Assembly: GCA_000955795.1 (NCBI GenBank)
Contig: JYOB01000014.1
Coordinates: 159,415 to 223,414, forward strand
DNA from: Burkholderiaceae bacterium 26
GTDB taxonomy: Bacteria; Pseudomonadota; Gammaproteobacteria; Burkholderiales; Burkholderiaceae
Length of the DNA: 64,000 bases
Direction of reading: 5' to 3'
The notes beneath the pieces are model-generated. The model saw only the letters and a list, made by a program, of their open reading frames with translations, had not been told where the DNA came from and did no database searches. Below, in pieces: positions 1 through 64,000 of the stretch (position 1 is its first letter; every line of letters begins with the position of its first letter). Position numbers and translations under genes: made by a program.

Positions 1-473
1 CAGGCCAGCAAGGCGTGGTGCGCCGCGACCCATTCGCCATGCTGCCGTTCTGCGGCTACAACATGGCCGACTACTTTGCGCACTGGCTGAACCTGGGCGA
101 GAAGCTGGCCGAAAGTGGCGCCACGCTGCCGAAGATCTTCTGCGTGAACTGGTTCCGCAAGGACGAGAACGGCAAGTTCGTCTGGCCGGGCTTTGGCGAA
201 AACATGCGGGTGCTCAAGTGGATGATCGATCGCATCGAAGGCCGAGCACAGGGCGATGAGCACGTCTTTGGTGTGTCGCCGCGCTACGAAGAGTTGAGCT
301 GGGACGGGCTGGACTTCACGGCCGAGCAGTTCGCCAAGGTGATTTCGCTGGACGCGGACGCCTGGACGCAGGAACTGGCCCTGCACGACGAATTGTTCAC
401 GAAACTGGCACACGGTCTGCCGCAAGCGCTGCCCGATGCTAAGACCCGCCTGGAAGAACGCCTGCAGGGCTAA
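1..473 (+). CDS. pckG: Phosphoenolpyruvate carboxykinase (GTP), C-terminal part
   Basis: This is the 3' end of a gene that begins before the window; about 157 C-terminal residues are visible. It should convert oxaloacetate and GTP to phosphoenolpyruvate, the first committed step of gluconeogenesis, in the cytoplasm. The stretch [12 protein letters not shown] followed by YFAHWL is a hallmark of the GTP-dependent (not ATP-dependent) family, and the remainder ([20 protein letters not shown], then VLKWM) matches the family C-terminus. A clear intrinsic terminator follows the stop, so it is probably the last gene of its transcript. The missing N-terminus prevents a check of the GTP and PEP binding residues. 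Confidence 0.95.
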
Positions 474-503
474 CGCCCGCCACCGCCTCGACACCAGGAC
501 AAG

Positions 504-529
504 AAGCCCGCCTCGCGCGGGCTTTTTTG
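504..529 (+). terminator. Intrinsic terminator after pckG
   Basis: An 8-bp perfect GC-rich stem (AAGCCCGC at 504-511 with GCGGGCTT at 517-524) has a 5-nt loop and runs into a T tract. It lies 31 nt after the pckG stop codon. Confidence 0.9.
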
Positions 530-677
530 TGTCTGCCCGAAGAAGGTTGCTCAAACAACGAGCAGTAATCCTAAAGTTTTAAATCGCGCGAATTACCCCT
601 GCCAACAAAACAGATCAATTGATTTTTAGGAAATCGAATTGCTTTGTAAAAAATACCGGTCCACACATGGGATTGGT

Positions 678-701
678 GATTATGCCGGCGCGAGCATAAT
701 C
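678..701. repeat. Perfect 8-bp inverted repeat, operator-like
   Basis: GATTATGC (678-685) and GCATAATC (694-701) are perfect inverted copies separated by 8 nt. Their centres are 16 bp apart, as expected for a dimeric regulator. A further TTATGC half-site occurs about ten bases downstream. No T tract follows, so a terminator is unlikely. The cognate regulator is unknown. Confidence 0.5.
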
Positions 702-853
702 GTCATGCATTTATGCCAAGCTTGAATCATTACACGCATGGTATCGGCCAAGAACGTTGCCTGGCATAGCTTTATGAAGAATGCATGTCAACCGCGCCAC
801 CCCAATGCGTGTCGAATTGAATGAATTTCCAAATTTTAAAATTCCTGCGTGAC

Positions 854-877
854 GAATCCCTACGGGATTCTTATAAT
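854..877 (+). promoter_or_regulatory. Candidate promoter with palindrome upstream of the -10
   Basis: GAATCCC (854-860), a TAC spacer and GGGATTC (864-870) form a palindrome abutting TATAAT (872-877), a consensus sigma-70 -10 box; another GAATCCC lies at 889-895. The palindrome covers the spacer, where a repressor would occlude polymerase. No good -35 is visible. It may drive a long leader for the regulator at 1342. Confidence 0.4.
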
Positions 878-1341
878 CCGGCAAAACGGAATCCCTTTTC
901 TCTGAGCCAGAAGGGGGGTTCATGACTAGAGGAAACGGGAAAGGGCTAACAGGCCTTATGCCAACGGAGGTGGGGGATCCCTACTTCACCGGCGCTCGGG
1001 GGGGCGCCGGCTCGGATTGCGCGCACGCAACGCCGCAAACTGTGCAAACGATTGCATGGTTCGGCACGCTGCGGCAGGCACCGAGGGGCTTGCAGACCTT
1101 TCTCAGGACCACCCTGGACACCACACCCAGGAGGCTCCGCTGGCGATCGTCGACGGGAATAGCAACATGACGATCCGCACAAGGCCGACGGCCGGACAAC
1201 AGCGCCCGCAAGAAATGACATGCGAGCACACGCGCAATTGCCCGCATGGCACTCATAACAACGCGCACCGCAGACAGCAGAGCGCAGCCGCAAGGCTGCT
1301 CGCCGGAGTGTGTCGGCTGGTTAGACGGGAGGTATCACAAA

Positions 1342-2178
1342 GTGGGTATTCAGATCTTGCTGGTCGAACAAGACCAGGCAGAGGGGGAGCGTCTGTCGTT
1401 TTCCCTGCGTGATGGTGGACACGACGTTCAACGGGTCAGCCATCCGGGCCAAGCGCAGGCAGCCATCCTGGCCGCCATGCCTGAGTTGCTCCTGATGGAG
1501 TGGACATGGCCCGAGCGCGAGTCGATCGACATGCTGCTGGCGTTGCGCGCCAACATGCAGACGCGCGGCCTGCCGGTCATCGTGCTGTCCCGTCATGGCG
1601 ATGCGCGTGCCAAGATTGCCGCGCTCGACGCCGGTGCCGACGACTACGTCGTCAAACCGTGCGACACGGGCGAGCTGCATGCCCGCATTCGCGCCGTACT
1701 GCGCCGCCGCGCGCCGCATCAGCACGGCGACGACATCCTGCAGGTCAACGGCCTGCGCCTCGATCCGCTCACGCTGGGCGTGACTGCGCAAACCGACACC
1801 GGCCCGCGCGCCATTCCGCTCAGTCCGCTGGAATTCCGCCTGCTGCACTTTCTCGTCGCGCATCCGCAACGCGTGCACTCGCGCACGCAACTGCTGGACC
1901 GCGTATGGGGCAACCATGTATTCGTAGGTGAGCGCACGGTGGATGTGCACGTGCGCAAGCTGCGCGTGGCGCTGGCCGGCACGCCCTGCGATGGCCTGAT
2001 CCAGACCGTGCGCGGCGGCGGCTATCGCCTCGTGGTCGGCACCAGCGGCGCAACGGCCGCATATGCTGCCGACGCGATCGGCATGCAATTGGAAGCCGCA
2101 AGCCGCAAGGCTGAACTGCCGGCATACGGCCGCGTCCCCACGACGCGCTCGCTCGGCCCAGCTCAGTTGGGCGCCTAA
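1342..2178 (+). CDS. Orphan OmpR/PhoB-family response regulator with Glu at the phosphoacceptor site
   Basis: A 278-residue DNA-binding regulator: an N-terminal receiver (about 1-120), a C-terminal winged helix (about 135-235, with LSPLEFRLLHFL and RTVDVHVRKLR) and a 40-residue Ala-rich tail. I chose GTG 1342 because GGAGGT at 1328-1333 is correctly spaced and the receiver beta-1 strand (VGIQILLVEQD) starts there. The residue expected to be the phosphorylated Asp is Glu53 (LLLMEWTWP), and the acidic pair is altered (EQD); the conserved Lys (VVKP) and a Ser in place of Thr are present. Glu often mimics phospho-Asp, so the protein may be constitutively active or phosphorylation-independent. No kinase gene is adjacent. 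A terminator follows. Confidence 0.85.
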   Translation: MGIQILLVEQDQAEGERLSFSLRDGGHDVQRVSHPGQAQAAILAAMPELLLMEWTWPERESIDMLLALRANMQTRGLPVIVLSRHGDARAKIAALDAGADDYVVKPCDTGELHARIRAVLRRRAPHQHGDDILQVNGLRLDPLTLGVTAQTDTGPRAIPLSPLEFRLLHFLVAHPQRVHSRTQLLDRVWGNHVFVGERTVDVHVRKLRVALAGTPCDGLIQTVRGGGYRLVVGTSGATAAYAADAIGMQLEAASRKAELPAYGRVPTTRSLGPAQLGA

Positions 2179-2199
2179 CGAGCCTGTCCGCCAGAGCAG

Positions 2200-2236
2200 A
2201 CCGCCGCTTGCGCATTGCGCAGCGGCGGTTTTCTTT
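2200..2236 (+). terminator. Intrinsic terminator after the orphan regulator
   Basis: ACCGCCGCT (2200-2208) pairs with AGCGGCGGT (2221-2229), with an inner TGCGC/GCGCA extension, followed by TTTTCTTTT. It lies between the regulator and the convergent otnI. Confidence 0.85.
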
Positions 2237-2305
2237 TGCGTCAGCGCATGGTCATGCGCGCCGTAACCTGGACAGATTGGCGCAGTTCCTTCTTGTGCTG
2301 CTGCG

Positions 2306-3094
2306 TCAGCGTTGGCCTTCGCGCCAGCGTTTGAGCCAGCCGAGCCCTTCGCTCGTACCGGCACGCGGCCGGTATTCACAGCCGACCCAGCCGTCATAGC
2401 CGAGCGCGTCCAGCAATGCAAAGAGGTGCGGATAGTTCAGCTCGCCTTCGTCCGGTTCGTGGCGATCGGGCACGCCGGCAATCTGCACGTGACCCACACC
2501 ATCGACGTACTGCTTGAGCTTGACCGACAGATCGCCCTCCATGATCTGCGCGTGATACAGATCGAACTGCACCTTGACGTTGGTCGCGCCGACTTCCTTG
2601 CACACCGCATGTGCCTGCGCCTGGTGCGTGAGGAAAAAGCCCGGCATGTCGCGCGTGTTGATCGGCTCCAGCACGATGGTGACCGCCGCGCCGGCAGCCT
2701 CGCGCGCAGCGTAGGCGACGTTGCTCACGTAGGTGGCATGGTGGCGTGCGCGGTCTGCACCCGGGGGCAGCAGCCCGGCCATCACGTGCAGGCGCGTATT
2801 GCCCAGCACCTGCGCATACTCCAGCGCTGTCGCAATGCCGCGCTTGAATTCCTCTTCGCGACCGGGCAACGAGGCGATGCCGCGCTCGCCGCCAGCCCAG
2901 TCGCCCGGCGGAGCATTGAACAGTGCTTGCGTGAGGCCAGCGTCGTCAAGACGGGCGCGGATATCCGCCTTGTCGAAGTCGTAGGGAAATAGGAACTCCA
3001 CGCCCTCGAAGCCATCCTTTGCCGCAGCGGCAAAGCGGTCGAGGAACGCGTGCTCCTGGTACATCATGGACAGGTTGGCGGCAAAGCGCGGCAT
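2306..3094 (-). CDS. otnI: 2-oxo-tetronate isomerase (hydroxypyruvate isomerase family)
   Basis: A 262-residue TIM-barrel protein of the xylose-isomerase-like superfamily. In the characterised tetronate pathways OtnI interconverts 2-oxo- and 3-oxo-tetronate so that OtnK can phosphorylate the product. The four metal ligands of the Hyi/OtnI fold are visible: Glu143 (EPINTRD), Asp178 (FDLYHAQ), Gln204 (HVQIAG) and Glu240 (GCEYRP). The start at 3094 has AGAGG just upstream on the minus strand; an open frame extends further 5' but only in the shadow of the transporter gene. It is the last gene of the cluster, 23 nt after the MFS gene. Plain hydroxypyruvate isomerase is the alternative, but the neighbours favour OtnI. 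Confidence 0.9.
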
Positions 3095-3117
3095 GGCAGA
3101 CCTCTGAATACGATTGC

Positions 3118-4443
3118 TTATTTGTTGACCAACTTCGACGGCGTGCGCAACACGGCAATGCAGCCGAGCACCAGCACGCCCGCCAACGCATACATGCCGG
3201 CGGATGTGCTGCCCGTCATGTCCTTGAGCGCACCGATCATATAGGGGCTCACGAAGCCGGCCAAGTTGCCGACCGAGTTGATGGCGGCAATGCCGGCAGC
3301 GGCGGCGGTGCCTTGCAGGAAGGCCGTCGGCAGGGACCAGAACAGCGGCGCGCACGTCAGCACACCCGCCGCTGCCAATGACAGGAAGACAATCGACAGG
3401 GCCACGTTGTGCCCAGCCGTGGCCACCACGGCAAAGCCGACTGCGCCCATCAGCGCCGGCACAACCAGGTGCCAGCGACGCTCGCGGCGTGCATCGGCGC
3501 TGCGGCCGATCAGCACCATGGTGATCGCCGCACATACGTACGGGATGGCGGAGAGCATGCCCACCATGAAGGTGTCTTTCACACCAGCGTTCTTCACCAG
3601 CGTCGGCATCCAGAACGTCAGCCCGTACTGGCCCATGACGAAGGTGAAGTAGATCAGGCTCATCATCCACACGCGCGGATCGGAGAACACCTTGCCGATG
3701 CCGTGGTGCTCGGTCTTGCCTTTGTTGTCTGCAGCAATGTTGGCTTCGAGAATCTGCTTCTCGTCTTCCGACAACCACTTGGCTTTGCGGATGCTGTCAT
3801 CGAACTTCCACAGCACCAGCAAGCCGACCAGCACGGCAGGAATGGCTTCGATCACGAACATCCACTGCCAGCCCTGCCAGCCGCCGCCGACGCCCGTCCC
3901 GTGGAAGGCGCTCATGATCCAGCCCGACAGCGGGTTGCCGAAGATGCCCGAGATGGGGATGGCCGCCATGAACATCGCCACAATGCGCGCGCGGCGATGC
4001 GACGGATACCAGTACGTCAGATACAGAATGACGCCGGGGTAGAAGCCCGCTTCCGCCAAACCCAGCAGGAAGCGCATCACGTAGAACTGGGTGGGCGTCT
4101 GCACGAATGCGAATGCACCCGAGATCAAACCCCACGTGATCATGATCCGCGCGATCCAAATACGCGCGCCGATCTTGTTCATCAGCAGGTTGCTCGGCAC
4201 CTCGAAGAGGAAGTACCCGATGAAGAAGATGCCGGCTCCCAGCCCGTAGACCGTCTCGGAAAAATTCAGCGCCTGCGACATCTGCAGCTTCGCAAAGCCG
4301 ACGTTCACACGGTCGAGGTACGCGACCACGTAGCACAGCATGATGAGCGGGACGATGCGGCGCGACACGCGCGCATAAACGCTGTCCTCTTTTGAAACGG
4401 CGTGCGAAGGCAACGCCGCCGTGGTGGCGGTCGAGGTGTTCAT
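3118..4443 (-). CDS. MFS transporter, anion:cation symporter type, probable tetronate uptake
   Basis: A 441-residue integral membrane protein with about 12 hydrophobic segments and the MFS loop signature [13 protein letters not shown] after TM1, typical of the ACS family that carries sugar acids, tartrate and phthalate. It lies between otnC (63 nt upstream) and otnI (23 nt downstream) on the same strand, so its likely substrate is D-erythronate and/or L-threonate in symport with H+. The substrate assignment is inference from context; the family assignment is firm. The start codon at 4443 gives a cytoplasmic N-terminus of about 35 residues before TM1. Confidence 0.85.
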
Positions 4444-4506
4444 GTGGTCTCCGGTATAGGTTTTATGTGGGCCGTGCAGCGGGCGCTACCGATTTGCTAT
4501 CGGTTG

Positions 4507-5151
4507 CTACCAACGAGCCCCGAACGTCTGGCGCAGTTCGTCGATCTGCGCGTCGGACAGCGGTGCAGGCTTGGGTTCGGTCATCAACCAAAGCCGTGCG
4601 GTTTCTTCCAGTTCTTCCAGCGCGTAGGCTGCATTCGACACCGAGCCGTGCCATACCACGGGCCCGAGTCGATCGAGCAGCACGGCGCGCACGTCATTGG
4701 CCAGCGCAGCAATCTGCGAAGCCACATCCGGATGCCCCGGACGCTGATACGTGATGAGCGGCACGTGGCCGACCTTCATCACGTAGTACGGCGTGATGGG
4801 CGGCAGCACATCGGCTTCGTTCCAGACGCCGGCCAGCGTGAGCGCCACGAGATGTGTCGAATGCGTGTGCACCACGGCATGCGCGTCGGCATTGCGGTCG
4901 TAGATGCCGCGATGCAGAGCGAGCGTTTTCGAAGGCTTGTCGCCGCCAACCCACTCGCCCGTCGCCAGCACCTTGGCGATACGCGCCGGGTCCAGCGTGC
5001 CAAGGCAGGCATCGGTGGGCGTGATGAGCCAGCCGTCCGGCAGGCGTGCGCTGATGTTGCCTGCCGTGCCGACGGTGTAACCGCGCGCATACAGGCTCTG
5101 CCCGACACGAGCGATCTCTTCACGCAGTGCAGTTTCAGTGGACGCGCTCAT
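4507..5151 (-). CDS. otnC: 3-oxo-tetronate 4-phosphate decarboxylase (class II aldolase family)
   Basis: 214 residues of the class II aldolase/adducin fold. Expected reaction: 3-oxo-tetronate 4-phosphate to dihydroxyacetone phosphate plus CO2, feeding glycolysis. Visible are the GNISAR phosphate-binding loop (31-36), metal-ligand histidines in HTHSTH (95-100) and a third His in WHGS (168). Where aldolases and epimerases of this fold have an acidic residue (PSSE/PSSD), this protein reads PSKT (73-76), which may be a decarboxylase trait. Its ATG overlaps the otnK stop (ATGA), implying translational coupling. Confidence 0.88.
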   Translation of the reverse strand: MSASTETALREEIARVGQSLYARGYTVGTAGNISARLPDGWLITPTDACLGTLDPARIAKVLATGEWVGGDKPSKTLALHRGIYDRNADAHAVVHTHSTHLVALTLAGVWNEADVLPPITPYYVMKVGHVPLITYQRPGHPDVASQIAALANDVRAVLLDRLGPVVWHGSVSNAAYALEELEETARLWLMTEPKPAPLSDAQIDELRQTFGARW

Positions 5152-6461
5152 ACCGCCGCCTCCGCTGTGGCCTGCGCCAGTTGCGCAAGCGCCTTCTCGA
5201 AGAAATCCACCGTCCCGAAGTTGCCGGACTTCAATGCCAGCGCAACCGGATCGGTGTCGATGGTGGCTGTCCAGGGCACGCCTGGGTCGATCTGCGGGCC
5301 GATGCGCAGCGCGCGCACGTCGAGCGCCTGCACCACCGCGCCCGATGTTTCACCACCGGCCACCACGAAGCGGCGCACGCCGTCAGCATGCAGCGTGCGA
5401 GCGATGCGGCCCAGTGCATCTTCAACCAGCTTGCCGGCGCGCTCCACACCCAGCGTTTGCTGCACGTGGGCCACTTGCTCGGGCGCGCTGGTGGCGTAAA
5501 TCAGCACCGTCTGACCGGCATGGCGGTGCACGAAATCGAGCGCGTCGACCACCACCGATTTGCCTTCGGCCAGCGCCAGCGGATCAATCTGGAACGCCGG
5601 GCGCGATGCACGCCAATGCGCCACCTGTGCGTTCGTCGCACGTGAGCAGCTGCCCGACAGCACGATCGCCGAATCGGCCACCGCTGGTAGTTGGGCCGCG
5701 TCGCCATGTTCCGTGATCAACCCCGCCCGGCGGTATTGCGCAGGCAAGCCAAGCGCCAGGCCCGAGCCGCCCGTGAGCAGCGGCAGGTCGGCAAACGCCT
5801 CGCCCAGCACGATCAGGTCATCGTTGGAAATGGCATCGGCAATCGCCAGCTTCACGCCGTCGGCGCGCAGTTGCTGGGCCTGATCACGAGCGGCCAGGAC
5901 GCCGCGCATGATGGCGTCGTAACGCAGCAGGCCGACCTTGCCCGCGCTCTGGCGCGCGAGCACCGACACAAGGTTCGGATCGCGCATCGGCGTGAGCGGA
6001 TGGTGCTCCATGCCCGACGCGTTGAGCAGCACGTCTCCCACGAACAGATGGCCGCGGAAGATCGTGCGGCCGTTCTCGGGAAATGCAGGGCAGGCCAATG
6101 TGAAATCGGTGCCCAGTTCGGCCATCAACGCCTCGGCCACGGGGCCGATGTTGCCCTCGTCCGTGGAATCAAAGGTCGAGCAGTATTTGAAGAAGAAGCG
6201 CGAGCAGCCTTGCGCACGCAGCCATTGCAGTGCGCTCAATGACTGCGCAACGGCATCGGCCGCAGGAATCGTGCGCGATTTGAGGGCCACGACAATGGCA
6301 TCGGCATCCGCAGCGATGGCTTCCTCACCTGCCGGCGGCACACCGATGGTCTGCACGGTGCGCATGCCGGCGCGCACGAGCATGTTGGCAAGGTCGGTCG
6401 CACCAGTGAAGTCATCGGCGATGCAGCCGAGGACCGGGCGGGACGTGGGCGCTGCGCTCAT
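5148..6461 (-). CDS. otnK: 3-oxo-tetronate kinase (DUF1537 family)
   Basis: 437 residues, the usual length for the two-domain DUF1537 (SBD/NBD) four-carbon acid sugar kinases. The N-terminal signature CIADDFTGATDLAN (12-25) and the C-terminal Gly-rich VAGGETSGAVVQAL loop that binds ATP are both present. The enzyme should phosphorylate 3-oxo-tetronate at O4 using ATP, upstream of OtnC. Start and stop overlap its neighbours by 4 nt (ATGA) on both sides, so ltnD-otnK-otnC form a tightly coupled block. Confidence 0.92.
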   Translation of the reverse strand: MSAAPTSRPVLGCIADDFTGATDLANMLVRAGMRTVQTIGVPPAGEEAIAADADAIVVALKSRTIPAADAVAQSLSALQWLRAQGCSRFFFKYCSTFDSTDEGNIGPVAEALMAELGTDFTLACPAFPENGRTIFRGHLFVGDVLLNASGMEHHPLTPMRDPNLVSVLARQSAGKVGLLRYDAIMRGVLAARDQAQQLRADGVKLAIADAISNDDLIVLGEAFADLPLLTGGSGLALGLPAQYRRAGLITEHGDAAQLPAVADSAIVLSGSCSRATNAQVAHWRASRPAFQIDPLALAEGKSVVVDALDFVHRHAGQTVLIYATSAPEQVAHVQQTLGVERAGKLVEDALGRIARTLHADGVRRFVVAGGETSGAVVQALDVRALRIGPQIDPGVPWTATIDTDPVALALKSGNFGTVDFFEKALAQLAQATAEAAV

Positions 6462-7369
6462 TTCGACTGGCCCTCCGGCAGCGTGATCCCCGGGAAGATC
6501 TTGATCACGGCGGAATCATCTTCCCGGGCGTAGCCGGCGGTCGACGCCTGCATGAACATCTGATGGGCAGTAGCCGCCAGCGGCAGCGGGAACTTGGTCG
6601 CGCGCGCGGTATCGAGCACGAGCCCCAGGTCCTTGACGAAGATATCGACCGCGGACAGCGGCGTGTAGTCGCCGGCCAGCACGTGGGCCATGCGGTTTTC
6701 GAACATCCAGCTGTTGCCCGCGCTATGGGTGATGACTTCATACAGCGCATCCGCCGCCACACCTTCGCGCAGGCCCAAGGCCATGGCTTCGGCGGCGGCG
6801 GCAATGTGCACGCCGGCCAGCAACTGATTGATGATCTTGACCTTGCTACCAGCGCCAGCCTTGTCGCCCAGGCGATAGACCTTGCCGGCCATGGCGTCGA
6901 GTACGTGGCCCGCCGCCGCATACGCCTCGGGCGTGGCCGAGGTCATCATGGTCATCTGGCCCGATGCGGCCTTGGCGGCGCCGCCCGAGATCGGGCCATC
7001 CACATACAGGATGCCCTGCTGCGCGAGGCGTGCCTCCAGCGCGATGGACCAGTTCGGATCCACCGTCGAACACATGACGAAGGTGCTGCCCGGCCGCATG
7101 GCGCCCGCTGCGCCGCTCTCGCCGAACAGCACAGCCTCGGTCTGCGCGGCGTTGACCACCACGGAGACCACCACATCCACACCAGCCGCAACGTCAGCGG
7201 GCGTTGCGCAGGCCACACCGCCTTCCTTGGCGAAATCCGCAGCGGCACCCGGGCGCGCGTCGCAGGCATGCACGGTGTAGCCGTGATTGCGCAGGGTCTT
7301 GGCAATGCCCAAGCCCATGGCGCCGAGTCCGATCACGCCAACCTTACGGTCAGCCGCCGTTTGCGTCAT
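6458..7369 (-). CDS. ltnD: L-threonate 2-dehydrogenase (beta-hydroxyacid dehydrogenase family)
   Basis: 303 residues. An N-terminal Rossmann motif GLGAMGLGIA (14-23) binds NAD+; the substrate motif DGPISGGAAKA (124-134) and the catalytic Lys178 with Asn181 (KIINQ) are in place. In the known pathway LtnD oxidises L-threonate to 2-oxo-tetronate, which OtnI isomerises for OtnK. Its position directly upstream of otnK with a 4-nt overlap supports LtnD over other family members such as tartronate semialdehyde reductase. Confidence 0.9.
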   Translation of the reverse strand: MTQTAADRKVGVIGLGAMGLGIAKTLRNHGYTVHACDARPGAAADFAKEGGVACATPADVAAGVDVVVSVVVNAAQTEAVLFGESGAAGAMRPGSTFVMCSTVDPNWSIALEARLAQQGILYVDGPISGGAAKAASGQMTMMTSATPEAYAAAGHVLDAMAGKVYRLGDKAGAGSKVKIINQLLAGVHIAAAAEAMALGLREGVAADALYEVITHSAGNSWMFENRMAHVLAGDYTPLSAVDIFVKDLGLVLDTARATKFPLPLAATAHQMFMQASTAGYAREDDSAVIKIFPGITLPEGQSK

Positions 7370-7384
7370 GAATTGCTCCTGAAA

Positions 7385-8101
7385 TCAGTCTTGCGCAGTA
7401 TCGCGGCCCTCGGCCAGGCGACGTGCGGCATTGAACATGTGGGTCTGCGCGGCATTGCGTGCAGCAAGTGCGTCGCGGTGGCGAATGGCCTCGACCATCG
7501 CGCGGTGTTCGTCGCGGACCTGGCGTGCAAAGTCTTCGCGGCGCGCTTCGTTGCTGCGCGTCACGCCAATCGCTTCTTCCAGGTATTGGCTGAAAAAGCC
7601 GAGTGCCTGCACCAGAAACGGATTGCCGCTGGCGGCGGCGATGGCGTGGTGAAAGCGCAGGTCTTCGGTCACGCCGTCACCGCCCGCTGCCACTGCGGCG
7701 TCGATGCTGTCGAGTGCGGCGTCGATCTCGATCATCTCTGCATCCGTACGGCGCTGGGCGGCCAGCGCAGCGCCTTCCGCTTCCAGCGCGCGGCGCAGCT
7801 CGATGATGTGCAGCACGGCATCGAGCGAGCCGGCCTGCGCCGCGTCGATACGCAAGGGTTTGAGGCCGGCCTGCTGCGTGACGTACACGCCGCTGCCCTG
7901 GCGCGCCTCGACCACGCCTTCGTGGCGCAGACGCGAGATGGCTTCGCGGATCACGGTGCGGCTCACGCCGAATTCCTGGCCGAGCACGGTTTCGGACGGC
8001 ATGCGTTCGCCGCGGCGCAGTTCGCCCGCGTCGATCTTGTCCATCAGGGTCTGGGCCACGCGGTCGGACAGGGAAGGCGTGGCGTCGAGTCGTTCAAACA
8101 T
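7385..8101 (-). CDS. GntR/FadR-family transcriptional regulator of the tetronate cluster
   Basis: 238 residues from the chosen ATG at 8101: an N-terminal winged helix (PSETVLGQEFGVSRTVIREAI) and an all-helical FadR-type (FCD) C-terminal ligand domain with the usual metal-binding His/Asp positions (LRFHHAIAAASGN). It is the first gene of the minus-strand operon, 15 nt before ltnD, and divergent from denD, so it probably controls both directions in response to a tetronate or pathway intermediate. The start is uncertain: in-frame ATGs also exist at 8146 and 8170, and none has a good ribosome binding site. Confidence 0.88.
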   Translation of the reverse strand: MFERLDATPSLSDRVAQTLMDKIDAGELRRGERMPSETVLGQEFGVSRTVIREAISRLRHEGVVEARQGSGVYVTQQAGLKPLRIDAAQAGSLDAVLHIIELRRALEAEGAALAAQRRTDAEMIEIDAALDSIDAAVAAGGDGVTEDLRFHHAIAAASGNPFLVQALGFFSQYLEEAIGVTRSNEARREDFARQVRDEHRAMVEAIRHRDALAARNAAQTHMFNAARRLAEGRDTAQD

Positions 8102-8130
8102 GGTGGCAGGGATGTCTTGGCAAGCGTAAA

Positions 8131-8152
8131 TTCGTCGTGTCATCATACAAGT
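8131..8152. promoter_or_regulatory. Possible GntR/FadR-type operator between the regulator and denD
   Basis: On the minus strand the sequence reads TTGTATGATGACACGACGAA. TTGTATGAT resembles the half-sites bound by FadR-subfamily repressors that control sugar-acid genes. It lies in the divergent promoter region, close to or inside the regulator's 5' end, depending on the true start. The symmetry is imperfect, so this is a weak call. Confidence 0.3.
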
Positions 8153-8232
8153 TGAGTCGCAGAGCTTCATCCCTGTTTACCCTAGGCATCGACAAAACGC
8201 CGGGCGCTTACGCCAGGCAACAAGGAGACACC

Positions 8233-9216
8233 ATGAACATCGTCATCACCGGCGGCGCCGGTTTCCTCGGCCAGCGCGTGCTGGCGGCACTGCTCCAGCA
8301 ACCCGGTCTACCCGGCGCGGACGGCGCGGTGCAGCCGGTCGAGACCTTCATCGTGCTGGACCAGGTGGCCGGCCAGATTGCCGATGCGCGCGTGCGCTAC
8401 GTAACCGGCGACGCTTCCGACCCAGCTCTCATCGCTCAGGTGATCGATGAAAACGTGGGCGGCGTGTTCCATCTGGCCGCCGTGGTGAGCGGCACCGCCG
8501 AGGCTGATTTCGACCTCGGCATGCGCGTGAACCTGGACGGCACGCGCGCGTTGCTTGATGCGCTACGCGCGGTGCACGCTAAAACCGACCGGGCGCCGCG
8601 CGTGCTGTTCGCCAGTTCGGTAGCGGTGTTCGGCGGTCAACTGCCAGCCGTCGTCACCGACGACACGGCTGCCACGCCGCAGGCCTCGTATGGCGTACAG
8701 AAACTGATGGGCGAATTCCTGGTGGGCGAGTATTCGCGCAAGGGCTACGTCGATGGCCGCGCGGTGCGCATCCCGACGGTGTCGGTGCGCCCGGGCAAGC
8801 CAAATGGCGCGGCATCGAGCTTTGCCAGCGGCATCATCCGCGAGCCACTGTCGGGCGAAGACGCCATCTGCCCGGTCGAAGCCGAGACCGAACTGTGGCT
8901 CGCGTCGCCGCGCCAGGTGGTGGCCTCGCTGCTGCACGCGTATACGCTGCCGGCGTCGGCATGGGGCAATCGCCGCTCATTGAATCTGCCGGGCATTACG
9001 GTCCGTGTGGGCGAGATGGTGGAAGCGCTGCGCAGGGTGGCGGGCGATGCGCCGGTATCGCGCATCCGCTGGGAGCCGGACGCACGGATCAAGGCCATCG
9101 TGCAAAGCTGGCCGGCGCGCTTCGATACCGCTCGCGCCGATACGATGGGCTTTGGCCGCGACACCTCGTTCGAGGCGATGGTGCGCGATTACGTGGAAGG
9201 CACGAAGGGCGTCTAA
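8233..9216 (+). CDS. denD: D-erythronate dehydrogenase (extended SDR / NAD-dependent epimerase family)
   Basis: 327 residues. The extended-SDR glycine motif GGAGFLG (7-13) and the catalytic Tyr153-x-x-x-Lys157 pair (SYGVQK) are present. In Cupriavidus/Ralstonia, DenD oxidises D-erythronate to 2-oxo-tetronate, so together with LtnD this locus should accept both stereoisomers and funnel them into OtnI-OtnK-OtnC. ATG 8233 is preceded by AAGGAG (8222-8227), which decides the start over the longer upstream frame. It is divergent from the GntR operon. Its stop overlaps the convergent response-regulator stop by 4 nt with no terminator between them. Confidence 0.9.
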   Translation: MNIVITGGAGFLGQRVLAALLQQPGLPGADGAVQPVETFIVLDQVAGQIADARVRYVTGDASDPALIAQVIDENVGGVFHLAAVVSGTAEADFDLGMRVNLDGTRALLDALRAVHAKTDRAPRVLFASSVAVFGGQLPAVVTDDTAATPQASYGVQKLMGEFLVGEYSRKGYVDGRAVRIPTVSVRPGKPNGAASSFASGIIREPLSGEDAICPVEAETELWLASPRQVVASLLHAYTLPASAWGNRRSLNLPGITVRVGEMVEALRRVAGDAPVSRIRWEPDARIKAIVQSWPARFDTARADTMGFGRDTSFEAMVRDYVEGTKGV

Positions 9217-9857
9217 CGGCCCTTTCCCAACTCCACCGCAAACTTCACCAGCTCCGCCTGCCCCTCGATGCCGAGTTTGCGCTTGAGGTTCAGGCGGTGC
9301 GATTCCACCGTACGCACGGATAGGCCCAGCTCGTCGGCGATGCGTTTGTTGGCATAGCCCTTGGCGATGCCGTCAAGAATGTCGCGCTCGCGCGGCGTGA
9401 GCGCCTCGACCGGCGTGGGCATGACGGCCTGCTCGGCCATGCGCATCGCCAGCTGCGCGCTGTAGAACGGCCGGCCGGCCAGCACGGCGTCGATGGCCTC
9501 GACCAGTTCGCTGGCGGGCGCGTCCTTGAGCACGTAGCCACGCGCGCCGGCGCGGATCACCTGCCGCACGTACTCCAGGTTGTCGTGCATCGACAGGACG
9601 AGCACGGCAATCTCGGGAAATTCCTCGGCAAACTTCTCGGTCAACGCAATGCCGTTCATGCCACGCATGCCGATGTCCATCAGTGCCAGATCGGGGGACA
9701 AGGTGCGCGCGGCCCGCAAGGCGGCATCGGCGTCACCGGCTTCACCCACCACTTCGAAATGCGGCACGGCTTCCAGCCGCATGCGCACACCATCGCGCAC
9801 GAGCGGGTGGTCGTCGACGAGAAGCAGTTTGACGGGCGCGGGTGTTCGCATATTCAT
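9213..9857 (-). CDS. NarL/FixJ-type response regulator, partner of the cache kinase
   Basis: 214 residues: a canonical receiver (LLLVDDHP, phosphoacceptor Asp61 in LMDIGM, Lys in VLKDAP) and a C-terminal LuxR helix-turn-helix (LTPRERDILDGIAKGYANKRIADELGLSVRTVESH, here abbreviated by its ends). The start at 9857 is chosen because its ATG overlaps the kinase stop (ATGA), the usual coupled arrangement. It probably regulates the divergent cstA-ybdD genes, by analogy with the BtsSR/BtsT and MctSR/MctP pyruvate systems; that target is inference. Confidence 0.92.
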   Translation of the reverse strand: MNMRTPAPVKLLLVDDHPLVRDGVRMRLEAVPHFEVVGEAGDADAALRAARTLSPDLALMDIGMRGMNGIALTEKFAEEFPEIAVLVLSMHDNLEYVRQVIRAGARGYVLKDAPASELVEAIDAVLAGRPFYSAQLAMRMAEQAVMPTPVEALTPRERDILDGIAKGYANKRIADELGLSVRTVESHRLNLKRKLGIEGQAELVKFAVELGKGR

Positions 9858-11293
9858 ACGAGGGAAGAAGAAGGAGCAGAAGCCAGTTGAGTGATGACGA
9901 TATGCGGCAGCACAGCGCACACCTCGGTGCCGTGCGGGCCCGAGGCGACGGTACATGTGCCGCCCAGCGCGGCCATGCGTTCACGCATGTTGCGCAAGCC
10001 GATGCCGTGCTGCGGGTCCACCTGCACGGATTCCACATCAAAGCCGGGCCCGTTGTCGCGAACAGACAAGCGCACGGCATCAAGATCGTTTTCAAGCAGT
10101 ACGCCGATGCGCGTGGCTTGCGTGGCATGGCGCTCGATGTTCGAGACAGCCTCCTGCGCGATGCGGAACAGCGCGGTGTTGCACGCGTCCGGTAGCTGCA
10201 CGGGCGGCCCGACCACTTCGAGCGCAATCGCAAACCCCGGCTGGCTGTCTTCGTGCGCTTCGCGCGTTTCGCGCACAAGCAGCTCCAGCGCAGCCGCCAA
10301 GCCGAGATCATCCAGCAGGGCGGGACGCAGGTTGTGCGACACCCGCCGCACCTCGCCCAGCGCGCCGTTCAACCGATCAAGCGCGCGACGCAACATGCTG
10401 TCGGCCCGTTCGATGGACGGCGGCGACACAGGTGACGCTTCGAGATGACCATGCGCGGTTTCGAGCAGCAGCTTGGTCGACACCAGCACCTGGCTGATGC
10501 CGTCGTGCAACTCGCGCGAGACGCGCGCGCGCTCGTCTTCCTGAGACTTCACCACTTGCTGCGCGAGCTGGCGCAGCTTGGCGTCGGCCTGGCGGTGATC
10601 GCTCACGTTCAGCGCCAAACCGCTGCCGGCTACCAGCAGGATGCTGATCGCGGCAATGCCAACGACCCACGCCAGCGTCTGGTCGATGTTGGCCTGCGCG
10701 CGCTGGTCAATCTCTCGCAGGGTCTGCTCGATGTCATCCAGGTACAGACCGGTGCCCACCATCCAGCCCCACTGCGGAATTGGCTCGACATAACCGAGCT
10801 TGGGCACGCTCTGGTGCGTCGATGGCTTGTCCCACATATAGCGCACGAAACCGCCACCGGCCTGCGCGGCAGCCACCAGTTTCTGGATGGTCGGCTGGCC
10901 GCCCGAGTCCGTCAGGTCCCACAAGTCGCGTCCGACAAGTTCGGGCTGGCGCGGGTGCATCAGGTTGCGGCCACGCAAGTCGTAGAGGAAAAAGTAGCCA
11001 TCGGTGCCAAAGTCGAGGCGGGCGAGGGTGCGCATGGCTTCGTCGCGCGTGGCTTCGTCCCGGGCGGGGTCGCCACTTTGGCCGGACGCAAGCAACGGGG
11101 CGATGGCACTCTGCGCAAGCTTGACGTAAGACCGCAGCTCGGTTTCCTTGGCCTGCAGGTACGCCGATTCCACCAACTGTCGCTCGTGCCGCGCCAGCGC
11201 AATCGACTGATGCCGCACGGTCAGCATGATCGCCAGCATGGCGATGGTCAGCGGTGCAACGGCGAGGAGCAGGATCTTCTGGCGGAGCTTCAT
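9854..11293 (-). CDS. Cache-domain sensor histidine kinase (HisKA_3 type)
   Basis: 479 residues: TM1 (about 7-25), an extracytoplasmic single-cache sensor (about 30-205) with the family hallmark DGYFFLYDLRG and LMHPRQPELVGRDLWDL, TM2 (about 206-228), a dimerisation/phosphoacceptor domain with His263 (SRELHDGIS) and a HATPase domain (NIERHATQA, DNGPGFD, GIGLRNMRERM). The sCache_2 fold usually binds small carboxylates. The gene is divergent from cstA, pointing to sensing of pyruvate or a similar acid. The start at 11293 is likely but weakly supported; ATG 11320 is also in frame. Confidence 0.9.
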   Translation of the reverse strand: MKLRQKILLLAVAPLTIAMLAIMLTVRHQSIALARHERQLVESAYLQAKETELRSYVKLAQSAIAPLLASGQSGDPARDEATRDEAMRTLARLDFGTDGYFFLYDLRGRNLMHPRQPELVGRDLWDLTDSGGQPTIQKLVAAAQAGGGFVRYMWDKPSTHQSVPKLGYVEPIPQWGWMVGTGLYLDDIEQTLREIDQRAQANIDQTLAWVVGIAAISILLVAGSGLALNVSDHRQADAKLRQLAQQVVKSQEDERARVSRELHDGISQVLVSTKLLLETAHGHLEASPVSPPSIERADSMLRRALDRLNGALGEVRRVSHNLRPALLDDLGLAAALELLVRETREAHEDSQPGFAIALEVVGPPVQLPDACNTALFRIAQEAVSNIERHATQATRIGVLLENDLDAVRLSVRDNGPGFDVESVQVDPQHGIGLRNMRERMAALGGTCTVASGPHGTEVCAVLPHIVITQLASAPSSSLV

Positions 11294-11358
11294 GGCAAAA
11301 CGCGGCGTGCACTGCGGCATCGCAAGGTGGCGGCGCGGTTTCGGTCGGATGTGGGGCC

Positions 11359-11390
11359 CTGCGTAGAACTACGGACGTGCGCTGCGTAGT
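11359..11390. promoter_or_regulatory. Repeat pair in the kinase/cstA divergent promoter, candidate regulator site
   Basis: CTGCGTAG occurs twice (11359-11366 and 11382-11389), and ACTACG (11368-11373) with CGTAGT (11385-11390) forms an inverted repeat. The cluster lies in the 227-bp divergent region between the kinase and cstA, a natural binding place for the NarL-type regulator encoded next door. Confidence 0.4.
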
Positions 11391-11520
11391 CCTCCGCTTG
11401 TGGCGCGGGGCGAGCTTGGCAAATACTACACGCCCCTGTCACGGGGCAGGACTTACTGCAGGGATGAACCCACATCCCGCGTTCAGCAAATAACTTCGAC
11501 CAAGGTTCGAGGAGACCGAC

Positions 11521-13575
11521 ATGAGCTTCGTCAGGCAACACCTGATCTGGCTGGTCGTTGCCATTCTTGGCGCGTCTGCCTTTGCCACCGTTGCGCTTGC
11601 GCGCGGCGAGGCAGTCAGCGCGCTATGGGTGGTGGTGGCCGCCGTATGCATCTATCTGATCGCGTATCGCTATTACAGCCGCTTCATTGCCGACAAGGTG
11701 CTCGGCCTGGACGGCACCCGCAAGACGCCCGCCTGGCGCTACAACGACGGGCTCGACTACGTTCCCACCAACAAGCACGTGCTGTTTGGCCACCACTTTG
11801 CGGCCATTGCTGGCGCTGGCCCGCTGGTCGGCCCCGTGCTGGCCGCGCAGATGGGCTATCTGCCTGGCATGCTCTGGATTCTCGCCGGCGTGGTGTTTGC
11901 CGGCGCGGTGCAGGATTTCGTCGTACTGTTCATCTCCACCCGCCGCGACGGCCGCTCGCTGGGCGACCTGGTGAAGAGTGAGATGGGTACGGTGCCCGGC
12001 GTGATCGCGCTGTTTGGCGCGTTCCTCATCATGATCATCATCCTGGCCGTGCTGGCGCTGATCGTGGTGAAGGCGCTGGTCGGCTCGCCGTGGGGCACCT
12101 TCACGGTGGCCGCGACGATTCCCATCGCGCTGTTCATGGGCATCTACGTGCGCTATATCCGTCCGGGCCGCATCGGCGAGATCTCCATCATCGGCTTCGT
12201 GCTGCTGATGCTGGCCATCATCGGCGGTCAGGCGGTGCACGAAAACGCCGCGCTGGCGCCGCTGTTCACATTCGACGGCAAGGCCCTCACGTGGATGCTG
12301 ATCGGCTACGGCTTTGTCGCCTCGGTGCTGCCAGTGTGGCTGCTGCTTGCCCCGCGTGATTACCTGTCGACGTTCCTGAAGATCGGCACGATCATGGCAC
12401 TGGCCATCGGCATCCTGATCGTCGCGCCGCAGATGCAGATGCCCTCGCTCACGCAGTTTGCAGGCGGCGGTGGTCCGGTGTGGTCGGGCAACATGTTCCC
12501 GTTCCTGTTCATCACCATTGCGTGCGGCGCGGTGTCGGGCTTCCACTCGCTCATCTCGTCGGGCACGACACCCAAGTTGCTGGAGAACGAACGCCAAGCG
12601 CGCTTCATCGGCTACGGCGCGATGCTGATGGAATCGTTCGTCGCCATCATGGCGCTGGTGGCCGCTTCGGTCATCGACCCGGGCGTCTACTTCGCGATGA
12701 ACAGCCCGGCAGCGCTGGTGGGCGCGACGCCGGATACGGTGGCACACACGCTGTCCACCTGGGGCTTCGTCATCACCCCTGACGTGCTGATCCAGACCGC
12801 CAAGGACGTCGGCGAAAACACAATCCTCGCCCGCGCAGGCGGCGCACCGACGCTGGCCGTGGGCATGGCGCACATCCTGCACCAGGTGGTGGGCGGCCAG
12901 GCCATGATGGCCTTCTGGTACCACTTTGCGATCCTGTTCGAGGCGCTGTTCATCCTCACCGCCGTGGACGCAGGTACGCGCGCCGGGCGCTTCATGCTGC
13001 AGGATCTGTTGGGCACCTTTGTGCCGGCACTCAAGCGCACGGATTCGCTCGTCGCCAACCTCATTGCCACGGCTGCAACCGTCGCACTGTGGGGCTACTT
13101 CCTGTACCAAGGGGTGATCGATCCGCTGGGTGGCATCAATACGCTGTGGCCGCTGTTCGGCATCTCCAACCAGATGCTGGCCGCGATTGCGCTCACGCTG
13201 GGCACCTGCGTGCTGGTCAAGATGAAGCGCGACCGCTACGTGTGGGTGACGCTGCTGCCAACCATCTGGCTGCTGATCTGCACGCTCACCGCCGGCTGGC
13301 AGAAGCTGTTCGATCCGGACCCGAAGATCGGCTTCCTGGCGCACGCCAACAAGTACGCCAGCGCGATTGCCGAAGGCAAGCTGCTGGCCCCTGCCAAGTC
13401 GATGGCGCAGATGCAGCAGGTTGTGCTGAACGACCGCATCGACGCATTCCTGTGCGGTCTGTTCATTCTCGTGGTGGTGAGCATCGCCTGGTATGGGCTG
13501 CGCACGGTACTCAAGGCGCGAGCCGCGAGCCGCCCGACTGCCAACGAAACGCCGTACGAAGCGCTGGGCGCATGA
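11521..13575 (+). CDS. cstA: CstA family carbon-starvation / pyruvate transporter
   Basis: 684 residues, the standard CstA length, with about 16-18 hydrophobic segments spread along the whole protein and conserved blocks such as DGLDYVPTNKHVLFGHHFAAIAG (shown here only to mark residues 77 onward) and GAVSGFHSLISSGTT. CstA family members import pyruvate and have been linked to peptide use during starvation. A good ribosome binding site (GAGGAG) precedes ATG 11521. The stop codon overlaps the ATG of ybdD. The adjacent two-component system is the probable regulator. Confidence 0.93.
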   Translation: MSFVRQHLIWLVVAILGASAFATVALARGEAVSALWVVVAAVCIYLIAYRYYSRFIADKVLGLDGTRKTPAWRYNDGLDYVPTNKHVLFGHHFAAIAGAGPLVGPVLAAQMGYLPGMLWILAGVVFAGAVQDFVVLFISTRRDGRSLGDLVKSEMGTVPGVIALFGAFLIMIIILAVLALIVVKALVGSPWGTFTVAATIPIALFMGIYVRYIRPGRIGEISIIGFVLLMLAIIGGQAVHENAALAPLFTFDGKALTWMLIGYGFVASVLPVWLLLAPRDYLSTFLKIGTIMALAIGILIVAPQMQMPSLTQFAGGGGPVWSGNMFPFLFITIACGAVSGFHSLISSGTTPKLLENERQARFIGYGAMLMESFVAIMALVAASVIDPGVYFAMNSPAALVGATPDTVAHTLSTWGFVITPDVLIQTAKDVGENTILARAGGAPTLAVGMAHILHQVVGGQAMMAFWYHFAILFEALFILTAVDAGTRAGRFMLQDLLGTFVPALKRTDSLVANLIATAATVALWGYFLYQGVIDPLGGINTLWPLFGISNQMLAAIALTLGTCVLVKMKRDRYVWVTLLPTIWLLICTLTAGWQKLFDPDPKIGFLAHANKYASAIAEGKLLAPAKSMAQMQQVVLNDRIDAFLCGLFILVVVSIAWYGLRTVLKARAASRPTANETPYEALGA

Positions 13576-13778
13576 GCACGGGCATGCGCGAAGAACTCGA
13601 AAACTTCGGCCGCTACCTGGGCCAGACGCTGCGCCTGATGGTTGGCGTGCCGGACTACGACACCTACGTGCGCCACATGCAGGAGACCCATCCGGGCCAG
13701 GCCGTCATGACGTACGAAGACTTCTTCCGCGAACGCCAGGACGCGCGCTACGCCGGACGCGTGGGCCGTTGCTGTTGA
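13572..13778 (+). CDS. ybdD: YbdD/YjiX family small protein
   Basis: 68 residues. This short family almost always follows cstA/btsT; here its ATG overlaps the cstA TGA (ATGA). Recognisable features are the central VPDYDTYVRHMQETHPG segment, TYEDFFRERQDARY and a C-terminal RCC. Its role is not established, though it appears to be needed for full transporter function in related systems. A terminator follows. Confidence 0.92.
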   Translation: MSTGMREELENFGRYLGQTLRLMVGVPDYDTYVRHMQETHPGQAVMTYEDFFRERQDARYAGRVGRCC

Positions 13779-13803
13779 TGAACGATTGAACACGCTCCAA
13801 AGC

Positions 13804-13841
13804 AAAACCGCCGGTGCATGCAGCCATGCCCGGCGGTTTTT
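13804..13841 (+). terminator. Intrinsic terminator after cstA-ybdD
   Basis: AAAACCGCCGG (13804-13814) pairs with CCGGCGGTTTTT (13830-13841). The hairpin separates ybdD from the convergent Sel1 gene and, being symmetric, may serve both strands. Confidence 0.85.
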
Positions 13842-13852
13842 GCTTGCGTGCG

Positions 13853-14599
13853 CTACATGGACTGGCGTGCCGTTGTGGGCGGGTCGCCGTGCTTGGCGCG
13901 GTAGGTTTTCTCCACCAGTTCGCGCAGCTTGCCGAGCGCCCCCACATCCCCTTGTGCAGCTGCCCGGCCGTACCACTTCTTGGCCAGCTCGATATCCTGC
14001 GCCACTACGCCGGGTTCGCCACGCTCGTAATAGCTGCCGACGATGTACTGCGAAGGCCCATCGCCCCCCTCGGCCGCCTTCTTGTACCAGTTGAACGCAC
14101 GCCCGTAGTCACGCGGCAAACCGCGCCCGGTGAAGTAGTTGGTGGCCAGCGCACGCTGTGCCTCGACATGCCCGCCCGCCGCGGCGCGTTCGTACCACTT
14201 GTTGGCTTCTTCCAGGGAGCGCGGTACCAGCTCGCCGCGCTCAAACAATTCGCCGTAGGCAAACTGCGCGTGGGTCATCTGGTTGTCGGCGGCGCGGCGT
14301 AGCCATTTGACCGCCTCCTCTGGGCGGGCGACGGTGCCTTCGCCGCGCATCAGCATCATCGCGTAGTTGAATTGCGCGAGCCGGTTGCCGCGCTGTGCGG
14401 CCTCGGCAAACTCGTCGAAGGCGTGGCCGAAATCGTTCTTCTCGTAATGCGCAATGGCGATCTGGGTGAGGGCGGCGGCATCGCCCTGTGTGTCGGCAGG
14501 CGACGTTGCTGCGGCTGCCAACGACATCGCCGTACTCATCGCCACCGCCAACACCGCCTGCAGCATGCGCGGACTTCTGCGCCGGACCTGTCTGCTCAT
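13853..14599 (-). CDS. Secreted Sel1-repeat (SLR/TPR-like) protein
   Basis: 248 residues with an N-terminal signal peptide (hydrophobic run ending in SLAAAATS) and five or six Sel1-like repeats of about 36 residues, each with the A-x-x-x-G-x-x-x-A pattern (for example AQRGNRLAQFNYAMMLMRGEG and ADNQMTHAQFAYGELFERGE, truncated here). Such proteins usually mediate protein-protein contacts in the envelope. GAGGAG upstream of ATG 14599 decides the start. The specific partner is unknown. Confidence 0.85.
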   Translation of the reverse strand: MSRQVRRRSPRMLQAVLAVAMSTAMSLAAAATSPADTQGDAAALTQIAIAHYEKNDFGHAFDEFAEAAQRGNRLAQFNYAMMLMRGEGTVARPEEAVKWLRRAADNQMTHAQFAYGELFERGELVPRSLEEANKWYERAAAGGHVEAQRALATNYFTGRGLPRDYGRAFNWYKKAAEGGDGPSQYIVGSYYERGEPGVVAQDIELAKKWYGRAAAQGDVGALGKLRELVEKTYRAKHGDPPTTARQSM

Positions 14600-14702
14600 C
14601 GCGCGCTCCTCAACGGAAGATGGCCCAGTGTAACGCGCCATCCTGCTACGTGCGGGTGCGCACAAACCAGCACACCAGAGGCGCCCGCAGCTGCCGAGGC
14701 AA

Positions 14703-15338
14703 TCAGCCCGCGCGCACCCGGTACACCGCCACGCTGCCGCGCCAGTTGGCCCCCCAGCGCACCACGCTGCCTTCGTGCAGCACAACGCGATCGAGAATCA
14801 CCAGCCCCACCTTGGGCGCCAGCGCTTCAAAGTCGCGGATGGTCAGCACGCGCACGTTGGGCGTGTTGTACCACTCGTACGGCAGCGACTTGGACACCGG
14901 CATGCGCCCGCGGAAGATCGAAAGCCGATGCGGCCAGTAGCCGAAGTTCGGGAACGACACGATGCACTCGCGGCCCACGCGCAGCATCTCGCGCAGCACC
15001 TGCGCCGTGTTGTGGATGGTCTGCAGCGTTTGCGAAAGGATGACCGTATCGAAGCTCTTGTCTTCGAACAGCGCGAGCCCGCCTTCCATGTTCTGCTGGA
15101 TCACGTGCACGCCCTTTTTCGCGGAGGCCAGCACGCCCGCATCGTCGATCTCGATGCCGTAGGCCAGCACGTCGAGCTCATCCTGCAGCACGCGCAACAA
15201 GCTGCCGTCGCCGCAGCCAAGGTCGAGCACGGTGGAGTTTGGCTCGATCCAGCGGGCGATGGCGCGAAAGTCCGCGCGGTCGGTCAGGATGTTCGGCACT
15301 GCGGACGGCGCAGCGGGGTTCAGCGTTTGCGTTGTCAT
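14703..15338 (-). CDS. metW: Methionine biosynthesis protein MetW
   Basis: 211 residues with a class I SAM-methyltransferase fold: motif [13 protein letters not shown] (about 39-50) and the MetW-type [10 protein letters not shown] and [11 protein letters not shown] blocks. MetW accompanies MetX in many proteobacteria and is required with it for homoserine acylation in some species; its precise reaction is unsettled. The ATG overlaps the metX stop (ATGA), so the pair is translated together. Confidence 0.93.
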
Positions 15339-16549
15339 GCGCCGATCTCCTGCGCGATGCGTTCGTAATAGGCGCGGACCAGCGCGTGGTAGCGCGCGTC
15401 TTCCAGAAGGAAAGCGTCGTGACCGTGTGGCGCGTCGATCTCGCCGTAGGTGACGGGATGCTTGTTGTCGAGCAGCGCCTTGACCAGCTCGCGGCTGCGC
15501 GCCGGGGCGAATCGCCAATCGGTCATGAAGCTGACGACGAGATAGCTCGCCTTGGTATGCGCAACGGCCTTGGTAAGGCTCCCGCCGTAGGCCAGTGCGG
15601 GGTCGAAGTAGTCGAGCGCACGCGTGATCAGCAGATACGTATTCGCATCGAAGTACTCGGCAAACTTGTCGCCCTGGTAGCGCAGGTAGCTCTCGACCTG
15701 GAACTCGACGTCGAACGAGAAACGGATGTCGTCCGCCTTCAGCTCGCGGCCGAATTTCGCGGCCATGTCTTCGTCCGACAGATACGTGATGTGGCCGATC
15801 ATCCGGGCAACGCGCAGGCCGCGCTTGGGCTTGACGTTGTGCGCGTAGTAATCCCCGCCGTGGAAATCGGGATCGGACAGGATCGCGCTGCGCGCCACCT
15901 CGTTGAAGGCGATGTTCTGCGCCGACAGCTTGGGCGTGGACGCCACCACCACGCAGTGCCGCAGCCGGTCCGGATACATCAGGCTCCAAGCCAGTGCCTG
16001 CATGCCGCCGAGACTGCCGCCCATCACTGCCGCAAATTGCTGGATGCCGAAGCGATCAGCCACGCGTGCCTGGGCGTTCACCCAGTCTTCCACCGTCACC
16101 ACCGGGAAGCGCGCGCCGTAGGGCAGGCCGGTTTCCGGATGCGGGCTCATGGGGCCCGTCGAGCCGAAACACGAGCCCAGGTTATTCACCCCGATGACGA
16201 AGAAGCGGTTGGTGTCCACCGGCTTGCCGGGGCCGACCATGTTGTCCCACCAGCCGACTTCGCCCTCGACGTGCACGCCCGCCACGTGGTGCGAGGCGTT
16301 GAGCGCGTGGCAGATGAGCACGGCGTTGGAACGGTCGGCATTGAGCGTGCCGTAGGTTTCGACCATCAGGTCGTAGCCGCTGATCTGCGAGCCGTTGCGC
16401 AGTTGCAGCGGCTCGGCAAAATGCATGCGCTCGGGCACGACCAGGCCGATGGCGTTGGCCGGCTTGCCCTGATGTGCCTTCGGAGAGGATGGATCGGCCT
16501 GCGCCGCATCGGCTGCGGTGACCGCGGTGTCAGCCTGGATGTCTGTCAT
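15335..16549 (-). CDS. metX: Homoserine O-acyltransferase MetX
   Basis: 404 residues of the alpha/beta-hydrolase MetX family. The nucleophile Ser179 is in [10 protein letters not shown] and the catalytic His in PHGHDAF (about 374-380). It acylates homoserine in the first dedicated step of methionine synthesis. Acetyl- versus succinyl-CoA preference cannot be read reliably, and several betaproteobacterial MetX proteins use succinyl-CoA. The start at 16549 lies 8 nt past the T tract of an intrinsic terminator and downstream of a SAM-II-like element, so expression is probably controlled by SAM through the leader. A longer frame to 16591 would begin inside the terminator and is rejected. Confidence 0.93.
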
Positions 16550-16556
16550 GGCACCA

Positions 16557-16602
16557 AAGAAAAAACCCGACCGGCAACGCTGTTCACGCAACCAATCGGG
16601 TT
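16557..16602 (-). terminator. Leader terminator immediately upstream of metX
   Basis: On the minus strand an 11-bp stem (16602-16592 with 16574-16564; 5' arm AACCCGATTGG, 3' arm CCGGTCGGGTT, two G-U pairs) is followed by TTTTTTC. It ends 8 nt before the metX ATG, so it must be an attenuator rather than an end-of-gene terminator. It is the natural output of the riboswitch-like element just upstream. Confidence 0.85.
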
Positions 16603-16654
16603 CTCATGTGGCGCACGTGGGGCGCTTGCTTTCACCGCCCCCGCTCTGACCGAA

Positions 16655-16749
16655 CCTCTTTAGCCGCATTTGTAATGAGAGCCCAGAGCCACATCCGTGG
16701 ATGTCTGAACTCCCGCGCGCCCGCAAGCCAGTCGTCAAATCGGCGCGCC
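16655..16749 (-). promoter_or_regulatory. SAM-II riboswitch-like aptamer in the metX leader
   Basis: Read on the minus strand: helix P1 is GCGCGCC (16748-16742) with GGCGCGC (16721-16715), enclosing a 20-nt loop that starts GATTTGAC and ends CTTGCG. After a 43-nt segment containing a small hairpin (ACATCC/GGATGT, 16691-16704) comes AAATGCGGCTAAAGAGG (16671-16655). The GATTT, TTGC, AAATG and GCTAAAxAGG blocks match, in order and relative place, the conserved core of the SAM-II (metA/metX) riboswitch, where GC/TT pair with GCTAA in the pseudoknot. A -10 box sits about 12 nt upstream and metX lies downstream. Identification is from memory of the motif, not from a covariance search. Confidence 0.8.
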
Positions 16750-16760
16750 AGAGGAAAGTG

Positions 16761-16766
16761 ATTATA
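16761..16766 (-). promoter_or_regulatory. -10 box of the metX-metW promoter
   Basis: TATAAT on the minus strand, placed so that transcription would begin at about 16754, a few bases before the SAM-II-like aptamer. The -35 region is weak (TGATGC-like) and overlaps the palindrome at 16781-16808. Confidence 0.65.
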
Positions 16767-16780
16767 GAGCAAGCGGCGGC

Positions 16781-16808
16781 GGACGCATCACCGCATCGTG
16801 ATGCGTCC
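16781..16808. repeat. 11-bp perfect inverted repeat between gabD and the metX promoter
   Basis: GGACGCATCAC (16781-16791) and GTGATGCGTCC (16798-16808) flank a 6-nt loop. There is no T tract on either strand. It covers the metX -35 region and lies just past the gabD stop, so it could be an operator, a gabD mRNA 3' stabiliser, or both. Confidence 0.7.
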
Positions 16809-16829
16809 GATCCCCGGCCATATGCTGGG

Positions 16830-18332
16830 TCAAAGGCCGGCCATATTGATGTACTTGATCTCCAGGTATTCGTCGATGCCGTATTTCGAGCCTTCGCGGC
16901 CGAGCCCCGATTGCTTGACGCCGCCAAACGGCGCTTCGGCCGTCGAAATCAGCCCCGTGTTGACGCCGACCATGCCGGACTCCAGCGCGTCCGAAACGCG
17001 CCACGCGCGGCCCAGATCGCGCGTGTAGAAATACGCAGCCAGGCCGAACTCGGTGTCGTTGGCAGCCGCCACGGCTTCGTCTTCCGTGTCGAAGGGAATG
17101 AGCGCAGCCAGCGGGCCGAACGTTTCTTCATGCGCGACCAGCATGCCCGGCTTCGCATCGACCACGACGGTCGGCTCGAAGAACGCACCGCCCTGTGCGG
17201 ACAGCGCATGCGGCTTGCCGCCCACCAGGACGCGCGCACCTTGGCGCACGGCGTCGTCCAGATGCTGTTGCACCTTATCCATCGCGCGCATGTGGATCAG
17301 CGGGCCCTGCTGCACGCCGGGCTCCGTGCCGTTGCCGACGCGCAGCGCACGCACGGCGTCAGCCAGCTTGGCAGCAAACGTGTCGTAGATGCCGCGTTGC
17401 ACGTAAAAGCGATTCGCGCACACGCAGGTCTGGCCCGCGTTGCGGTACTTGGCGATCATCGCGCCTTCCACCGCCGCATCGACGTCGGCATCGTCAAACA
17501 CGATGAACGGCGCGTTGCCGCCCAGTTCGAGCGAGAGCTTCTTGATGTCGTCGGCGCACTGGCGCATCAGTAAGCGGCCAACCGCAGTGGAGCCCGTGAA
17601 GCTGAGCTTGCGCACGATCGGGTTGGATGTCAGCTCGCCACCAATCGCCTGCGAATCGCCCGTAACGATGGACAGCAGGCCCGCCGGCACGCCAGCGCGC
17701 ACGGCCAGCTCGGCAAACGCGAGCGCAGAGTAGGGCGTTTCCAGCGCGGGCTTCACGACCATCGAGCAACCTGCTGCCAGCGCCGGGCCGACCTTGCGCG
17801 TCATCATCGCGATGGGGAAATTCCATGGCGTGATGGCCGCGCTCACGCCGATCGGCTCCTTCTGCACGACGATGCGGCGATCGCCCTGCGGCGAGGGAAT
17901 CGTGTCGCCGTAAATCCGGCGTGCTTCTTCCGCAAACCATTCGATGAACGACGCGGCGTAGGCGATTTCGCCGGCGGCTTCCGGAAGCGGCTTGCCTTGC
18001 TCGGCCGTGAGGATGGCAGCGAGATCCTGCTGGTGCTCCATCATCAAATCGGCCAGCTTGCGCAGGATCTTGGCGCGATCGCGTGCGCTCACCTTGCGCC
18101 AGGCGCGTTGCGCAACCTGTGCGGCATCGATGGCGCGGCGCGTTTCGGCGGCGCCCATGCCGGGCACGGTGCCAATCTTGCGGCCGGTGGCGGGGTCGGT
18201 CACGTCGCGCGTGGCGCCGTCATCGGCATCGGCCCAGGTGCCGGCGAGGAACGCCTGCGTGCGCCACAGGCCGGGGTCTTTCAGTGCGATCGGTGGCGTA
18301 ACCGGCGCGCTCGGCAGATCGGTGCGGGTCAT
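16830..18332 (-). CDS. gabD: NAD(P)+-dependent succinate-semialdehyde dehydrogenase
   Basis: 500 residues of the aldehyde dehydrogenase superfamily. Landmarks are the cofactor motif [18 protein letters not shown], the general-base Glu in LELGGNAPF and the catalytic Cys in [10 protein letters not shown]. With GabT it oxidises succinate semialdehyde to succinate in GABA degradation. GGAGGG upstream of ATG 18332 fixes the start, 4 nt after the gabT stop. The Ser/Lys pattern resembles the NADP-preferring GabD group, but the cofactor choice is not certain. Confidence 0.92.
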
Positions 18333-18336
18333 AGTG

Positions 18337-19617
18337 TCAGCCCTCCAGTGCGCGTTGCAGGATGGCAAGGCCCTCTTCGAACACCGCGTCTTCAATCGTG
18401 AGCGGGAACAGGAAGCGGATCACGTTGCCGTACACGCCGCACGACAGGAGGAGCAGGCCGGCTTCGAGCGCCCGCTGCTGCACGAGCTTGGTGAAATCGG
18501 CGTCCGGCTTGCCGTCCGGCGTATTGAATTCGACAGCAACCATCGCGCCCACGCCACGCACTTCGGCAATGCGCGACTGCTTGGCCTTGGCAGCATTCAG
18601 TGCGTCAACCAGACGTGCGCCAAGCGCGGCGGAGCGCTCGCAGAGTTTCTCGTCGGCAATGATGTCGAGCACCGCATGTGCAGACGCCACCGCCAGCGGG
18701 TTGCCGGCGTAGGTGCCGCCAAGCCCGCCCGGAGCCGGCGCGTCCATGATCTCTGCGCGGCCCGTGACGGCAGACAGCGGCAGGCCGCCGGCCAGGCCCT
18801 TGGCCATCGTCGTGATGTCTGGCAGCACGCCGGTGTGCTCCATGGCAAACAGCTTGCCGGTGCGGGCAAAGCCGGTTTGCACTTCGTCCGCGATCATCAC
18901 GATGCCGTGTTCATCGCACAGCGCACGCACGGCGCGCACGAAATCGGCGGGCATCTGGTAGAAGCCGCCCTCGCCCTGCACCGGCTCGAAGATGATGGCT
19001 GCCACCTGGCGCGGATCGATATCGGCCTTGAACAGGCGCTGAATGGCGTCAAGCGCATCCTGTGTGCTCACGCCATGCAGCGCGACGGGTGCCGGCACGT
19101 GATAGATGCTGCCCGGGAACGGCCCGAAGCCCGTCTTGTACGGCACCACCTTGCCCGTCAGCGACATGCCCATGAACGTACGGCCGTGGAACGCGCCCGT
19201 GAGTGCGATCACACCCGGGCGGCCCGTGTGCGCCCGTGCGATCTTGATGGCGTTTTCCACAGCCTCGGCGCCAGTGGTGAAGAACGCGGTCTTCTTGGCG
19301 TGCGCGCCCGGCGTGATCGCGTTCAGGCGCTCGGCCAGCTCGACGTACGAACCGTACGGCACGATCTGGAAAGCAGTGTGCGTGAAGTGATCCAGCTGCT
19401 CGCGCACGGCCTGCACCAGACGCGGGTGGCGATGGCCCGTGTTGACCACGGCAATGCCGGCCGCGAAGTCAATGTAGCGGCGGCCTTCCACGTCCCAGAA
19501 CAGGGCGTTCTCGGCGCGCTCGGCGTAGCGATCGGTCATCACACCAACGCCGCGCGGCGTAGCTGCCAGGCGGCGGGCATTCCATTGGGCGTTCTGTTGC
19601 GGGTCTCGGGCGTTCAT
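18337..19617 (-). CDS. gabT: 4-aminobutyrate aminotransferase
   Basis: 426 residues, class III PLP aminotransferase. Visible: the cofactor-binding [16 protein letters not shown]-like segment (here [20 protein letters not shown]), [22 protein letters not shown] and the Schiff-base Lys in [13 protein letters not shown]. It transfers the amino group of GABA to 2-oxoglutarate. It is the first gene of the gabT-gabD operon and divergent from the MocR regulator, which is the standard GabR arrangement. Confidence 0.92.
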
Positions 19618-19631
19618 GGCGGTCGTGTGCG

Positions 19632-19696
19632 TTGGGTCAAGAAAGAGGCGATGCGAGCCAGTGTGTCCTCATTGGCTCTGTACAATAAGACCCAAT
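19632..19696. promoter_or_regulatory. gabT/gabR divergent control region
   Basis: TTGGGTC (19632-19638) and GACCCAA (19689-19695) are perfect inverted copies, and ATTGG (19671-19675) with CCAAT (19692-19696) makes a second dyad around TACAAT (about 19681-19686), a -10-like box directed towards gabR. MocR-type regulators bind such spaced repeats as tethered dimers. Confidence 0.45.
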
Positions 19697-19737
19697 CAGG
19701 TTTTTCTTTTGGAACCACTTTGGCTCCATCGCGCACC

Positions 19738-21285
19738 ATGGCCGACCACTCACCCACCCACCGCGCCAGCATGCTGGTTGACTACCTGCAACGCCGCTTC
19801 GACCGCGCAGAGCCGGGCGGCGAGCCCGACCACCGCCGCCTGTACCGCGTGTTGCAGGAAGGCATCCTGCGCGACGAGCTGCAGCCGGGCACGCGTCTGC
19901 CGTCATCGCGGCAGTTGGCTACCGAGCTGGGCATTGCGCGCAACACGGTCATCCACGTCTATGAGCAACTCAGCGTGGAAGGCTACGTGTCGGCAGGCGT
20001 GGGCAGTGGCACCTTCGTCGCCGATACCGCGCCAGACCGGTTGGACGCCGCCCCCGCACCGGCCGCAGCGGTTGCCGCAGTGGCGCCCGCGCCGATCACC
20101 GAAGCGGTCACGCCGTCTTCGCCGATGCTTTCTACGCGCGGCCGGGCACTGGTGCGCGATGCGGGCGCCAGCTCGCGCCAATGGGGCGCCTTCATGCCGG
20201 GCGTGCCGGAAGTGCGGATGTTTCCGGCGCGGATCTGGTCGCGCTTGCACAACCGGCTGCTGCGCAAGCCTTCACCCGCGCTGCTGACGTATCCCGTTGG
20301 CGCGGGCTACCTGCCGCTGCGCACCGCGCTGGCCGATTACCTGCGCACCGCGCGTGGCGTGCGCTGCGAGCCCGAGCAGATCATCGTCACTGCAGGCATC
20401 CATCCGTCGCTCCAACTCATCGCGCAACTGCTGTGCGACGCCGGCGACAGCGCATGGATCGAAGACCCCGGCTACTGGGGCGTGCGCAGCGTACTCACCG
20501 CTGCGGGCGTGCGCACCGTGCCACTGCCGGTGGACGATGAAGGCATGCGCTTTGATATCCCCACGCGCGGGCGCCTTCGCAGCAAGCCGCCGAAGCTCAT
20601 GGTGGTCTCGCCATCGCACCAATACCCGCTCGGTTCGGTGATGAGCCTCGCGCGGCGCCGGGCGCTGCTGGCCACGGCCCACGCCACCGATGCATGGATC
20701 GTCGAAGACGACTACGACAGCGAATTCCGCTACGGCAGCCGCCCGCTGCCCTCACTGCAAGGGCTGGATGAAGGCGGGCGCGTGCTCTACATGGGCACGT
20801 TCTCGAAGGTGCTGTTCCCCAGTTTGCGGATCGGCTATCTGGTCGTGCCGCCCGCGCTGGCCGATGCGTTTACGACGGGGCTGTCGGAGATGTTCCGCGG
20901 CGGCCAGATTCTCACGCAGGCCGTGCTTGCAGATTTCATTGCGGAGGGGCATTTCGTCTCTCACATCCGGCGCATGCGCGGGGTGTATGCGGAACGGCGC
21001 GAAACGCTGCTGGCGTCCATCGCCCACGAGTTTGGCGACACGCTGCCGGTGCATGACGGCGCGTCGGGCCTGCATCTCGTGCTGGGCTTGCCGGCCGGCA
21101 CCAACGATGTGGCCGTTGCTGATCTGGCACTCGCCAATGACGTCGTCACGCGCCCGCTCTCACGTTATTACCAGGACGATGCGCGTCGCCTGCCTGGGCT
21201 GCTGCTCGGCTATGGCCATGTGGAAACCGAGCAGATCGCAGCGCGGTTCCACACGTTAGCGGAGGCAGTGCGCACCGTCGGCTGA
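19738..21285 (+). CDS. gabR: GabR-like MocR-family regulator (GntR wHTH fused to aminotransferase domain)
   Basis: 515 residues: a GntR winged helix at about 28-95 (LPSSRQLATELGIARNTV), an Ala/Pro linker, and a class I aminotransferase-like domain (about 135-510) with the PLP Lys357 in TFSKVLFPSLRIG. The fusion acts as a PLP- and GABA-responsive activator of gabTD in known systems, and the divergent position fits. ATG 19738 is preferred; the open frame runs much further upstream only as an antisense shadow of gabT. A symmetric terminator follows. Confidence 0.9.
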   Translation: MADHSPTHRASMLVDYLQRRFDRAEPGGEPDHRRLYRVLQEGILRDELQPGTRLPSSRQLATELGIARNTVIHVYEQLSVEGYVSAGVGSGTFVADTAPDRLDAAPAPAAAVAAVAPAPITEAVTPSSPMLSTRGRALVRDAGASSRQWGAFMPGVPEVRMFPARIWSRLHNRLLRKPSPALLTYPVGAGYLPLRTALADYLRTARGVRCEPEQIIVTAGIHPSLQLIAQLLCDAGDSAWIEDPGYWGVRSVLTAAGVRTVPLPVDDEGMRFDIPTRGRLRSKPPKLMVVSPSHQYPLGSVMSLARRRALLATAHATDAWIVEDDYDSEFRYGSRPLPSLQGLDEGGRVLYMGTFSKVLFPSLRIGYLVVPPALADAFTTGLSEMFRGGQILTQAVLADFIAEGHFVSHIRRMRGVYAERRETLLASIAHEFGDTLPVHDGASGLHLVLGLPAGTNDVAVADLALANDVVTRPLSRYYQDDARRLPGLLLGYGHVETEQIAARFHTLAEAVRTVG

Positions 21286-21303
21286 CCAACGCTGCACGCA
21301 ACA

Positions 21304-21329
21304 AAAAAGCCCCGCATTGCGGGGCTTTT
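21304..21329. terminator. Bidirectional terminator between gabR and slmA
   Basis: AAAAAGCCCCGC, an ATT loop and GCGGGGCTTTT form a strong stem with A/T tracts on both sides, between two convergent genes. Confidence 0.9.
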
Positions 21330-21347
21330 GCTCGGGCCGAAACGCAC

Positions 21348-21998
21348 TCAGGCCAACAGCACCCGCAACTGCGCATCCGCACCTTCCACCGGAGACTTTC
21401 GGAAGCCGCTCTTGGCGTACCGATGCCAGCGCCCCAGCACCGCACACACAACCAAGTTGGCGCGCGAAGCAATGTCGGCATCCGCCGGCCAAGCCCCCTG
21501 CGTGACCGCCATGCGCAGACTCTGCTTGAGCGACGCCTCGATGCGATCCAGGCACTGCGCCATGCGCTCGGGCAGGCGCTCGTCTTCGCCGACCAGCGCG
21601 TCACCCACCAGCACGCGCGTCATGCCCGGATTCTTGTCGGCAAACGACAACAGCATGTGCGCGATGGCATGCGCCTGACGCAGGCCGTGCTCTTCACGCA
21701 AGGTGATCTGGTTGATGAGGCCAAAGACGGTCTGCTCGATGAATTCGATCAGCCCTTCGAACATCTGCGCCTTGCTGGCGAAGTGGCGATACAGCGCCGC
21801 TTCGGAGACGTCCAGCCGTGCAGCCAAGCCCGCAGTTGTGATCTTTTCACCACGCGGATGCTCGAGCATGCCGGCAAGCGTCTGCAGAATCTGCACGCGG
21901 CGCTCGCCCGGGCGGGGGCGCTTGCGTACCGGCGGTGCTTCTATGGCGACGTCCGCGACCGGCTCGGCGGTCGGAAACTCCGTTTGCGCGTTGCTCAT
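21348..21998 (-). CDS. slmA: Nucleoid occlusion factor SlmA (TetR family)
   Basis: 216 residues. A disordered Pro-rich N-terminus of about 30 residues precedes RPGERRVQILQTLAGMLE and a TetR helix-turn-helix (ITTAGLAARLDVSEAALYRHFASKAQM in part). SlmA binds nucleoid DNA sites and blocks FtsZ ring assembly over the chromosome. The start at 21998 has AGGAAG upstream. It follows a HAD gene and argB on the same strand, a gene order I associate with Burkholderiaceae. Confidence 0.9.
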   Translation of the reverse strand: MSNAQTEFPTAEPVADVAIEAPPVRKRPRPGERRVQILQTLAGMLEHPRGEKITTAGLAARLDVSEAALYRHFASKAQMFEGLIEFIEQTVFGLINQITLREEHGLRQAHAIAHMLLSFADKNPGMTRVLVGDALVGEDERLPERMAQCLDRIEASLKQSLRMAVTQGAWPADADIASRANLVVCAVLGRWHRYAKSGFRKSPVEGADAQLRVLLA

Positions 21999-22043
21999 GA
22001 CTTCCTGGCCCCTCTCCCGTTCCGAGCGCGGAGTTACCACTGC

Positions 22044-22900
22044 CTAGCCGCGTCGAACAAGCCTTCGTTTTAGTTGAAGCACCGATTTTACTTTCACGCT
22101 CACATAGCCGGGCCGGTTGGCGAACAAAATCGGTGTGGCAGCCGGTTGATGTGGTGAATTTGCACGCGCGCCCATCGCCTCAGCTTGCATTGGGTGCAAT
22201 GCATCTGCAGCGGAAGTCGGCTGCACGCCGGGCGGCACGCGCCGCAAATAGCCCGTCACCCATACCGTGCGAATCCCCAGGCGCCGATAGCGTTTGAGGT
22301 GAGAAAGCGTGTCTTCGACGAGGATGGCGCGCGATGGCGCAATACGTTCGCGTGCGAGCAATCGGCGCAGCATCAGCGGGTCAGGTTTCGGGCGCAAGCG
22401 CCGGTGCACCCACATGTGCTCGACGGCAATTTCGCGTAGGAACGCGCGCTTCAGGCCAATGAGCCGCAGCACCTCGCGCGCGTAGGCGGCCGGCGCGTTG
22501 GTCAGCAGAATCTTGCGCCCCGGCAGGGCGCGCAGCAGTTGGGCGAGGCCGCGCTCCGCGCGCACCATGGCGCGCAGGTCTTCAAAGCGGTGGGCCTCGG
22601 CAAGGAAATCAGCGGGGTCGACGCCGTGATGGCGGACCATGCCCAGAATCGTGGCGCCATAGCGGCGCCAATAATCCACGCGCACCTGGCTGGCGGTGGC
22701 GTCGTCCGTGCCGAGCACGCGCGCCACATACTCCGTCATCAGCCGGTTGATCTGCGGAAAGATCGCGTGCGATGCGTGGTGAAGGGTGTTGTCGAGGTCG
22801 AACAGCCAGACCGGCTGCCGGGCGGGCGTGGAGCCCGCCGGCACCTCGCGCGGGAAGGCGCGCGCAGCATGGCGCACCCGCACCGCCCGAGTGGTTCGCA

Positions 22901-22901
<1 letters not shown>
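22044..22901 (-). CDS. HAD-superfamily hydrolase, pyrimidine 5'-nucleotidase type
   Basis: 285 residues. The HAD motifs are clear: DLDNTLHH (motif I, nucleophile Asp at about 35), LLTNAP (motif II), Lys in KPDPLML and VEDTLSHL (motif III). The Asn after the second Asp and the overall pattern fit the Sdt1/YjjG-like 5'-nucleotidases. A low-complexity linker of about 45 residues precedes a C-terminal YVSVKVKSVLQL segment. Its ATG overlaps the argB stop by one base (TGATG). The substrate is not determinable from sequence. Confidence 0.85.
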
Positions 22902-24592
<1,691 letters not shown>

Positions 24593-24634
24593 ATCGCCCA
24601 TAGGCGCACCTGAGCCGCATCACAGAGAACAACC

Positions 24635-24847
24635 ATGCCGAACCGCTGGGGACTGCCCACCTGCAAAGAAGCCCACCGCATGCTGGTGTCGAAGATGGAC
24701 CGCGACCTGTCCACTGGCGAGCGGCTACGCCTGCGCGTGCACCTGTTTGCCTGCGATGCGTGTACGCGGTTCTCGCACCAGATGGGGTTTCTGCGCCAGG
24801 CCATGCACAAGCTCGGGCAAGACGACGACGGGAGCAGCCAAGCGTGA
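24635..24847 (+). CDS. Small zinc-finger (zf-HC2) anti-sigma candidate
   Basis: 70 residues. The C-x-x-x-H ... H-x-x-x-C-x-x-C-like pattern (CKEAHRMLVSKMD, then HLFACDACTRF) is the zinc-binding anti-sigma signature that usually grips an ECF factor. There is no transmembrane segment, so it would be a soluble sensor, perhaps of redox state through its Cys residues. It lies directly behind the sigma gene and its stop overlaps the next start (GTGA). Confidence 0.82.
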   Translation: MPNRWGLPTCKEAHRMLVSKMDRDLSTGERLRLRVHLFACDACTRFSHQMGFLRQAMHKLGQDDDGSSQA

Positions 24848-25059
24848 CCTCGTCGGCCGCCAACGCCGTATGTGCCATTTGCGGCGCGCAGATGCGCTGC
24901 GGAGCCATCGGCGACGGCAAGCAGCCCGACACAACCTGCTGGTGCATGACCGAAGAAACGCTGCCTGCCAGCGCGCGGCGCCCGGGACAGGGCTGCCGCT
25001 GCCAGCGTTGCCTGCGCGAAGCGATTGCGCAGGCAAGGGCAGCGTCTGAATCCAACTGA
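24844..25059 (+). CDS. Cysteine-rich CWC family protein
   Basis: 71 residues from GTG 24844, which overlaps the preceding stop. Eight Cys residues are grouped as CAICGAQMRCG, CWC and CRCQRCL, the pattern of the CWC small metal-binding family. Function is unknown; the Cys spacing suggests zinc or iron-sulfur binding. It is probably co-transcribed with the sigma/anti-sigma pair. Confidence 0.8.
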   Translation: MTSSAANAVCAICGAQMRCGAIGDGKQPDTTCWCMTEETLPASARRPGQGCRCQRCLREAIAQARAASESN

Positions 25060-25063
25060 CTGA

Positions 25064-25285
25064 TCAGTCTTTGTCTTTGCTGTCGTCGTCGAGCGTGCGC
25101 AGTGCGCGACGGACGTCGGCTCGGCCGCGCTGGCGTTCAGCGTGGCCGCCTTCGGTATGGGCGCCGGATTTACGGCCGCGGGCGAGCGGCACGAGAAAGT
25201 TGCGCGGGCGAGCCGTGCCAGCCTTCGTTGATGGCTCGATGCGAAACGTCAGTTTCTGGCGAGTGCCCAGTGTCTTGTTAGCCAT
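25064..25285 (-). CDS. Small basic conserved hypothetical protein
   Basis: 73 residues, rich in Arg and Lys with an acidic tail (DDDSKDKD). It has no motif I recognise. The core (LTFRIEPSTKAGTARPRNF) looks like a genuine folded or nucleic-acid-binding segment. The ATG at 25285 has a GGAGCA-type ribosome binding site. It ends 4 nt past the convergent CWC gene. Confidence 0.6.
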   Translation of the reverse strand: MANKTLGTRQKLTFRIEPSTKAGTARPRNFLVPLARGRKSGAHTEGGHAERQRGRADVRRALRTLDDDSKDKD

Positions 25286-25331
25286 GGGAATGCTCCCTTG
25301 CGTGGCTTGAAGCGACACTCGCCGCAAGCCA

Positions 25332-25829
25332 TCAATGTTTGTGTTCGCCGCCGTGGTTCATGGCGGGCATGTTGCCGGCGGTCAGGTCGCGCACGCGGGC
25401 ATCCACCTTCTGCTCGACGACGCGCTTGTCGGCCAGCTCCACCTTGAGTGTGATGGGCACGGTGGTGTCCTTCACCAGCGGCTGCTTCAAGTTCATCAAC
25501 ATCACGTGGTAGCCGCCCGGCTTGAGCTGCACGGTCTGGCCCTTTGGCAGATCCAGCGAGGGCATCGCGCGCATGCGCATCACGTCGCCTTCCATCTTCA
25601 TCTCGTGGATCTCAGCCGTGCCGGCCACGGGCGTCGACACGCCAACCACCTTGGCACCGTCGGCCGATTGCAGCGTCATGAACGCGCCGCTGGACGTCTG
25701 ACCCGGCACGGTGCCGCGCACCCAGGCGTCCTGCACCGTGACCTGTGCGAAAGCGGCGGCGCTGGCGAGCAAGCCTGCCGTGAGCACAGCCACGCAAGCG
25801 GAAGAACGGATCGATCGAGACGTCATCAT
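25332..25829 (-). CDS. Periplasmic copper chaperone PCuAC
   Basis: 165 residues with a cleavable signal peptide (to about AAAFA/QVTV). The Cu(I)-binding Met/His set of the PCuAC fold is visible: IHEMKMEGDVMRMRAMP and YHVMLMNL, plus a C-terminal Met/His tail (MPAMNHGGEHKH). The family delivers copper to the CuA centre of cytochrome c oxidase. AGGAG lies 8 nt before ATG 25829; a TTG immediately upstream is not needed. It is divergent from regB, echoing the regB/senC link in Rhodobacter, where SenC is also an oxidase copper chaperone. Confidence 0.9.
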   Translation of the reverse strand: MMTSRSIRSSACVAVLTAGLLASAAAFAQVTVQDAWVRGTVPGQTSSGAFMTLQSADGAKVVGVSTPVAGTAEIHEMKMEGDVMRMRAMPSLDLPKGQTVQLKPGGYHVMLMNLKQPLVKDTTVPITLKVELADKRVVEQKVDARVRDLTAGNMPAMNHGGEHKH

Positions 25830-25971
25830 CAAGGGCTCCTGTCAGGGACAAACGTGCTGCGCATTAAAGCACAGCGTTTGTGGGGAGATAGGTTGGGTGC
25901 ACAATTGTGCGGCTGATTGACGCATCGCCGCGCGGAGAACCGCGCGGTGCGCACGTTTACACTTGTCCACC

Positions 25972-27318
25972 ATGCTTTTCACCCTGTCTCTTGCCGCGCC
26001 ACTGCTGGACGCATCCAGTCTACGCCGCCTCTTCTGGCTGCGATGGAGTCTGCTGGCCACTCAACTGGTCCTGATGCTGCTCGCGCCGCTGGTCTTTGGC
26101 GTGCAACTGCCGGTGGTGCCGCTGCTGAGCGTGATGGGCCTGCATGCGCTGTTCAACCTGCTCACCGGATGGCGGGTGCGGCGCAACCGGCCCGTGCAGC
26201 ATATTGAGATCACCATTCAACTTCTGGTGGACCTGACCGCACTGTCCGCCCTGCTGTATTTCACAGGTGGCGCGACCAATCCGTTCGTCTCGTTCTACCT
26301 GCCGGCACTGGCAATTGCGGCGGCCATGCTGCCGATCGCACACGTGGTGGGCCTGACGCTCTACGCGCTGGCCGCCTACAGCATGATGCTGGGTAACTAC
26401 ATCCCGCTGAAGCTGGCGAACCAGGCCGATGCGGTGGCGTATCACCTGGCGGGCATGTGGATCGATTTCGTGGCCAGCAGCGCGATGATCGCCGGATTTA
26501 CGGCGCGCCTGTCCGCCGCGCTGCGCGAAAGCGATGCGCAACTGACCGAAGCGCGCGAGCGACTGCTGCGCGAGCAACGCATCGAAGCCCTGATGTCGCA
26601 AGGCGCGAGCGTGGCGCACGAGATGGGCACACCGCTGTCTACCGTGGCCGTCATCACCGGCGAGCTGCAGCACGACGCGAAGCAGCCCGATTCCCCGCTC
26701 GGCCCGTATCGCGAAGACCTGCGCGCCATCGAACAGCAACTCGAACTGTGCCGCGCCGCCCTGGCGCGCCTGCAGCGCAAACCCAACGACGGTGCGCCCG
26801 AGCCACTTGGCCAATGGTTGCCCGATTTCACGCAGACGTGGCAGTTGCGGCATCCGGACATTCGTCTCCACACGGAGACGTCGCCCGCGGCGCAAGCGGT
26901 GGAATTGGACGCAGTGAATGTCGGCCAGATCCTCACCATCCTGCTGGACAACGCAGCCCGCAGCCAGCACCACGCCGGGCGCGACCTGGTGCCGCTGCTG
27001 CTGACCGCCAAGATCGACGCCAATCCGGATGTGCTCCGCGATATGCCGCCGCAGATCGTGCTGTCCATCGTCGATACGGGGTTGGGCTTGCCGGAAGACC
27101 TGCGGACGTCGCTCGGCCGCACGCCGGTGCCAAGCCGGCATGGCGGTCACGGCATCGGGCTGTATCTGGCCTCCACCACGGCGCGCCGCCTGGGTGGTAC
27201 CGTGGTGCTACGTCCGAACCCGCCGCAAGGCGCCATTGCCGAACTCCGACTGCCGGTTGGCGGTCCGATGGAACACGCGGCCGCCCCCATCATTGGCGCG
27301 CCCACCCTCTTCACATAA
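25972..27318 (+). CDS. regB: RegB/PrrB-type redox sensor histidine kinase
   Basis: 448 residues with six predicted membrane segments in the first 175 residues. The quinone-binding heptad GGATNPF (99-105), the H-box with His216 (AHEMGTPLSTV) and Cys260 (ELCRAAL), at the place of the redox-active Cys265 of Rhodobacter RegB, are all present; the HATPase domain follows (LLDNAARS, DTGLGLP, GHGIGLYLA). It should sense the ubiquinone pool and control respiratory genes. ATG 25972 is used; TTG 25963 is also in frame. It is transcribed with regA. Confidence 0.92.
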   Translation: MLFTLSLAAPLLDASSLRRLFWLRWSLLATQLVLMLLAPLVFGVQLPVVPLLSVMGLHALFNLLTGWRVRRNRPVQHIEITIQLLVDLTALSALLYFTGGATNPFVSFYLPALAIAAAMLPIAHVVGLTLYALAAYSMMLGNYIPLKLANQADAVAYHLAGMWIDFVASSAMIAGFTARLSAALRESDAQLTEARERLLREQRIEALMSQGASVAHEMGTPLSTVAVITGELQHDAKQPDSPLGPYREDLRAIEQQLELCRAALARLQRKPNDGAPEPLGQWLPDFTQTWQLRHPDIRLHTETSPAAQAVELDAVNVGQILTILLDNAARSQHHAGRDLVPLLLTAKIDANPDVLRDMPPQIVLSIVDTGLGLPEDLRTSLGRTPVPSRHGGHGIGLYLASTTARRLGGTVVLRPNPPQGAIAELRLPVGGPMEHAAAPIIGAPTLFT

Positions 27319-27366
27319 CGAGACGGCCTGACGCAGCCCCGTGCACGTACGGCCCCGGAGAACACC

Positions 27367-27945
27367 ATGCAGCAGCCCGCCCCCTTTTTGATCCTCGATG
27401 ACGACGACGTCTTTGCGCAGACGCTGGCGCGCGCGCTCACGCGTCGCGGCTTTGCTCCGCAGATCGCGCACACCGGCGGCGAAGCGTTGGCCCTGGCGCG
27501 CCAGACACGCTTTTCGTACGTCACTGTGGATCTGCACTTGGCCGCGAGCGACAAGGGCCTGATGCCTCATGGCGGGACGGATTCCGGTCTGCACTGGATT
27601 GCCCCATTGCGCCAGGCCCTGCCCGACGCGCGCATGCTGATCCTCACGGGCTACGCAAGCATTGCCACCGCCGTGCAGGCGGTCAAACTGGGGGCCGACG
27701 AATACCTGGCCAAGCCGGCCAATGTCGATTCGATTCTGCTAGCGCTCCAGGTGGGCGTATCTGAAGCCGTGGCCGAACAGACGATGGAGAACCCGGCGCC
27801 GCTGTCGGTCGCACGACTGGAGTGGGAACACATCCAGCGCGTGCTGGCCGAGCACGGCGGCAATATCTCCGCCACCGCGCGGGCGCTCAACATGCACCGA
27901 CGCACGCTGCAACGCAAGCTGGGCAAGCGGCCGGTCGCCAAATAA
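27367..27945 (+). CDS. regA: RegA/PrrA-type response regulator with an insertion near the phosphorylation site
   Basis: 192 residues: a receiver with LDDDD, phosphoacceptor Asp55 (VTVDLHL), Thr in LTGYAS and Lys in YLAKPAN, and a Fis-type helix-turn-helix at the C-terminus (GGNISATARALNMHRRTLQRKL). Compared with Rhodobacter RegA, the loop after Asp55 carries about 11 extra residues (AASDKGLMPHGGTDSG region, 59-74), directly beside the active site. It is likely to activate or repress oxidase and carbon genes in response to RegB. Confidence 0.9.
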   Translation: MQQPAPFLILDDDDVFAQTLARALTRRGFAPQIAHTGGEALALARQTRFSYVTVDLHLAASDKGLMPHGGTDSGLHWIAPLRQALPDARMLILTGYASIATAVQAVKLGADEYLAKPANVDSILLALQVGVSEAVAEQTMENPAPLSVARLEWEHIQRVLAEHGGNISATARALNMHRRTLQRKLGKRPVAK

Positions 27946-27978
27946 ACGCCGGCCGCGTGAGGCTACCTCAGCGCTGCA

Positions 27979-28182
27979 TCACCAGCGGGTATCGCGCTCC
28001 CACGCCTTGAGTTCGTCTTCGGCGCGCTCCTTGGTATAGCCGTAGCGTTCCTGGATCTTGCCGGCAAGCTGGTCGCGCTTGCCTCGGATCACGGTCAAGT
28101 CATCGTCGGTGAGCTGGCCCCACTTTTCCTTGACCTTGCCCTTGGCCTGATCCCATTTACCTTCGATCTGGTCCCAGTTCAT
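27979..28182 (-). CDS. CsbD family stress-response protein
   Basis: 67 residues, hydrophilic and predicted disordered or helical, with the family signature NWDQIEGKWDQAKGKVKEKWG and a second DDL..IRGKRDQLAGKIQERYG half (abbreviated). CsbD-like proteins accumulate under general stress; the mechanism is unknown. ATG 28182 has GGAGG upstream. Confidence 0.9.
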   Translation of the reverse strand: MNWDQIEGKWDQAKGKVKEKWGQLTDDDLTVIRGKRDQLAGKIQERYGYTKERAEDELKAWERDTRW

Positions 28183-28262
28183 ACGTCCTCCGTTGCGATT
28201 TGCGAGATTGAGACAAAGCAGGGGCGACCCGCAGGCCGCCCGTGTAGAGACTTCCGTACGGC

Positions 28263-28877
28263 TTACTTCTTGAACTTGGCGGCCACGTCGTTCTGGCACT
28301 TCGTCTTGGCGTCGCCGGACATGGCGTCGCAGCGTTCCTTGGCGGCCTTGTAGTTAGCGTCGTTGGTGTCCTTGACGGCATCGCGACGCGCTTCGCTGAC
28401 GTCCTTGGCAGTGCCCGTCGCCTTCGCGTGGCTCACCTCGTCGCCACTCTTGGCACGCGTGTAGGCAGCCTTGGCATCCTTCACGCAGGTGTCCTTCTCG
28501 TTGCCCTTCATGGCATCGCACTTGGTCTTGGCGACGTCGTAGTCGGCTTCGGCCTTTTCCTTGGCGGCGCGGTTGCGGGCGGCTTCAGTGCCGTCGCGCT
28601 CGACCATCGCATTGGCCTTGGCGACGTTGTAATCGCCCTTGGCCTGCGCACGGCAGACGTCGTGGTCATTGCCCTTCATCGCATCGCACTTGTCCTTGGC
28701 GGCTTTGTAATTGGCATCGGCTTGCTTGACGGCACTGTCGTAAGCAGCGCGCTTGGCATCGTTCGGTGCGGAAGTACCGGCGGGTCCGGTTGGTGCGGGC
28801 GTGAGCTGGGCGTGGGCGATGCCCAGGGGGGCGCAGGCAAGCACGCAACACAGGGCCAGGCGTTGGATCGGTTTCAT
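28263..28877 (-). CDS. Secreted Lys/Ala-rich protein with three CDAMKGN repeats
   Basis: 204 residues with a signal peptide (cleavage after IAHA). The mature part is charged and helical. It contains three copies of a unit of about 34 residues: Y-x-x-AK-x-x-CDAM-[KS]-G-[ND] followed five residues later by a second Cys, then K/AK-rich helix. Each unit therefore carries a Cys pair 9-10 residues apart, suggesting intramolecular disulfides in the periplasm. I do not recognise a named function; similar proteins are often loosely labelled TolA-like because of the Ala/Lys composition. It neighbours csbD, hinting at an envelope-stress role. Confidence 0.75.
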   Translation of the reverse strand: MKPIQRLALCCVLACAPLGIAHAQLTPAPTGPAGTSAPNDAKRAAYDSAVKQADANYKAAKDKCDAMKGNDHDVCRAQAKGDYNVAKANAMVERDGTEAARNRAAKEKAEADYDVAKTKCDAMKGNEKDTCVKDAKAAYTRAKSGDEVSHAKATGTAKDVSEARRDAVKDTNDANYKAAKERCDAMSGDAKTKCQNDVAAKFKK

Positions 28878-29023
28878 ACGCTTCTCTCCTTGTCGTGGTG
28901 GGAATCGCGCACGCCAGGTGCGCGGCGCGCATTGTCTGTGCGGCACCACCTTCTTCAGCAGATAACGGACCTGACCACGCACGATCCTGAGCAAACCCTT
29001 GCCAGGCCTGGCTTGGCGGGCAC

Positions 29024-29060
29024 CCAAATAAAACGGGCCGCATCGTCTCCGATGCGGCCC
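29024..29060 (-). terminator. Intrinsic terminator after hslU
   Basis: GGGCCGCATCG (29035-29045) and CGATGCGGCCC (29050-29060) form an 11-bp perfect stem with a 4-nt loop. On the minus strand it is followed by GTTTTATTT. Confidence 0.9.
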
Positions 29061-29091
29061 GCAGGGCATATGGAATGCGTTGCTTACACGC

Positions 29092-30423
29092 TTACAGCAC
29101 GTAGCGCGACAGATCTTCGTTGCCCGACAGCTCACTCAAACGTTCGTCGACGTACGCGGCGTCGATGGTCACGGTCTCGCCCGACGATTTGTGTGCGTGG
29201 AAGGACAGGTCTTCAAGCAGTCGCTCCATCACCGTGTACAAACGGCGTGCGCCAATGTTCTCGACCTTCTCGTTGACCGAACATGCGATCTCGGCCAGGC
29301 GGCGAATACCGTCTTCGGCAAACACGAGGTCGACACCTTCGGTCTTCAGCAGCGCCTGATATTGCTTGGTGAGGCTCGCGTCGGTCTGCGTGAGAATCGC
29401 GCAGAAATCCTCCACCGACAGCGAATCCAGCTCCACGCGAATCGGGAAACGGCCCTGCAGTTCGGGAATCAGGTCGCTCGGCTTGGACAGATGGAACGCG
29501 CCCGACGCGATGAACAGGATGTGATCGGTCTTGATCATCCCGTACTTGGTGTTGACGGTCGTGCCTTCCACCAGCGGCAGCAAGTCGCGCTGCACGCCCT
29601 GGCGCGACACCTCGCCGCCGCCGTATTCGCTGCGGCTGGCGATCTTGTCGATCTCATCCAGGAACACGATGCCGTTCTGCTCGACGTTGGCCACCGCCTT
29701 CTGCTTGAGCTCATCCTCGTTCACGAGCTTCGCGGCCTCTTCGTCGATCAGCAGCTTGAAGGCTTCCTTCACCTTCATCTTGCGGCGGTTCTTCTTGCCC
29801 TGGCCCAGACCGGCGAACATCGAACGGATCTGTTCGGTCATGTCTTCCATGCCCGGCGGGCCCATGATGTCCATGCTCGGCGTGCCGGCCGACACTTCCA
29901 GTTCGATTTCCTTGTCGTCCAGCTGGCCTTCGCGCAGCTTCTTGCGGAAGGTCTGGCGCGCGGTCGAGTCCTTCTCTTCCGGCTGCGCAAAACCGATGTC
30001 GCGCGGCGGCGGGATCAGGACGTCGAGAATGCGATCTTCGGCCGCATCTTCAGCCTTGGCGCGCACCTTCTTCATCTCGGATTCGCGCGTCTGCTTGACC
30101 GCCATCTCGGCCAGATCGCGCACGATGGTGTCGACGTCGCGGCCGACGTAGCCCACCTCGGTGAACTTGGTCGCCTCGATCTTGATGAACGGTGCGTCGG
30201 CCAGCTTGGCCAGGCGGCGGGCGATCTCGGTCTTGCCCACGCCGGTCGGTCCGATCATCAGGATGTTCTTGGGCGTGATTTCCTGGCGCAGCGGGTCTCC
30301 CACCTGCTGGCGGCGCCAACGGTTACGCAGCGCCACGGCAACGGCCTTTTTGGCCTTGTGCTGGCCGATGATGTGCTTGTCGAGTTCGGAAACGATTTCC
30401 GACGGCGTCATGGTTTCAGACAT
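29092..30423 (-). CDS. hslU: ATP-dependent protease ATPase subunit HslU
   Basis: 443 residues, the usual HslU length. AAA+ features: Walker [10 protein letters not shown], Walker [11 protein letters not shown], the intervening I-domain, sensor 1 and the C-terminal tail ending SRYVL that inserts into HslV. It unfolds substrates for the HslV peptidase chamber and is heat-shock induced in many bacteria. It follows hslV by 26 nt. Confidence 0.97.
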
Positions 30424-30449
30424 GGGAATCCTGTCGATGAAGGCGCTCG

Positions 30450-30986
30450 TTATTCGAGCGTCTCGATCACGAAATTGGTGTTGGTATAGATGCAGAGCTC
30501 GCCGGCGATCCGCAGCGATTTTTCCACCACATCGCGCGGAGCGAGGTCGGTGTTCTCCATCAGCGCCTTGGCTGCCGATTGCGCATACGAGCCGCCCGAG
30601 CCGATGGCAGCAATACCGCCTTCCGGGTCGAGCACGTCGCCATTGCCGGTGATGATGAGCGTGGCTTCGCGGTCGGCGACGATCAGCATCGCTTCAAGGT
30701 GACGCAGGGCGCGATCGGTGCGCCAGTCCTTGGCCAGGTCGACGGCGGAGCGCAGCAGGTTGCCCTGGTGCTTTTGCAGCTTGGCTTCAAAACGGTCGAG
30801 CAGGGAGAAGGCGTCGGCGGTGGCGCCGGCAAAGCCGACCAGCACCTTGCCATCGTGGATGGCGCGCACTTTGCGGGCCGAGCCTTTCATCACGATATTG
30901 CCCAGCGTGACCTGGCCGTCGCCGCCGAGCGCGACTTGGTTGCCGCGACGCACGCTGACGATGGTGGTGCCGTGATACTGTTCCAT
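30450..30986 (-). CDS. hslV: ATP-dependent protease proteolytic subunit HslV
   Basis: 178 residues of the Ntn-hydrolase family. The short propeptide MEQYHG would be removed to expose the catalytic Thr (TTIVSVRRG); the GGDGQVT and [10 protein letters not shown] blocks are conserved. It forms the double hexameric chamber of the ClpQY protease with HslU. The start at 30986 fits the propeptide exactly; a longer frame upstream is not needed. Confidence 0.97.
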
Positions 30987-31144
30987 GCGCTTGTTCCTAG
31001 GGGGTCCGGCTTGGCGCGGCCCCCAGCGGGCCGGCCAAAGAACTTCATACTTGACGCCAGCCCCGAGGATTTCAAGCCTGATTTCCGTCACAACGCACAT
31101 TTTTTGTGCGCCGGAAATCGCTTCTTGCTTGGCTCCCGGCTATT

Positions 31145-32746
31145 TCAGTGCGTCACGTCGAACGCGTAAGTGCGCTCATCCAGACGAGGCACCATCGTGT
31201 AGCCCTTACGCGCCGCCCACACGTTGATATTGAAGTAGAGCGGAATCACGCCGAAATCGCGCATGCCGATTTCCGTAGCTTCCTGCAGCAGCCTCTCGCG
31301 CTTGCTGTCGTCCAGGGTCTGCAGAGCTTCAGCCAGCTTGGCATCAAGCGCCGGGTTCGAATAGCGCCCGCGATTGGACGCGCCCCAACCGCGCGCCGGA
31401 TCATAGGTCGCCAGCAGTGCCTTCAGGCTCGAACCGGCTTCGCCGGTATCCGCGCCCCAGCCAGCTTGCAGAAACGAAAAGTCCAGCTTGTTTGCCCGCG
31501 TGAAGAACGACGCTGACGGCAGCGTCTCGACCTTGGTGGCAATGCCCACCCGCGAAAGCATCGAAGCGATCACCTGCGCGACGCGGTCATCGTTCGGGTA
31601 ACGGTTGTTGGTGGCGTGCAGCGTGATGGCAAAACCATCGGGGTAGCCGGCCTGGGCTAGCAGTTTCTTCGCTGCGGCCGGGTCCGCCACAGGTGCCTTC
31701 AGGCCCGGCACGTGGCCGAACAGCGCGCTGTTGACGAGTTGGCCAGTGGGCTCGGCAGCGCCTTCCATCACGCGATCGACGATGGCTTGGCGTGAAATCG
31801 CCAGCGAAATCGCCTCGCGCACGCGTGCATCCTTGAGCGGGTTCTTCGGCAGCGGCTTGCCGGCCTTGTCTGTCACGAACGGCGACACATCGCGGTTCGA
31901 ATCCATGTGCAGATACATCATGCGGAACACCGGCATCTTGAACACCGTCACCGCCGGGTTGGTCGACAGCTTTTTGATGTCCGAGCTCGGCACGTTCTCG
32001 ATGACCTGCACGTCGCCCGCCAGCAGCGCCGCCACGCGCGGCGCGTCGGCCGTCAGGATGCGCAGCGTCACGTGCTGCCATTGCGGCTTCTTGCCCCAAT
32101 AGCCATCAAAGCGCGTGAGTTCCACACGATCGCCGCGGTTGAAGGAGACGAATTTGTACGGCCCGGTTCCGATCATGGCGCGGCCATTGTTGAAGTCGTC
32201 CGCGCCAGCTTTTTCGACAGCCTTCTTCGACACCATGTAGATCGTCGACAAATCGTTCGGCACCAGCGGGTACGGGCCGTTCGTGGTGATGCGCACGGTC
32301 AGCTTGTCGACTGCCGTCACGTCCTTGAAGCCACGCGTGTAGATCGTAAACGGCGACGGGCTGTTCTTGATGGTGGCCGGGCGCGCCAGCGAATAGACGA
32401 CGTCGGCCGAGGTGAATTCGCTGCCGTCATGAAAATGCACGCCAGGGCGCAGCTTGACCTCCCATACCGTGTCGCTCAGGGCTTTCCACGACGTGGCGAG
32501 GCCTGGCTTGAGACGCATCCTCTCGTCCTTGGCGATCAGCGCCTCGAACATATGCTCGGCCACGTTCGAATTGGGCGTGACGTTATGGAAGTGCGGATCG
32601 AGCGAAGTGATGTCGCCCGACAGCCCAATGACCAGCGTGGATGCCGGCTGGGCATGCGCCGCAATCGGCGTGAGCGCCGAGAGCGTCGTGGCAAAACACA
32701 GCGCGGCGACCAGGTTCGCGGCGCGCAGCAGACGCAGGACCGGCAT
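31145..32746 (-). CDS. ABC transporter periplasmic substrate-binding protein, family 5 (peptide/nickel type)
   Basis: 533 residues with a signal peptide ending near AAHA/QPAS. The SBP_bac_5 pattern is clear: GDITSLDPHF, LATSWKAL, LRPGVHFHDGSEFTSADVVYSL and NRYPNDDRVAQ. Such proteins capture di- or oligopeptides, opines or metal complexes for an ABC importer, but no permease or ATPase gene is adjacent, so it is an orphan that presumably docks to a transporter encoded elsewhere. GGGGAG precedes ATG 32746. Substrate cannot be assigned. Confidence 0.85.
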   Translation of the reverse strand: MPVLRLLRAANLVAALCFATTLSALTPIAAHAQPASTLVIGLSGDITSLDPHFHNVTPNSNVAEHMFEALIAKDERMRLKPGLATSWKALSDTVWEVKLRPGVHFHDGSEFTSADVVYSLARPATIKNSPSPFTIYTRGFKDVTAVDKLTVRITTNGPYPLVPNDLSTIYMVSKKAVEKAGADDFNNGRAMIGTGPYKFVSFNRGDRVELTRFDGYWGKKPQWQHVTLRILTADAPRVAALLAGDVQVIENVPSSDIKKLSTNPAVTVFKMPVFRMMYLHMDSNRDVSPFVTDKAGKPLPKNPLKDARVREAISLAISRQAIVDRVMEGAAEPTGQLVNSALFGHVPGLKAPVADPAAAKKLLAQAGYPDGFAITLHATNNRYPNDDRVAQVIASMLSRVGIATKVETLPSASFFTRANKLDFSFLQAGWGADTGEAGSSLKALLATYDPARGWGASNRGRYSNPALDAKLAEALQTLDDSKRERLLQEATEIGMRDFGVIPLYFNINVWAARKGYTMVPRLDERTYAFDVTH

Positions 32747-32846
32747 GACGACTCCCCGATGGTTTATGACGAAAACAAAACGTTCGGGGATTGTCGGGAC
32801 CGGACGACGCCGGTGTCAACGTCGATGAAGCGGGGGGTCTGCTTGC

Positions 32847-34154
32847 TCAGTGATGGTGCCCGCAGTCGCAGTCGTCACCGTGTTGGTGATCGTGGTCGTC
32901 GTCCCACTCCGTGTCGTCGTGGTCGTCGTAGGCCCAGGCGGGGAAGGGATCGCCCAGCGCGACCCATGCTTCGGGTCCGGCAGCCATCTCGGCGTCGGTC
33001 AGAAGGCAGGCATCGAGCTGCGCAGTGAGCGCGGCTTCATCCAGATCGGTACCGATGAAGACCAATTCCTGGCGACGATCGCCCCAGCGCGCGGCCGCAC
33101 CGTTGTCGTGCATCTTGTCGGAAATGTCTGCGCGGGCTTCTTCCTCGTCGGGCCATTCGGCTTCATCCACCGCTGCCCACCACGCGCCGGCACCGCCGTG
33201 ACGCATCACGCCGCCAGCCTGGCCCCAACTGCCGGCTGTCTCCATGCGCGAGGCCAGCCAGAAATAACCTTTCGAGCGCAGCACGCGACCGTGTTCGCGC
33301 AGCCATTCGGTATGCATCAGATCCCACAGGCGCTGCGGGTGAAACGGCACGCGGCGGCGATAGACGAAGCTGCGGATGCCAAGCGCTTCGGTCTCGGGAA
33401 CGTGTTCGCCGCGAAGCTCCGCCAGCCACGCCGGCGCAGCGGATGCGGCATCGAAATCGAAACGATGCGTATTGAGGATCTCGTCCAGCGGCACCTTGCC
33501 GAACGATGCCGGCACGATGCGCGCGCGCGGGTTCAGCGAGTGCAGGATGCCGGCCAGGCGCGCGCGCTCGGCATCGCTCACGAGGTCGATCTTGTTAAGC
33601 ACGATCACGTCGCAGAACTCGACCTGTTCGATCAGCAAGTCGACGACGGTGCGGTCGTCATCTTCGTCCCGCGCCTGGCCGCGGTCGGCCAGAAAATCGG
33701 CGGCATCGTAATCGACCAGGAAATGCTGGGCATCGACCACGGTGACCATAGTGTCGAGGCGCGCGAGGTCGGACAGCACCTCGCCTTGCTCGTCTTCAAA
33801 CGTGAAGGTCTCGGCAATCGGCAGCGGCTCGGCCACGCCGGTTGATTCGATCAGCAGATAGTCGAAGCGGTCTTCACGGGCCAGGCGCGCGATCTCGTCG
33901 AGCAGGTCTTCGCGCAGCGTGCAGCAAATGCAGCCGTTGGACAGCTCCACCATGCGTTCGTCGGTGCGCGAAAGCTGCGCGCTGGTGGCCGTGCCATCGC
34001 CCACGAGCTGCGCGTCGATGTTGACGTCCGACAGGTCGTTGACGATCACGGCCACACGCTTGCCCTCGCGGTTGGCGAGCACGTGATTGAGCAGCGTGGT
34101 CTTGCCGGCGCCCAGGAAGCCAGACAGCACGGTAACGGGAAGCGGACGGGACAT
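32847..34154 (-). CDS. CobW/COG0523-family zinc metallochaperone GTPase (first copy)
   Basis: 435 residues: Walker [10 protein letters not shown] (12-20), the metal-binding GCICC (74-78), switch region ESTGVAEP, the guanine motif LNKIDL, a CobW C-terminal domain, and a His/Asp-rich tail ending in DDCDCGHHH. It is longer than typical and resembles the ZigA/YciC subgroup made under zinc limitation to deliver zinc to client proteins. ATG 34154 has GAGG upstream. It is separated from dksA by a terminator, so it has its own promoter. Zinc specificity is inferred from the neighbouring zur. Confidence 0.87.
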
Positions 34155-34174
34155 GATCAGTGGCCTCAGTTTGT

Positions 34175-34213
34175 GGCCAAACAAAGCAAACAGCCCGGTG
34201 AGTTACCGGGCTG
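34175..34213 (-). terminator. Intrinsic terminator after dksA
   Basis: CAGCCCGGT (34191-34199) and ACCGGGCTG (34205-34213) pair over a 5-nt loop. On the minus strand the stem is followed by a T-rich run (TTTGCTTTGTTT). Confidence 0.8.
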
Positions 34214-34254
34214 CGAAATTCAAACGAATGCGTCAACCAAATGCGACGCGTACG

Positions 34255-34926
34255 TCAGTCACCCATCAACTTCTGGCGCTTTTCGCGGCGCTCTTGCGCC
34301 TCAAGCGTCAGCGTGGCCGTCGGGCGAGCAAGCAAGCGCGGAATGCCGATCGGCTCGCCGGTTTCGTCGCAGTAGCCGTAGTCGTTGGCATCGATGCGCG
34401 CAATCGACTGTTCGACCTTCTTGAGCAGCTTGCGCTCACGATCGCGCGTGCGCAGCTCCAGCGCGTGCTCTTCCTCGATGGTGGCACGGTCAGCCGGGTC
34501 CGGCACGATTACAGTCTCGCGCAGGTGCTCGGTGGTCTGGTTGGCGTTCGCGAGAATTTCATCGCGCATTTTTACAAGCCGGTCCTTGAAGAAGGCGAGC
34601 TGCGCCTCGTTCATGTAATCCTTGTCGCTCATCTTCAGGATTTCGGCTTCGGTGAGTAGTTTCTTGCTGCTCATGGTTGCTGCAGATGATCCTGGTAAAT
34701 CGCGCGCCGTCTCGGCTATCGCGTCGTCCTTGCGCGGGGATGCGTCGGACTTGTTCTGGCTGGCGGCGGACTTGCCGCCCCGCGCGCCTCCTTTTGCCTC
34801 TCCCGCAGCGGCGCCCCCTGCCGCTTTTCTACGGGTGGCTGGCGCAGCCTGGGCTGCAGCCGACTCCATTACGGACCGCCCGGCATCACCGTTGGCGCCG
34901 CGTCCTTCCTTGGTCTTAGTCACCAT
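34255..34926 (-). CDS. dksA: RNA polymerase-binding factor DksA, Cys-poor type with long N-terminal extension
   Basis: 223 residues. The C-terminal 139 (from MSSKKLLTEAE at 85) are a full DksA: coiled coil with the DPADRAT tip (143-149) and the globular domain. Of the four zinc-finger cysteines only the first remains (Cys186 in YCDETG; the others are Thr, Thr and Ala), as in zinc-independent DksA proteins such as P. aeruginosa DksA2. The first 84 residues are Ala/Lys/Ser-rich and probably disordered. AGGAGA precedes ATG 34926, supporting the long form, although ATG 34674 would give a normal-length DksA. DksA adjusts rRNA and amino-acid promoters with ppGpp. Confidence 0.9.
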   Translation of the reverse strand: MVTKTKEGRGANGDAGRSVMESAAAQAAPATRRKAAGGAAAGEAKGGARGGKSAASQNKSDASPRKDDAIAETARDLPGSSAATMSSKKLLTEAEILKMSDKDYMNEAQLAFFKDRLVKMRDEILANANQTTEHLRETVIVPDPADRATIEEEHALELRTRDRERKLLKKVEQSIARIDANDYGYCDETGEPIGIPRLLARPTATLTLEAQERREKRQKLMGD

Positions 34927-34978
34927 CGCCTGCTCTCCTACCGGACGTGCTTCGGACGACGTGCTTCTAAATCGACCT

Positions 34979-34984
34979 ATTGTA
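34979..34984 (-). promoter_or_regulatory. Candidate -10 box for dksA
   Basis: TACAAT on the minus strand, 52 nt before ATG 34926. Upstream lie two GTTCAG copies and a CGATA/TATCG dyad (34991-35010). No consensus -35 is evident. Confidence 0.4.
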
Positions 34985-35095
34985 GCTGAACGATATTAAC
35001 TGAACTATCGGAGAAACACGGACAGGAAATCCGGCCCGGATTCTGCCTGAAAGCGCGCGGCGGGGCCACCCAAAAGGAGGGGGAAAGCGCCGGAA

Positions 35096-36160
35096 TCAGG
35101 CCAGGCAGTTCTCCAATCCTTTCAGAATCGTTTCGCGCGGCAGGTCCACGCCGATGAACACCATCCGGTTGGAAGGGGTCTCGCCGTCCCATTTGCCCCC
35201 CACGTCGCTGCCCATGAGCTGGTGCACGCCCTGAAACACGACCTTGCGGTCGACGCCTTCCATATACAGCACGCCCTTGTAGCGCAGCAGCTTCTCGCCG
35301 TAGATATTCAGCACGCCCGAGAGGAATTCCTCCAACTTGGTGTAATTGAACGGCCGTTCGCTGCGGAAGACGAACGAGGCGATGCGGTCCGTGTGGTGCG
35401 CATGGCCGTGGTGATGGTGGTGACCGTGACCATGGTCGTGATCGCAGTCTGCCGAGCAGGCGTGGTCGTGATCATGCTCGTGGTGATGGTCATGATCATC
35501 TTCGCGCAGGAAGTCGGGATCGATCTCCAGCTTGGCGTTCAGGTTGAAGCCGCGCAGGTCGAAAATCGTGTCGATCGGCGTCTCACCAAAATTGGCGGTG
35601 CGGATCGGAGCGCGCGGGTTCATATGCAGCAGACGGTGGCGCAGTGCGTCCACATCGTCGGCGGAAACCAGATCGCTCTTGGTGATGAAGATGGCGTCAG
35701 CAAAGCCCACTTGGCGCTGCGCTTCTTCCTGCTTGTCGAGCTGCATGTTGCCGTGCTTGGCGTCGACCAGCGTGATGACGGCATCCAGCAGGTAGCGGCT
35801 AGCGATCTCGTCGTCCATGAAAAACGTCTGTGCGACCGGGCCGGGGTTGGCCACGCCCGTGGTCTCGATGACTACGCGGTCAAACTGGATCTGGCCGTTG
35901 TCGCGGCGCGTCAGCAGGTCGGACAAGCCCTGCACCAGGTCGCCGCGGATCGTGCAGCAAATGCAGCCGTTGCTCATCTGCACGATCTGCTCGTTGCCGT
36001 CCTGCACGAGGATGTCGTTGTCGATGTTTTCTTCACCGAACTCGTTTTCGATCACAGCGATCTTCATACCGTGCTGTTCGGTCAGGATGCGCTTGAGCAG
36101 CGTGGTTTTTCCGCTACCGAGAAAGCCCGTCAGGATGGTGACCGGGATCATTTTGGACAT
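35096..36160 (-). CDS. CobW/COG0523-family zinc metallochaperone GTPase (second copy)
   Basis: 354 residues: Walker A GFLGSGKTT (12-20), GCICC (65-69), ETTGVANPG, guanine motif TKSDL, then a strikingly His/Asp-rich linker at about 222-257 (more than 18 His, with two Cys) before the C-terminal domain. That linker should bind several zinc or other divalent ions. Its first codons overlap the end of zur by 13 nt, so the two are co-transcribed and the gene is likely Zur-repressed. Membership of COG0523 is firm; the metal is inferred. Confidence 0.88.
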   Translation of the reverse strand: MSKMIPVTILTGFLGSGKTTLLKRILTEQHGMKIAVIENEFGEENIDNDILVQDGNEQIVQMSNGCICCTIRGDLVQGLSDLLTRRDNGQIQFDRVVIETTGVANPGPVAQTFFMDDEIASRYLLDAVITLVDAKHGNMQLDKQEEAQRQVGFADAIFITKSDLVSADDVDALRHRLLHMNPRAPIRTANFGETPIDTIFDLRGFNLNAKLEIDPDFLREDDHDHHHEHDHDHACSADCDHDHGHGHHHHHGHAHHTDRIASFVFRSERPFNYTKLEEFLSGVLNIYGEKLLRYKGVLYMEGVDRKVVFQGVHQLMGSDVGGKWDGETPSNRMVFIGVDLPRETILKGLENCLA

Positions 36161-36675
36161 GGTGCGTTTCCTGTCTTGTGATGGGCCGCCAGATGCGCGC
36201 AATCCGCGCAAGCGCCCTTGATGGTGAGTTCAGCATGGTCGGCCGCGAAGCCGGCGGGCAGGCCGGCCTTCGGCATGGCCGGCGGCTCGGCGCCCTCCAG
36301 GCAAAAGTCCCGCCCGCATTGCGTGCAGTGAAAGTGGCTGTGCGAGCGGTGCGCCGCTTCGCGCGCGGCGTCGTGCTCGGCCAGGCTGAAGCGGAAGACA
36401 CGATCCGCCCCTGCCGTCTTGTGGACGATGCCGCCGGCCACGAGCCAGTCGAGCACGCGGTAGACCGTCACGCGATCGATGCCCGAATCGTCCGGCAGCG
36501 CGTCGCACACGGCTTGGTGCGAGAGCGGATCGGCGCCCTGCATCAGCACGGCCAGCACGCGCACGCGGGGCTCGGTCACACGGCTACCCAGGCCGCGCAG
36601 GCGTGCGCGGGCAGCCTCTTCAGGCGAATGGGATTGCGAAGTGGCGAGATCGTCGCGCGGGGCCGGGGTGTTCAT
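36148..36675 (-). CDS. zur: Fur-family zinc regulator Zur
   Basis: 175 residues: a winged helix (about 30-95, GIDRVTVYRVLDWLVAGGIV) and a dimerisation domain with two structural-zinc pairs, CTQC (117-120) and CADC (156-159), and a His-rich HRSHSHFHC stretch (109-117) typical of the regulatory site. Zur rather than Fur is supported by the overlapping CobW gene and the nearby second CobW. The start at 36675 is used; the longer frame relies on TTG. Confidence 0.88.
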   Translation of the reverse strand: MNTPAPRDDLATSQSHSPEEAARARLRGLGSRVTEPRVRVLAVLMQGADPLSHQAVCDALPDDSGIDRVTVYRVLDWLVAGGIVHKTAGADRVFRFSLAEHDAAREAAHRSHSHFHCTQCGRDFCLEGAEPPAMPKAGLPAGFAADHAELTIKGACADCAHLAAHHKTGNAPCPK

Positions 36676-36702
36676 GCGCTGGATTGTCCCACGGGGCGCA
36701 GG

Positions 36703-36725
36703 TTGCTGCAATTGAGTTGCAATTG
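36703..36725. promoter_or_regulatory. Candidate Zur operator upstream of zur
   Basis: GCAATTG occurs twice (36708-36714 and 36719-36725), 11 bp apart, i.e. one helical turn, and CAATTG is itself palindromic. TTGCTGCAA (36703-36711) overlaps the first copy. It lies 28-50 bp before the zur ATG, where an autoregulatory site is expected. Confidence 0.45.
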
Positions 36726-36771
36726 GGCGGCCTTGCGCCGCCCGGGGTTTCTTTTCGCGCTTCGCTACCGC

Positions 36772-38010
36772 TTATGCCGCGAACACCAGACACACCGGCG
36801 TCGGCACCTTTGCCACCACCGTGGGCTGGTCCAGCCTGCCGGTCTGCCCGTCAATATGCAGCCGCAGGATGGTGTCGCCCTTCTGGTTGAGCACGTACAG
36901 GTGGCTACCGTCGGGCGCCATCGTCATCGCGCGCGGGAAGTGCACGCCATCACTCCAGTACTGAAGCGGAGCCAGCTTGCCCGAGGCGTCAATGCTGAAC
37001 GCGGCCACGCTATCGGCCAGCGGGTGATCGGACTTGAGCTTCCGGTTACTGGCGTAGAGGAACCGCCCCGACGGATGCATCAGCAGCTCGGCGCCGCTCT
37101 TCTGGCCGGTGTAGTCGGCAGGCGTGGTGGAGATGCGTTGGCGCTCTTCCAGTACGTGGCCGGTGGCGGGGTCGTAACCGTGGCAGGCGACAGAGCCCTC
37201 GAGTTCGTTGATGACGTAGAGCAGCTTGCCTTGGGGATGCAGCGCCAGGTGCCGCGGGCCGCTGCCGGGCTTGAGCTGCGCGCGGTCCCGCGGGGCGAGC
37301 TTGCCGCCCTCGATGGCGAACACGTTGATGCGATCGGTGCCCAGGTCGGTGCCGATCACGTGCTGACCGGTGGTGTCGAACAACATCATGTGCGCGTGCG
37401 GCGCTTCCTGTTCGGGGCGGGGGCCGGAGCCGGTGTCCTTGAAGATGCCCGATACGGCGCCAAGCTTGCCGTCCTCGCCGATCGGCAGAACGTTGTAGGC
37501 GCCACCGCTGTAGATCGACACGCACAGGTGCTTGCCGTCCGGCGACACGACCACATGCGCGGGGTTGGTGCCAGACAGCGACAACGGCTGGCGGTTGAGC
37601 AGCGTCAGCTTGCCGTCGTGCGGGTCAATCGCATAGGCCTCGGCGCTGCCGTTCGGGCGGCCCTCGTAGACCTCCAGTTCATTGATGGCGTACAGGAATC
37701 GCTGATTCGGGTGCACGGCCAGGAACGACGGATTGGCACTTTCGACCACCTGCACCTGCGTCCACGCATCGCCGCGCGGCGCCAGCACGTAGATGCCGCG
37801 AGCAGCCGGGCCGCCGGCAGTGCCGCCCGGTGCGTTGAACGTGTAGGTACCGACATAGGCGAAACGGGGAGGGCGCGCATTGCCCGCAGCCTGCACACCC
37901 GACGCAGCCGGTTGCTCGCCCGCCTGGGCCATGACGGTTTTGGGAAGAGCGCCCAGCAAAGGCAAGCTACCAGTCCACTGCATGAAAGTTCGACGAAGAC
38001 GATTGGTCAT
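36772..38010 (-). CDS. Tat-exported lactonase of the 6-phosphogluconolactonase (Pgl) beta-propeller family
   Basis: 412 residues. The N-terminus NRLRRTFMQWTGSLPLLGAL is a twin-arginine signal, so the folded protein is exported to the periplasm. The rest is the seven-bladed YbhE/Pgl propeller: YVGTYT, HPNQRFLYAINE, VSPDGKHLCVS, PRHLALHPQGKLLYV, HPSGRFLYASNR, FPRAMTMAPDGSHLYVLNQ. Export makes a phosphogluconolactone substrate unlikely; an unphosphorylated aldonolactone is more plausible. It lies 12 nt after the oxidase gene in the same operon. Confidence 0.85.
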   Translation of the reverse strand: MTNRLRRTFMQWTGSLPLLGALPKTVMAQAGEQPAASGVQAAGNARPPRFAYVGTYTFNAPGGTAGGPAARGIYVLAPRGDAWTQVQVVESANPSFLAVHPNQRFLYAINELEVYEGRPNGSAEAYAIDPHDGKLTLLNRQPLSLSGTNPAHVVVSPDGKHLCVSIYSGGAYNVLPIGEDGKLGAVSGIFKDTGSGPRPEQEAPHAHMMLFDTTGQHVIGTDLGTDRINVFAIEGGKLAPRDRAQLKPGSGPRHLALHPQGKLLYVINELEGSVACHGYDPATGHVLEERQRISTTPADYTGQKSGAELLMHPSGRFLYASNRKLKSDHPLADSVAAFSIDASGKLAPLQYWSDGVHFPRAMTMAPDGSHLYVLNQKGDTILRLHIDGQTGRLDQPTVVAKVPTPVCLVFAA

Positions 38011-38022
38011 GGGATGGCTCCA

Positions 38023-39549
38023 TCAAACACGCACGGACATCGCGTGGTGGAAGATGTTGTTCGGATCATACCGGTGCTTCACATCCTGCAGAAACGCGTA
38101 CAGGTCGCCGCTGCCGTAGTAGAGCTGAGGCCAGAACGGGTAGGCGAGCATATCGACGTCGGGGTAGTTGATGTAGCAGCCCTCGTACCGATCGCCGGGG
38201 TATGGCGTGCCGCTGTGCGGCGCGGGCACGTCGGGCGCGCCGTAGACGTCGCGGTAGAAATCGCTGATCCAACGCAGGTGGCCGGCATCGTCGGCGGCGG
38301 ACGTCCAGTACGTCTGGTATTGCAGCTTCATGATCGACGCCCGCTGCGGCACAGCCGTATCGCCAATGCGCTCCGCCTTGTTGATGGCGCCGCCGTACGA
38401 ATCGACCTGCAGCAGCGACTGGCTCAGGTCCACGCCCGGCATCGTCCGCGTGAGATGCGTGTAGATACGCTGCGCCTCACGCGCCGTGAAGCCGCGTTTC
38501 ATATAGGCCGACTTGTACTTGCCGCGTTGATTGGCACCCGAGCCGTTCAGATACTGCGTGGCGGTCAGCCAGTCGTACTGCACGATGGTGTGCGGCTTCG
38601 AGCAGAGCAGTTGCCCCACGCCCTGCTTGTGCGCGGGGCCGTAGCCGGGCGGGCGACCTTTGACCGGCGTGGGCGCGCAAGCCTGGAAGCGGTTCAGAAA
38701 ATCATTGAGGACAGAGAGATCGCGGCACGTGCCGTCGGGGTTGCAGAACTGCGTGAGCAGGACGATCTGCCCCGACGATTTGTGCGTGAGCTTGAGCAGC
38801 GAAAACATGCCCCACGTGTCCGGGTCCTTGCCGCGCGTCTCCCAGTATTCGCCGTAGATGCGCAGCAGTTCGGCAAAGCGCTGCGGCGTCATGGTGGCCC
38901 AGTCGAAGGCCACGGTGGCGAGCGCGACTTCCTGCGGTGCCGCGGGCAGCTTGGCGAACGTGTAGCCGGTGATGACGCCGAAGTTGCCGCCGCCCGCACC
39001 GCGGCACGCTCGGAACAGATCGGGATCGTGCGCAGCATCCACCGTGCGGGCAGCTGCCCTGCCGGTCTTGTCCACGGTGACGATGTCAACGGCCGAGAGC
39101 CAATCCACCGTCAGCCCTTGCAGCCGCGAGAGCAACCCATAACCGCCGCCGCAAATATGCCCGCCCGCGCCCACCGAGTAGCACGAGCCCCCAGGCAGCG
39201 TCACGTTGTGGCGCTTGTACAGCTCCAGGTAGCCGTTCCAGTTCTGCGTGCCGGCCGGAATGCGCACCGAGCCGTCGGCGTGCACATCGGGCGTGGCGAG
39301 CAGGCTCAGATCGACGATCGTGCCATCTGGGTTGTTGGAGACGAAATCCTCATAGCAATGCCCGCCGCTGCGCACCGTCGGGCGCTGGCCCGCGTTGATG
39401 ATGCGCTGCACGGCGGGCGCCACATCGTCGGCCTTTTCAATGAGGGCGATGCGGCTGGCGGCCTGCGCATCCGTCGCCGGCCAGCGCAGGTTGAAGCCAT
39501 GTTTGAGCGTGTTGTAGCGAGGGTCTTGGCGCGTCACATCCAGTGTCAT
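38023..39549 (-). CDS. Bicovalent FAD-linked oxidase, BBE/glucooligosaccharide-oxidase type
   Basis: 508 residues: an FAD_binding_4 (PCMH/VAO) domain at about 35-215 and a C-terminal berberine-bridge (BBE) segment ([36 protein letters not shown] in part). His64 in SGGHCYED and Cys123 in [11 protein letters not shown] correspond to the two residues that bind FAD covalently in this family. Such enzymes oxidise the C1 of sugars to lactones, or alkaloids in plants, and release H2O2. No signal peptide is seen with the start at 39549 (GGGAG upstream). Neighbouring lactonase suggests a sugar oxidase; the sugar is unknown. Confidence 0.85.
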
Positions 39550-39681
39550 CGACGACTCCCGGTGAGGGCGTTTGCGCAAGCGTTGCGCAAACGAAGTTGG
39601 ATTCGGACGCGTGGCGTCCGGCGGTTCCAACTTAGTCGTTCGCGAGCCCGGCTTCCATCAGACAATGCCGCGACAACGGGC

Positions 39682-40200
39682 TCATCGCGCTTGGTGGGCG
39701 AGCCATCCAACCACCCGGGTTGCCGTCGCGGCCCACAGCGGCCGCACCAGCCAGCATGCCGCGGCCCAGGCCAGGATCACCACGATCAGATCGCAGCGGC
39801 CGCTCTTCCATAAGTTCAGGGAATGGCGCCCCCAGATCCAGGGCACGCCCAACGGATTGGGCCAGTCGGCCAGCAGGTGCATCAGCCCGCCACAGGCGAA
39901 GCCGAACAGCAGAGGCGCCCACAGGTGACCGTGGCCCAGCGCCTGGTATGACAAAACAAGCACCGCCACCCAGCCAATCCCCCAGTGGGTGGCGGTGCGG
40001 TGCGTGATCCAGAGGCGGCGAGCACGGGACCACCAGGCAACCTCCATCCAGTCAGGCGCGGTGCTACCGGCAACGGCCGCGCAAAACGCCAGGATGCTGC
40101 CGAGATGTTCGAGAGACGTATGGGAAGCCTGTGCGACGGCGGTGGCGGCAATCAGACCTGCCGCCCAGCCCGTCGCATGATGGGCAGCATTGGAAGCCAT
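39682..40200 (-). CDS. Membrane protein, YdjM/DUF457 metal-dependent hydrolase family
   Basis: 172 residues from ATG 40200, with about four hydrophobic segments. Conserved His/Asp residues in HHATGWAAG, STAPDWMEV, THRTATHWGIGW and HLLADWPNPLG are the family's metal-ligand set. Function is poorly known; E. coli YdjM is LexA-regulated. In-frame ATG 40230 and TTG 40257 are possible earlier starts, and none has a good ribosome binding site. Confidence 0.75.
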   Translation of the reverse strand: MASNAAHHATGWAAGLIAATAVAQASHTSLEHLGSILAFCAAVAGSTAPDWMEVAWWSRARRLWITHRTATHWGIGWVAVLVLSYQALGHGHLWAPLLFGFACGGLMHLLADWPNPLGVPWIWGRHSLNLWKSGRCDLIVVILAWAAACWLVRPLWAATATRVVGWLAHQAR

Positions 40201-40278
40201 CGACGTGATGCGGAAAACGAAGGACCGCATCTTCGCAATGCAGGCTTGCCGGGACAAGCCAAAAATTGCGACAAATTG

Positions 40279-41481
40279 CTAGCCGACCTGCAGCAGCAGC
40301 CCCTTGAGGTATTCGCCCTCCGGGAAGCTCGTCAGCAGCGGATGGTCCACGCCGCCAGCAAGCCGGCGCTGGATGCGTGCCGTCACCTTGGCATCGGCGG
40401 CCGCGCCCGCGACGATCTTTTGAAACAGGTCAGCATCGATCGCACCCGAGCACGAATACGTAAACAGCAGACCGCCTGGGCGCAGCAACTGCATGCCGAC
40501 CAGGTTGATCTCTTTGTACGCCCGTGCCGCGCGATCGACTTGCTGCGCCGACGCCGCAAATTTGGGCGGGTCCAGCACGATCAGGTCGAATTGACGACCT
40601 TCTGCGCGAAAGTTGCGCAGCGACTTGAAGACGTCAGCATCCAACCACTCGGCACGCGCCGGATCGAAGCCGTTGAGCGCAACGTTGCGCTCGGCCACCG
40701 CCAACGCCTCGCCCGACGAGTCGATCGACACCACCGAACGCGCCCCGCCCTTGAGCGCCGCCAGCGAAAAACCGCCGGTATAGCAGAAGCAGTTCAGCAC
40801 ATCGCGGTCCTTGGCCAGCGCACCGACCAGCGCGCGGTTGTCACGCTGATCAATGTAGAAACCGGTCTTGTGACCTTCACGCACGTCCACGTAATAGCGC
40901 ACGCCGTGTTCGGTGGCAGACAGATCTGCGGCGGGCTCCGCACCGGCCAGCACGCCAGTCATCTGCTCCAGGCCTTCGCGCTCGCGCACGCTCACATCGG
41001 AACGTTCGTACACGTTCGGGCAGCCCGTCTCTTTGATGAGCGCGGCGACGATCGCTTGCTTCCAGTGCTCCACGCCCGCTGCGCTGAACTGGCAGACGAG
41101 TTGGCCCCCGTTACCATCCTCGCCCGTGCCGTATTGGTCGACGATCAAGCCCGGCAGGCCGTCGGCTTCGCCCATGACGAGGCGCACGGCGTCGGTGTCG
41201 TGCACCCACGCTCGGCGGTACGCCACGGCGGCGGCAATGCGGCGCTTGAAGAACGCGTGATCGACGGGCTCGGCTTCATCAAAGCTCCACACGCGGGCGC
41301 GAATCTGCGAGACGGGGCTGAACGCCGCGCGCGCCAGAAACTGGCCGTTATGCGCACGCACGATGACGGTCGCACCAGACGCTGGCTTGCCCTCCATGCG
41401 ATCGATGGCGTTGGCGAAAATCCACGGGTGCCGGCGCAGCAGCGAGCGCTCCTTGCCGGGCTTGAGAATCAGGGTTTGCAT
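40279..41481 (-). CDS. rlmI: Class I rRNA (cytosine-C5-)methyltransferase, RlmI-like
   Basis: 400 residues: an N-terminal PUA domain (KPGKERSLLRRHPWIFANAI), a middle EEHGV-like domain, and a SAM-methyltransferase domain with FYIDQRDNR, LNCFCYTGGFSLAAL, LDPPKFAAS and FTYSCSGAI containing the catalytic Cys. RlmI makes m5C1962 in 23S rRNA. The RlmI/RlmK/YccW subfamily assignment is good; the exact nucleotide is by analogy. Confidence 0.87.
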   Translation of the reverse strand: MQTLILKPGKERSLLRRHPWIFANAIDRMEGKPASGATVIVRAHNGQFLARAAFSPVSQIRARVWSFDEAEPVDHAFFKRRIAAAVAYRRAWVHDTDAVRLVMGEADGLPGLIVDQYGTGEDGNGGQLVCQFSAAGVEHWKQAIVAALIKETGCPNVYERSDVSVREREGLEQMTGVLAGAEPAADLSATEHGVRYYVDVREGHKTGFYIDQRDNRALVGALAKDRDVLNCFCYTGGFSLAALKGGARSVVSIDSSGEALAVAERNVALNGFDPARAEWLDADVFKSLRNFRAEGRQFDLIVLDPPKFAASAQQVDRAARAYKEINLVGMQLLRPGGLLFTYSCSGAIDADLFQKIVAGAAADAKVTARIQRRLAGGVDHPLLTSFPEGEYLKGLLLQVG

Positions 41482-41517
41482 ACGACTGGGATGGTTCGCC
41501 CGGCAAAGCGGGCAGCG

Positions 41518-42504
41518 CTACTTCTTCTTCGCGCGGGGATGCGCCTGATCGTAGATCTTGGCCAGGTGCTGAAAATCGAGCGAAGTATAAACCTGCGTGC
41601 TGGCAATGCTGGCGTGGCCGAGCAGTTCCTGCACCGCACGCAAATCGCCCGACGACTGCAGCATGTGCGTGGCAAACGAATGCCGCAGCACATGCGGGTG
41701 CACATCCGCCGGCACACCTGCCGCGATGGCGTTGCGCTTCATGCGCAATTGAATCTGCCGCTGCGCCAACCGCTTGCCGCGCGGCGAGAGAAACAGCGCG
41801 TGCGCGTCTTCAGGCGCCACGTCCGGCTTGGCCAGCTGCTCGCGCACCGCCAGCCATGCGGCCAGCGCCTGGGCCGCCTTGGTGCCCACCGGCACGGTGC
41901 GCCGCTTGCTGCCCTTGCCAAGCACCTGCACCTCGCGCGCTTCTAGGTCGAGCCAGCTCGAAGATTCATACTCGCCGGCCTTCACGTGCCGCATATCCAG
42001 GCTGACCAGTTCGGAGAGCCGCAGCCCGCACGAATAGAACAGCTCGTTGACGGCGCGATCGCGAACCGTCTCGACATCGTCGCCAGGCAGTTGTTCCATC
42101 AGCGCGACAGCCTGCTCGACGGACAACGCTTTCGGCAACCGCTTCGGGCTCTTGGGCGCACGCACGCCATCGACCGGGTTGGCGGTGACAGCGGCATCGC
42201 GCAGCGCCATCCATTTGAACCAGCCGCGCCACGCCGACAGCGCCCGCGCAATGCTTCGGCCCGACAGGCCGTCGCCATGCAGTTGCGCCATCATGCGGCG
42301 AATGTGGTGCGACTGCAGCTGCGTCAAGTCGACATTGGCGGCGTGCTGCGCACCCAAGCGCTGCAGCACGGCCAGCTCGCGGGTGTAGCTCTCGAGCGTG
42401 TGCGGGGAGAGCTGCCGCTCGAACTTCAGCGCGTCAAGGTACGCCGCAATCTGCGGATGCGGCGCCTGAGCGCCATGGTCATCGGCGGGTGCAGATTGCG
42501 GCAT
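41518..42504 (-). CDS. xerC: Site-specific tyrosine recombinase XerC
   Basis: 328 residues: an N-terminal SAM-like DNA-binding domain (LSPHTLESYTRELAVL) and a catalytic domain with Arg in GLRLSELVSL, Lys in GKGSKRRTVPV, HxxR in HVLRHSFATH, His in LLGHASIAST and the nucleophile Tyr in TQVYTSLD. With XerD it resolves chromosome dimers at dif. It follows a DUF484 gene, the classic xerC neighbour. ATG 42504 lies 7 nt past the DUF484 stop. Confidence 0.95.
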   Translation of the reverse strand: MPQSAPADDHGAQAPHPQIAAYLDALKFERQLSPHTLESYTRELAVLQRLGAQHAANVDLTQLQSHHIRRMMAQLHGDGLSGRSIARALSAWRGWFKWMALRDAAVTANPVDGVRAPKSPKRLPKALSVEQAVALMEQLPGDDVETVRDRAVNELFYSCGLRLSELVSLDMRHVKAGEYESSSWLDLEAREVQVLGKGSKRRTVPVGTKAAQALAAWLAVREQLAKPDVAPEDAHALFLSPRGKRLAQRQIQLRMKRNAIAAGVPADVHPHVLRHSFATHMLQSSGDLRAVQELLGHASIASTQVYTSLDFQHLAKIYDQAHPRAKKK

Positions 42505-42511
42505 GCGGCGC

Positions 42512-43207
42512 TCAGTCGCGCAGGCGGTTGAGCGTGGCAGCGGCCAGTTCGCCGATCTGCGCGAGGTAGGTCGTGCCCATGCCGTCATGGAAGCGGCGGG
42601 CGTCCGGCGAGCCGAGCACCAGCAGACCGAATGCCGGCGCAGCGCTGGCATCGGCGTCGCCACGCACGGGCACGCGCAGCGTCACGATGGCGAGCGATTC
42701 GATGGGCTCGCCGCTGTCCGACGTATCGAGCCAGCCGGCTGCCTCAAAACCGGCGTTGGCGCCGCAATACGGCGCACGCAGGCCTGCCGCAAACAGGCGC
42801 ACTTCTTCGCTTACGCCCTGCGCGACTTCCAGGTGCGCGAATTCTTCGCCCACCTGCCACACGCGCAGCGCGACGGCCGGCACGTCGAAGATTTCACGCA
42901 GGCCATCCTGCACGGCATACGGCAACGCATGCGTGTCGGCCTCGCCCAGCAGGCGCGTCGTCCAGGCGTGCACGCGCTGCTGCGTGCGGTCGTTCTCGTT
43001 GCCGTGGCGCATCAGGTCCGACAGCTTGAGCTCGAGGTGCTTGTTCTTGTCGCGCAGGATTTCCATCTGGCGCTCCTGCAGCGACACAGCGCGGTGGCTG
43101 TGCGGGCTGGTGAGCTGAATGGCAGCCAGCAGCTCCGCATGCTCTTCAAAGAAGGCCGGATGCGCCTGCAGGTAGTTGGCGACGTCTTGTGCGTTCATGG
43201 TGCTCAT
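42512..43207 (-). CDS. DUF484 family protein (GAF-like)
   Basis: 231 residues. A coiled coil at about 40-75 (SLQERQMEILRDKNKHLELKLSDL) precedes a GAF-like domain. The family almost always precedes xerC; its role is unknown, possibly as a regulator or partner of the recombinase. The ATG overlaps the gatB stop by one base (TGATG); an in-frame ATG at 43198 is the alternative start. Confidence 0.88.
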   Translation of the reverse strand: MSTMNAQDVANYLQAHPAFFEEHAELLAAIQLTSPHSHRAVSLQERQMEILRDKNKHLELKLSDLMRHGNENDRTQQRVHAWTTRLLGEADTHALPYAVQDGLREIFDVPAVALRVWQVGEEFAHLEVAQGVSEEVRLFAAGLRAPYCGANAGFEAAGWLDTSDSGEPIESLAIVTLRVPVRGDADASAAPAFGLLVLGSPDARRFHDGMGTTYLAQIGELAAATLNRLRD

Positions 43208-44673
43208 CAGGCTGCGCCCAGTTTTTTCTTCAGCAAATCGTTCACTTGCGCGGGGTTGGCCTTGCCGCGCGTGGCCTTCATGGCCTGGCCGACCAGCGCG
43301 TTGAACGCCTTCTCCTTGCCGGCGCGGAATTCCTCGACCGACTTGGCATTGGCCGCCAGCACGTCGTCGATGATCTTCTCCAGCTCGCCCGAATCCGACA
43401 TCTGCTTCAGGCCCTTCTCGGCGATGATCGCGTCGGCATCGCCGCCGTGTTCGCCGGCCCACATGGCCGGGAACACGTCCTTCTTGGCAGTGTTGTTGCT
43501 GATCGTGCCGTCGGCAATGCGCGCGAGCAGCTTGGCGAGCTGAGCTGGCTTGACCGGCGCAGCATCGATGCCCAGATCGGCGCGGTTCAGGTTCGAGGCA
43601 ACCTCGCCCATGATCCAGTTGGCGGCAGCCTTGGCGTTCGCGGCACCGGCATCGGCCACAACCGCTTCAAAGTACGCAGCCGTCGCCTTGGTGGCGGTGA
43701 GGATGCTGGCGTCGTACTTCGGCAGGCCGTAGGCAGACTCGAAGCGTGCAGCCATGGCAGCCGGCAGTTCGGGCAGCGTGGCGCGCACGCGCTCGACCCA
43801 GTCATCGCCGATCACCAGCGGCAGCAGGTCGGGATCAGGGAAGTAGCGGTAATCCTGCGCGTCTTCCTTGCTGCGCATCGAGCGCGTTTCCTTGCGATCC
43901 GGATCGTACAGGCGGGTTTCCTGCACCACGGTGCCGCCATCTTCGATCAGCTCGATCTGGCGGCGCACCTCGTAGTTGATCGCCTCTTCCAGGAAGCGGA
44001 ACGAGTTGAGGTTCTTGATTTCGCAACGCGTGCCGAACGGCGCATCCGGGCCCCGGCGCACCGACACGTTCGCGTCACAGCGGAAGCTGCCTTCCTGCAT
44101 GTTGCCGTCGCAGATGCCCAGCCACATCACCAGCGCATGCAGCGCCTTGGCATAGGCCACGGCCTCGGCGGCGCTGCGCATGTCGGGCTCGGTCACGATT
44201 TCCAGCAGCGGCGTGCCGGCGCGGTTCAGGTCGATGCCGGTCATGCCGGCAAAGTCTTCGTGCAGCGATTTGCCCGCATCTTCTTCCAGGTGCGCGCGCG
44301 TGAGCTGCACGGTCTTCTCATAGCCGGGCTGGCCGTTCTTGCCTTCCACCTGGATGGTCAGCGTGCCGCCCTGCACCACCGGAATTTCGTACTGGCTGAT
44401 CTGGTAGCCCTTGGGCAGATCGGGGTAGAAGTAATTCTTGCGCGCGAAGATGCTCTTGGGCGCGATCTTGGCGCCAATGGCCAGACCGAACACGATGGCG
44501 CGCTCAACGGCGCCCTTGTTCAGCACCGGCAGCACACCCGGCAGCGCCAGGTCAACCGGCGCCGCCTGCGTGTTGGGCGCCGCGCCAAAGGCGGTGGACG
44601 CGCCAGAGAAAATCTTCGAGACCGTCGAGAGCTGCGTGTGCGTCTCGAGGCCGATCACCACTTCCCATTGCAT
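43207..44673 (-). CDS. gatB: Asp-tRNA(Asn)/Glu-tRNA(Gln) amidotransferase subunit B
   Basis: 488 residues. The N-terminal cradle domain starts [13 protein letters not shown] and contains the kinase-like [16 protein letters not shown] block (positions 73 onward) that phosphorylates the misacylated tRNA; the C-terminal YqeY-like tail contacts tRNA. It forms the GatCAB complex that converts Glu-tRNA(Gln) and Asp-tRNA(Asn). Unusually it is separated from gatCA by two unrelated genes. Confidence 0.96.
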
Positions 44674-44750
44674 GTTGCGTGTGTCCTGTCGATTGTTGTG
44701 GTGTGAATGTCTAGGTACTCAGGTATTCAGGTGTTCTTGCGTTGCTGCGA

Positions 44751-45713
44751 TCAGGGGTGCGGCGCATCGAGCCACGCCGCGAGCTTCGCAAACGCCGCTT
44801 CGCGCGCCGCCGGATCGCCACCGACGGTGACCGTTCCATAGCGACGTCCTTTCGGGATGCCGTTGCGCTCCTTGACCGGCGCCGTGCCGTCAAAGCCGTG
44901 ATACGCACCGCCAAACATGTCCAGCTCGAAATGCGCCTGCGGCTGCCGCGCCAGAACGGCCGTCTGCAACGCCTGGCAGTGATCAACCGGGGTCCAGTCG
45001 TCGTTGCCGCCGGCCAGCAGCAGCAAAGGCGCGTTCAGCCGATAGTCGGGCCGTTTCTGGGCCGACGCACAGCCCGGGTAGAACGCCACCGCGCGATTGA
45101 TCGCGGGCGTATCGGCGGGCCAGGCGCGGCTGGCGTCCACGGCCTCCAGCACGGCCTGCGCGCCGTTGGACCAACCCAGCAGAACGATGCGGCGCGCATC
45201 CACGCCCGGCTGTCCGGCTACCCAGCGGATCGTCGCCAGCACGTCGGCGCGGCGCACCGCGCCATTGATATCGCGCGTGGCAGTACGTTCGGTGCAGATG
45301 CCATGCGGTTTGCCGCGCGGGCCGAAGCTATCCGGAAACACCACCGCATAGCCTCGCGCGCCCAGCCACTGCGCATACCCGCGATACCGCGAGCCCAGCG
45401 CCTTGGCATCGGCCCCGGCCTGCGTATAGAGGCCGCTGCAGCCGTGCAGCGCGATCACCACGGGCGCGCCGGTCGCAGGTGCCTTGACCGGCGATGCGAC
45501 CCAATAGGCGGTCAGCGTTTGCGGCGCATCCTCGGCATCCTTCATGGACGCACGCGGAATCTCCACCGTCTGCACGCCCAGCTCCGCCGACGAGGGCGCA
45601 CGCGCAGCCGGCATGTCGGGCAAGGCGCCTTCGGCGTCCGGCGTCGGCTGCGCGGCAGCGTGCAGCGCCAAGGCGCTTGCCAGCGCCGCCAACACACGAA
45701 GCGATGTACGCAT
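44751..45713 (-). CDS. Exported alpha/beta-hydrolase, dienelactone-hydrolase-like
   Basis: 320 residues with a signal peptide (ASALALHAAAQ). The alpha/beta-hydrolase features are IALHGCSGLY (oxyanion region), nucleophile Ser in LLGWSNGAQAV, Asp in AGGNDDWTP and His in YHGFDG, close to dienelactone hydrolases. A periplasmic ester or lactone hydrolase is likely; the substrate is unknown. Its ATG overlaps the stop of the lipoprotein gene (TGATG), so the two are coupled within the gat locus. Confidence 0.82.
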   Translation of the reverse strand: MRTSLRVLAALASALALHAAAQPTPDAEGALPDMPAARAPSSAELGVQTVEIPRASMKDAEDAPQTLTAYWVASPVKAPATGAPVVIALHGCSGLYTQAGADAKALGSRYRGYAQWLGARGYAVVFPDSFGPRGKPHGICTERTATRDINGAVRRADVLATIRWVAGQPGVDARRIVLLGWSNGAQAVLEAVDASRAWPADTPAINRAVAFYPGCASAQKRPDYRLNAPLLLLAGGNDDWTPVDHCQALQTAVLARQPQAHFELDMFGGAYHGFDGTAPVKERNGIPKGRRYGTVTVGGDPAAREAAFAKLAAWLDAPHP

Positions 45714-46195
45714 CACCGGGCATTCCGGGCGCATTGGCCCGTTTGCGGGTCGAACATCACCGGCCAGGCTTCTTCATAGATGCCGGGCGTGCAATGCGCT
45801 TCGCAGTTGGCGTGTGCCAGCGTGACGCGGCGCGGGTCCTGCCAGACCATCAGCGTGCACTTGCCGTAGCGCTCGCGCAGCTCAATGCTGGGGCGGCGCT
45901 TGGTCTGCTGGAACGTCGACAGGTCGAACTGACACGAGCCGCGCCGGCCGACCCACAACTGCCATTGCATTGCGCTGACGTTGTTGTCGGCCACGGTAAG
46001 CGTCGCCTGCTCGCGGAAGCCGTCTTCCTCGGTCTGGTTGCAGTAGCCGTTGATGTCGATGCGGCGGTCGGAGATCGGCGGCGGTTTCGACGGGCGGCTG
46101 ATGCCCGGAATCGACGGCAGCGGAATCGGCACGCACGCCGCCAGCAGGCCGGCGGCAAGCGCCAGCCCGAGTGCAGTGCGGATGCGGTGGTTCAT
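45713..46195 (-). CDS. Small lipoprotein of unknown function
   Basis: 160 residues with a lipoprotein signal (LAAGLLAAC, lipidated Cys at about 21) followed by a Pro-rich spacer (VPIPLPSIPGISRPSKPPP). The mature part has six further Cys residues (GYCNQ, GSCQF, GKCTL, NCEAHC, GQCA), probably paired in disulfides. I do not recognise the family. It is encoded between gatA and the hydrolase and is translationally coupled to the latter. Confidence 0.75.
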   Translation of the reverse strand: MNHRIRTALGLALAAGLLAACVPIPLPSIPGISRPSKPPPISDRRIDINGYCNQTEEDGFREQATLTVADNNVSAMQWQLWVGRRGSCQFDLSTFQQTKRRPSIELRERYGKCTLMVWQDPRRVTLAHANCEAHCTPGIYEEAWPVMFDPQTGQCARNAR

Positions 46196-46234
46196 GCGCG
46201 CCTCCTACGTGGAACGGGTACGTCGGAACGGGCC

Positions 46235-47722
46235 TCAGGCCGCCGGCTGGCGGTTGTGCCAGTCGGTCGCCTGCTGGAACGCATGCGCAATCTGCAGCAT
46301 GCGTGCCTCTTCAAAATAGTTGCCGATGATCTGCAAGCCAACCGGCAAACCGTTGGCGCCGAAACCAGCCGGCACGCTCATGCCGGGCAGGCCAGCCAGG
46401 CTGGTCGACAGGGTGAAGATGTCTTCAAGGTACATCTGCACCGGATCATCGCTCTTCTCGCCGATCTTCCAGGCAACTGTCGGGGCGACGGGGCCCATGA
46501 TCACGTCGCACTGCGCGAATGCGTTCTGGAAATCCTGCGCGATGATGCGGCGGATCTTCTGCGCCTGCAGGTAATAGGCGTCGTAATACCCGTGGGACAA
46601 CACATAGGCGCCCACCAGGATGCGGCGCTTGACCTCCCAGCCAAACCCTTCGGCGCGGGACTTGCGATACATGTCCGCGAGATCGCGATATTCCGCCGCG
46701 CGGTGACCGTAACGCACACCGTCAAAGCGCGACAGGTTGGACGACGCCTCGGCCGGGGCGATCACGTAATACGTTGGGATCGACAGTTCGGTCTTCGGCA
46801 GGCTGATGTCGACCAGCGTGGCGCCGAGCTTTTCCAGCTCTGCCAGCGCAGCGCGCACCGTGGTGCGCACGTCGTCGGCCAGGCCTTCGCCAAAATACTC
46901 CTTGGGCAGACCGATGCGCAGGCCGGCCAGCGGGCGCGCGGCATCGGCGCCTTGCAGCGGCTGGCCGAGCAGGCGGCCGAAATCTTCCACGTCGCCCCCG
47001 CGGCCAGGTTCCAGACTCGTGGAATCGCGCGGGTCGAAGCCGGCCATGGCAGACAGCAGCAGCGCGCAATCTTCAGCCGTGCGCGCCATCGGGCCGCCCT
47101 GATCCAGCGACGAGGCGAAGGCGATCATGCCGTAGCGCGACACGCGGCCGTACGTCGGCTTGATCCCCGTAATGCCCGAGAACGATGCCGGCTGGCGGAT
47201 CGAGCCGCCCGTGTCCGTTCCCGTTGCAGCGGGCGCCAGATCGGCCGCCACCGCGGCCGCCGAGCCGCCCGACGAGCCGCCCGGCACGTGCTCGACGTTC
47301 CAGGGGTTCTTGACCGCGCCGAAGGCCGAGTTCTCATTGGACGAACCCATTGCAAACTCGTCCATGTTGGTCTTGCCCAGCGTCACCATGCCGGCCGCGC
47401 CCAGGCGCTCGACGACGGTGGCGTCAAACGGGCTGGTGTAATTGCCGAGCATCTTGGAGCCCGCCGTAGCGCGCCAGCCGCGGGTGACGAACACGTCCTT
47501 GTGCGCGATCGGCACGCCGGTCAGCGGCGCCGCGTTACCGGCTGCAATGCGCGCGTCGGCGGCCCGGGCCTGGGCAAGCGTTGCCTCGGCGTCGACGTGG
47601 GTAAAGGCGTTGAGGTGCGCCCCGGCCTCGATGCGCGACAGGTAATGGCGCGCCAGTTCTTCCGCCGAAACCTCCTTGGCGGCGAGTTGGGCGGACAGGG
47701 CTTTGATCGTGGATGCGGTCAT
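46235..47722 (-). CDS. gatA: Asp-tRNA(Asn)/Glu-tRNA(Gln) amidotransferase subunit A
   Basis: 495 residues, amidase-signature family. The Ser-cisSer-Lys triad is visible as Lys in AHKDVF, the Ser in [11 protein letters not shown] and the nucleophile Ser in [11 protein letters not shown]. It hydrolyses glutamine and passes ammonia to GatB. gatC lies 88 nt upstream on the same strand. Confidence 0.97.
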
Positions 47723-47810
47723 CGAATACGTTCGGATGGGCTGCCGGCAAGCGCCGGCGACGTCGAATGGAGTGGGCTCAAGGCGGGCGCGGGAGCGCCG
47801 TTTATGCGGA

Positions 47811-48110
47811 TTACTCGATCACCTTGGGCACGAGGTACAGGCCGGCTTCGGTGGCCGGCGCGCATTGCTGGTAGTCCGCGCGGCGGTCAGCCTCGGTGAC
47901 GGCATCGTCGCGCAAGCGCTGTGCTTGCGCCTGAACCTGCTCGATCGGGTGGGCCATCGGCTCAATGCCGGTGGTGTCCACGGCCTGCATCTGCTCGACC
48001 AGCGAGAAAAACTGGTTGAGCTGGGTGAGGGTCTGCGCCGCCTCGCCTTCGGAGACTTCGATACGGGCAAGGTGGGCGATGCGTTTGACGTCGGAGAGTT
48101 CGAGTGCCAT
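47811..48110 (-). CDS. gatC: Asp-tRNA(Asn)/Glu-tRNA(Gln) amidotransferase subunit C
   Basis: 99 residues. It begins [20 protein letters not shown] and ends LYLVPKVIE, the standard GatC pattern that wraps around the GatA-GatB interface. It is the first gene of the gat cluster and divergent from mreB. Confidence 0.95.
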
Positions 48111-49656
<1,546 letters not shown>

Positions 49657-49895
49657 CGGGACCATGCACCACGCCGATCCGCGTTCCGCTGTTGCGACCG
49701 ATTTCGTGACTACCATTGTGGTCACACCAGCCGCCTTCGCGGACCGCTGAGATGCGTCTCGCGCCGGTGCGCCGTGCTCCGCCCGCCAAGGGCTTGGGCA
49801 CCGCACCAGCGCCACACCCAATCTGTTGCCGGCAGACCGTTGACCTTGACGTTGACCGTCACGCGTCTGCCGTGCCCATTTGAAGCGTCCGGGTC

Positions 49896-50942
49896 ATGGA
49901 TTACTCCCCGCCGCCCCTCTTCAAGCAGGGCCCGTCCGCCACCGCGCGGCTGGTCGCTCTGCTCGCGCTCGCGCTTGCGTTGCTGGTGATCGATGCCCGC
50001 ATGTCCGTGCTGGGCGTGGTCAGGCAAGTCGTGTCGGTCATCTTGTACCCCGTCGAACGCTTGGTGCTGATTCCTCGCGATACGGCACGTGCCGCACTCG
50101 AATACACGCAGTCGTCCACCAAGCTGGCTGTTGATAACCGCAACCTGCGCGAATCGGCCGTTGCCCAGGCGCAGCAATCGCTGCGCGCCTCGCAGCTCGA
50201 AGCGGAAAACCGCAATCTGCGCACGCTGCTCAATCTGAAGCAACACGCGGCGGTGCCCACGGTGGCGGCGGAAGTCCTCTACGAGGCACGTGACCCTTAT
50301 ACGCAGCGCATCGTGATTGATCGCGGCTCCAAGGACGGCGTGCGCGCAGGCTACCCGGTCATCGATGACCGCGGCGTGGTCGGCCAGGTGACGCGCGTAT
50401 CGCTGTTCGAATCGCAAGTCACGCTGCTGACCGACAAGGACCAGGCGATTCCCGTGGAGGTCGTGCGCAACGGCCTGCGCAGCGTGGCCTTTGGCGGCGC
50501 CCGACCGGGGGCGCTGGACCTGCGCTTCATGGCGGCCTCGGCCGATCTGCAACAGGGCGACCTGCTGGTCACGTCGGGGTTGGACGGCGTCTATCCGGCG
50601 GGCCTGCCGGTGGCGCGCATATCGCAAATCGAGCGCAAGGCCGACACCGCGTTCTCGCGGGTGGTCTGCGAACCGGTGGCCGGCATCCGCAGCAACCGGC
50701 ACCTGCTGATCGTGAAGTACGAATCGGGCTTCCCGCCGCCGACGGATCTGTCGCCAACACCGGTGCCCAAGGGCAAGAACGCTGCCCGCGACGCACGCGA
50801 AGAGAAAGACCGCGCAGCACGCGCTGCCGCCGAGGCCAATGTGCCGGGCCCCACGCCCGCAGCTGAAGAAAACACCCCGCCGCCGCGCCCGACCGACGCC
50901 GACGGCAATCCGCTGGATACCGATTCAGCGCAAAAACGCTGA
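49896..50942 (+). CDS. mreC: Cell shape-determining protein MreC
   Basis: 348 residues: one membrane segment (about 15-37), a coiled coil (about 65-105) and the periplasmic beta-barrel domain (VDRGSKDGVRAGYPVID-like and VTSGLDGVYPAGLPV blocks). A C-terminal extension of about 75 residues is Pro/Ala/Lys-rich and probably disordered. MreC activates PBP2-RodA. The 239 nt between mreB and mreC contain no obvious hairpin or gene. Confidence 0.95.
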   Translation: MDYSPPPLFKQGPSATARLVALLALALALLVIDARMSVLGVVRQVVSVILYPVERLVLIPRDTARAALEYTQSSTKLAVDNRNLRESAVAQAQQSLRASQLEAENRNLRTLLNLKQHAAVPTVAAEVLYEARDPYTQRIVIDRGSKDGVRAGYPVIDDRGVVGQVTRVSLFESQVTLLTDKDQAIPVEVVRNGLRSVAFGGARPGALDLRFMAASADLQQGDLLVTSGLDGVYPAGLPVARISQIERKADTAFSRVVCEPVAGIRSNRHLLIVKYESGFPPPTDLSPTPVPKGKNAARDAREEKDRAARAAAEANVPGPTPAAEENTPPPRPTDADGNPLDTDSAQKR

Positions 50943-50958
50943 AGCGAGGCCATCGATC

Positions 50959-51471
50959 ATGAACTCGCCCCAATACCTGCTGCGCCCGGTCAACCCCGGC
51001 TTCATCGCTTTCAGCTTCGTGCTGGCGTTCCTGTTCAACCTGATGCCGTGGGGCCACATGCAGTGGATTCCCGATCTGGTGGCACTCGTGCTGGTGTTCT
51101 GGAACATCCACCAGCCGCGCCGCGTGGGCATGGTGGTGGCCTTCCTGCTGGGTCTGTTGATGGACGTGCACGAAGCGCGTCTGCTTGGCGAACACGCGAT
51201 GGCCTACACGATGCTGTCGTACTTCGCGATCACGATTCACCGGCGCGTGCTGTGGTTCTCGGTGCTGTCGCAGGCGCTGCATGTGCTGCCGCTGCTGGTG
51301 CTGGCTCACGCCGTACCGATCGTCATCCGCCTGCTGATGGGCGCGCACCTGCCGGACTGGCAGGTCATCCTGCCGCCGCTGATCGAAGCCGCCCTGTGGC
51401 CGTTCGCAAACGCGTTCCTGCTGGCGCCGCAGCGGCGCCCGGAGAGCGTCGATGAAACTCGGCCCATCTAA
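50959..51471 (+). CDS. mreD: Rod-shape-determining membrane protein MreD
   Basis: 170 residues with about five membrane segments; the N-terminus LLRPVNPGFIAFSFVLAFLFN and the MDVHEARLLGEHAMAY block are typical of betaproteobacterial MreD. It lies 16 nt after mreC and is part of the elongasome. Confidence 0.93.
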   Translation: MNSPQYLLRPVNPGFIAFSFVLAFLFNLMPWGHMQWIPDLVALVLVFWNIHQPRRVGMVVAFLLGLLMDVHEARLLGEHAMAYTMLSYFAITIHRRVLWFSVLSQALHVLPLLVLAHAVPIVIRLLMGAHLPDWQVILPPLIEAALWPFANAFLLAPQRRPESVDETRPI

Positions 51472-51513
51472 GGTGGCCGATCTGATGCACCCCGCCGTTA
51501 GCGTTCACCTGGC

Positions 51514-53916
51514 ATGACCGAAATCCGCAACGTCGAACAGGAGCTGTCGCGCTTCCGCCTGCGGCTGGCGGCGGCCGCCCTTTTCGTGCTCGTCTGCTTC
51601 GGGCTGCTGCTGGCGCGCTTCTTCTGGCTGCAGGAGGTCAAGCACGAGCAGTATTCCGCCAAGGCGGAAGACAACCGCATCTCGGTGGCGCCGATCGAGC
51701 CCAATCGCGGCATCATCATGGACCGCAACGGCGTGGTGCTGGCGCGCAACTATTCGGCGTACACGCTGGAGATCACGCCGTCCAAGCTGCAGGACACGCT
51801 GGACAACACGATCGACCAGCTCGCCCAGTTGGTCGATATCCAGCCGCGCGACCGCCGCCGCTTCAAGCGCCTGATGGAAGATGCGCGCAGCTTCGAAAGC
51901 CTGCCGATCCGCAGTCAGCTGACCGATCAGGAAGTGGCACGCTTCTCGGCGCAGCGCTTCCGCTTTCCGGGCGTGGACGTGCATGCGCGATTGTTCCGCC
52001 AATACCCGCTGGGCGAATCGGCGTCGCACGTGATCGGCTACATCGGCCGGATTTCCGAGCGCGACCTGGACCGCATCGACAACATGAGCGATGCCAACAG
52101 CCAGCCCGGCGTGGCGTACGACCCGCGCAAGGATTCCAACAACTACAGCGGCACGGAATACATCGGCAAGGTCGGCATTGAACAGAGCTACGAGACTGAG
52201 CTGCACGGCCTGACCGGCTACGAAGAGGTGGAAGTGAGCGCGGGCGGGCGGCCAATCCGTACGCTGTCGACCTCGCAAGCTACGCCGGGCAACAACCTGA
52301 TCCTGTCGCTCGATATCAACCTGCAGCGGCTGGCCGAGCAGCTCTTCGGCAACCGCCGGGGCGCACTGGTGGCGATCGAGCCAGAGACGGGCGACATCCT
52401 CGCGTTCGTCTCCAAGCCGACGTTCGATCCGAACCTGTTTATTGAAGGCATCGACAGCGCGACCTGGAACGAGCTGAACAGCTCGCCGGACAAGCCACTG
52501 CTGAACCGCCCGCTGCGCGGCACCTATCCGCCCGGCTCGACTTACAAGCCGTTCATGGCGCTGGGCGCGCTCGAGCTTGGCAAGCGCACGCCGCAGTGGG
52601 GCATGGCCGATCCGGGTTCGTTCACGCTGGGTAACCACACGTTCCGCGACGACGTGCCGGGCGGGCACGGCTGGGTCGACATGTACCGCTCCATCGTGAT
52701 GTCGTGCGACACGTATTACTACCGGCTCGCCAACGACATGGGCGTCAACGCCATCCACGATTTCATGAAGCCGTTCGGCTTCGGGCAGGTCACGGGCATC
52801 GACATCGAAGGCGAGCGCACGGGCATCCTGCCGTCCACCGACTGGAAGCGCAAAGCCTACAAGCGCCCCGAACAGCAGAAGTGGTACGACGGCGAAACCA
52901 TCTCGCTGGGCATCGGCCAGGGCTACAACAACTTCACCATCCTGCAGCTCGCGCATGCCATATCGACGCTGGCCAACAACGGTGTGGTGATGAAGCCCCA
53001 CCTGGTGAAGGCGGTCGAAGATTCGCTATCCAAGTCGCGCTCGCTGACAGTGCCGACCGAGAGCTACCGTATTCCGCTCAAGCAGGCGAACATCGACGTG
53101 ATCAAGCGCGCCATGGTGGGCGTGAACCAGGCCGGTACGGCAGCCAAGGCGTTCATCGGTGCGCAATACGTGTCGGCGGGCAAAACGGGGACGGCGCAGG
53201 TGTACTCGCTGGGCAAGAACGAAAAGTACAACCACCACGCGATTCCCGAAAACAAGCGCGATCACGCGCTGTTCGAAGCGTTCGCACCGGCGGACCATCC
53301 GAAGATCGCGCTGGCAGTCATCGTCGAGAACGCCGGCTTCGGCGCCACGTCGGCCGCGCCAATTGCGCGTGCGGTCATGGACTATTACCTGACGGGCAAA
53401 TGGCCCGCCGAGCTGGCCGCCACCGCGCCGAAGCCCCAGCAGCAACCGCCGGTGGATACGCCGAGTGTGTTCTCGACCGGCAAGACGGCCACCATCGCCA
53501 GCGCGACGGCTGCGCCCCAGGTTGCTGCAGAAGCAGCGTCAGGTGTGGCTGCCGCTTCGGGCGTGGCAGCCGCCGCCAGTGCTGTGGCCGCCGCTTCGGC
53601 GCCGGCCGCATCGGCGGTGGCATCAGGCGCCACCCGCAGCGCGCCGCCGCTGTCGCCGGACCTGGTGGCGCCGGCCCTGCGCGAAGCCGGCACCAGCGCC
53701 GAAGCTGTCGCCCCGGCCACGCTCGACGCCCAGGTGCTGCAAGCGCTGTCGCATGCGCAACCGGCACCCGAACTGCCACCGCGCGGACGTGGCAACGCTG
53801 CCGCACCGGCGGCGGCCCCAGCGACCACGCCAAAGGGCGCAAAGGACGCCAAGCCGGGTAACAAGCCGGCGACGAAGCCCGCGCAGAAACCGGCCTCCAA
53901 ACCGGCCGCGCCCTGA
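51514..53916 (+). CDS. mrdA: Penicillin-binding protein 2 (peptidoglycan DD-transpeptidase) with long C-terminal tail
   Basis: 800 residues. Short cytoplasmic N-terminus, one TM (about 17-38), the pedestal domain (RGIIMDRNG), and a transpeptidase domain with STYK (342-345, catalytic Ser342), SCD (397-399) and KTGT (557-560). The canonical protein would end near residue 645 (DYYLTGKWP). Some 155 residues of Ala/Pro/Val/Lys-rich low-complexity sequence follow, ending in KPA repeats. PBP2 cross-links the lateral wall in partnership with RodA, encoded next. Confidence 0.96.
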   Translation: MTEIRNVEQELSRFRLRLAAAALFVLVCFGLLLARFFWLQEVKHEQYSAKAEDNRISVAPIEPNRGIIMDRNGVVLARNYSAYTLEITPSKLQDTLDNTIDQLAQLVDIQPRDRRRFKRLMEDARSFESLPIRSQLTDQEVARFSAQRFRFPGVDVHARLFRQYPLGESASHVIGYIGRISERDLDRIDNMSDANSQPGVAYDPRKDSNNYSGTEYIGKVGIEQSYETELHGLTGYEEVEVSAGGRPIRTLSTSQATPGNNLILSLDINLQRLAEQLFGNRRGALVAIEPETGDILAFVSKPTFDPNLFIEGIDSATWNELNSSPDKPLLNRPLRGTYPPGSTYKPFMALGALELGKRTPQWGMADPGSFTLGNHTFRDDVPGGHGWVDMYRSIVMSCDTYYYRLANDMGVNAIHDFMKPFGFGQVTGIDIEGERTGILPSTDWKRKAYKRPEQQKWYDGETISLGIGQGYNNFTILQLAHAISTLANNGVVMKPHLVKAVEDSLSKSRSLTVPTESYRIPLKQANIDVIKRAMVGVNQAGTAAKAFIGAQYVSAGKTGTAQVYSLGKNEKYNHHAIPENKRDHALFEAFAPADHPKIALAVIVENAGFGATSAAPIARAVMDYYLTGKWPAELAATAPKPQQQPPVDTPSVFSTGKTATIASATAAPQVAAEAASGVAAASGVAAAASAVAAASAPAASAVASGATRSAPPLSPDLVAPALREAGTSAEAVAPATLDAQVLQALSHAQPAPELPPRGRGNAAAPAAAPATTPKGAKDAKPGNKPATKPAQKPASKPAAP

Positions 53917-53939
53917 TATTTGCGCTTGAGGATCTCGCC

Positions 53940-55091
53940 ATGAACAAACTGGACAAGCGCCGCATATTCAACATCATCAAGTCGCTCTTCACCGGCTTCG
54001 ATGGCCCGCTGGCGCTGATCGTCTTCCTGCTGCTCGGCACGGGATTGGTCGCGCTGTATTCGGCCGCCATCGACATGCCGGGCCGGGTGGAAGATCAGGT
54101 CCGCAACATCCTGCTGTCGTTCGTGCTGATGTGGATCATCGCCAACCTGCCGCAGCAAACGCTGATGCGCTTTGCGGTGCCGCTCTACACCGTCGGCGTG
54201 GCGCTGTTGATTGGCGTGGCGGCGTTCGGACTGATCCGCAAGGGCGCGCGGCGGTGGCTCAATATCGGCGTGGTGGTACAGCCCTCAGAGATCATGAAGA
54301 TCGCCATGCCGCTCATGCTGGCGTGGTACTTCCAGAAGCGCGAGGGCGTGATCCACTGGTATGACTATCTGGCGGCAACCTTGCTGCTGCTGATTCCCGT
54401 GGGGCTCATTGCCAAGCAGCCGGACCTGGGCACCGCGCTTCTGGTGCTGGCGGCAGGCATCTACGTGATCTACTTTGCCGGGCTGTCGTGGCGGCTGATC
54501 GTGCCGGTGCTGGTGATTGCAGTCACGGCGATCACGCTGGTGGTGTCGTTCGAATCACGCATCTGCGCTCCTGGCGTGAACTGGCCGATCCTGCACGACT
54601 ACCAGCAACACCGCGTGTGTACGCTGCTCGACCCGACCACCGACCCGCTCGGCAAGGGCTTCCACACCATCCAGTCGATCATCGCCATCGGCTCGGGCGG
54701 CGTGACGGGCAAGGGGTGGCTGAAGGGTACGCAAACCCACCTGGAGTTCATCCCCGAGAAGCACACCGACTTCATCTTCGCGGTGTATTCGGAGGAGTTC
54801 GGGCTGGTGGGCAACGGCGTGCTGCTGTTCCTGTATCTGCTGCTGATCTTGCGTGGGCTCTTTATTGCAGCCAACGCGGGGACGCTGTTCGGGCGCCTGC
54901 TGGCTGGGTCGATCACGCTGATCTTCTTTACTTACGCCTTCGTCAACATGGGCATGGTGAGCGGCATCCTGCCTGTCGTGGGTGTGCCGCTGCCGCTCAT
55001 CAGTTACGGGGGGACGGCGCTTGTCACGCTGGGCATGGGCATCGGCATCCTGATGAGCATCGCCCGACAGAAACGCTTCGTGCAGACCTGA
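53940..55091 (+). CDS. rodA: Peptidoglycan glycosyltransferase RodA (SEDS family)
   Basis: 383 residues with about ten membrane segments. SEDS hallmarks: RKGARRWLNIG, QPSEIMKIAMPL, KQPDLGTAL, and the C-terminal PVVGVPLPLISYGGTAL. It polymerises glycan strands from lipid II for cell elongation. It lies 23 nt after mrdA and ends at a strong terminator, closing the operon. Confidence 0.96.
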   Translation: MNKLDKRRIFNIIKSLFTGFDGPLALIVFLLLGTGLVALYSAAIDMPGRVEDQVRNILLSFVLMWIIANLPQQTLMRFAVPLYTVGVALLIGVAAFGLIRKGARRWLNIGVVVQPSEIMKIAMPLMLAWYFQKREGVIHWYDYLAATLLLLIPVGLIAKQPDLGTALLVLAAGIYVIYFAGLSWRLIVPVLVIAVTAITLVVSFESRICAPGVNWPILHDYQQHRVCTLLDPTTDPLGKGFHTIQSIIAIGSGGVTGKGWLKGTQTHLEFIPEKHTDFIFAVYSEEFGLVGNGVLLFLYLLLILRGLFIAANAGTLFGRLLAGSITLIFFTYAFVNMGMVSGILPVVGVPLPLISYGGTALVTLGMGIGILMSIARQKRFVQT

Positions 55092-55092
55092 C

Positions 55093-55123
55093 AAAACGGC
55101 CGCCAGAATTTGGCGGCCGTTTT
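55093..55123. terminator. Bidirectional terminator between rodA and the acyl-CoA ligase
   Basis: AAAACGGCCGCCA, a GAATT loop and TGGCGGCCGTTTT form a 13-bp perfect stem with A/T tracts on both sides, between convergent genes. Confidence 0.93.
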
Positions 55124-55127
55124 GCTT

Positions 55128-56816
55128 TCAGGCGGCGATGGCTTCTTCGCGCAGCAACCTTCGCAACACCTTGCCCGTTGCGGTAGCGGGTAGCGCATCA
55201 TGGAACTTCACGCGCCGCGGCACCTTGTACGGCGCCATGTTGTCGCGCGACCAGGCAATCAGCTCGGCTTCCGAGAGCGTCACGCCGTTCATCGGCACCA
55301 CGTGCGCGCACACGACTTCGCCTTTCTCAGGATCGGGGATGGGCGTCACGGCCACTTGGCGGATGCCCGGGTGGCGCGACAGCAGCGCCTCGACCTCTTC
55401 CGGAAACACGCTGTAGCCCGACACCTTGATCATCTCTTTGATGCGGCCCTGCCATTGCAGGTAGCCGTCGGGCGAGACCTGGCCGATATCGCCGGTGCGC
55501 AGAAAGCCGTTGTGCAGGACGGCGCGCGTGGCCTCGTCGCGCTGCCAGTAGCCGCGGAACACGCCGGGGCTGCGGATGGTGATTTCGCCAGCCTGGCCGG
55601 GCGGCAGTTCAGCGCCGGTATGCGGGTCGACGATGCGCACCTCAGTCTGCGGGACGATCTTGCCGTGCCAACCCCAGCGCGGGGCATCGGCAGGCGTGAT
55701 GGCGTCGCAGGTGTGGGTTTCCGACAGGCCATAGGCGGCTTCATAGATGCGGCACTGCGGGCCGGCAAATGCACGCCACTGCTCGGCAATGGCTTCGGTC
55801 AGCGTGACACCGAAACTGGTGCATGGGTTGGCCAGCAAGGATTCCATGCGGTACTGCGCCGCGTCCGGATGCGCCATGACCGCCAGGTTCATTGGCGTCA
55901 TGCTGTACCAGCGTGTCACGCGGTAGCGGTCGATGGCCTGCAGCACGGCCAGGGGATCGAACCGATAGAGCAGGATGGTCGTCGCGCCGGAATACAGCAT
56001 CACGTTCATGCCCATCAGCATGCCGGCGATATGAGACAGCGGCGCCACCGCCAGCATCACGTCCGAAGCGTGGATGCCGCTGACCTGCACCGTAACGGCG
56101 GTCTTATACAGCGCGTTGCGATGCGTAAGCATGGCGCCCTTGGGGCGGCCTGTGGTGCCGGAGGTGTAGACCATCAGCGCCACTTCGTCGAGGTCAACGG
56201 TGATGGCAGCCACAGCATCTCGCTCGGCCACATCCACCGGTTCGGCCATTAGTTGCATGAGGTCGAGCTGCGCAGCGCCCGGCTTGTTCTTGAGCGGCGG
56301 TGCAGACGAGGCATCGGCGGCAATCAGCTCGGGCGGCACGGCCAGCGCCTTGCGGCACGCGGGCTGCGAAGGCTGCAGATCGGCATAGCGCGTGGTAATG
56401 ACGGTTGTGACCGACGTACCCGGCCGCGCGGCCTCGACAATCGGCATCAGATCGGCCGCCGCCACCAGAATCTTGGCGCCGCAATCGGCCAGTTGGTCAC
56501 GCAGTTCGTGCTGACGCGACAGCGGCCCGCAGGGCACGACGATACCGCCCAGCTTGGCCGTGGCCAGATGGGCCACGATGGCTTGCGGACAGTTGTGCAG
56601 AAACAGCGCAACGCGATCGCCGCGTGTCACGCCCAGTCGCTGCAACTGCACCGCCAGCCGCGTTGAGGCCTGATCCAGCTCGCGCCAGCAGATCGTGCGG
56701 CCGTACCACAACAGGGCGATGCGCTCGGGCGTCTGCTGCGCATGGAGGGCGCAATACCGGTGCAGCGGCATCTCGCCCGCCAGATAGTTGACCGGTTCAC
56801 GGTTCTGGATGGTCAT
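55128..56816 (-). CDS. AMP-dependent acyl-CoA ligase (fatty or aromatic acid type)
   Basis: 562 residues of the ANL superfamily. Motifs: AMP/P-loop YTSGTTGRPKGA (about 215-226), YGLSETH (adenine site), GFLRTGDIG, and the catalytic Lys near the C-terminus in ATGKVLRRLL. It activates a carboxylic acid as acyl-AMP and then the CoA thioester. Sequence alone does not separate long-chain fatty acids from aromatic acids. It is monocistronic and divergent from a LysR regulator across 452 bp. Confidence 0.85.
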   Translation of the reverse strand: MTIQNREPVNYLAGEMPLHRYCALHAQQTPERIALLWYGRTICWRELDQASTRLAVQLQRLGVTRGDRVALFLHNCPQAIVAHLATAKLGGIVVPCGPLSRQHELRDQLADCGAKILVAAADLMPIVEAARPGTSVTTVITTRYADLQPSQPACRKALAVPPELIAADASSAPPLKNKPGAAQLDLMQLMAEPVDVAERDAVAAITVDLDEVALMVYTSGTTGRPKGAMLTHRNALYKTAVTVQVSGIHASDVMLAVAPLSHIAGMLMGMNVMLYSGATTILLYRFDPLAVLQAIDRYRVTRWYSMTPMNLAVMAHPDAAQYRMESLLANPCTSFGVTLTEAIAEQWRAFAGPQCRIYEAAYGLSETHTCDAITPADAPRWGWHGKIVPQTEVRIVDPHTGAELPPGQAGEITIRSPGVFRGYWQRDEATRAVLHNGFLRTGDIGQVSPDGYLQWQGRIKEMIKVSGYSVFPEEVEALLSRHPGIRQVAVTPIPDPEKGEVVCAHVVPMNGVTLSEAELIAWSRDNMAPYKVPRRVKFHDALPATATGKVLRRLLREEAIAA

Positions 56817-57268
56817 GTGGTGTCTCCTCGGCCGCCGGCATCGCGGGGCGACACATCGGCCGTGATGGCTGCCCTCGTTGCGGGGCGCTCATGCGGGTCA
56901 GGGTTCGCGGCATCCATTATTCAAGTATGGCGAAGCCATCTGGCCACCGCCGCACCGATTTGCGCAAAACCGCGTTCCACCCATGATTTGGGTCAAACAT
57001 GACCTCGCGCAAGACGAATCCCCAAAAAAATCTACCGCTCGGTATAGAGTCTCGGCGCAAATCTGCTGTTGCGTCAATCGGTGAGAAGTCGGATACGCCG
57101 CCCTGACAATAAAACAGCGCAAACACAACTGGGGCGGCATTCTCACATGAGCGTGCACTCACATTCAAGGATCGCCCCTAGGCAGTGAATTGCTTGTGCC
57201 ACTATTAAACATTTGCTGTCACGACAGATTTGTTCTATTTTTGACAACAAATTATGTGAGAGGCTGGA
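56817..57268. other. 452-bp divergent intergenic region, ligase/lysR
   Basis: No gene. It is AT-richer than its surroundings. It contains the dyad TACCG-CT-CGGTA (57033-57044), the palindrome CTGTC-AC-GACAG (57216-57227) and TTGACA (57241-57246), a consensus -35 hexamer 23 nt before the lysR ATG. The second palindrome lies where LysR-type autoregulatory sites are usually found. Confidence 0.5.
57216..57227. promoter_or_regulatory. Palindrome upstream of lysR, candidate autoregulatory site
   Basis: CTGTC (57216-57220) and GACAG (57223-57227) are inverted copies 2 nt apart, 42 bp before the lysR ATG and next to TTGACA. LysR-type proteins bind dyads in this position. Confidence 0.4.
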
Positions 57269-58207
57269 ATGGATCGTTTGCAGTCGATGCGGGTGTTTTC
57301 CAAGGTGGTGGAGCTTGGCAGCTTCGCCCGGGCGGCCCAGCATCTGTCGATGAGCAATGCCGTGGTCACGCGTTACGTGGCCGACCTTGAGGCGCATCTC
57401 GGCACGCGCCTGCTCAACCGCACCACGCGCAGCCTGTCGCTGACCGACGTGGGCGAAACCTACCTGCAGCGCTGTGCGCAGATCCTGCTCGACATTGACG
57501 AGGCGGAATCGCTGGCCACCTCGCGCAGCCAGGCGCTGGTCGGTGGCCTGCGCATCGTCGCCCCCGTCATGTTCGGATTGCACGTGCTGCCGATGCTGCT
57601 CGCACGCTTTCAGCAGCTCTATCCCGAAGTGACGTTTGACGTGGCGTTGTCCGATCGCCCGATCGACATCGTCGAGGATGGCCGCGACGTCGGCATCATG
57701 GTCTCGGAACTTGGCCTCGGCTCGCACCTGGTCGCACGCCGCATGATTTCCGCCGAGATGGTCATGGCAGCCACCCCCGCTTATCTCCGCCAGCATTCCA
57801 CGCCGCAGCGCGCCGAAGATATTGCCGAGCACCGCGTCATTGCGATGTGGCACCCGCAACTGCGTCACGAGTGGGAGATGAGCACTGCCGACGGTCAGTC
57901 GATTTCGGTGCCGGTGCAGCCCTCGCTCGTCACGAGCAATGCCGAACTGATGCACCGCGCCGTGCTCGCCGACATGGGCATCGCGATTCTGTCGTCGTAC
58001 ATGGCCCGGCCGGACCTGGAGTCCGGACGCCTGGTGCGCGTGCTGCCCCAATACAAGCTGCCGCATCGGTCGCTGTCGCTGGTGTACCCGAGCCGCAAGT
58101 TCCTGCCGACAAAGGTGCGCACGTTCATCGACTACATGCTGGCCCAGGCGATGGAGGTCAAGCACAGCGAGGCGCGCGCCGGCCGGGGCCTGAGCGAAGC
58201 CGCATAA
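57269..58207 (+). CDS. LysR-family transcriptional regulator
   Basis: 312 residues: an N-terminal winged helix (MRVFSKVVELGSFARAAQHL, residues 7-26, then VTRYVADLEAHLGTRLLNRTTR in part) and a periplasmic-binding-protein-like effector domain. It resembles the large CrgA/DsdC-like subgroup. GAGAGG precedes ATG 57269. Target genes are not evident; the divergent acyl-CoA ligase is the first candidate. Confidence 0.9.
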   Translation: MDRLQSMRVFSKVVELGSFARAAQHLSMSNAVVTRYVADLEAHLGTRLLNRTTRSLSLTDVGETYLQRCAQILLDIDEAESLATSRSQALVGGLRIVAPVMFGLHVLPMLLARFQQLYPEVTFDVALSDRPIDIVEDGRDVGIMVSELGLGSHLVARRMISAEMVMAATPAYLRQHSTPQRAEDIAEHRVIAMWHPQLRHEWEMSTADGQSISVPVQPSLVTSNAELMHRAVLADMGIAILSSYMARPDLESGRLVRVLPQYKLPHRSLSLVYPSRKFLPTKVRTFIDYMLAQAMEVKHSEARAGRGLSEAA

Positions 58208-58234
58208 GCCAAACCGCATCGCCATCGCTAAAGC

Positions 58235-58263
58235 AAAACGGGAGGACCGTGTCCTCCCGTTTG
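58235..58263. terminator. Bidirectional terminator between lysR and topB
   Basis: AAAACGGGAGGAC (58235-58247), a CGT loop and GTCCTCCCGTTT form a 12-13-bp perfect stem between convergent genes. Confidence 0.92.
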
Positions 58264-58286
58264 CGTTGGTGCCTGCGAAACCGCGA

Positions 58287-60917
58287 TCAGGTTTCGCTGG
58301 TGCTTTCCTCGTCAGCCTCGGTTTCAGTGGCTTTCTTGCGCGCCGGAGCCTTCTTGGCGGCCGTCTTGCTTGCAGTCTTGGCCGGCGCCTTCTTGGCGGC
58401 AGGCGTTTTAGCCGCAGCGGTCGTCTTCTTCGCCGCGGTCTTGGCGCCGGGCTTGCCCTTGCCTTCGCCACGCGGCTCGAATTCGAAGCCGATCTTGCCG
58501 TCCGGCTGCTTGACCAGGAACGCCTTGAAGTTGCGGCCCGTGCGCGCCGACTTGAAGCCGGTCAGCAGATCGGTCTTGCCCTCGGCCAGCAGCTTGGCCA
58601 ACTGCTCGCGGCTGATCTCCTGCTGCAGGATGATCTTGCCGGTGGTGAAATCGCACGTCTTGGGCTGCGCCACGGCGTTTTCGCAAACGTACTTCAGGCC
58701 GTGCTCGTAGACGCTGCCGTTGCACTTCGGGCAGTGGCCGACGCTTTCCTGGCCGGAGAAATCGACCGGCTCGCCATCGTCTTCGTCGTTCTGGCCGAAG
58801 TCGAACTCCATCTTCCAGTGACCGTCTTCCTGCGCCAGCTTGAGGATGGCCGCAAACGGCCGGCCCATCTTGCTGCGGAAACCCTGCAGCGGGCCGATGG
58901 TCTTGTTGGTCAGCAGCTCTTCCACCTCTTCCAGCTCGAACTGGCGGCCACCCGGAATCTTGCTGATCGAGAAGTCGCAGTGGCTGCAGGCGAAGCGGCG
59001 GTAGTTTTCCTTGACCACGTGGCCGCACTGCGGGCACGGCGTGGAGAGCGTTGCGTAATCGCCGGGGATGGTGTCGCTGTCGTATTCCTTGGCGCGTTTG
59101 ACGATCTGCTGCGTCATCTGCGCGATCTCGCGCATGAATTCGTCGCGCTCCAACTGGCCACGCTCGATGAGGGAAAGCTTGTGCTCCCAGCCGCCGGTCA
59201 ACTCCGCCTGCGTCAGTTCCTCCACGCCCAGGCCACGCAGTAGCGTCATCAGCTGGAATGCCTTGGCCGTCGGGATCAGTTCGCGGCCTTCGCGCACGAG
59301 GTACTTTTCCGTCAGCAGCCCTTCGATGATGGCCGCGCGGGTGGCTGGCGTGCCCAGGCCCTTGCCTGCCATGGCTTCGCGCAACGCATCGTCGTCGACG
59401 AGCTTGCCGGCGCCTTCCATGGCGGAGAGCAGCGTCGCTTCGTTATAGCGTGCGGGCGGCTTGGTTGTGAGGCCGACCGGCTCGATCTTGTCCGTCTTGA
59501 CCTTCTCGTCCTTGGCGACCGGCACGAGGTTGGCATCTTCGCCCTGCGCCTCGCGGCCGTACACGACCAGCCAGCCCGGGTTCACCAGCACCTTGCCTTC
59601 GGTCTTGAAGTGATGCCCGGCCACCTCGGTCACGCGCGTGGTGACCTGGTATTCGGCCGCCGGGAAGAACACCGCCAGGAAGCGGCGCACCACCAGGTCG
59701 TACAGCTTCTGCTCAGGCTCCGACAGATTCTTCGGCGCCTGCAGGGTCGGGATGATAGCGAAGTGATCGCTGATCTTGCTGTTGTCAAAGATCCGCTTGT
59801 TCGGCTTGACCCACTGGTTGGCCAGGATCTTCTTCGCGTGCGTCAGATAGTTGGGTGAGCTTTCGCCCAGCATGTCCAGCGTCTGCTTGACCGTGCCTAA
59901 GTAGTCTTCGGGCAGCGCGCGCGAATCGGTACGCGGATAGGTCAGCACCTTGTGCTTTTCATACAGCGCCTGCGCCAGGCCCAGCGTGTTCTTGGCCGAG
60001 AAACCGAAGCGGCCGTTGGCCTCGCGCTGCAGGCTCGTCAGGTCGAACAGCGCCGGCGACATCTGCGTCGACGGCTTCGATTCTTCCGTCACGGTGCCCG
60101 GCTTGTCGCGGCACGCAGCCACGATGCTCTTGGCCTCGGCCTCGCTCCACAGGCGCGAATCGCGTCGTTCGGGGTCGAACTCGTCCTTCTTGAACTTGGG
60201 GTCGAACCAGCGGCCTTCGTACAGGCCGGCGGCGGCGATGAATTCAGCGCGCACTTCCCAGTAATCGCGCGGGACGAAGCGTTTGATCTTCTCTTCGCGC
60301 TCCACCACGATCGACAGCGTGGGCGTTTGCACGCGGCCCACGGTGGTCAGGAAGAAACCGCCGCCCTTGCTGTTGAACGCGGTCATGGCGCGCGTGCCGT
60401 TGATACCGACCAGCCAGTCGGCCTCGGAACGGCAGCGTGCGGCATCTGCCAGCGGCATCATGTCTTCGTTGCTGCGCAGCTTGCCAAAGCCATCACGGAT
60501 CGACTGCGGCGTCATCGATTGCAGCCACAGCCGCTTCACCGGCAGCTTGGTGTTTGCGTGTTGCGCGATCAGGCGGAAGATCAATTCACCTTCGCGCCCC
60601 GCGTCACAGGCGTTGATCAGGCCAGTCACGTCCTTGCGCTTGATCAGGCGTGTCAGCACCTTCAGGCGCGATTCCGACTTGGCGATCGGGCGCAGATCAA
60701 AGTGCGGCGGGATCACGGGCAGATGAGCGAAGCTCCATTTGCCGCGCTTGACTTCGTATTCATCGGGCGCAGCAATCTCGACCAGGTGGCCGACCGCCGA
60801 CGAGAGGACGTAGTCGTCGCTCTCAAAGTACTCGTCGTGCTTGGTGAAGCCACCCAGCGCGCGCGCGATATCAGCGGCGACCGACGGTTTTTCGGCAATG
60901 ATGAGAGCCTTGGACAT
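58287..60917 (-). CDS. topB: DNA topoisomerase III (type IA) with histone-H1-like C-terminal tail
   Basis: 876 residues: a Toprim domain (IIAEKPSVA at 6-14; DAGREGELI), the four-domain topoisomerase core with the active-site Tyr in LTYPRTDSRAL, then zinc-ribbon-like Cys pairs (CPQCG, CSHCDF, CPKCNG, CENAV..C) and a 75-residue tail of K/A-rich repeats (AAKKT, PAAKK, KTASKTAAKKAPARKK) ending in an acidic cap. It relaxes negative supercoils and decatenates single-stranded links. ATG 60917 is the standard start. Confidence 0.94.
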   Translation of the reverse strand: MSKALIIAEKPSVAADIARALGGFTKHDEYFESDDYVLSSAVGHLVEIAAPDEYEVKRGKWSFAHLPVIPPHFDLRPIAKSESRLKVLTRLIKRKDVTGLINACDAGREGELIFRLIAQHANTKLPVKRLWLQSMTPQSIRDGFGKLRSNEDMMPLADAARCRSEADWLVGINGTRAMTAFNSKGGGFFLTTVGRVQTPTLSIVVEREEKIKRFVPRDYWEVRAEFIAAAGLYEGRWFDPKFKKDEFDPERRDSRLWSEAEAKSIVAACRDKPGTVTEESKPSTQMSPALFDLTSLQREANGRFGFSAKNTLGLAQALYEKHKVLTYPRTDSRALPEDYLGTVKQTLDMLGESSPNYLTHAKKILANQWVKPNKRIFDNSKISDHFAIIPTLQAPKNLSEPEQKLYDLVVRRFLAVFFPAAEYQVTTRVTEVAGHHFKTEGKVLVNPGWLVVYGREAQGEDANLVPVAKDEKVKTDKIEPVGLTTKPPARYNEATLLSAMEGAGKLVDDDALREAMAGKGLGTPATRAAIIEGLLTEKYLVREGRELIPTAKAFQLMTLLRGLGVEELTQAELTGGWEHKLSLIERGQLERDEFMREIAQMTQQIVKRAKEYDSDTIPGDYATLSTPCPQCGHVVKENYRRFACSHCDFSISKIPGGRQFELEEVEELLTNKTIGPLQGFRSKMGRPFAAILKLAQEDGHWKMEFDFGQNDEDDGEPVDFSGQESVGHCPKCNGSVYEHGLKYVCENAVAQPKTCDFTTGKIILQQEISREQLAKLLAEGKTDLLTGFKSARTGRNFKAFLVKQPDGKIGFEFEPRGEGKGKPGAKTAAKKTTAAAKTPAAKKAPAKTASKTAAKKAPARKKATETEADEESTSET

Positions 60918-61172
60918 GTGAGCGGATCCTGGCGATCGCAAGTAATCGGGTAAAGAAGAAGTCGCTTTTCTATAGCGACCGTTCGCGTGTTTTTTTTAGA
61001 GTCTTATGGCAACGCCTGCCGACTTCAAGTGCCGCGGGCGCTTGTCAGCGCGCCCGTTGGGAGGCCATCAATCACCGGTCGGTCCCAAATTTGGCCGCCA
61101 ATCATAAGCGCGGTTCCTTTTCAGGCGCAATAGAGTGGCGCATGCATCGCTTAGTGTTGTCAAGACCGGCGA

Positions 61173-61553
61173 TCACGCCGATTCCAGCAGCCAGCCTCGC
61201 AAGTCCGGGGCCGATGGCACCGCCGGAGCAACGCCCAGATCACGCGAAAGCAATCCCTCAACAACACCTGCGTGAGGCAAGACAGGGCCGAAAAACAACA
61301 CATCGTTCCCACGCTGCACCAGCAGGGTCGGAAAGTTTTCGACGTCGTAATCGCCAATCGCATCGGCGTGGTCTTCCACATCGACCCAGACAAAGCAGCA
61401 TTCCGGATGCCGCTCAGCGAGTTCGGTGAAGGTCTTGCGATAGCTGCGGCACGTGCCGCACCACTCAGCGCACAGGCACGCCACCAGCAGTTGCCCCGAG
61501 CGAATGCGCGCGTGCAGCATGGCAGCGTCGGTGTCAGGCGAGAGCAGTGGCAT
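61173..61553 (-). CDS. Thioredoxin-fold protein
   Basis: 126 residues. The active site WCGTC (31-35) lies after a typical beta strand (LLVACLCAE), and the cis-Pro loop is in ENFPTLLV. The WCGTC core (not WCGPC) and the extra Cys residues suggest a specialised thiol reductase; there is no signal peptide. It lies between topB and dprA on the same strand, 62 nt past dprA. Confidence 0.85.
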   Translation of the reverse strand: MPLLSPDTDAAMLHARIRSGQLLVACLCAEWCGTCRSYRKTFTELAERHPECCFVWVDVEDHADAIGDYDVENFPTLLVQRGNDVLFFGPVLPHAGVVEGLLSRDLGVAPAVPSAPDLRGWLLESA

Positions 61554-61615
61554 GAAAAAAGGCGCTAGGCGACCAGCGGAGTGACGAAGGGGTCGCGCTT
61601 ATTGTAGGCACGCTT

Positions 61616-62821
61616 TCACGGAAGCCGCAGGAAGCGCCCGCCGGGCTGACGCTCCACGCGGCCATCCAGCTCCAGCGCCAGAAGCTGTGCAGATAGCGCA
61701 GCAGCAGCTTGGCCAGTGCGCTCACACAAGGTATCTAAATCGACGGGATCGAAACCGAGCGCGTCGAGTAGCGCCGTTTCAGCGGCACTCGGCGCCGCGC
61801 GGGCGGGGGCCGGCACAGCCTCGGCTACCTGGACCGTGGACGCGCGCGTCGCACGTTTGGCCGGCGCTGCAGCACGCCCCCAGCCAAGTTCATCGAGGAT
61901 ATCGGCAGCGGTTTCCACAAGCTTGGCACCTTGCTTGATCAGCAGGTGGCAGCCCTTGGCCAGCGGCGAATGGATCGACCCCGGAATCGCAAACACATCG
62001 CGCCCCTGCTCGGCCGCCAGCCTCGCGGTGATGAGCGAGCCGGACTGTGCCGCGGCTTCCACCACCAGCAGCCCGCGCGCCAAACCCGAGATCAGACGAT
62101 TGCGGCGTGGGAAATTCTCGGCGCGTGCGCCCATCCCCAGCGGGTATTCGGAGATGATCACGCCAGCCTCGGCAATGCGATGCGCCAGCGCCCGATTGCG
62201 TGCCGGGTAAACAATATCGAGCCCGGTACCCACGACTGCGATGGTGCTCCCCGGGCCTGCGAGCGCGCCCTCATGCGCTGCCGCATCGATGCCGAGCGCC
62301 AGGCCTGACACGACCGTCACGCTCGCCGCCGACAGCGCCTGGGAAAACGCGCGCGCGTTGTCGATGCCCGCTGCCGTGGCGCTGCGCGCGCCCACCACGC
62401 CCACCGCTGCGGCGCGCAGCAAGGAGGCGTCACCCTTGGTGTACAGCAAGGTCGGCGGGTCCGGCAGTTCGAGCAGGCGGGGCGGGTAGCCGCGATCGGC
62501 CAGCGTGAAGATGGCATTGCCGGGCTCGTTCACCCAGGCGACGGTACGCTCGATCAGCACCGCAAGCGTGTCGTCGGGCTCGGCGAGTACCGCGCGCGCT
62601 TGCCGCTCGGGCAGCACCTTGGCGAGCGCGGCATACGGCTGGGCAAAGATGTCTTGCGGCAACCCGAAGGCCGCCAGCAGCTGCCGCGCAGCGACGGGCC
62701 CAACGCCGGGGGTTTCAGTCAGACGCAGCCACGCGGCCAGTTCGGCCGGATCGCGCGTACAGGAGAGAGAAGCTGTCGAATCGGCCGCGGCGGGCGCCGC
62801 GACCTGGGATGCATCGGTCAA
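61616..62821 (-). CDS. dprA: DNA processing protein DprA (Smf)
   Basis: 401 residues: an N-terminal SAM-like domain (LTETPGVGPVAARQLL), the Rossmann-like DprA core (VVGARSATAAG, SGLALGIDAAAHEGAL, VVGTGLDIVYPARN, ENFPRRNRLISGL) and a C-terminal winged helix (about 330-401). DprA binds incoming single-stranded DNA and loads RecA during natural transformation, a known trait of Ralstonia. It lies 25 nt after the LysM gene. Confidence 0.94.
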   Translation of the reverse strand: MTDASQVAAPAAADSTASLSCTRDPAELAAWLRLTETPGVGPVAARQLLAAFGLPQDIFAQPYAALAKVLPERQARAVLAEPDDTLAVLIERTVAWVNEPGNAIFTLADRGYPPRLLELPDPPTLLYTKGDASLLRAAAVGVVGARSATAAGIDNARAFSQALSAASVTVVSGLALGIDAAAHEGALAGPGSTIAVVGTGLDIVYPARNRALAHRIAEAGVIISEYPLGMGARAENFPRRNRLISGLARGLLVVEAAAQSGSLITARLAAEQGRDVFAIPGSIHSPLAKGCHLLIKQGAKLVETAADILDELGWGRAAAPAKRATRASTVQVAEAVPAPARAAPSAAETALLDALGFDPVDLDTLCERTGQAAAALSAQLLALELDGRVERQPGGRFLRLP

Positions 62822-62846
62822 ATCAAGGACTGCGTTAGCGCGTAGT

Positions 62847-64000
62847 TCAAGGTTGCGGCGACATCGGGTTGCTGACGCTGTCGCCCACTTCCACGGCGTT
62901 CGATGCGTCCGTCACCAGCGCATAGGCCACGTGCGGGAACACACGGAACACGAAGGCCAGGCCGTAGCGCTCAGCGGGCAGTTGCACGGCCTCGTTGCCG
63001 GCCGTCGCGTCTTTCACGACGGCGCCAGCGCGTGCCAGCGACAGCACGTGGCCCGGCTCAAGCCCCTGCTGGCTGCCGATGTTCAGCACAACCACCTGGT
63101 CGGTGCCACCAAAGCGCACGCCGCCGGTGACCTTGGCGACCGCGCCGTGCACGTCGCCTTCCGGCGCATGCGGCACATAGCGCACCGGCACGCGCGGGGG
63201 CAGCGGCATCAGTTGCGAGCCGACGCCCATTTCTTCCTTGGACGACAGCACTTCCATCTTGGTGACCGCCTGCGGGCCGGTCGCCGCGCGCACCACGCGC
63301 AGCGTGCCAAGGAAGTCGGCTTCATAGCCGAGCACGTTGCCGGTCACCGGGTCCTTGAGCGGCCGGACCGGGCGATACGCCTGCCATTCGGCGCCGGCTT
63401 GGCCGCCTTCACCTGCGGGCAAACCGCGGGCGTAGGCGTTTTCGCCCTTGCCCAGATAAACACGGCCCTCGGGCAGCGAGAAGATGCGCGCCGGCGTGGC
63501 CAGCGTTTGTTCATCCACCACGATAGGCTGGGTCAGGAAGGGCTCGATGGCGGCGGAAGGAATGCTGGAGATGGCGTCGCCATCCTGTCCCGACACGCGG
63601 GTATGCGGCGACAGGCGCACCGTGCTGCCATCCGCCGATGCCGGCGAACTCGACAGCCAAGCACGACCATTGGCGTGATGCAGATACAGGATCTGGCCCG
63701 GATAGATCAGATGCGGGTTGCGGATCTGCTCGCGGTTCATGCCCCACAGCTCGGGCCAGCGATAGGGCCGCTTGAGGTACTTGCCCGAGATTGCCCACAG
63801 CGTGTCGCCACGGCGCACGGTGTACTGCGCGGGCGCGGTGGCGGACAGTTCGGATTCGGGGATGCCCGCTTGGGCAGCCGTCGCGGCCTGCGCCTGTTGC
63901 GCCGGCGTCACAGTGCGCTCGGCGGCGTGGGCGGCGCCCATGCAGAAAAGCGCTGCCGCGGCAACCGCCGACAGGGCGCAAACGTAAGGCTGGCGCGCTT
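62847..64000 (-). CDS. Exported LysM-domain peptidoglycan-binding protein (5' end outside window)
   Basis: At least 384 residues; the reading frame stays open to the window edge. Translation of the last 59 nt gives a hydrophobic run (VCALSAVAAAALFCMGAAHA) that is clearly a signal peptide, so ATG 63941 is internal to it and the true start lies beyond 64000. A LysM domain follows (YTVRRGDTLWAISGKYL ... NPHLIYPGQILYLH), then about 270 residues found in betaproteobacterial LysM proteins encoded next to dprA. It probably anchors to the cell wall; function unknown. Confidence 0.87.
   Translation of the reverse strand, partial: ARQPYVCALSAVAAAALFCMGAAHAAERTVTPAQQAQAATAAQAGIPESELSATAPAQYTVRRGDTLWAISGKYLKRPYRWPELWGMNREQIRNPHLIYPGQILYLHHANGRAWLSSSPASADGSTVRLSPHTRVSGQDGDAISSIPSAAIEPFLTQPIVVDEQTLATPARIFSLPEGRVYLGKGENAYARGLPAGEGGQAGAEWQAYRPVRPLKDPVTGNVLGYEADFLGTLRVVRAATGPQAVTKMEVLSSKEEMGVGSQLMPLPPRVPVRYVPHAPEGDVHGAVAKVTGGVRFGGTDQVVVLNIGSQQGLEPGHVLSLARAGAVVKDATAGNEAVQLPAERYGLAFVFRVFPHVAYALVTDASNAVEVGDSVSNPMSPQP

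Follow-up and report, generated by a model that had tools for sequence, protein, structure and literature searches.

A SAM-II riboswitch with an inserted hairpin very probably precedes metX in a Ralstonia-like genome, its core strand being a candidate antiterminator

Which signal controls metX in this Ralstonia-like genome, and by which strand of the leader RNA could it be passed on to the gene? The window (the whole stretch of 64,000 nucleotides analysed here) carries on its minus strand an open reading frame for an alpha/beta-hydrolase-fold homoserine acyltransferase, which we take to be metX from the claim of an earlier note on this DNA, from its MetW neighbour and from general knowledge. 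This gene and metW likely form one operon (Table 1), and the genes upstream of the leader code for an aldehyde dehydrogenase and a class-III aminotransferase. As metX belongs to the methionine pathway, the element studied stands in the leader of a methionine/SAM gene, as is the case for SAM-II. The earlier note had pointed to a TATAAT box, a P1 helix, a loop holding GATTT and TTGC, the SAM-II core and an 11-bp terminator before metX, all of which the sequence confirms in substance.

The element was compared with its relatives by means of alignments and covariance models. Alignment A1 holds 28 of the 30 leaders of the window's family (L010 and L015, with an aptamer identical to that of another row, were omitted). 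R1 is a covariance model that includes the window, while R2 was built from matches gathered with R1 beyond the window's family, 76 in number and spread over 72 loci; four of these loci each repeat a place already represented, and four of the matches are each a second motif in an already matched leader. Alignment A3 and model R3 comprise 20 sequences, each above the cut-off of RF00521 (SAM_alpha), the Rfam SAM-II family; 12 of these loci were first fetched with R1 and each scored by Rfam, and eight came directly from the RF00521 search.

Table 1. Parts of the metX leader and the genes that follow it (feature, positions in the window, strand, evidence)
-10 box TATAAT of the metX promoter	16766-16761	-	sequence
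P1 5' strand GCGCGCC	16748-16742	-	sequence; pairing in A1 and A3
L1 GATTTG, conserved SAM-II loop motif	16741-16736	-	invariant in A1 and A3; aligned to RF00521 consensus
P2 pseudoknot 5' strand GACT	16733-16730	-	partner GGTT 16656-16653; weak, two G.U pairs; proposed register
GCTTGC, second conserved loop block	16728-16723	-	RF00521 alignment, A1, A3
P1 3' strand GGCGCGC	16721-16715	-	sequence; pairing counts in A1
Inserted hairpin between P1 and core strand	16714-16677	-	covariation; R2 insertion; all six folds
Core strand AAATGCGGCTAAAGAGG, 3' side of the SAM pocket/P2, proposed antiterminator strand	16671-16655	-	invariant in A1
Terminator 5' arm and loop start GAACCCGATTGGTTGCGT	16603-16586	-	pairing probability with core
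Intrinsic terminator, 11-bp stem 16602-16592/16574-16564 and T-run	16602-16556	-	sequence, RNA folding
metX, homoserine acyltransferase, alpha/beta hydrolase fold	15335-16549	-	ORF; PF00561; ATG 16549-16547
metW, directly 3' of metX, same strand	14703-15335	-	PF07021 MetW, E 2e-63

Only the -10 box of the metX promoter is supported, since a generic promoter scan of the window found no sigma-70 pair and no -35 for metX. The TATAAT lies 8-13 nt 5' of the P1 CGCGCC in Ralstonia-like and Cupriavidus-like loci, and the RNA presumably starts at about 16754, just 5' of P1. A perfect 11-bp inverted repeat, GGACGCATCAC/GTGATGCGTCC (16781-16808), is found just 5' of the -10 box, in the place expected for a -35 element or an operator. 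At the other end of the leader, the metX terminator hairpin reaches -25.1 kcal/mol in RNA folding and its T-run has six T at 16565-16560 and three more to 16556; the terminator search included in the promoter scan did not list this minus-strand hairpin.

The SAM-II blocks GAUUU, CUUGC and AAAU..GCUAAA follow one another in order. The 17-nt core occurs a single time in the window at up to two mismatches and was matched in 0 of 100 shuffled windows; it is invariant in all 28 rows of A1, which all come from stretches 5' of metX matches. The six counted pairs of P1 are formed in 28/28 A1 rows, none ever varying, and in A3 120 of 120 cells are paired, with the outermost pair changed on both sides in 8 of the 20 rows. 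Three of the four outer P2 pairs are formed in 28/28 A1 rows and the outermost in 26/28 (one mismatch, one gap); these outer pairs are short and include G.U, and five of the six P2 pairs never vary among the A1 rows, so that they are without covariation. The GC of the GCTTGC block is able to pair with the core GC as an inner P2. In the window leader, a linker hairpin separates the core strand from the terminator.

At its gathering score Rfam gave no match in the window, where the earlier note had expected a significant SAM-II hit, and none in 15 related loci. At relaxed limits RF00521 matched two adjacent pieces on the same strand, 16747-16716 (20.5 bits) and 16694-16639 (13.2 bits), below the gathering score of 36, and the match falls into two sub-threshold pieces because an inserted hairpin separates P1 from the 3' core strand. 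The SAM-II_long_loops family (RF01726) and SAM-V, related SAM-binding pseudoknots, were not among the six relaxed Rfam matches (E up to 10), and the matches to RF02230 sX11, two microRNA families and SNORD88 in that scan were dismissed as chance (E 0.9-6.2, far under the cut-offs). R3 recognizes both halves of the element, in order (33.0 bits, E 7.4e-8 and 20.5 bits, E 2.8e-4), and R2 aligns the whole of it (16750-16643, 59.3 bits, E 3.6e-15) with the hairpin as an insertion. Since R3 was built solely from sequences above the cut-off and still recovers both halves, we read the failure at the RF00521 gathering score as a shortcoming of the model and not as evidence against membership. Weak R2 and R3 matches elsewhere in the window, at 24136-24211 (15-17 bits), are inside long ORFs, on both strands, and we regard them as chance.

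The same homology extends over the genus and the order. R3 matches every one of the 16 genomes in this genus (Ralstonia), 12 by the P1 half and four by the whole, and in 14 of the 16 the complete element could be read. R1 has matches in 167 of 300 order genomes, and RF00521 itself exceeds its cut-off in 20 of 120 order genomes vs 0 of 14 controls (E ≤0.01 in 54 of the 120). Other families of the order have the same core, many of them without the hairpin, and among 20 loci RF00521 passes none of the eight with the insertion and 9 of the 12 without it. The metX leader resembles RF00521 in P1, L1 GATTTG, GCTTGC and the AAAT..GCTAAA core, as well as in the promoter box just upstream, the terminator downstream and the methionine gene; it differs in the 38-nt hairpin that it carries after P1. 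Judged by its sequence, it is very probably a SAM-II riboswitch, and the earlier assignment to this class, with a terminator before metX, gains support from the RF00521 pieces, from R2 and R3 and from the matches across the genus.

The inserted hairpin, of about 38 nt and absent from the Rfam SAM-II model, had also been noticed before, and its existence is backed by covariation, by its presence in all six computed folds and by its alignment as an insertion in R2. Among the 28 family leaders, six of its seven counted pairs show compensatory changes and 92.7% of cells are paired. For the whole structure these leaders have a covariation score of 0.204; shuffles give 0.092, with none of 500 reaching the real score, and slid partners give no more than 0.086. 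Six pairs are changed on both sides vs 3.8 in shuffles, a count reached by 17 of the 500. Compared with its dinucleotide shuffles, the inserted segment has the better fold (p<0.05) in 46 of 49 other loci of the family. These 49 are the 60 fetched family loci minus nine without a match to the expression, L124 and L136, which repeats a Cupriavidus-like locus. R2 finds three of the nine that the expression missed; in 6 of the 60 fetched stretches (L114, L117, L119, L120, L121 and L137) no element was found even with R2. The element of L124 lacks the insertion, so the hairpin is not universal in the family. A pattern demanding the insertion matched at least 120 stretches of named genomes, and the genera among the 80 matches listed include Burkholderia, Paraburkholderia, Caballeronia, Trinickia, Pararobbsia, Mycetohabitans, Pandoraea, Cupriavidus, Ralstonia and Methyloversatilis. 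We regard the hairpin as presumably a structural spacer and not a sensor. One locus (L141, 1501-1609) has a second insertion, inside the L1/P2 loop, in addition to the junction hairpin. A pairing of AUGUGGC in the inserted hairpin with a GCCACAU that precedes the terminator, spotted by eye in Ralstonia-like leaders, was set aside, being absent from the folds and without a visible counterpart in the Cupriavidus-like loci.

SAM-II was defined in 2005, in a paper whose relevant parts describe many terminators and whose figure legend includes Bordetella bronchiseptica (PMC1273637). The passage on the class in a 2018 paper still calls it alpha-only (PMC5756330), and the corresponding section of a 2024 review classes it with riboswitches that mask the ribosome site directly (PMC10907184). 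For Sinorhizobium meliloti metZ, the section on this gene in another paper predicts that SAM-II ends transcription upon SAM binding (PMC9373788). This resembles the window in the predicted SAM-dependent termination before a methionine gene, and differs in being alpha-proteobacterial and in that the core strand is not described there as an antiterminator. The idea of the earlier note that termination is unusual here, SAM-II mostly masking ribosome sites, is not supported, though the account given in the 2024 review sides with masking.

A likely counterpart of the metX leader has been in the literature since 2014. Leyn 2014 presented, as new and without a ligand, a 'metXZ' element before metXW and metZ in beta-proteobacteria, with six conserved regions, pseudoknot pairings 1:4 and 2:6 and a downstream terminator; its table lists metXZ in 6 of 6 Ralstonia genomes, and in the parts that treat SAM_alpha the latter is reported only in Rhizobiales and Rhodobacterales (PMC4239095). 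The position before metXW in Ralstonia and other beta-proteobacteria and the terminator are as in the window, and the 1:4 and 2:6 topology, as described, matches P1 and P2. In contrast to our reading, metXZ is kept separate from SAM_alpha in the text of that study, and another antiterminator is proposed (PMC4239095). Comparing the two by description and topology, we conclude that the window element is very likely the orphan metXZ, and in the open-licence PMC literature we found no paper equating metXZ with SAM-II. SAM-II as a class and its output by terminator were known before. New are the variant that escapes the library, its connection with metXZ and the switching role proposed for the core strand. 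An RNA element reported in 2014 without a ligand thereby gains a likely one and a testable mechanism. The insertion, by splitting the match in the Burkholderia/Ralstonia family, is also one reason why library searches can report SAM-II as alpha-only, and an RF00521-type model with an optional hairpin should recover such elements in genome annotation.

How would the aptamer act on metX? We are rather confident that the leader, a SAM-II with a hairpin between P1 and core, is a transcriptional OFF switch that works through the core strand and the terminator 5' arm. Without SAM, presumably the ligand, the core AUGCGGCUAA followed by GGUUC would pair with GAACC followed by UUGGUUGCGU in the 5' arm as soon as this arm is transcribed; the terminator could then not form and metXW would be transcribed. 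With SAM, the core strand would be locked in the P2 pseudoknot and the ligand pocket, leaving the 5' arm free, so that the terminator would form, transcription would stop about 10 nt before the metX start and metXW would be off. That SAM binding pulls the core strand from the antiterminator is what we infer from the SAM-II pocket, as outlined in the section on this class in the 2024 review (PMC10907184). In the window the antiterminator consists of TTGGTTGCGT (16595-16586) with the core at 16669-16660 and of GAACC (16603-16599) with GGTTC (16656-16652). When the leader is cut before the terminator 3' arm, the mean probability of this pairing is 0.94, a value reached by 0 of 300 shuffled arms (10 of 300 exceed 0.5). 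Among the close leaders it is above 0.5 in 21 of 28 (12/14 Ralstonia-like, 9/13 Cupriavidus-like, 0/1 g5) and below 0.5 in seven, falling to 0.03 in L027. In the full-length fold, computed with a program that cannot form pseudoknots, the terminator is more stable even with the core free, and P1 is also replaced by other pairs. As the terminator wins at equilibrium, the switch would have to be kinetic, depending on timing during transcription.

The antiterminator might instead be made by the P1 3' strand region, UUGCGGGCGCGC, which is GC-rich; many terminator arms carry CCCG. This was the speculation for metXZ in the text of Leyn 2014, which named GC-rich regions 3 and 4 (PMC4239095); these would correspond to our P1 3' segment. 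We compared the candidate strands with the terminator 5' arm in one locus per genus, starting from 91 leaders (30 of the family and 61 of the order, the latter being 61 of 72 loci after omission of 11 that repeat a place or are extra members of a genus). Left out of the 91 were nine without a detectable terminator (L037 and L038 among them) and two, L158 and L165, with an L1 unmatched by the expression; the terminator used for L162 falls within a coding region and is probably spurious. For the core strand, complementarity to the arm reaches p<0.05 in 15 genera out of 41 (about two expected), against 1/41 for the P1 3' segment, 0/41 for L1 and 3/41 for the reversed core, which also has a small overall excess (combined P 0.02 over the 41 genera). 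In the window leader p is 0.02 for the core and 0.31 for the P1 3' segment, which makes an antiterminator of the P1 3' strand improbable. In 26 of the 41 genera core and arm pair no better than chance, and variable positions of the core did not significantly co-vary with the terminator arm (11 of 17 paired vs 9.0 expected, P 0.16).

A relative of SAM-II with another ligand, such as SAH or methionine, the hairpin marking a new class, has a slimmer chance still. The ligand is assigned from homology, and the insertion after P1 lies outside the Rfam model; against this, the blocks GATTTG, TTGC and GCTAAA are invariant in both A1 and A3, related elements without the insertion pass the Rfam SAM-II model and the gene belongs to the methionine pathway. 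Equally poor prospects attend a translational output, with the terminator as a constitutive attenuator, even if such a case is on record: for the SAM-II of S. meliloti metA, the section on that gene does not predict the downstream terminator to be affected by SAM (PMC9373788). In L162, L166, L171 and L174, moreover, the core GAGG is found 5 nt before a metX-like ATG. The window GAGG, by contrast, is about 105 nt 5' of the metX ATG with the terminator in between, no clear Shine-Dalgarno stands beside that ATG and the core-arm pairing is specific. Chance resemblance, in which an ordinary metX leader would neighbour the terminator of the upstream aldehyde dehydrogenase gene, can practically be set aside: Rfam gives no match at gathering and a transcript from upstream might conceivably end at this terminator, but the core is unique against shuffled windows and invariant in 28 rows, R2 and R3 match, the element is in 16/16 genus genomes and the recovery of both halves by R3 speaks strongly against it.

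The preferred reading for the window, transcriptional control by way of the core strand, has a counterpart in Burkholderia-like relatives, where the core strand can instead free a ribosome site. In Caballeronia-, Paraburkholderia- and Trinickia-like loci and in those of genus g28, TGCGGCTAAAG is able to pair with GTTTAGCCGCC or close variants of it. This site, mostly 29-37 nt before the start, could alternatively bind a Shine-Dalgarno, for example AAGGCGGAA (-9.8 kcal/mol in most). The Pararobbsia-like loci have CGGCTAAAGCG as core and CGCTTTAGCC as its partner. Core complementarity reaches p<0.05 in 25 of the 49 family loci, the loci of one genus not being independent: 8/8 in g28, 3/3 in g30 (Trinickia-like), 3/3 in g33 (Pararobbsia-like), 4/6 in g41 (Trinickia-like), 3/5 in g10 (Caballeronia-like), 3/8 in g37 (Paraburkholderia-like), 1/6 in g27 (Pandoraea-like) and 0/10 in g32, g34, g7 and g8 (the last Mycetohabitans-like). 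Of 120 insertion-bearing loci from named genomes, 72 show GGCGG after an TTTAGCCG-type site, while TTGG(C/T)TGC with a downstream T-run occurs in 15, these 15 covering all 11 Ralstonia- or Cupriavidus-labelled records among the 80 matches listed; both motifs are missing in 33 of the 120, and 19 of these 33 have a T-run. In L162, L166, L171 and L174 (family f4 and allies), where the metX-like ORFs have 410-450 residues, the ribosome site may be part of the aptamer, which would be direct masking.

Considering the order as a whole, we lean towards a general scheme in which the SAM-II core is the switching strand: it would be the antiterminator in Ralstonia, Cupriavidus and other genera, whereas in Caballeronia, Paraburkholderia, Trinickia and some Burkholderia it would act as anti-sequestor of the ribosome site; the output would change while the aptamer stays the same, and metXZ would be a hidden SAM-II subclass, marked by the hairpin in the family of Ralstonia. 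Such a natural series suggests that one aptamer strand may drive control of either transcription or translation.

SAM-II also seems to control genes other than metX in some genomes of the order, to judge from what follows it: a metX-like ORF is found downstream in the fetched stretch in 31 of the 61 order loci and is absent in 30. Several order genomes (G026, G034, G180, G209, G428 and others) have three or four R1 matches each. In 9 of the 61 order loci (L063, L177, L172, L168, L146, L154, L158, L165 and L170) a second SAM-II-like motif, of the pattern GATTTAA/GAGTTAA/GATTTAG .. ACTTGC .. GCTAAA, is found 51-113 nt after the SAM-II match and before small ORFs, seven of which contain an MFDC or MYDC start. 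A Pfam search with the first 70 residues of two of these MFDC/MYDC ORFs gave no match. The second motif and SAM-II could possibly form a tandem of two SAM sensors. Antisense to SAM-II leaders there are matches to the family RF02424 (Bp2_287, 'Burkholderia sRNA'), with 43.4 bits in L165 (1463-1599, plus strand) and 36.5 bits in L158 (276-412, minus strand) for a cut-off of 70, and more weakly in L172 and L177; RF02424 may thus be a mis-stranded SAM-II leader.
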